A stretch of DNA of 20,898 nt, taken from contig JAURNJ010000222.1 in NCBI GenBank assembly GCA_030830245.1, forward strand, positions 1 to 20,898, given 5' to 3'. Origin of the DNA: Novosphingobium sp. (lineage in GTDB: Bacteria; Pseudomonadota; Alphaproteobacteria; Sphingomonadales; Sphingomonadaceae). This document shows positions 1 through 20,898 of this stretch, one piece after another. Positions within the stretch are counted from its first letter, which is position 1; each line of letters begins with the position of its first letter. The notes under the pieces are model-generated. The model saw only the letters and a program-made list of their open reading frames with translations, had not been told where the DNA came from and did not search any database. The position numbers were made by a program, and so were the translations under genes.

Positions 1-2
1 CG

Positions 3-86
3 CTCGAATCCGCGTTCGAGACACGCCGACTGATGGACGCGATTGAACGCAGCGCCGCGCAGCTGGGCGCGACGATTACGCTCTGA
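3..86 (+). CDS. C-terminal fragment of a protein, possibly a Gfo/Idh/MocA-type oxidoreductase (5' end outside window)
   Basis: Frame 3 is open from the left edge to a TGA at 84-86 and gives 27 residues ending in ERSAAQLGATITL. The pattern (an acidic stretch, then RRLMDAIERSAA, a short Gly/Ala turn and a hydrophobic end) resembles the last helix and strand of Gfo/Idh/MocA dehydrogenases, which commonly end in a 'D-A-I-x-x-S-A' helix. That assignment rests on a short tail and is tentative. The gene would be convergent with the crotonase gene ending at 154, with a GC-rich hairpin between them. The reading frame itself is more certain than the family. Confidence 0.4.
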   Translation, partial: LESAFETRRLMDAIERSAAQLGATITL

Positions 87-110
87 ACACGCACGCCCAA
101 ATTGGGTGAT

Positions 111-135
111 CGCGGCGGGTGTGGTGTCCGCCGCG
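111..135. terminator. GC-rich hairpin between convergent genes
   Basis: CGCGGCGG (111-118) and CCGCCGCG (128-135) form a perfect 8-bp stem around a 9-nt loop. A smaller palindrome, CCCAA-A-TTGGG, lies at 96-106. The element sits in the 67-nt gap between the plus-strand stop at 86 and the minus-strand stop at 154, where a bidirectional terminator would be expected. No clear T run follows on either strand, so intrinsic termination is only a suggestion. Confidence 0.45.
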
Positions 136-153
136 TGCTTCTCCACTGTAGGC

Positions 154-951
154 TTAACGCACCTCGTAGGGGGTCTTGCCCTTGCCCATCAGTGTCCAGC
201 GGTCGACCTGCGGAATTCCCACCGGGTTGCCGACCTGACAGTACTTGAGCCCTGTAGCCAGCGCGATGGTGCGCGGAATGTCGAGCGATTCCCATATCGC
301 GCGGGTAGAACCCTGGATCGCGGCTGGTGGCTTGGCGGCGATCTTGGCCGCGATTTCCTGCGCCCGGTCCCACAGACCGTCGAGCGGCACGACCTCAGTC
401 ACCAGGCCGAGGCGTAGGGCGGTCTGTGCCGAAATGCGCTCGTCATTGCCAAGTAGAGTCATGCGCAACACATCCCCCAGCGGCATACGGTAAGTGGCGT
501 GGATCGGCTCAAGCGCGGCAGTCATCCCATAAGTGACATGCGGATCGAAGAACGTCGCATCGTCTGAACAGATGATGATGTCGCATTCACCAATCCAGTA
601 GAACGCGCCGCCCGCGCACATGCCGTGCACGGCTGCTACAACCGGCTTCCAGCACTTCATCGCCTTGGGCCCGAGCTTTTCGCCCGGATCGGGATCAGTC
701 CAGACGTTGCCGTGGAACAGCGAACCGTCCGGTTCCTCCGTCGCTTTCACGTCCGCGCCTGTTGAAAATGCGCGACCGGGCGCGGCGCGCAATACGAGAA
801 CGTGCACATCGTCCGTCTCAGCCGCCCATCGCCAAAGATAGCCGAACTCCTCGAGCATTCGCTTGTTGAAGGAATTCATCGCCTCGGGCCGGTTGATCGT
901 GACGGTCGCCACGTGGTTGTCCAAGTTTACCAGGATCGTATCATAGTTCAC
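154..951 (-). CDS. Crotonase-fold (enoyl-CoA hydratase/isomerase family) protein lacking both canonical catalytic glutamates
   Basis: The product is 265 residues, normal for a single-domain crotonase acting on acyl-CoA. I start at GTG 951 because a GCGAGG ribosome site lies 7-8 nt upstream and the next residues (NYDTILVNLDNHVATVTINRP) match the usual crotonase N-terminus. An in-frame ATG at 1044 would add 31 residues that look non-homologous. The CoA/oxyanion segments are clear: FSTGADVK at about 62-69 and KPVVAAVHGMCAGGAFY at about 102-118. Where E. coli-type hydratases carry Glu144 and Glu164, this protein has Tyr118 (GGAFYWI) and His138 (FFDPHVTYGM). Simple water addition by the standard mechanism is therefore unlikely. 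Isomerase, hydrolase, C-C cleavage or binding roles remain possible. It is transcribed away from the truncated crotonase at 1174. Confidence 0.8.
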   Translation of the reverse strand: MNYDTILVNLDNHVATVTINRPEAMNSFNKRMLEEFGYLWRWAAETDDVHVLVLRAAPGRAFSTGADVKATEEPDGSLFHGNVWTDPDPGEKLGPKAMKCWKPVVAAVHGMCAGGAFYWIGECDIIICSDDATFFDPHVTYGMTAALEPIHATYRMPLGDVLRMTLLGNDERISAQTALRLGLVTEVVPLDGLWDRAQEIAAKIAAKPPAAIQGSTRAIWESLDIPRTIALATGLKYCQVGNPVGIPQVDRWTLMGKGKTPYEVR

Positions 952-1068
952 GGCACACCTCGCTGAAGTTGTATTTGAGCCAAGCTTATCTGGCTGCCCG
1001 TGCGGGTGCAAGGCCGCCTCGGCGGAAAAGAACGAAGTAGCCATGGTGCTGCCCTGCGTGAGACTAAT

Positions 1069-1083
1069 GTATCACTTATATAC
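1069..1083. promoter_or_regulatory. Short AT-rich inverted repeat in the divergent crotonase intergenic region
   Basis: GTAT and ATAC arms enclose a 7-nt spacer within an AT-rich patch, in otherwise GC-rich DNA between divergent starts at 951 and 1174. The position suits an operator or promoter core for one or both genes. Arms of four bases are too short to assign a binding family. Confidence 0.2.
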
Positions 1084-1173
1084 CTATGAAGGCGCCTATT
1101 GCTTGCAATGCCTTTGGGCCCTGCCAACAGTCGAGGCCAACTGTCAGGCGCGAGTTGCAGGAAAGGAACCGTC

Positions 1174-1620
1174 ATGAGCAGGGTTGCCACGTTTTCGGCC
1201 GAAAGCGGCGTGGGAATTGTCGCCATCGATTCGCCACCGGTGAATGCGTTAGGGATCAACGTTCGGCGCGGCCTGAACGAGGGTTTCGAGCAATTCGCTG
1301 CCGACGATGCCGTGGAGTCGATCGTTCTGATCTGCGGCGGCAGGACGTTTTTCGCCGGCGCCGACATTTCGGAATTCGGCAAGGCACAGGAAGGGCCTGG
1401 CCTTCAGGCAGTTTTCGATCTGATCGAGGATGGCAGCAAGCCGGTGATCGCCGCAATCCACGGCACTGCGCTGGGCGGCGGTTACGAATTGGCGCTGATC
1501 TGCCATTACCGCATCGCCGTGCCTTCGGCCATGGTCGGGCTGCCTGAAGTCAATCTCGGGCTGCTGCCGGGCGCGGGCGGAACCCAGCGCCTGCCGCGCG
1601 AGGAGAACGGCAAGCTCTAA
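1174..1620 (+). pseudogene. 3'-truncated enoyl-CoA hydratase / FadJ-type crotonase domain
   Basis: The 148-residue frame starts at ATG 1174 behind GGAAAGGA and encodes the N-terminal half of a canonical crotonase: [10 protein letters not shown] at 59-68, [20 protein letters not shown] at 89-108 and [20 protein letters not shown] at 123-142. Both catalytic glutamates (Glu105 and Glu125) are present. The sequence resembles the hydratase domain of FadB/FadJ multifunctional enzymes. Homology ends abruptly after TQRLPR, and a foreign six-residue tail (EENGKL) leads to TAA. Single-domain crotonases need about 110 more residues, including the trimerisation helices, and FadJ-type proteins need about 550. 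I recognise no continuation in the next 84 bases. A deletion or recombination scar fits best. It may still be translated, since its start region is intact. Confidence 0.7.
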
Positions 1621-1704
1621 AAGCGCCGCATTCGGGATCGCTACTGGGCCGGCCATCAGGCACCCCGTTCGCTCTGACCGTCGCGATGGCCCTCGGCAAC
1701 CTGA

Positions 1705-3246
1705 TTACGCCGTCAGACGGGCGCGCAGTTCGGCCCGCAGAACCTTACCCAGAGCATTGCGCGGAAGCTCGTCGAGAAATACGACGCGCTTGGGGATCTT
1801 GTAACCGGCGATCTGGCCCCGGCAGAAGCCCATCACCTCCACCGCTTCGAGCAACGCGCCGGGCCGTGGGACCACGAAGGCGGTGACAGCCTGGCCCCAG
1901 CGCGGATCGGCAATCCCGGCGACTGCAACGTCAGACACATCGGGATGCCCGGCGATCAGGTTCTCGACCTCGGCGGGATAGACGTTTTCTCCCCCGGTGA
2001 TGATCATGTCCTGCTTGCGGTCAAGGATGAACAGGAAGCCCGCTTCATCGATCGTTCCAATATCGCCGGTTCGCAACCAGCCGGATTGCCCAACCAACGC
2101 CTCGCGCTCTGCATCGGGGCGGCGCCAGTAGCCTGACATATTGGATTGCGAGCGGACAAGGATTTCGCCGGGCTCACCGCTCGCGAGCAGCTGGCCATCC
2201 GCACCAACGATGGCAATCTCAACGCCGGGCAGGGCGCGGCCTGCAGATCGCATTCGCGCGGTTGCGGGCAGGGCGTGTTCCTCGGGCGGCAGGGCGGTGA
2301 CGATGCCGCCGGTTTCGGTCGATCCGAATGTCTGCACGAATTTGCAGCGGATCCGGGTCAGGCAATCGGCCAGCAGATCCTCGGTGATAGGCGCACCGCC
2401 GTAACGGATGAATTTCACGCAGGCGAAGGTGTCCGGCGGGTGTCCGATGGAGGCTTCGAGCAGCAGACGCAGCGTCGCAGGCACCATCAGCAGCAGGGGG
2501 ATATCGTGCCTGCGCAGGCATTCGAGGATGAACGCCGGGCTGAACTCGGGAGAGATCAAGAGCTGCGCGCCGCCGTGCAGGCCGACGAGGGGCCACGAGG
2601 TTCCGCCGAGGTGAAACGAGGGCAGGTCGACAATCAGGCCTTGCCCGGGCTCCACACGCTCCCACACAATGCCGGCACGCAGCCGCTCTTGCAACGGTTC
2701 GAGCAGGGCCCGGTGCGATAGGAGGACCCCCTTGGGAACCCCGGTGGTTCCCGAGGTGTAGAGCTGAACGGCGATATCCTCGGCGGCGACCTCACGATCG
2801 AGCGGGCAGTCAGCAAAGCCGCTGATGAACCCCATCAACTCGCTCTCGAGATCTACCGCGCGCGCGCCCGCGCCAAGCGCCTGCCGCATCGCGCGCGCGC
2901 TGTCCGGGCTGGCCCCCGGTCCCACAAAGAGCAACGCCGCATCGGTGTCTGCCGCGATCGCCGCCGCCTCTGGAGGAGCGAGCCGCCAGTTGATCGGCGC
3001 GAGGACGACGCCCGCAAACATCGCGCCGAACCAGAGCACGTAGAACCGGTCGCAATTTTTCCCGAGGTACACCACCCTGTGCCCCGGACTGGCGCCTGCA
3101 TCGACAAGCGCGCGGGCCAAACGCAGGCTTTCGCGGGCAAGCTCTGCGTAAGTCGTGGCGCGCTCACCGAACAGCATGGCGGCAGCCTCGCCCCGGCTGC
3201 CGAAGTGCCAGGCCAGCATTTCGGTCAGGGTCCGGAATTCAGTCAA
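1705..3246 (-). CDS. AMP-forming acyl-CoA ligase (class I adenylate-forming enzyme)
   Basis: This enzyme should activate a carboxylic acid to its CoA thioester with ATP through an acyl-AMP. The P-loop YTSGTTGVPKG is at about 163-173, followed by GSTETGG, the hinge stretch GWLRTGDIG...ILDRKQDMIITGGENVYP, and a C-terminal NALGKVLR with the acylation lysine at about 501. All core motifs are intact. At about 513 residues the length is typical. The start is uncertain. TTG 3246 gives the family-like N-terminus MTEFRTLTEML but lacks an obvious ribosome site. TTG 3264 has GAGGGAGAGG just upstream. ATG 3219 is the only ATG and would shorten the protein by nine residues. It is the last gene of a minus-strand operon behind the Gfo-type oxidoreductase. 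Aryl, fatty or cyclic acid substrates are all possible. Confidence 0.88.
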   Translation of the reverse strand: MTEFRTLTEMLAWHFGSRGEAAAMLFGERATTYAELARESLRLARALVDAGASPGHRVVYLGKNCDRFYVLWFGAMFAGVVLAPINWRLAPPEAAAIAADTDAALLFVGPGASPDSARAMRQALGAGARAVDLESELMGFISGFADCPLDREVAAEDIAVQLYTSGTTGVPKGVLLSHRALLEPLQERLRAGIVWERVEPGQGLIVDLPSFHLGGTSWPLVGLHGGAQLLISPEFSPAFILECLRRHDIPLLLMVPATLRLLLEASIGHPPDTFACVKFIRYGGAPITEDLLADCLTRIRCKFVQTFGSTETGGIVTALPPEEHALPATARMRSAGRALPGVEIAIVGADGQLLASGEPGEILVRSQSNMSGYWRRPDAEREALVGQSGWLRTGDIGTIDEAGFLFILDRKQDMIITGGENVYPAEVENLIAGHPDVSDVAVAGIADPRWGQAVTAFVVPRPGALLEAVEVMGFCRGQIAGYKIPKRVVFLDELPRNALGKVLRAELRARLTA

Positions 3247-3251
3247 TTGAC
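3242..3251. promoter_or_regulatory. Palindrome GTCAATTGAC at the acyl-CoA ligase start
   Basis: This perfect 10-bp palindrome overlaps the proposed TTG start of the ligase gene. It contains the same TTGAC/GTCAA pentamers as the sites at 5293 and 7508, but back-to-back and in reversed order. It could be chance, or a secondary contact site for the neighbouring TetR protein. Confidence 0.15.
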
Positions 3252-3331
3252 GGCGACTGGGCAAACACCCTCTCCCTCGGCTAATATCCCTCCAGCTAAT
3301 AGAGCCCGGCAGGAGATGGTCCAGAATGAAG

Positions 3332-4420
3332 TCAGGCGGCGGTGGACGCCGCCACCCGGATCTCCGAAGCGCGCCAGCATTCGATGTTGCGCCAGACCGC
3401 GACTTCATCAGCAAAAGTCGCGAACTGGCCTCTGGTGCGCCCGCTGCCGAGCGCGGCGGCAATATCCTCGATCTCGGCCGCAAAAAGCCCGTGCTGATAT
3501 TCGCGGTTGCCGCCGTCGCCAAAAACCTCGGGATTGTATTCGGCCAGCTGCTTCACCTCGCGCAGCGTGAACTCGGCTGTGACCAGGCCGACCTTACCGC
3601 CGTTGAGCAGGCCTCCGGTGCGGTAAACCACGGTCTCCTTGCTCCCCGAAATCGTCCACTGTACACCCGTGGGCGCATAGGCAACCCAAGTGGCGCTGAT
3701 CGCCGCAGGGGCGCCATTGGGCAGAAATCCCGTCAGTGCGCAGCTGTCTTCGGCATCGACGAAGCCAGGCGTCAGGTCAGTCTGCGACCGGGGCTTGTGC
3801 GGGATCATGGTCGAAAGTGCCGCGCCGCTCGCTTCGAGGCCGCCGAACATGAATTCGAACAGGTCGCAGAAGTGTGAGAGCAATTGCGGCACAACCCCGC
3901 CGCTCTCTGCAAGCAGCGTGGCGAAGTTGGCGTAGAACGGCGCCCAGCCTTCGACCACGCCGTAGTTGACGCAGACCGAGACGCTGACGTTGCGCACCTC
4001 GCCAAGGGTGCCGTCGCGCACCATCTGGCGGATGGTCCTGTAGGCCGAGGTATAACGCCATTCGTGATCGACCGCGTGGAGCAGGCCCCTGGCTTCGGCG
4101 CGGGCGAGCGCGCTGCTTACCTCGGCAGCGCTCGTGCACATCGGCTTTTCGCAAAGCACGTTGCGCCCGGCGGCGATCACGGCGTCGAGCAGCGCGACGT
4201 GACTGCTGGGCGGTGTCGACAGATAGACAAGGTCCGGCTTGGAGGCGAGCAGGGCGTCGAGGCTGTCGAAGCAGGTGGTGCCATATTCGTTCGCGGCCTT
4301 GCGCGCGACATCGGCGTCGATGTCAAAGACCCCGCTCATTTCCGCACCCCTGGCAAGCGCGAGGCCGGGCACCGCCGTAAGGCGCGCGAACATGCCGGTT
4401 CCGACGACAGCGACTTTCAT
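3332..4420 (-). CDS. Gfo/Idh/MocA-family NAD(P)-dependent oxidoreductase
   Basis: The product has 362 residues and the two-domain layout of this family. The N-terminal Rossmann fold begins MKVAVVGTGMFARL (GxGxxA at 7-12). An acidic Asp33 ends the second strand, which favours NAD over NADP. The conserved EKP is at 91-93, with Lys92 as the usual catalytic or substrate-binding lysine. A C-terminal alpha/beta domain with DHEWRY and LLSHFCDLFEFMFGG follows. I start at ATG 4420, where the Rossmann strand begins. ATG 4462 has a GAGGGG nearby and would add 14 unconserved residues. Members oxidise or reduce hydroxyl/keto groups on sugars, cyclitols, dihydrodiols or related compounds. Here it sits between an SDR and an acyl-CoA ligase, suggesting it processes the carbon skeleton before or after CoA activation. 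Confidence 0.85.
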   Translation of the reverse strand: MKVAVVGTGMFARLTAVPGLALARGAEMSGVFDIDADVARKAANEYGTTCFDSLDALLASKPDLVYLSTPPSSHVALLDAVIAAGRNVLCEKPMCTSAAEVSSALARAEARGLLHAVDHEWRYTSAYRTIRQMVRDGTLGEVRNVSVSVCVNYGVVEGWAPFYANFATLLAESGGVVPQLLSHFCDLFEFMFGGLEASGAALSTMIPHKPRSQTDLTPGFVDAEDSCALTGFLPNGAPAAISATWVAYAPTGVQWTISGSKETVVYRTGGLLNGGKVGLVTAEFTLREVKQLAEYNPEVFGDGGNREYQHGLFAAEIEDIAAALGSGRTRGQFATFADEVAVWRNIECWRASEIRVAASTAA

Positions 4421-4495
4421 GGCAGCATCCCATTCATGGAATTTGCGAGGCGGCGCCTGCATCGCCCCCTCGGGATCACAGGGCCATCGCGCAAA

Positions 4496-5242
4496 TCAGG
4501 CGGCGAAGCCCCCGTCGACCGGCAGGGCAACGCCGGTCACGAACGAGGCCCTTTCGGAGCACAACCAGGCCGCTGCGTCTGCGATTTCGTGCGGTTCTCC
4601 GGCACGACCGATCGGGCAGAGTTCCGCCGCGTCCAGCTTGCGCAACTTGGCTGTCTCCGCGGTCATCGGGGTGAGGATATAGCCAGGGCAGATCGCGTTT
4701 ACGCGGATGCCTTCCTTCGCGTGGTCGAGCGCGGCAACCCGCGTTATCCCCACCACGGCGTGCTTGGCGGCGCCATAACCGCCAGACCGCGGCACGCCGG
4801 TGATGCCTGCACCCGAAGCGATGTTGACGATCGCGCCGCCCCTTTGCTTGCGCATCTGGATCAACTGATGCTTCATCGAAAAGCGAACGCCGTTCAGATT
4901 GACCGCGATCTGCGCGTCCCAATCATCATCCGGCACTTCGGCGAAGAGCGATGCGCTCGATCCGATACCGGCCGAATTCACAGCACAGTCCAACGAACCG
5001 AAAGTCTCGACGGTCACGCGAACGGCCTCCTTGACGGCAGCGCCATCGGAAACATCGACACCTAGTGCGATCGCTTCCCCACCGGCCCCTCGCACGATTT
5101 GTGCGACCTCGTCTGCATGCGCATTGTTGCGCTCGATGATCGCGACTCTTGCGCCTTCTGCGGCAAAGCCGATCGCGCATGCCCGGCCGATGCCGGATCC
5201 TCCGCCCGTGATAAACGCGACTTTCCCTTGCAGCAGAGTCAT
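4496..5242 (-). CDS. Classical short-chain dehydrogenase/reductase (SDR)
   Basis: At 248 residues this is a complete classical SDR. It has the cofactor motif TGGGSGIG at 12-19, NSAG at 89-92 in place of NNAG, and the tetrad Asn115, Ser143, Tyr156 and Lys160 (YGAAK). The C-terminus VTGVALPVDGGFAA is the standard family ending. ATG 5242 is preceded by AGAGGA with a 7-nt spacer, which decides the start over an ATG at 5308. It should interconvert a secondary alcohol and a ketone with NAD(P)H. It is the first gene of the minus-strand operon SDR, Gfo, ligase. Its upstream region carries a perfect TTGAC-N6-GTCAA palindrome shared with the divergent TetR gene, so repression by that protein is likely. 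Confidence 0.9.
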   Translation of the reverse strand: MTLLQGKVAFITGGGSGIGRACAIGFAAEGARVAIIERNNAHADEVAQIVRGAGGEAIALGVDVSDGAAVKEAVRVTVETFGSLDCAVNSAGIGSSASLFAEVPDDDWDAQIAVNLNGVRFSMKHQLIQMRKQRGGAIVNIASGAGITGVPRSGGYGAAKHAVVGITRVAALDHAKEGIRVNAICPGYILTPMTAETAKLRKLDAAELCPIGRAGEPHEIADAAAWLCSERASFVTGVALPVDGGFAA

Positions 5243-5292
5243 ATTCGTTCCTCTTTCGCGATTTTGCGCCGATCCCGGCTCTCTCATATTAT

Positions 5293-5308
5293 TTGACGGA
5301 TATGTCAA
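5293..5308. promoter_or_regulatory. Palindromic operator candidate TTGAC-N6-GTCAA, between SDR operon and TetR gene
   Basis: TTGAC (5293-5297) and GTCAA (5304-5308) are perfect inverted arms around GGATAT. The site lies 51 nt before the SDR start and 168 nt before the TetR start, the usual place for an autoregulatory TetR operator. On the minus strand the right arm reads TTGACA, a match to a -35 hexamer, so a bound protein would block transcription of the SDR operon. The same architecture recurs at 7508-7523. Confidence 0.55.
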
Positions 5309-5475
5309 CTTTGAAGCTCCGATTGCGCAGCCGGGTTCGCCGCAACCCGCAGTTTCAGAGGAAGTCCCGTGTTGGGGTGGTTAGTGAATTTGGCGGTTGA
5401 GGGGTTCTGCGTTATCGGAGTCTGTTCGCCGAGCAGATGTGGAATTGGGCTCGTGAGCCCGTATTAGGAAACGAG

Positions 5476-6264
5476 ATGACGAGAACGCTGGCAAAGACAC
5501 AGGCCGATACCGAAAGCGAAGCCGAGCAGCGCACCGCGACAACCAAGCGGGGCCGCGCGACGCGTGCGCGCATTATCAACTGCGCGTTGCGGCTTATGTG
5601 GCGTTACGGGTATTCGGAAATCGGCGTGAACCGCCTGATCGAGGAAGCGGGCGTGCTCAAGGGCAGCTTCTATCACTGCTTTCCCTCGAAGCTCGATCTG
5701 CTGCTGGCGATGTTCGATCACCTCTGGGCCATCCAGCGGCGCCAGATCGAACGCATTTACCACAGCCAGCTTGCCCCGGACGACGCGCTTCGCACCCACA
5801 TCGAATGGATGTGTAATTCGCAAATCGCCGCCAAGGAAGAGCAGGGCTTTGTGCCCGGTCATCTGCACATGGCCGCCGGCGTCACCTTGCTTGAAGAGCA
5901 TCCGGAACTTGCCAAGAAGGTCCGCCGATCGACCGAGGAGCACTACGCCTTCATCTTCGAGACGCTGATGCAGCTCACGCCGCATGGCGAGGCGGTGGCC
6001 CGGCGGCAGACGAACATTCTGCTCTATTTCATCTCCGGAGCAATGATGCAGGCGCGGCTCTACAACACGCTTGATCCGATCCATGAAATCCCGACGTTCG
6101 CGAACGCGGTGATTGGCTACCTCCAGGCCGGTGGCGGGCTGGAACAGCTCAACGAAACCGCAGTCCGCCTCGCCGAAATGAACGCGAAAAGCAGCGGGGG
6201 ACCGACCAAGCCCGCGCCATCCCGGCGTGCCACAGGGCCACGAAAGGGCAAAGCGAAAGCCTAA
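5476..6264 (+). CDS. TetR/AcrR-family transcriptional regulator
   Basis: The 262-residue protein has a basic N-terminal extension (about residues 1-27), then the TetR DNA-binding domain at about 28-75. Its helix-turn-helix runs IGVNRLIEEAGVLKGSFYHCF, and YHCFPSKLDLL matches the family signature 'Y-x-x-F-x-x-K-x-x-L'. The rest is a helical ligand domain, closed by a Lys/Arg/Ala/Pro-rich tail (about 235-262) that is probably disordered. ATG 5476 follows TAGGA with an 8-nt spacer; the in-frame ATG 5437 lacks this. The gene is divergent from the SDR-Gfo-ligase operon and shares its intergenic palindrome. It most likely represses that operon, and perhaps the transporter at 7554, until a CoA ester or other pathway intermediate binds. 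Confidence 0.88.
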   Translation: MTRTLAKTQADTESEAEQRTATTKRGRATRARIINCALRLMWRYGYSEIGVNRLIEEAGVLKGSFYHCFPSKLDLLLAMFDHLWAIQRRQIERIYHSQLAPDDALRTHIEWMCNSQIAAKEEQGFVPGHLHMAAGVTLLEEHPELAKKVRRSTEEHYAFIFETLMQLTPHGEAVARRQTNILLYFISGAMMQARLYNTLDPIHEIPTFANAVIGYLQAGGGLEQLNETAVRLAEMNAKSSGGPTKPAPSRRATGPRKGKAKA

Positions 6265-6312
6265 GTTTGGTCCTGAAGCATGCTCGGGGGGTGGAGGCCG
6301 GGGCAACTGCGA

Positions 6313-6349
6313 CGGAGGCTGCGCTTTTCTCGCCTGTCAGGCGCCTCCG
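6313..6349. terminator. Stem-loop in the convergent region of the TetR gene and the SDR relic
   Basis: CGGAGGC-T-GC (6313-6322) can pair with GCGCCTCCG (6341-6349), a 9-bp stem with one bulged T. The loop contains TTTTCT and the smaller hairpin CGCCTG-T-CAGGCG. It starts 49 nt after the TetR stop and overlaps the last codons of the minus-strand SDR relic. This is a reasonable terminator candidate without a proper 3' T tract. Confidence 0.3.
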
Positions 6350-6528
6350 CTTGCGACGATATCCTGCCCAGTGATCCAGCGGCCATCGTTTCCGCAGAGG
6401 AATGCGACAACGCCCGCGATATCTTCCGGCGTGCCGAGCCGCCCAGCGGTGCGACATAGGCGGCAATCCTTTGGGCCGATGCCGCGCGTTCCTCCGGTGA
6501 CGGTCGCGACCTTTTGCTCAAGATTCAT
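6337..6528 (-). pseudogene. SDR relic with a large internal deletion
   Basis: A frame of 63 residues starts at ATG 6528 behind AAGAAGGGG. It opens with a perfect SDR N-terminus ([18 protein letters not shown]) and ends with a perfect SDR C-terminus ([16 protein letters not shown]...[11 protein letters not shown]). The roughly 180 residues between, including the Ser-Tyr-Lys active site, are missing. Just after the junction another frame reads [11 protein letters not shown], the expected lead into GRLGTPED. A single base is missing at the CTGGGCGGCTC run, so the relic carries a big deletion plus a one-base deletion that restores the downstream frame. The C-terminal part resembles the intact SDR at 8993-9736 ([16 protein letters not shown]), so the two are probably paralogues. 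Confidence 0.8.
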
Positions 6529-6847
6529 CCGCCCCTTCTTGATCCTGCCCGCCCAAGCGCTGCCTGCGGGCGCCCGATGCCATCGCCGGTGCGCAGCGCG
6601 GGTGGCTGGCGGCACACACTTTCACGACTTGTCCGAATAGTCGAGAGTAGGGCGTTCACCACACCGCAACTTAGCATAGCGCTCGAACCAGCTGCGAGAT
6701 CGTGAGTACATGAGATGGGTTGCTTCTGTCAGTCTTTTGGCCACAGATCAGCAATCACTTGACTGATCGTCCAAATTAGGGTGATCTGACGATGGAAGAA
6801 TGGGGCGCGATGCCGCTAGGTGACGCTGCACCAAACTGGAGAAATGT
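6529..6847. other. Intergenic region upstream of the SnoaL-like gene
   Basis: I find no convincing gene in these roughly 320 bases. The stretch from about 6650 to 6780 is lower in GC than its surroundings and carries a GATCAG/CTGATC inverted repeat (6746-6751 and 6763-6768). It also carries an imperfect relative of the TTGAC operator at 6759-6774. It probably holds the promoter of the gene starting at 6848. Confidence 0.35.
6759..6774. promoter_or_regulatory. Degenerate TTGAC-type site upstream of the SnoaL-like gene
   Basis: TTGACTGATCGTCCAA agrees with the perfect site at 5293-5308 at TTGAC, the central GAT and the final CAA (11 of 16 positions). Its internal symmetry is weaker (GAC-N5-GTC). 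It lies 73 nt before the start codon at 6848. As a third member of the operator set it is only suggestive. Confidence 0.2.
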
Positions 6848-7342
6848 ATGACGATGTCGGACTACGACCAGATTCGCAATCTGATCGCCCGCTACAGCCA
6901 CTACGCCGATGACGACGACAGGGTAGAGGAATATTGCGCGCTTTTCGCCACGGACGGCGAGCTGGTCGAAGGTGGTGTGCCGCTGCCCGCTCATCGTTTA
7001 CCGCTGCTCCGCAAGCTTTACCGCGAGCTGAAGGAACAGCAGCCGCAGCCCTTTGGCGCAAAGCACCTGCAAATGAACACCGCGATCGAGATCGACGGCG
7101 ACACGGCGACCGCCGTTACCGATCTTCTCACCATTCAGGTGCGGCCGGAAGAGGGATGGTCGCTGGGCGGCGCGGGCCAGTATATCGACGCGCTCGTACG
7201 TGAGGACGGGCAATGGCGGTTCCAGCGCCGCGAGGTGCATTGGTACAAGGGTACTTCCGCGCGGGTGAAGGGTGAAGACCTGGAATTCAACAAGACGCTG
7301 GGCGCCATGATCAGGGAAGCGATGGGCAGCGTCCCGGCTTGA
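6848..7342 (+). CDS. SnoaL-like / NTF2-fold protein
   Basis: The product is 164 residues, typical of the SnoaL-like cone fold used by dehydratases, isomerases and ring-hydroxylating dioxygenase beta subunits. The N-terminus MTMSDYDQIRNLIARYSHYADDDD followed by YCALFATDGELV is the classic opening: a helix, a charged Asp/Asp loop, then 'F-A-x-D-G'. Central strands (HLQMNTAIEIDGDTATAVTDLLTIQV) and the late GQYIDALVREDGQWRFQRREVHWY complete the fold. Residues that could act catalytically include Tyr19, Asp21-24 and His73, but the reaction cannot be deduced. ATG 6848 follows GGAG by 6 nt. It is followed by the transporter gene on the same strand and probably acts on a pathway intermediate. Confidence 0.8.
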   Translation: MTMSDYDQIRNLIARYSHYADDDDRVEEYCALFATDGELVEGGVPLPAHRLPLLRKLYRELKEQQPQPFGAKHLQMNTAIEIDGDTATAVTDLLTIQVRPEEGWSLGGAGQYIDALVREDGQWRFQRREVHWYKGTSARVKGEDLEFNKTLGAMIREAMGSVPA

Positions 7343-7392
7343 TCTAGGGCGTCCTCCGTTCATCTGCCATGTGGCGGCAGGACCACGACTGC

Positions 7393-7490
7393 AGCCGGTG
7401 AACGCGGCAATCCACGGCATTTGTACCGCCTGGAAATCGCCCAGTACTTCGCCGCGGGTCGCTGCGATCCGGGCGTCATGCACCGTTCAG
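7393..7490 (+). pseudogene. Possible crotonase scrap upstream of the transporter
   Basis: One plus-strand frame reads QPVNAAIHGICTA, the crotonase signature 'K-P-V-I-A-A-I-H-G'. At DNA level 7393-7420 matches 1439-1466 of the truncated crotonase at 25 of 28 bases. In a shifted frame, TGCGATCCGGGCGTC (Cys-Asp-x-x-Val) follows at nearly the spacing of the crotonase 'C-D' strand, offset by 8 nt. No start, stop or flanking homology remains. This may be a decayed fragment or a chance match to a strongly conserved motif; the right boundary is a guess. Confidence 0.35.
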
Positions 7491-7507
7491 TCGAGCTTGG
7501 GATAACA

Positions 7508-7523
7508 TTGACAGGCCAGTCAA
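7508..7523. promoter_or_regulatory. Palindromic operator candidate TTGAC-N6-GTCAA upstream of the MFS transporter
   Basis: TTGAC (7508-7512) and GTCAA (7519-7523) flank AGGCCA. The palindrome extends one base each side (ATTGAC/GTCAAT), and GGCC forms a symmetrical centre. Arms and spacer length equal those of the site at 5293-5308. It ends 30 nt before ATG 7554. TTGACA at 7508-7513 also looks like a -35 hexamer, so bound protein should block the transporter promoter. Confidence 0.55.
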
Positions 7524-7553
7524 TCGCGGCCTGGTTGAGATTGGGAGAAAGAG

Positions 7554-8930
7554 ATGGCCGCTGGCACGATAGAGCACGGCGTTCCGCCGGAAACGGGCGT
7601 TCATTATGGCCCGCGGCTTCAGGTGCTGCTAGTCATCACCATGCTACTGGTCTGGATCGTTGCGGCTGTCGACAAACTGGTGATGTACCTGCTGATCGAA
7701 CCGATTCGCCAGGACATCGGCGTCTCCGATTTTCAGATGAGTTTCCTAGTTGGTACCGCTTTCGCGGTCGCATATGCTGCGGGCGGCGTGCCGTTCGGTT
7801 ACCTTGCGGACCGGATAAAGCGCAAATGGCAGATCTTCTTCGCGCTCCTCGCGTGGAGCGTATTTTCGATGGCTTGCGGTTTTGCCGGCGGTTTTCTGAT
7901 CCTGTTGTTCATGCGCGGGCTGGTGGGACTAGCTGAATCCGCCTTTCCGCCAGCGCGTGATTCGCTCGTCGCCGACGCTATTCCGCCGCACCGACTGGGG
8001 TTCGCCAACGCCGTGATGACGAGCGGCGGCGTGCTGGGGGGAGGAATCGCGCTGATCATCGGCGGTCTCGTCAGCGGCGCCGTCGGTACGGCGCCGACCG
8101 AGATCGCAGGCTTTCAGTTCAAGCAGTGGCAGCTGGTGTTCCTCGTTACCGGCAGCGCGGGTCTGCTGCTTCTGCCACTCCTCCTTTTCCTGCCCGAAGT
8201 GCCGCGCAAGCACTATGCCGCAACCCCCGGGGTCACCGGATTCGGATCGCTGATGCGCAAGCGATGGCGATTCTACGTTGGTGTGGCAGGCGCGACGGGC
8301 ATGCTGTCTGCGGCGTCAAACGGGATGACGGCCTGGACACCAGCTTTCCTTAATCGGGAATTCGGCATCTCAATGATGGAAGCAGGTGTTACGCTCGGCG
8401 CCGTGCAGACCATTGCCATCCTGATCAGCTTCCTGATCTCGGGCTGGGGCATCGATTTCCTGTTTCGCAAGGGCATTCGCCGGGTCCACTTGAACTGGAC
8501 GCTGATTGCCACTGTGCTGGGGGCGCCGATGTACCTTATCGCTTTCCAGATGCCGGGACTGGTGCTGTTTTACGCATTCTACATCGTCGGGCTGATTGTC
8601 AGCCTGGGCTATGCCGTGGCACTCGTCTCGGCGATCCAGATCGAAACGATGCCGCAATACCGTGGCCGCGCAGCCGCGTTCTACTACCTTGTGCTCAACA
8701 TCGTGGGGTTCGGTCTTGGCCCGACGATCGTCGCCGCGGTGACCGACTTTGTGATCAAGGACAGCGCGCGGGTGGGCGAGGCGATCGTGATCACGGTCGG
8801 CGTGCTCAGTGCAATTGCCGTCCTGTTCGTGCTGCTGGCGCTTCGCCAGCGTGGTGAAGAGCCAGCGGCTGGTGTGGTACCGGCCCTGGCGACCGCGCCG
8901 GATGTCCTCGCGGCGGACCGTGCGGTCTAG
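7554..8930 (+). CDS. Major facilitator superfamily transporter, probable organic acid/pathway substrate permease
   Basis: The product is 458 residues with about 12 hydrophobic segments in two halves, separated by a cytoplasmic loop near 210-230 (PEVPRKHYAATPGVTGFGSLMRKRW). The MFS loop 2-3 motif is present as GYLADRIKRKW (82-92). Loop 4-5 has RGLVGLAESAFPPARDSLVADAIP (121-144), like the spinster/sphingosine-type MFS proteins common in sphingomonad catabolic clusters. ATG 7554 follows GGGAGA by about 6 nt. It is the only transporter here, so it most likely imports the acid degraded by the neighbouring CoA-dependent enzymes. A perfect palindrome shared with the TetR intergenic region lies just upstream and suggests joint control. 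Export cannot be ruled out. Confidence 0.88.
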   Translation: MAAGTIEHGVPPETGVHYGPRLQVLLVITMLLVWIVAAVDKLVMYLLIEPIRQDIGVSDFQMSFLVGTAFAVAYAAGGVPFGYLADRIKRKWQIFFALLAWSVFSMACGFAGGFLILLFMRGLVGLAESAFPPARDSLVADAIPPHRLGFANAVMTSGGVLGGGIALIIGGLVSGAVGTAPTEIAGFQFKQWQLVFLVTGSAGLLLLPLLLFLPEVPRKHYAATPGVTGFGSLMRKRWRFYVGVAGATGMLSAASNGMTAWTPAFLNREFGISMMEAGVTLGAVQTIAILISFLISGWGIDFLFRKGIRRVHLNWTLIATVLGAPMYLIAFQMPGLVLFYAFYIVGLIVSLGYAVALVSAIQIETMPQYRGRAAAFYYLVLNIVGFGLGPTIVAAVTDFVIKDSARVGEAIVITVGVLSAIAVLFVLLALRQRGEEPAAGVVPALATAPDVLAADRAV

Positions 8931-8936
8931 GAAGGA

Positions 8937-8964
8937 GGCAGGCGCGCCTGCCAATTCGCCTGCC
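8937..8964. terminator. Hairpin between convergent MFS and SDR genes
   Basis: GGCAGGCGCGCCTGCC (8937-8952) is a perfect 16-bp palindrome. CGCCTGCC then recurs at 8957-8964 after AATT, so the left arm can pair with either copy. The second pairing leaves a proper loop. The element starts 7 nt after the transporter stop and lies 29 nt from the SDR stop at 8993. It is a good position for a bidirectional terminator, though there is no T tract. Confidence 0.45.
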
Positions 8965-8992
8965 GGGCGAGCAGATCTCCGCTATGCTCGCC

Positions 8993-9736
8993 TCAGGCGG
9001 AGCCGCCCGCCGCAGCCAGGTTCTGGCCGGTCATCCAGTCACCATCCTCGCTGGCGAGGAACGCAACCACGCCCGCGATATCACGCGGCGTCCCGATGCG
9101 CCCGAGCGGCATGCTCTCTATAACGCTTCGAACCACTTCGGGCGGCAGATTGCTGATCAGATCGGTATCGGTGATCCCCGGCAGCACCGAATTAACTGTG
9201 ATGCGACGCGGAGCGAGTTCGGCGGCCCAGATGCGGGTGAATGCCTCCACCGCCGCCTTGGTGCCGGCATAGATCGAAAGCCCAGGTACACGCGCCAGCG
9301 TGGTCGTGCTCGAGATGTTGATGACGCGCCCGCCGTCGCGCATCATTCTCACTGCGGCTTGCGTCACGAAAAAGAGTCCGCGCATGTTGAGGCTCATCAT
9401 CGCTTCGAATTGCTCGGGCGTCGATGCCTCCAGCGTCGGCATTCCGCCCGATCCGCGGCCCGCATTGTTCACCAGGATGTCGAGCTGCGGGTGTTCCCGG
9501 GCAATGCTTTCGAACATCGCGGGAATCGCGGCAAGGTCGGAAAGATCGGCACACACGGTCGAAGCCGCGCCACCCTTGGATCGGATATCTGCCGCAAGCG
9601 CCTCCGCCTCGGCACTGCTGCGCGAATAGTTGATGATGACGTGTGCGCCGTCGCTTGCGAGTCGCTCGGCGATGCCCTTGCCAATCCCGCGCCCGGCACC
9701 AGTTACCAGCGCCACCTTATTAGCTAGTCTAACCAT
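8993..9736 (-). CDS. Classical short-chain dehydrogenase/reductase (SDR)
   Basis: The product is 247 residues, full length for a classical SDR. Landmarks are TGAGRGIG at 12-19, NNAG at 90-93, Asn117, Ser143, Tyr156 and Lys160 (YAGTK). Asn36-Tyr37-Ser38-Arg39 after the second strand, with no acid there, suggests NADP preference. The C-terminus [16 protein letters not shown]...MTGQNLAAAGGSA closely matches the SDR relic at 6337-6528. ATG 9736 is chosen because AAGGAG lies 8 nt upstream. It resembles FabG-type 3-oxoacyl reductases and could oxidise a 3-hydroxyacyl-CoA. It is convergent with the transporter and divergent from the acyl-CoA synthetase operon at 10066. Confidence 0.9.
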   Translation of the reverse strand: MVRLANKVALVTGAGRGIGKGIAERLASDGAHVIINYSRSSAEAEALAADIRSKGGAASTVCADLSDLAAIPAMFESIAREHPQLDILVNNAGRGSGGMPTLEASTPEQFEAMMSLNMRGLFFVTQAAVRMMRDGGRVINISSTTTLARVPGLSIYAGTKAAVEAFTRIWAAELAPRRITVNSVLPGITDTDLISNLPPEVVRSVIESMPLGRIGTPRDIAGVVAFLASEDGDWMTGQNLAAAGGSA

Positions 9737-10065
9737 GTCATTGTCTCCTTGCCGCACGCGTAGTGTGTGCCTGTGCGGCTGGCAACAGGAACCCGCAATC
9801 TGGAGGAAGCTGGCTGGCGGCCGGCTCCGTAGTCCCGAAAACAGCAGCCGCGCGTGCTGGCGGTGCTCAAACGCGCGTCCGGCATCCGTTTGCCGCTTAC
9901 GCTGGGCAACCAGTCGGGCAAGTGGGCAAGGCGTTTCGCGATGTCCAACGGATCTTGCGGCTTACCTAGTTAACTAAGTTGACAAGTGGCAGGCCAAGAC
10001 CACTTGCAAGCTGACGCCAATGTGCATAACGGTGTCTGTGAGCGTCCAATACCAAGGAATTTCGC
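9737..10065. other. Divergent intergenic region, SDR / NDP-forming synthetase
   Basis: These 329 bases hold no gene that I recognise on either strand. Frames that stay open are low-complexity and unlike known proteins. The right third is markedly AT-richer and carries a perfect 10-bp palindrome and a 7-bp inverted repeat, listed separately. It probably contains promoters for both flanking genes. Confidence 0.4.
9967..10006. promoter_or_regulatory. Composite symmetric elements upstream of the synthetase operon
   Basis: TAGTTAACTA (9967-9976) is a perfect palindrome. Seven bases on, CAAGTGG (9983-9989) and CCACTTG (10000-10006) form an inverted repeat with a 10-nt spacer, and TTGAC sits between them at 9979-9983. 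The block ends 60 nt before ATG 10066. The arrangement suggests one or two operators over a promoter. The half-sites do not match the TTGAC-N6-GTCAA pair, so a different regulator, such as one of the downstream GntR proteins, would be expected. Confidence 0.35.
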
Positions 10066-12171
10066 ATGGCCACCGCTGTACTCGCCCCTGCGACCGATCT
10101 GAACGCGCTGTTCGCACCAGCTTCGATCGTCATGATCGGCGCCACTGAGAAGTCTGTGTGGTCAAACAATATTGCCGGGCGGCTAGAGGAATATGGATTC
10201 GACGGCGAGGTCTATGTCGTCAATCGCGGTGGGGTCGATGTGCATGGCTTCCCCGGCTTCACCTCCTGCAAGGCGATCGGCAAACCGGTCGATGCCGCCT
10301 ACATCTTCGTGCCGGTGGCGGCGGTTTACGACGCGCTGGTTGACGCTGCTGACGCGGGCGTGCGCGGCGTGGTTATCCTGACTTCGGGTTTTGCCGAGGT
10401 CGATGCCGAAGGCGCGGCATCGCAGGAACGGATCGTGGCGTTCGCCAGGGAACGCGGCATTGCGTTGCTTGGCCCCAACTCGCTCGGTTATGCCAACGTG
10501 GCAGAAAGCCGCGCGCTGACCGTGATTCCGCCGCGCAAGCCGATCTTGCTGGGCGGCATTGGCATCGTCTCGCAGAGCGGGGCAACCGCGAGCGAGATCG
10601 CGAAGTTCGCGCACCAGCAGGGCTTCGGCATCAGCTTCACTGTTGCCACCGGCAACGAGGCGGGCATTACCACTAGCGACGTGGTCGATTATCTGGTCGA
10701 TCACGAACCGACGCGGGTGATTGCGATATACTCGGAAACGATCAATGATCCCGCGATGCTGCGCCGCGCCGCGATCCGCGCCCGCAAGGCGCGCAAGGCG
10801 ATCGTCATCCTCAAGGTGGGGAAGAGCGAGATCACTGCCGCAGTCGCCCAGGCGCACACCGGCGCGCTGGTGGGTGACGACGGAATCTTCGACGCTGCCT
10901 GTCACCAGCTAGGCATGATCCGGGTCAATTCGGTCGAGGAAATGGTGATGACTGCAGGGCTTATCGACCGGGTCGGTCCGATCGAACGCCCCGGCATCGC
11001 CATGGTCTCGATGTCGGGCGGTACATGCGGCATGTTCGCCGATCTCGCCGATGAATACGGCCTGCCGATGCCGCAGTTCGCGCCCGAGACGGTCGAACAG
11101 CTCAAGGGCGTGATTTCCGAATACGGCACCACGCTGAACCCGTTCGATATCACCGGCGCAGTCATGCGCGATCCGACGATCTGGACCCGCGCGCTGCCGA
11201 TCATCGGCGCCGATCCGAATATCGGGATCGTGGTCATCAACTCGAACTCGCCACAGGCCCAGCACGATCTTGCCGGGGCAAATCTCCAGGCGAGCGGCTA
11301 CATCCCGGGGATCGCGGCGATGGCGGTTCCGGGCGTCTATATCACACAGGTTTTGCAGGCCGTTAACGAGACGATGGCCAGCTACCTCCAAACCAACGAT
11401 AACCCGATAATGCTGTACGGCCTCGAATATGGTGCGCGCGCGCTTGCCCATCTCAGCCGCTGGTCGAGCGGGCTTGATCGCGTGGCGCAGGATCTGGTCG
11501 AGCAGCCCTCGCGCAGTCGGCCGCAGGGCGAACGAGAGGTGCTCACATACCTCGGAAGCAAGGGCGTGCCGGTGATCCCCGCCAAGCTGGTGACGAGCGC
11601 GCAGGACGCGGCCGCCCATGCCCGATTGCTTGGCGGCAAGGTTGCGATTAAGATCGCCTCCCCCGACATCGCTCACAAGACCGAAGTCGGCGGGGTCAAG
11701 CTTTCGCTCGAAGGTGACGAGGCGGTCGCCGCCGCTTTCGAGCAAATCATGCGCTCCGTCGCTGAGAAGGCGCCAGAGGCGGAGATAGAGGGTGCAATCG
11801 TGGCGCCAATGCGTTCGGTCGGCACTGAACTGTTCGTCGGCACCGCGCGCGATCCGCAATGGGGCCCGGTGATCGCGGTCGGGCTCGGCGGGATCTGGGT
11901 CGAGGCGCTGAAGGACAGCGCCATCCGCCTGCTGCCGGTGAGCAAGCCCGACGTCATCGACATGTTCCGGTCGCTGCGCGGCGCTAGGTTGCTCGAGGGT
12001 TTCCGCGGTAGCGCCCCGGTTGATCTTGATGCGGTCGCCGATGCGGTGGTGAACATCGGCGAGGCCGCGCTCGCGCTCGGCCCGGATCTTGCCTCGCTTG
12101 AAATCAACCCATTACTGGCTGACGGTTCGCAGATCGAAGCCATCGACGGCCTGACAGTCTGGTCGAACTGA
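10066..12171 (+). CDS. NDP-forming acyl-CoA synthetase (acetyl-CoA synthetase/PAT-like, fused alpha-beta)
   Basis: The 701-residue protein has the fused domain order of ADP-forming acyl-CoA synthetases. A CoA-binding Rossmann domain spans about 10-110 (IVMIGATEKSVWSNNIAGRL). A succinyl-CoA-ligase-like domain from about 165 has SQSGATASE and the phosphohistidine motif AQAHTGALVGDD, with His264 equivalent to the His in GHAGA of succinyl-CoA synthetase. A second flavodoxin-like domain runs to about 450. An ATP-grasp domain fills about 480-701 (KVAIKIASPDIAHKTEVGGVKL, APMRSVGTELFVGTARDPQWGP). It activates acids with ATP through a phosphoenzyme and can run in reverse. No GNAT acetyltransferase domain is present. 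ATG 10066 follows AAGGAATTTCGC. The ACAD gene starts 19 nt after its stop, so the two are co-transcribed. Confidence 0.9.
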   Translation: MATAVLAPATDLNALFAPASIVMIGATEKSVWSNNIAGRLEEYGFDGEVYVVNRGGVDVHGFPGFTSCKAIGKPVDAAYIFVPVAAVYDALVDAADAGVRGVVILTSGFAEVDAEGAASQERIVAFARERGIALLGPNSLGYANVAESRALTVIPPRKPILLGGIGIVSQSGATASEIAKFAHQQGFGISFTVATGNEAGITTSDVVDYLVDHEPTRVIAIYSETINDPAMLRRAAIRARKARKAIVILKVGKSEITAAVAQAHTGALVGDDGIFDAACHQLGMIRVNSVEEMVMTAGLIDRVGPIERPGIAMVSMSGGTCGMFADLADEYGLPMPQFAPETVEQLKGVISEYGTTLNPFDITGAVMRDPTIWTRALPIIGADPNIGIVVINSNSPQAQHDLAGANLQASGYIPGIAAMAVPGVYITQVLQAVNETMASYLQTNDNPIMLYGLEYGARALAHLSRWSSGLDRVAQDLVEQPSRSRPQGEREVLTYLGSKGVPVIPAKLVTSAQDAAAHARLLGGKVAIKIASPDIAHKTEVGGVKLSLEGDEAVAAAFEQIMRSVAEKAPEAEIEGAIVAPMRSVGTELFVGTARDPQWGPVIAVGLGGIWVEALKDSAIRLLPVSKPDVIDMFRSLRGARLLEGFRGSAPVDLDAVADAVVNIGEAALALGPDLASLEINPLLADGSQIEAIDGLTVWSN

Positions 12172-12190
12172 CGTCAAGGAGGCGCAAATC

Positions 12191-13354
12191 ATGTCCGTTC
12201 TCGATATTCCAGAATCCCAGTCGATGCAGGACCCCGACATCGAAATGTTCCGGGATTCGGTGCGCCGCTTCTTCAAACAGCGCGCTACCCCTGACCGGGT
12301 CGAGAAATGGCGCGAGGCCGGCCAGGTCGATCGCGAGTTCTGGAACGAGGCAGGCGAGGCCGGTTTCCTGGGGGTCACGGTGCCCGAGCAATACGGCGGA
12401 GCCGGCGCGGATTTCCGCTACGACATTACGCTGGTTCAGGAAGCGCAGCGCAACGATGTCGATGGGTTCGCGATCTCGCTGCACAACGTGATCGTCACAC
12501 CCTATATCCAGAGCCACGCTACCGAGGAGCAGAAGCAGCGATGGCTGCCCAAGCTGGTCAGCGGTGAATCCATCGCCGCGATCGCGATGAGCGAGCCGGG
12601 TGCCGGTTCGGACCTGCAATCGATCCGCACGATCGCGATCAAGGATGGCAACGGCTACCGCATCAATGGATCAAAGACGTTCATCTCGAATGGCCAGCTT
12701 GCCAACTTTATCGTCGTCGTCGCCAAGACCGATCCCAAGCTGGGCGCGCGCGGCACATCGCTGCTGATTGTCGAAACCGACAAGGTCGAGGGCTTCCGAC
12801 GCGGCAAGAAGCTCGACAAGATCGGTCAGGATGCACAGGATACGTCCGAACTTTTCTTCGATGACGTCTGGGTGCCGAGCGAGAACCTGCTGGGGCTGGA
12901 AGAAGGCCGAGGCTTTTTCCAGCTTATGGCGGAACTCCCGCGCGAGCGGTTGCTGATGGCGATCGGCGGCATTGTCACGATGGAGCGCGCGCTTGAAGCG
13001 ACGATCGAATATACCAAGTCGCGCAAGGCTTTCGGCCAGTCGATCTTCGACTTTCAGAACACCCAGTTCAAGCTTGCCGAATGCAAGACCAAGGCGAGCG
13101 TAGCCAAGATCTTCATCAATGATTGCGTGGAGAAGGCGCTCAAGGGCGAACTCGACGGTACGATTTCGGCGATGGCGAAGTATTGGGTCACGGAAACCGA
13201 GTGGGAAATCGTTGACGCCTGTCTGCAGCTTCACGGCGGCTATGGCTATGTCAATGAGTATCCGATCGCACGGATATTCCGCGATTCGCGCGTCCAGCGG
13301 ATCTATGGCGGATCGACCGAGATCATGAAGGTGCTGATTGGGAGGACGATGTAG
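12191..13354 (+). CDS. Acyl-CoA dehydrogenase (LCAD/IVD-like active-site layout)
   Basis: The product is 387 residues, standard for a soluble FAD-dependent acyl-CoA dehydrogenase that introduces an alpha-beta double bond and passes electrons to ETF. Family motifs are IAMSEPGAGSDLQSI (131-145), NGSKTFISNG (159-168), ELPRERLLMAIGG (248-260), RKAFGQSIFDFQNTQFKLAE (279-297) and LHGGYGYVNEYPIARIFRDSRVQRIYGGSTEIMK (347-380). The usual catalytic-Glu position near the C-terminus (YEGTSEI) is Gly373. Glu269 in the helix before RKAFG sits where long-chain and isovaleryl enzymes carry their base, so activity is expected. A strong AAGGAGG precedes ATG 12191. Coupled with the synthetase upstream, it probably oxidises the acid that enzyme activates, with branched or bulky chains as plausible substrates. 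Confidence 0.92.
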   Translation: MSVLDIPESQSMQDPDIEMFRDSVRRFFKQRATPDRVEKWREAGQVDREFWNEAGEAGFLGVTVPEQYGGAGADFRYDITLVQEAQRNDVDGFAISLHNVIVTPYIQSHATEEQKQRWLPKLVSGESIAAIAMSEPGAGSDLQSIRTIAIKDGNGYRINGSKTFISNGQLANFIVVVAKTDPKLGARGTSLLIVETDKVEGFRRGKKLDKIGQDAQDTSELFFDDVWVPSENLLGLEEGRGFFQLMAELPRERLLMAIGGIVTMERALEATIEYTKSRKAFGQSIFDFQNTQFKLAECKTKASVAKIFINDCVEKALKGELDGTISAMAKYWVTETEWEIVDACLQLHGGYGYVNEYPIARIFRDSRVQRIYGGSTEIMKVLIGRTM

Positions 13355-13376
13355 GCGGCGCGCCAGGGGAGCATTC

Positions 13377-13466
13377 ATGGCCGATCGACTTGCGCTGCCC
13401 GCCCCTCCCTCGCGCCGGATCGTGACCGGACTGAGCGAGGATGGGCGCTCGGCCATCCTGCTTTAG
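13377..13466 (+). pseudogene. N-terminal scrap of a cupin-like protein
   Basis: A 29-codon frame opens at ATG 13377, behind GGGGAG at ideal spacing, and stops at TAG 13464-13466. The segment SRRIVTGLSEDGRSAIL resembles the opening of small cupin-domain proteins in catabolic operons, which begin with 'R-R-V-V-T-G-x-x-x-D-G-R-S'. The beta-barrel itself is absent, so this is probably the residue of a gene cut by deletion, with its translation start preserved. The fragment is too short for certainty, and a leader peptide is an alternative. It occupies most of the 147-nt gap between the ACAD and DUF35 genes. Confidence 0.45.
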
Positions 13467-13501
13467 AACCTGGGGGCCGCTGCGGAGGCAAGTAACTAAC
13501 A

Positions 13502-13909
13502 ATGACTATCGCGCGACCATACCCCAGACTGACCCCGGAGAACGCGTTTTTCTGGGGCTCAGGCAAAGATGGCGTCTTGCGTTTCCAGCGGTGCGGGGGA
13601 TGCGGCCACTTTCTTCACCCGCCATCGCCGCGATGCCCGCAATGCCTAGGGGCCGACATTGCGATTGTGCCGGTGTCAGGCCGAGCCACGGTACTGGCGC
13701 GCACGGTCAACCAGCACCAGTGGCACCCGGCGTTCCCGCCGCCTTACCTGATCGCGCTGGTCGAGATCGAGGAGGCGCCTTATGTTCGCCTCACTACCCG
13801 CATCGTGAACTGTGCGCCCGACGAGGTAGCGATCGGCATGCGTGTGCGGGTCGTTTTCGAAGCGCAGGGCCCGGCGTGGCTTCCCCTGTTCGAACCGGAT
13901 CGTGGATGA
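13502..13909 (+). CDS. DUF35 Zn-ribbon/OB-fold protein, thiolase-partner type
   Basis: The 135-residue protein shows the rubredoxin-like zinc ribbon Cys31-X2-Cys34...Cys45-X2-Cys48 (CGGCGHFLHPPSPRCPQC). The OB-fold segment follows, with SGRATVLARTVNQHQWHPAF and YLIALVEIEEAPYVRLTTRI. The opening PRLTPENAFFWGSGKDGVLRFQRC is typical of the family. Such proteins bind acyl-CoA and form complexes with thiolase-fold partners; ChsH2-DUF35 with Ltp2 in steroid side-chain cleavage is the characterised case. Its TGA overlaps the ATG of the thiolase-fold gene (ATGA), so translation is coupled and the products probably form one complex. No convincing ribosome site precedes ATG 13502: GGAGG lies about 13 nt away. 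Confidence 0.88.
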   Translation: MTIARPYPRLTPENAFFWGSGKDGVLRFQRCGGCGHFLHPPSPRCPQCLGADIAIVPVSGRATVLARTVNQHQWHPAFPPPYLIALVEIEEAPYVRLTTRIVNCAPDEVAIGMRVRVVFEAQGPAWLPLFEPDRG

Positions 13910-15093
13910 TGGACAAGTTCGAAAGCAAGAGCCGGATCACTGGCATCGGCCTGTCGCAAGTCGGGCGCAGGCTGGGCCTCAATCCCGTCGGCCTCGCCAT
14001 TGATGCCTGCCTCGCCGCGCTCGGCGATGCGGGGCTTACGCGTAATGACATCGACGGGCTCGCCTGTCACATGGGGCCGGTATCGTCGGACGGCTACAGC
14101 GGGGCTGGAGTGATCGATGTCGAGGAAGTCCTGCGCATCCATCCAAAATGGTTCGTTTCAGGGCACGAAATGGCGGGGCACAGTGGGCCTATCCTGCAAG
14201 CTGCGCTGGCCATAGCGGCTGGACTGTGCCGTCATGTCCTGATCTTTCGCAGTACCTGGGAATCCACCTCACAGGCGCGCATGCGCGAGGGCCAAGATGC
14301 GGCGCCGGTGGCTCCGTGGGTCGAAGGCGATCACCAGTGGCGCCTGCCGTTTGGGGCCTTCTCGGCAGCGAACTGGATTGCGCTCTACGCGGACCGTCAT
14401 TTTCACCAATATGGCACAACACGCGAGCAGCTAGGAGCAATTGCGCTCAATGCACGTGCCAATGCAGCGCTGAACCCCTACGCGGTCTACCGCGATCCGC
14501 TGACGATGGACGACTACCTCTCGGCCCGGATGATCTCGACCCCGCTCGGCCTTTACGATTGTGACGTTCCTTGCGATGGGGCGGTGGCGATGGTGCTCTC
14601 GGCAGCGGATGCGGCAAGGGACACGCGCCGACCCAACCCCATTCGCATTGAGGCGGTGGGCGGCCAGACCAGCGAGCGTTGGAGTTGGGACCAGGGCACG
14701 ATTGATCACGAGCCGCTGATGAAGGGTGCCGCAAGCTCCATGTGGTCGCGCACCGACCTTAAGCCAAGCGATGTCGACATGGCGCAGCTCTACGATGGGT
14801 TTACTTTCAATTGCCTCAGTTGGCTCGAAACCCTCGGCTTCTGTCCGATGGGAGAGGGCGGCCGCTTCGTCGAGGGCGGGGCGTCCATAGCACTTGACGG
14901 CGAATTGCCCCTCAACACGCACGGGGGGCAACTATCGGCTGGCCGGCTCCAGGGTTACAGCTTCTTGCACGAGGCCTGCATCCAGCTCTGGGGAGAGGCG
15001 GGCGAGCGGCAGGTGCCCAGGGGGCCGCAGGTTGCCGTCATCTCTACTGGTGGAGGCGCGCCAGGCGGTGCCATGCTGCTGACGCAAGGTTGA
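13906..15093 (+). CDS. Thiolase-fold protein without thiolase cysteines (Ltp2-like aldolase or lipid-transfer type)
   Basis: The 395-residue product has the thiolase fold (LAIDACLAALGDAGLTRNDIDGLACHMG at 30-57; YDGFTFNCLSWLETLGFCPMGEGG at 296-319). The region where thiolases carry the nucleophilic Cys (about 85-95) reads SGHEMAGHSGP, with no cysteine. The C-terminal CxG motif is STGGGAPGG (380-388), so the second Cys is also gone. NTHGG keeps His339. Tyr296 (QLYDGF) and Tyr351 (QGYSFLHE) are in the segments where Ltp2-type retro-aldolases have essential tyrosines. Cleavage of a beta-hydroxy, or branched, acyl-CoA by retro-aldol reaction is therefore more likely than thiolysis. I start at ATG 13906, overlapping the DUF35 stop; ATG 13909 is an equal choice. 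The DUF35 partner immediately upstream supports a two-protein complex. Confidence 0.85.
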   Translation: MMDKFESKSRITGIGLSQVGRRLGLNPVGLAIDACLAALGDAGLTRNDIDGLACHMGPVSSDGYSGAGVIDVEEVLRIHPKWFVSGHEMAGHSGPILQAALAIAAGLCRHVLIFRSTWESTSQARMREGQDAAPVAPWVEGDHQWRLPFGAFSAANWIALYADRHFHQYGTTREQLGAIALNARANAALNPYAVYRDPLTMDDYLSARMISTPLGLYDCDVPCDGAVAMVLSAADAARDTRRPNPIRIEAVGGQTSERWSWDQGTIDHEPLMKGAASSMWSRTDLKPSDVDMAQLYDGFTFNCLSWLETLGFCPMGEGGRFVEGGASIALDGELPLNTHGGQLSAGRLQGYSFLHEACIQLWGEAGERQVPRGPQVAVISTGGGAPGGAMLLTQG

Positions 15094-15152
15094 GGAAAGG
15101 CTGAGTGCTGCCATTGCTCTAGCGCGAGCTTGCCCGTAGACGCGCCTCAACC

Positions 15153-15163
15153 AAGTAATACAA
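15153..15163. promoter_or_regulatory. FadR/GntR-type half-site pair upstream of first GntR gene
   Basis: AAGTAATACAA fits the FadR-subfamily operator pattern TNGTNNNACNA at all fixed positions but the first. It lies 71 nt before ATG 15224, in the 130-nt gap after the thiolase-fold gene, and would suit autoregulation. It also argues that the GTG at 15179 lies close to the transcript start rather than being the true start codon. Confidence 0.3.
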
Positions 15164-15223
15164 GGTAGATTCGGAGCTGTGCCAGACAAGATATCGACCA
15201 AGACGACCGGCGTTGACAACTTC

Positions 15224-16000
15224 ATGAGCATTTCGCTGCAAGTCCCCAAGGCCTCGCAGATCGTCGCAAATGACTTGAAGGGGCGGATTGCGCGCCGGGA
15301 AATTCTCGCAGGCGAGTGCCTGCCGCCCGAACCCGAGTTGATGACGCAATACGAAGTATCGCGTCCGACCTTGCGCGAGGCGATCCGCATTCTTGAGACG
15401 CAAGGCTTGCTCACCACCACGCGTGGCGGACGCAAGGGTGCGCGGGTGCATCATCCGTCGTCCGAGCAGGCTGCCGAACAGGCGGCGTTGGCCCTGCAAC
15501 TTCATGGCGCTTCGCTGCTGGATATCATGCAACTAGCGGCCGCGATGACGCCGGCTGCGGCAAGGCTTGCTGCCGAGCGGCGCCCGCGGCCGGACCTGAC
15601 AACTGCCAACCGGCATTATGAAGACGTCGGCCGAGCGGGCGGCGATCCGCGCGCTGCAACGTTGGCGCTGCATCGTCTGAAGGCCGAGATTTGTGCGCTG
15701 TCGGGCAACGAGGCGCTCAAGCTGATCGCGGGAATGATGACGATGATCGTCCAACTTCAGCTCGATGCTGTGCCCGAAAGAGTCGAGGATCTGCCGCCCG
15801 AAAATGTGGAGCATTGGCAGGAAACCTACAACCGTATCGGCCTGGGGCTGCGCGCCATCAAGACCGGCGCGGCGGTAAAGGCCGAACGGCTGATCCGGCA
15901 GAGTCTCGAAGAGGCGGTGGTCTACTATAAACGGATCGTTGCGCGCGATCCGTTGCACTTCATCCCGGATTGGCGGCCCCGTTCCTCCGAGAGCGAGTAG
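15224..16000 (+). CDS. FadR-subfamily GntR transcriptional regulator (copy 1)
   Basis: The product is 258 residues from ATG 15224. A winged helix-turn-helix at about 10-78 has LPPEPELMTQYEVSRPTLREAIRILETQGLL and the wing TRGGRKGARV. An all-helical FCD effector domain follows (about 95-245; HRLKAEICALSGNEALKLI). The final metal-ligand His typical of FCD domains is not obvious in its last helix (IRQSLEEAVVYY), so metal or ligand binding may differ. A GTG at 15179 would add 15 residues but has its GGAG only 2 nt upstream. Its DNA-binding half closely resembles the second GntR protein at 16190. It lies directly downstream of the acyl-CoA operon, so it plausibly controls that operon in response to an acyl-CoA or carboxylate. 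Confidence 0.85.
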   Translation: MSISLQVPKASQIVANDLKGRIARREILAGECLPPEPELMTQYEVSRPTLREAIRILETQGLLTTTRGGRKGARVHHPSSEQAAEQAALALQLHGASLLDIMQLAAAMTPAAARLAAERRPRPDLTTANRHYEDVGRAGGDPRAATLALHRLKAEICALSGNEALKLIAGMMTMIVQLQLDAVPERVEDLPPENVEHWQETYNRIGLGLRAIKTGAAVKAERLIRQSLEEAVVYYKRIVARDPLHFIPDWRPRSSESE

Positions 16001-16020
16001 GCTGCCGACCCGCTTCGGAC

Positions 16021-16049
16021 GGACCTGCCACTTATAGGCAGGGTGGTCC
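16021..16049. terminator. Hairpin downstream of GntR copy 1
   Basis: CCTGCC (16024-16029) and GGCAGG (16037-16042) form a 6-bp stem around ACTTATA. An outer GGAC/GTCC pairing (16021-16024 and 16046-16049) is possible across a small bulge. It begins 21 nt after the stop at 16000. No T tract follows, so termination would need Rho or another factor. It separates the two GntR genes into probable independent transcripts. Confidence 0.4.
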
Positions 16050-16085
16050 CGAGAGTGGATCAGTTCGGCAAGTTTGAGCGTCGGC

Positions 16086-16127
16086 TTGCCATGGTCAGTG
16101 GTGAATGTTATCTCTATTAGTCATAAT
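16086..16127 (+). promoter_or_regulatory. AT-rich promoter/operator candidate for GntR copy 2
   Basis: TTGCCA (16086-16091) is followed after 17 nt by TATCTC (16109-16114), a weak sigma70-like pair. Overlapping its downstream edge is ATTA-GTCA-TAAT (16116-16127), an inverted repeat. The patch is the least GC-rich part of the 189-nt gap and sits about 60-100 nt before the GTG at 16190. Autoregulation by the GntR protein is plausible but not shown by a consensus match. Confidence 0.3.
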
Positions 16128-16189
16128 GTTTGCTGCTTTGAAGCGCCGACAGACAGGTGGCAGAAATCGCATGAAGGGGTGATTCAAGC

Positions 16190-16960
16190 GTGAATGAGAT
16201 GGCGGCCAAGCCTGTCCGGGTACCCAAGACGGCCGAACTGGTTGCCGATCAGATTCGGCGGCGCATCGTTACCGGAGAGCTCAAGGACGGAGATTTCCTT
16301 CCGCCCGAGAGCAAGCTCGTCACCAGCCTCGGCATCTCGCGTCCGACCTTGCGTGAGGCGTTTCGCATTCTGGAGGCGGAGAATTTCATCAGAGTGGTTC
16401 GCGGCTCGCGGACCGGCGCCAGCGTTCACACCCCGCGAGTGGAAGCGGCCTCACGCTACGCTGGCTTCGTGTTGCAATCCCAGGGCGCACGCATCGCCGA
16501 CATTTACGAGGCGCGTCTGGCGTTCGAACCTTACGTCGCCGCGCGCCTCAGCGAAGAGCGACCCGCTGGTGCGGTCGATCGGCTAAGGGAAGAAATTCTC
16601 CACCTCGAGTCCTTCATCGAGCAGGAAGATTTCGTCAACTTCATGATCGGGGTGGCAGGGTTCCACCGCCTGCTGATCGAGCTCAGCGGCAATCCGACCC
16701 TGCTTTTCCTCAGCGACATGCTACAGGATATCGTCGCGCGGTATCAGGTGCGGTTCCTGTCGCGCCATCAGATTTCGATCGACGAGCAGCGCCGAATGGG
16801 TCTGGCGGGGCTGCGCTCGTTCAAGCTTCTAGCCGATCTGGTCGAAACCGGAAACGTGACCGGAGCCGAGGCGCATTGGCGGCTACACATCATCAATGCC
16901 AACAAGGTCTGGCTCTCTCCATCGGACGGGGCCGAACTGGTGAATGCATTCGAAGACTGA
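16190..16960 (+). CDS. FadR-subfamily GntR transcriptional regulator (copy 2)
   Basis: The 256-residue protein starts at GTG 16190, with AAGGGG about 10 nt upstream. ATG 16199 is an alternative three codons later. The winged helix-turn-helix (about 12-82) reads KTAELVADQIRRRIVTGELK, LPPESKLVTSLGISRPTLREAFRILEAENF and the wing VRGSRTGASV. The FCD domain (about 100-245) includes FHRLLIELSGNPTLLFL and ends with HWRLHI, keeping the metal-ligand histidine that copy 1 lacks. The shared RPTLREA-RILE core suggests an old tandem duplication with ligand specificities that have since diverged. It is the last gene before a 336-nt gap and could govern either the operon behind it or the kinase-ACAD genes ahead. 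Confidence 0.87.
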   Translation: MNEMAAKPVRVPKTAELVADQIRRRIVTGELKDGDFLPPESKLVTSLGISRPTLREAFRILEAENFIRVVRGSRTGASVHTPRVEAASRYAGFVLQSQGARIADIYEARLAFEPYVAARLSEERPAGAVDRLREEILHLESFIEQEDFVNFMIGVAGFHRLLIELSGNPTLLFLSDMLQDIVARYQVRFLSRHQISIDEQRRMGLAGLRSFKLLADLVETGNVTGAEAHWRLHIINANKVWLSPSDGAELVNAFED

Positions 16961-17296
16961 TCCTTTCCGGAGGCTCATGACGCACTGCGGTGTAAACCGT
17001 GCCCGCGCAGCAATGTCCGATTGGGGCGATCCATAGACTGCAGCACCTGAGCGCACCTCGGGTCCAAACTTGGCTTTTATCCTGCTTGCTGGCCATCCAG
17101 CTTCCTCGCTGGACGCAGCTGTTTAACACGATGCCGTCTGCTTTGGCTGCAGAATTCCAAGGATACAGAGATTTGCCTGCTGTCGTGGCGGCGCTGTAAG
17201 GCACGCAGGCAACGTCCTGATTCTGCGCAATCGTGGCGATAAGATTTGACACAGATAATGCAATTTGACATCAAAGTTCCATTAAGGAGATCGGGG
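16961..17296. other. Intergenic region before the kinase-ACAD block
   Basis: No gene can be supported in this 336-nt gap. A plus-strand frame of 66 codons (16999-17199) and a minus-strand frame of 119 codons (16893-17252) stay open, but neither resembles a known protein. Base composition is visibly less GC-rich than in the flanking genes. The right end carries TTTGACA repeats and the ribosome site of the kinase gene. Confidence 0.4.
17245..17275 (+). promoter_or_regulatory. Direct repeat of TTTGACA plus TTTGA-CA-TCAAA palindrome upstream of kinase gene
   Basis: TTTGACA occurs at 17245-17251 and again at 17264-17270, about two helical turns apart (19 nt). The second copy is half of the palindrome TTTGACATCAAA (17264-17275). 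Each includes a perfect -35-like TTGACA, but no good -10 follows at 16-18 nt. The element ends 21 nt before the TTG start codon. It may be a tandem operator for the MarR or GntR protein nearby. Confidence 0.35.
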
Positions 17297-18391
17297 TTGA
17301 GCGAATTGCAGTCTGCAACCGAATCCCTTGTGGATGCCGCGCGCTTGGCCGAATGGCTCGACGTGAATGCGCCGGAACTTGGCAGCGAACGGCTGCGCGT
17401 CGAGGTCGTTAGCGGGGGAACCAGCAACGTCATTTTCGGTATCGATCGGGGCGGTGTCGCTGCGGTTCTGCGCCGCCCGCCGGCGGTACCGCCTCCGGGC
17501 AGCGGCAAATCCATCCAACGCGAGGCGCGGGTGCTCGGCGCACTGAACGGCACCGATGTACCGCACCCCCATCTCTACGCTCGCTGCGAGGATGAGGACG
17601 TGATCGGTGCACCGTTCTACGTAATGGAGCGGGTTGATGGCTGGGCGGCCAAGTTGACCGATGACGATACTGTATATTCCGCGCCCTTCGACGTGCCGCC
17701 CTGGCGCTACGGCGTGCCCTTCGCGCTGACCGATGCGCTGATCGCGCTCGGCAAGGTTGATTACATGGCGGTGAGCCTCGATGGCTTCGGCAAGCCCCAC
17801 AACTTCCTTGGCCGGCAAGTTGAACGCTGGTCGAGCCAGCTCGCCAGTTACAAGGAGCTCTACAACTATCCGGGCCGGGAACTGCCGGGTTACGCATTCG
17901 TGCGCGATTGGCTGGCCGCGAACATTCCCGCCACGCCGCCGCCGGGTATCATGCATGGTGACGTTGGCACGCCTAATGCGCTGTTTGATCACGGTCCGCC
18001 TTGCCGAGTTAAGGCATTGATTGACTGGGAGCTGTCGACGATAGGCGATCCAATGCTCGATTTCGCCTGGTTTGCCAACGCGCTGCGTGACGAGCGCGAG
18101 CCGGAGCGCGTACCGCGGCACGGAACCTTCGATCCCCGTGATTGTCCCACCCGCCAGGATCTTGCGCGCTATTATGCAGCGGGCACCGGGCGCTCTATCG
18201 AACACCTCGATTATTACCTCGTGCTCGCCCTGTTCAAGGGCGGTTGCATCCTCGAATACAAGGTTGCCGAGGCGATGGCGGGGATCCAGTCCGAGTGGGC
18301 GATCACCTTCTTCGGCCCCATGGTGGTCGAGATGTTCGCCGAGGCCGAGCGCATTGCCCGCAGGGCCGAACGGCAGCCGAAATGGTTCTGA
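17297..18391 (+). CDS. APH-fold phosphotransferase, ACAD10/11 kinase-domain or LvaA-like
   Basis: I start at TTG 17297 because AAGGAG lies 7 nt upstream, giving 364 residues; the in-frame ATG 17258 and TTG 17246 lack a site. The aminoglycoside-phosphotransferase/kinase fold is evident: nucleotide loop SGGTSN at 39-44, VLRRPP at 57-62, the catalytic loop HGDVGTPN (His220, Asp222, Asn227) and the Mg-binding DWE (Asp243-Glu245) in LIDWELSTIGDP. The sequence pattern is that of the kinase domain fused to an acyl-CoA dehydrogenase in animal ACAD10/11, and of LvaA, which phosphorylates 4-hydroxyvaleryl-CoA. An ACAD10/11-type dehydrogenase lies two genes downstream. It therefore probably phosphorylates a 4- (or 3-) hydroxyacyl-CoA rather than an antibiotic. 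Its stop overlaps the MarR start. Confidence 0.87.
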   Translation: MSELQSATESLVDAARLAEWLDVNAPELGSERLRVEVVSGGTSNVIFGIDRGGVAAVLRRPPAVPPPGSGKSIQREARVLGALNGTDVPHPHLYARCEDEDVIGAPFYVMERVDGWAAKLTDDDTVYSAPFDVPPWRYGVPFALTDALIALGKVDYMAVSLDGFGKPHNFLGRQVERWSSQLASYKELYNYPGRELPGYAFVRDWLAANIPATPPPGIMHGDVGTPNALFDHGPPCRVKALIDWELSTIGDPMLDFAWFANALRDEREPERVPRHGTFDPRDCPTRQDLARYYAAGTGRSIEHLDYYLVLALFKGGCILEYKVAEAMAGIQSEWAITFFGPMVVEMFAEAERIARRAERQPKWF

Positions 18392-18855
18392 CCGTGAACG
18401 AGCGCGCCGCCTCATTCGTTCGCTTTCTCGACGAATTCGCGCGCCTGCGCGGGCGCATCCAGTCAGCCTTCGATGCGGTCCACGTGGAAACCGGGCTGAG
18501 CGAACTGGATCTGGTGGTGCTCAACGCAGTCACTGGAGCGGCCCTGCCGCCAACCGTGCCGCAGATCGGCCGCAGCCTTGGCCATGCACGGCAGGTTATC
18601 CAGCGCGCGGCCAATTCGCTGATCGAGCGCGGGCTGATCGAGACCGTGCCTAATCCAGATCACAAGCGGGCACATCGCCTTGTTGCGACCCCGGATGGCC
18701 TTGCGCTCAAGGCCGAGGCGGACCGTGCCGGCCTCGCCCGCGGGGCCGCGCTGACTCTGGGGCTCGAGGTGCAAACAATCGAACAGGCCGTCGGCGCGCT
18801 GCGCCAGATCCGCGAATCCCTTGAAACAAATCTGCGGCGCGAAGGCGTCCGCTAG
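18382..18855 (+). CDS. MarR-family transcriptional regulator
   Basis: The product is 157 residues, the usual MarR length. The winged helix-turn-helix lies at about 57-102: TVPQIGRSLGHARQVIQRAANSLIERGLIE, then the wing PNPDHKRAHRLVATPDG. The N-terminal dimerisation helix is at about 5-35. ATG 18382 overlaps the kinase stop by 10 nt; GTG 18394 is an alternative, and neither has a good ribosome site, which points to translational coupling. It is unusual for a regulator to sit inside the enzyme operon, between kinase and dehydrogenase. MarR proteins in CoA-dependent pathways often bind acyl-CoA esters, so it may sense the pathway thioester and autoregulate the block, perhaps through the repeats at 17245-17275. 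Confidence 0.85.
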   Translation: MVLTVNERAASFVRFLDEFARLRGRIQSAFDAVHVETGLSELDLVVLNAVTGAALPPTVPQIGRSLGHARQVIQRAANSLIERGLIETVPNPDHKRAHRLVATPDGLALKAEADRAGLARGAALTLGLEVQTIEQAVGALRQIRESLETNLRREGVR

Positions 18856-18871
18856 TTACGGAGCAGGCATC

Positions 18872-20179
18872 ATGTGGAGCTTTTTCACCGAACCCGAATT
18901 CCAGACGAAGCTGGACTGGATCAAGCAATTCGTGAAGGACGAGTGCGAGCCGCTCGACCTCCTCTTTCCGCACAATGGCGATCCCTACGACACCGGCAAT
19001 GCAACGGCGCGTGCCATCCTCAAGCCATTGCAGGATGAAGTAAAGCGGCAAGGGCTGTGGGCCTGCCACCTCGATCCGCACCTTGGCGGGCCGGGCTATG
19101 GCCAACTCAAGCTCGCGCTGATGAACGAAATTCTCGGGCGGTCTTACTGGGCACCGACAGTGTTCGGGACGGCGGCTCCCGATACCGGCAACTCCGAGAT
19201 TTTGGCGATGTTCGGAACCGAGGAACAGAAGACTCGCTATCTCCAGCCGCTGCTCGATGGCGAGATCGTCTCCTGCTTCTCGATGACCGAGCCTCACGCC
19301 GGGTCCGATCCGCGGGAGTTCACATGCAAGGCATGGCGCGACGGCGACGAATGGGTGATCGAGGGGGAGAAGTGGTTCTCGTCCAACGCCAGGTTTGCGT
19401 CGTTCCTGATCGTAATGGCAGTGACCGATCCCGAGGCGTCGACTTACAGCCGAATGTCGATGTTCGTGGTTCCGGCCGATGCGCCGGGCGTCAACATCCT
19501 TCGAAATGTCGGCACACTCGACGAGCCGCTCGACACCGACCACGGCACCCATGGCTACATTCGCTATGAAAAGGTGCGGGTGCCGCTTGATGCGATGCTC
19601 GGCGGGCCGGGCGAAGGCTTCAAGGTCGCACAGGCACGTCTCGGCGGCGGACGGATCCATCACGCGATGCGGACTGTGGGCCAATGCGCCCGCGCTATCG
19701 AGATGATAACCGAGCGGGCAGTCTCGCGCCGTACCAAGGGCAAGCTGCTGTCCGAGCACGAGTTCGCGCAAGGCATGATCGCCGATTCCGTAATCGAGCT
19801 CGAGCAGTTCCGGCTGATGGTACTCAAGACTGCGTGGATCATCGATACCCAGCCGCACGGCGCCGCGCGTACCCACATCGCCATGTGCAAGGTGGCGATG
19901 GCGAGGGTCTATCACGACATCGTCCAGCGGGCGATCCAGCTTCATGGCTCGCTGGGCGCCTCGAACGAGACGCCGCTGGCGCGGATGTGGGCGCTGGTGC
20001 CGAGCCTGGCGCTTGCCGATGGCCCGACCGAGGTCCACAAGATCCAGGTCGCCAAGGCCACGCTGAGGAACGCGCAGGCAACGCCGGGGCTGTTTCCGAC
20101 CGACCACAACGTGACGCGGCTCAAGGAGGCACGGCGGCGCTTTGCCGATGTGCTTGCCACCGAAGGGGTCGCCCGATGA
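18872..20179 (+). CDS. Acyl-CoA dehydrogenase of the ACAD10/ACAD11 (LvaC-like) type
   Basis: ATG 18872 follows GGAG by 8 nt and gives 435 residues, longer than typical ACADs and in line with the ACAD10/11 C-terminal domain. Motifs are FSMTEPHAGSDP (136-147), EGEKWFSSNAR (164-174), RLGGGRIHHAMR (256-267) and LADGPTEVHK (381-390). The last two are hallmarks of this subfamily. Asp383 occupies the place of the Glu in the usual YEGTSEI motif, as in ACAD11-like proteins. In the lva pathway and in ACAD10/11, the dehydrogenase fold acts on the phosphorylated 4-hydroxyacyl-CoA made by the kinase and helps expel phosphate, so it need not be a simple FAD oxidase. The gene is 16 nt after the MarR gene and overlaps the following SDR gene (ATGA), giving coupled expression. 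Confidence 0.9.
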   Translation: MWSFFTEPEFQTKLDWIKQFVKDECEPLDLLFPHNGDPYDTGNATARAILKPLQDEVKRQGLWACHLDPHLGGPGYGQLKLALMNEILGRSYWAPTVFGTAAPDTGNSEILAMFGTEEQKTRYLQPLLDGEIVSCFSMTEPHAGSDPREFTCKAWRDGDEWVIEGEKWFSSNARFASFLIVMAVTDPEASTYSRMSMFVVPADAPGVNILRNVGTLDEPLDTDHGTHGYIRYEKVRVPLDAMLGGPGEGFKVAQARLGGGRIHHAMRTVGQCARAIEMITERAVSRRTKGKLLSEHEFAQGMIADSVIELEQFRLMVLKTAWIIDTQPHGAARTHIAMCKVAMARVYHDIVQRAIQLHGSLGASNETPLARMWALVPSLALADGPTEVHKIQVAKATLRNAQATPGLFPTDHNVTRLKEARRRFADVLATEGVAR

Positions 20180-20898
20180 TCGATCCGCTGTTCGACCTTA
20201 CCGGCAAGGTTGCGCTCGTCACCGGCGGAAGCCGCGGACTGGGTTACGAAATGGTGAAAGCATTCGCCAAGCACGGAGCCGATGTCATCATCGCCAGCCG
20301 CAAGCTGGAAAATTGCGAAGCCGTAGCCAAGGAATGCCGCGCCATGGGCCGCCGCGCGCTCGCCGTGGCGGTGCACGCGGCCAGGTGGGACGAGCTCGAT
20401 GCGCTGGTCGAAAAGGCCTACGCCACATTTGGCCGCATCGACATCCTCGTCAATAACGCGGGCATGGGGCCGATGACGCCTAGTCACGAAGTCTCCGAGG
20501 AGCTGTTCGACAAGGTTGTCGGCCTAAATTTCAAGGGGCCGTTCCGCCTCGCCTCTCAGGTTGCCAAGCGTATGTCCGATGGCAATGGCGGGGTGATCAT
20601 CAACGTTTCCTCGAGCGGTGGCACAATGCCGCTGCCGGCCATCGTGCCCTATGGCTCGGCCAAGGCGGCGTTGAATGCGATGACGCTGTCGATGGCGCAC
20701 GAATATGGCCCCAAGGTGCGGGTCAACACGCTTTCAGCCGGCCCCTTCCTGACCGACATTGCCAGGTCATGGGCGCCAGAGGATCGCGAGACCGCGCGCA
20801 ACGCGCTGCACCGCCCGGGCAAGCCGCACGAGGTCGTCACCTCTGCGCTATACCTCGCGAGCCCGGCCTCATCCTATACCACCGGCGCGATGCTGAAG
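20176..20898 (+). CDS. Short-chain dehydrogenase/reductase, 3' end outside window
   Basis: The frame from ATG 20176 is open for 241 codons to the window edge, so only the last 10-15 residues of a classical SDR are missing. Motifs are TGGSRGLG (16-23), NNAG (93-96), Asn118, Ser146, Tyr159 and Lys163 (PYGSAK). Ser41-Arg42 after the second strand suggests NADP binding. The ATG overlaps the ACAD stop (ATGA), so it belongs to the kinase-MarR-ACAD operon. In levulinate catabolism the matching position is filled by the SDR LvaD, which oxidises the 3-hydroxyacyl-CoA formed after dephosphorylation. A similar 3-hydroxyacyl-CoA dehydrogenase role fits here by context. Confidence 0.9.
   Translation, partial: MIDPLFDLTGKVALVTGGSRGLGYEMVKAFAKHGADVIIASRKLENCEAVAKECRAMGRRALAVAVHAARWDELDALVEKAYATFGRIDILVNNAGMGPMTPSHEVSEELFDKVVGLNFKGPFRLASQVAKRMSDGNGGVIINVSSSGGTMPLPAIVPYGSAKAALNAMTLSMAHEYGPKVRVNTLSAGPFLTDIARSWAPEDRETARNALHRPGKPHEVVTSALYLASPASSYTTGAMLK

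What the first reader, a model, noticed from the sequence alone, without database searches (positions are those of the whole stretch)
17297..20898. Split ACAD10/11-like module: kinase, MarR, dehydrogenase, SDR
An APH-fold kinase with intact HGD...N and DWE residues is followed by an ACAD with the LADGPTEVH and GGGRIHHAMR hallmarks of ACAD10/11, then an SDR. Animals fuse the first two domains. Pseudomonas putida uses separate LvaA, LvaC and LvaD to phosphorylate 4-hydroxyacyl-CoA, eliminate phosphate and oxidise the resulting 3-hydroxyacyl-CoA. The order here suggests the same chemistry, apparently without an LvaB partner in view and with its own MarR sensor. The substrate may be larger than levulinate given the surrounding genes.
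Basis: partly seen in the sequence, partly recalled or inferred. Interest (0 to 1): 0.75.

Follow-up and report, generated by a model that had tools for sequence, protein, structure and literature searches.

The report
Third-lineage 4-hydroxy-acid phospho-elimination operon
A Novosphingobium-like bacterium carries a small operon, with its own regulator, that probably uses ATP to strip a misplaced hydroxyl group from CoA-bound acids so they can be burned as fuel; it resembles a known animal and Pseudomonas pathway but belongs to a separate branch of it.

Summary
In detail: APH-fold kinase (17297-18391), MarR (18382-18855), ACAD11-like flavoprotein (18872-20179) and SDR (20176-20898, cut by the contig end) form a tight operon. 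The residues assigned to phosphate handling in mouse ACAD11 (R626, H634, R637, base D753) are kept in the window ACAD, as in 22/22, 45/45 and 3/3 members of three family branches, and in 0 of 9 ordinary ACADs. But it is neither an LvaC nor an ACAD11 orthologue: with relatives from three phyla it forms a third, fully supported branch. The kinase likewise has its own branch. No LvaB (DUF6285) was found in this draft genome or in its close relative G011. The kinase keeps two arginines linked to CoA binding, which 13 of 13 LvaB-linked kinases lack; those 13 are one clade. Of 44 closest named loci, 42 have a kinase, 36 the SDR and 23 a MarR beside the ACAD. A palindrome TGACAC-N4-GTGTCA lies upstream of MarR in 22 of 23; the window holds a degenerate tandem copy. 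Most likely function: ATP-dependent conversion of 4-hydroxyacyl-CoA to 2-enoyl-CoA. Substrate unknown, activity untested.

The parts
17246..17281 (+). candidate MarR operator: two TTGACA half-sites 19 bp apart (TTGACACAGATAATGCAA and TTGACATCAAAGTTCCA), just upstream of the kinase
   Evidence: same tandem 19-bp spacing as in 8 relatives; in the window itself degenerate (3 mismatches for the second copy, 4 by eye for the first), not significant alone
17297..18391 (+). APH-fold kinase, proposed 4-hydroxyacyl-CoA kinase (R75-E76, R173, D222, N227, D243-W-E)
18382..18855 (+). MarR-family regulator, overlaps the kinase end by 10 nt
18872..20179 (+). ACAD of the ACAD10/11-LvaC superfamily, third branch; R256, R261, H264, R267, D383 equal mouse ACAD11 R626, R631, H634, R637, D753
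20176..20898 (+). SDR oxidoreductase, 3' end cut off by the contig end
   Evidence: relative at 50% identity or more within 1.2 kb of the ACAD in 36 of 44 close loci
13502..16960 (+). flanking block OB-fold (13502-13909), thiolase (about 13900-15093), GntR (15179-16000), GntR (16190-16960); keeps its place next to the module in L040 (G011), membership of the pathway not shown
   Evidence: L040: 79, 88, 80, 73% identity

Best explanation
An inducible operon for ATP-dependent removal of a 4-hydroxyl group from an acyl-CoA. Proposed steps: (i) the SDR makes or consumes the hydroxyl (4-oxo to 4-hydroxyacyl-CoA, or 3-hydroxy to 3-oxo; inferred, undecided); (ii) the kinase phosphorylates the 4-hydroxyl of the acyl-CoA, gripping CoA with its own arginines instead of an LvaB partner (inferred from residues); (iii) the ACAD holds the phosphate with R256, H264, R267, takes the C2 proton with D383 and, with a flavin that is reduced and re-oxidised on the substrate, expels phosphate to give 2-enoyl-CoA (inferred from identity with residues tested by mutation in ACAD11); (iv) hydratase and thiolase finish the job (inferred). 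MarR binds a tandem palindrome upstream of the first gene and is released by the substrate or a CoA ester (inferred). Shown here: gene order, family, residues, phylogeny, conserved linkage, conserved palindrome in relatives.
For: Residues: with functions from PMC12440821 section 7 and PMC11342911 section 13; 80 of 80 named relatives keep the cluster and the Asp. Branching. Linkage: 42 of 44 close named loci have a kinase within 2.5 kb of the ACAD (36 on the same strand), 36 the SDR, 23 a MarR. Kinases beside this ACAD branch form largely their own clade (48 rows, SH-aLRT 97) holding no kinase that adjoins an ACAD11-type ACAD. Operator. In Pseudomonas ullengensis and Pseudomonas sp. TH41 the genes sit in one run MarR-kinase-ACAD-three SDRs-acyl-CoA ligase (L199, L205), the enzyme kinds of the lva operon without LvaB.
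Against: No activity data for any member of this branch showed up in the listings. Kinase is only 30% identical to the ACAD11 kinase and 27% to LvaA over 178 positions; in the fold search the ACAD11 kinase is not among the 50 rows shown, while 3ats, a 25-hydroxysteroid kinase and antibiotic kinases are. In 27 of 36 more distant members (below 61% identity, many mycobacterial) no kinase lies within 2.5 kb, though 12 of the 36 have under 2.5 kb of DNA on one side. Actinobacterial members pair with another kinase lineage lacking the R176 equivalent. Branch-specific changes near the motifs (N466G, P629G, C635A, D756T) could shift the reaction.
Confidence: 0.75

Rival explanations
1. Same two-step chemistry but on a non-standard, bulky (alicyclic, branched or steroid-like) acyl-CoA whose activated hydroxyl is not on a simple straight chain.
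For: Neighbours fit alicyclic or branched acid catabolism (OB plus SCPx-like thiolase, several SDRs, CoA ligases); MaoC and amidohydrolase near the L040 copy; several branch-specific replacements in the ACAD are to smaller residues (N466G, C635A, C546A, Y448L, P629G). Fold search places the 25-hydroxysteroid kinase third after 3dxp and 3ats.
Against: Neighbourhood differs from host to host; no pocket geometry was computed; R256, H264, R267 are unchanged, which fits a phosphate at C4.
Confidence: 0.4
2. The kinase acts on a free alcohol (as 25-hydroxysteroid kinase does, PMC8449060) and the ACAD is a dehydrogenase that happens to be its neighbour.
For: APH-fold kinases for free alcohols exist (passages; fold hits 9fsg, 9ft5).
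Against: CoA-linked arginines kept; ACAD has the phosphate cluster and not the ordinary residues; tight linkage.
Confidence: 0.1
3. It is a levulinate operon of the lva type that has lost LvaB.
For: Kinase, ACAD, SDR in one operon; one published lva cluster (P. citronellolis) was reported without LvaB.
Against: ACAD and kinase fall outside the LvaC and LvaA clades anchored on the lva operon of L157 (the operon recurs in L259-L262); no sigma-54 LvaR, LvaF or LvaG in view; the own genome is incomplete, so loss is not provable.
Confidence: 0.1

Closest known systems
ACAD10/ACAD11 (animal fused kinase-ACAD, 4-hydroxy acid catabolism; PMC12440821, PMC11342911)
   Same: Both domains, the catalytic and phosphate-binding residues; ACAD 40% and kinase 30% identical to mouse ACAD11.
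   Different: Separate genes in an operon; both proteins lie outside the ACAD11 clade; own MarR.
LvaA-LvaB-LvaC-LvaD of the Pseudomonas lva operon
   Same: Kinase, ACAD and SDR side by side; phosphate cluster kept.
   Different: ACAD 34% identical and in another clade; no DUF6285 partner; kinase keeps the arginine pair that LvaA lacks; MarR instead of a PrpR-type sigma-54 activator.
Bacterial stand-alone ACAD11-type ACADs and kinases (4hr3; 3dxp; 9o56)
   Same: Same folds, separate genes.
   Different: A MarR of this family lay within 3 kb of the ACAD in 0 of 43 ACAD11-branch loci, against 8 of 21 window-branch loci.
25-hydroxysteroid kinase of Sterolibacterium (PMC8449060)
   Same: APH-fold kinase turning an alcohol into a phosphate leaving group.
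   Different: Free steroid tertiary alcohol; no candidate lyase gene nearby (passages); 18% identity in the fold match.

Membership tests
ACAD10/11-LvaC superfamily (4-phosphoacyl-CoA eliminases) | R626, H634, R637 phosphate cluster, R631 and catalytic Asp D753 | tested here: met
   also 80 of 80 named relatives keep the cluster and the Asp
ACAD10/11-LvaC superfamily (4-phosphoacyl-CoA eliminases) | groups apart from ordinary ACADs | tested here: met
   100/100 (50 against 6 rows); 100 (70 against 9)
ACAD10/11-LvaC superfamily (4-phosphoacyl-CoA eliminases) | phosphate elimination with no external electron acceptor | not testable with these tools
   needs enzyme assay
ACAD11 orthologue | falls in the ACAD11 clade | tested here: not met
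   window branch 100/100, ACAD11 branch 100/99
ACAD11 orthologue | kinase and ACAD on one polypeptide | tested here: not met
lva operon | LvaC-clade ACAD and LvaA-clade kinase | tested here: not met
lva operon | LvaB (DUF6285, PF19802) | tested here: not met
   0 matches in the own genome (72% complete) and in G011 (100% complete)
lva operon | sigma-54 PrpR-type LvaR | tested here: not met
   MarR, two GntR and a TetR are the regulators found in the window; LvaR domains seen in L157; beyond the contig end not seen
4-hydroxyacyl-CoA kinase (ACAD11 type) | catalytic Asp/Asn and arginines next to the alpha-C Glu and at R176 | tested here: met
   (window reads R, E, R, D, N)
4-hydroxyacyl-CoA kinase (ACAD11 type) | phosphorylates 4-hydroxyacyl-CoA, not the free acid | not testable with these tools
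   needs assay
Antibiotic phosphotransferases | reaches the curated family score | tested here: not met
   27 of 205 bits (APH(3')), 20 of 390 (Cph)
MarR regulator of the module | conserved operator upstream of the first gene | tested here: inconclusive
   22 of 23 MarR-bearing relatives; degenerate in the window (25 of 200 shuffles do as well)

The most novel reading that the evidence does not exclude
A third, independently regulated lineage of the phospho-elimination route, spread over Pseudomonadota, Myxococcota and Actinomycetota, dedicated to a 4-hydroxyacyl-CoA other than 4-hydroxyvaleryl-CoA; its kinase does unaided what LvaA does only with LvaB, because two arginines that hold CoA were kept here and were lost where DUF6285 took over that job.
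Probability: 0.45. Interest if true: 0.65.

Novelty: new variant of a known kind. Interest (0 to 1): 0.5.

Why it matters
Phospho-elimination by an ACAD was established recently, in animal ACAD10/11 and the Pseudomonas lva operon (PMC12440821, PMC11342911, PMC6692424). A third branch with a tight operon, a readable operator and no LvaB gives clean material to find new 4-hydroxy acid substrates (gamma-lactones, oxidised lipids, terpenoid or alicyclic acids) and makes the unexplained role of LvaB testable through two arginines. It also suggests that genes labelled 'aminoglycoside phosphotransferase' beside such ACADs are mislabelled.

Tried and rejected
Antibiotic or thiamine kinase: scores far below curated cut-offs. 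Plain beta-oxidation ACAD: rejected by residues and tree. LvaC orthologue: rejected once an lva operon was found by gene order (L157; the R-A-B-C-D-E set recurs in L259-L262, and L263 is a variant).

Search for an LvaC reference: tries in Pseudomonas-like genomes gave ACAD11-type genes only; some searches found it. Discrepancy left open: PMC11342911 (passages) states 62% and 56% identity of the ACAD10 and ACAD11 domains with LvaC, while the L157 gene has 34% with mouse ACAD11. If the published figure holds for strain KT2440, LvaC would belong in or near the ACAD11 clade; the window branch would still be outside it.

Operator: a first 25-letter motif taken from the window and L040 was replaced by the palindrome seen in other relatives; it was tuned on partly the same loci, so one search is not a blind test. 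In one search, 21 of 24 MarR-first loci had a site with at most 2 mismatches (23 with at most 3). Of 13 loci filed there without MarR, L044 and L174 had an exact site and 11 had none within 3 mismatches. One search then found a MarR with a site in L174, and also in L172 and L201, two of those 11, whose MarR the reading-frame step had missed; L044 was not rechecked. The one MarR locus of 23 without a site is L199.

Arginine pair: 0 of 13 LvaB-linked kinases keep either arginine; R176 is kept in 50 of 57 window-ACAD-linked rows (52 distinct) and 35 of 35 others, which include five more kinases near window-branch ACADs. The 13 are one clade (100/99), so this is one event. PMC12440821 names R86; by my count the Arg before the alpha-C Glu is 84, and I assume it is the one meant.

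Link between window-type ACAD and DUF6285 within the genus: 3 of 18 genomes with the former and 7 of 19 without have the latter; no positive link.

Rows dropped or chosen: one search took 4 of 7 other own-genome APH loci; one search left out six long-branch or distant kinases and used 43 of the 51 named loci with a kinase (a length filter), with five pairs of identical rows; one search left out the same six; one search used 38 of the 70 family rows, 12 of 80 named loci and 6 of 9 outgroups; L202 and L209 fell out of the ORF table and came back by tblastn; one search used 41 rows with four fused C-termini cut.
Full report
What is there. The window is one whole contig (C174, 20,898 bp) of a draft genome of 2.14 Mb, about 72% complete. 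The closest named protein hits are from Novosphingobium hassiacum (ACAD 86%, kinase 82%); genome G011 has a contig of the same length (344,511) and is taken to be that organism. At the 3' end four genes run head to tail: kinase 17297-18391 (TTG start, AAGGAG in front), MarR 18382-18855, ACAD 18872-20179, SDR 20176 to the contig end. Neighbours overlap by 10 nt, leave 16 nt and overlap by 4 nt, as in a coupled operon.

The ACAD. Pfam finds the usual ACAD domains. The best PDB relatives are ACAD11 (8v3u, 8v3v), 4hr3 and human ACAD11 2wbi, at 8.6e-80 or better; other ACADs follow at 8e-44 or weaker. Rashan et al. (PMC12440821, sections 7 and 10 read) assign R626, H634 and R637 to the 4-phosphate and D753 to catalysis, with mutants; Paquay et al. 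(PMC11342911, section 13) argue that FAD is reduced and re-oxidised within the cycle. In an alignment of 79 sequences these residues are present in 22 of 22 window-branch, 45 of 45 ACAD11-branch and 3 of 3 LvaC-branch sequences; of 9 ordinary ACADs none has R626, H634, R637 or D753. H597, which those authors found only partly important, is kept in 21 of 22. All of 80 named relatives keep the cluster and the Asp.

Three branches. A careful tree of 56 chosen rows separates the superfamily from ordinary ACADs (100/100) and splits it into LvaC (3 rows, 100/99), ACAD11 with bacterial homologues (23 rows, 100/99) and the window branch (24 rows, 100/100); the last two are sisters (99/96). The quick tree of 79 rows agrees (sister relation 94). 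The window branch holds Sphingomonadales, Pseudomonas, Azoarcus, Haliea, Myxococcota, Nocardia, Rhodococcus and mycobacteria. Within the window's genus it is patchy: 18 of 37 genomes (own one included) have a copy at 53% identity or better, against 0 of 24 from other families of the order (read). Branch-specific residues include G466, G629, A635, T658 and T756 where the ACAD11 branch has N, P, C, A and D.

The LvaC reference. No named lva genes were on hand, so I found the operon by gene order. L157 has a PrpR-type sigma-54 regulator, kinase 352 aa, 118-aa protein, ACAD 390 aa, SDR 255 aa, AMP-ligase, DUF485 and SSF symporter, in keeping with the description of the KT2440 operon (PMC6692424, passages). 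The R-A-B-C-D-E set recurs in L259 to L262; L263 has the divergent arrangement, and identities close to those, reported for P. citronellolis. LvaB is thereby placed in Pfam DUF6285. Paquay et al. give 62% and 56% identity of the ACAD10 and ACAD11 domains to LvaC (passages), I find 34% for mouse ACAD11; this is unresolved, and does not bring the window protein into either clade.

The kinase. phmmer of the PDB gives 3dxp, 9o56 and the ACAD11 kinase domain, then only a weak 3ats. An AlphaFold2 model (mean pLDDT 86) matches 3dxp best (7e-22), then 3ats and the 25-hydroxysteroid kinase 9fsg (3e-13); antibiotic kinases follow from 1e-9, and neither 9o56 nor the ACAD11 kinase is among the 50 rows shown. 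So fold comparison alone would not single out the ACAD11 kinase. In the sequence trees the kinases beside window-branch ACADs form a clade of 48 rows (SH-aLRT 97; five pairs of rows are identical), without any kinase adjoining an ACAD11-type ACAD; one member, L055, lies about 4.2 kb from its ACAD. Outside it lie the kinases of L051, L052 and L057 (next neighbours, together 96), seven actinobacterial ones, and those of L218, L226, L039 and L056; L053 was left out as a long branch. So kinase and ACAD mostly descend together, with some kinase swaps.

LvaB and two arginines. DUF6285 gives 0 matches in the window's genome and in G011, and matches in 10 of 61 genomes searched. In ACAD11 two arginines, one beside the alpha-C Glu and R176, were modelled on CoA. 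The window kinase has both. In one search R176 is kept in 35 of 35 ACAD11-type, 9o56-type and other rows, 50 of 57 window-ACAD-linked rows (the 7 exceptions are actinobacterial) and 0 of 13 kinases with a DUF6285 neighbour or fusion; the other Arg in 35 of 35, 56 of 57 and 0 of 13. Because the 13 form one clade this is one evolutionary event, suggestive and no more: LvaB may supply CoA contacts that the arginines supply elsewhere.

Among the 44 with at least 61% identity, 42 have a kinase within 2.5 kb, 36 the SDR (50% or more, within 1.2 kb) and 23 a MarR; among the 36 below 61%, 9, 5 and 0. Five annotated plasmid regions were read: Rhodococcus rhodochrous has phosphotransferase-ACAD-SDR-quinone oxidoreductase, Streptomyces sp. 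NBC_00080 ACAD-SDR with the phosphotransferase on the other strand, Massilia putida MarR, SDR (other strand), ACAD, phosphotransferase, SDR, Sphingomonas paeninsulae HTH-phosphotransferase with the ACAD after it, and Novosphingobium resinovorum phosphotransferase on the other strand, then ACAD-MarR-MaoC. In Pseudomonas ullengensis and Pseudomonas sp. TH41 MarR, kinase, ACAD, three SDRs and an acyl-CoA ligase stand in one row (L199, L205).

Operator. From 150 bp before to 20 bp into the MarR match, 22 of 23 MarR-bearing named loci have TGACAC-N4-GTGTCA with at most 2 mismatches; a first-order Markov model expects 0.7% per region; in 537 kb, 30 such sites lie there and 5 elsewhere. Eight of the 22 have a second such copy 19 bp on. 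The window, where the kinase comes first and MarR second, has TTGACA at 17246 and 17265, also 19 bp apart, but with degenerate right arms; alone it is not significant. The loci are related and the motif was tuned on some of them.

Function and limits. Residues, linkage and co-descent make ATP-dependent conversion of a 4-hydroxyacyl-CoA to 2-enoyl-CoA the best reading (0.75). Not shown: any activity, the substrate, the SDR's direction, MarR's ligand. I saw no study of this branch in the listings (open-licence PMC only; Rand et al. 2017 itself was not read). Novelty: new variant of a known kind.

Noticed in passing
window 1099-1620 (+): Crotonase (ECH_1) that stops after about 173 residues, covering only positions 3-143 of 251 of the Pfam model; looks like a truncated gene, perhaps the front of a FadB-like protein.
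   Followed up: no
window 6340-6615 (-): C-terminal remnant of an SDR (adh_short_C2 positions 199-234 only), probably a pseudogene between TetR and a SnoaL-like gene.
   Followed up: no
L163:59-2787 (-) and L161:226-3164 (+): In other sphingomonads an APH kinase is fused to (L163, 479 aa) or followed by (L161) a DUF6285 domain and then by an ACAD whose sequence lacks the HHxMR and DGP motifs: a kinase-LvaB-ACAD set of another kind.
   Followed up: partly
L039:1-2744 (own genome, contig C312): A second kinase-ACAD-SDR set in the same genome (ACAD 54% identical, kinase of the 9o56 group), with a pair of ACADs and a thiolase-OB pair further along, as in steroid-type clusters.
   Followed up: partly
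L220, L231, L234, L241 and other mycobacterial loci: Window-branch ACADs of about 59% identity that keep the phosphate-cluster residues but have no kinase within 2.5 kb; the kinase may lie elsewhere in the genome.
   Followed up: no
L178, L179, L181, L185, L188, L190, L196: Actinobacterial kinases beside window-branch ACADs belong to another lineage, lack the R176 equivalent and, going by the equal count of seven, have Gln for the alpha-C Glu.
   Followed up: partly
L263:5672-7100: An lva cluster arranged like that of P. citronellolis has a stretch 42% identical to LvaB beside lvaA (DUF6285), although the published P. citronellolis cluster was reported without lvaB.
   Followed up: partly
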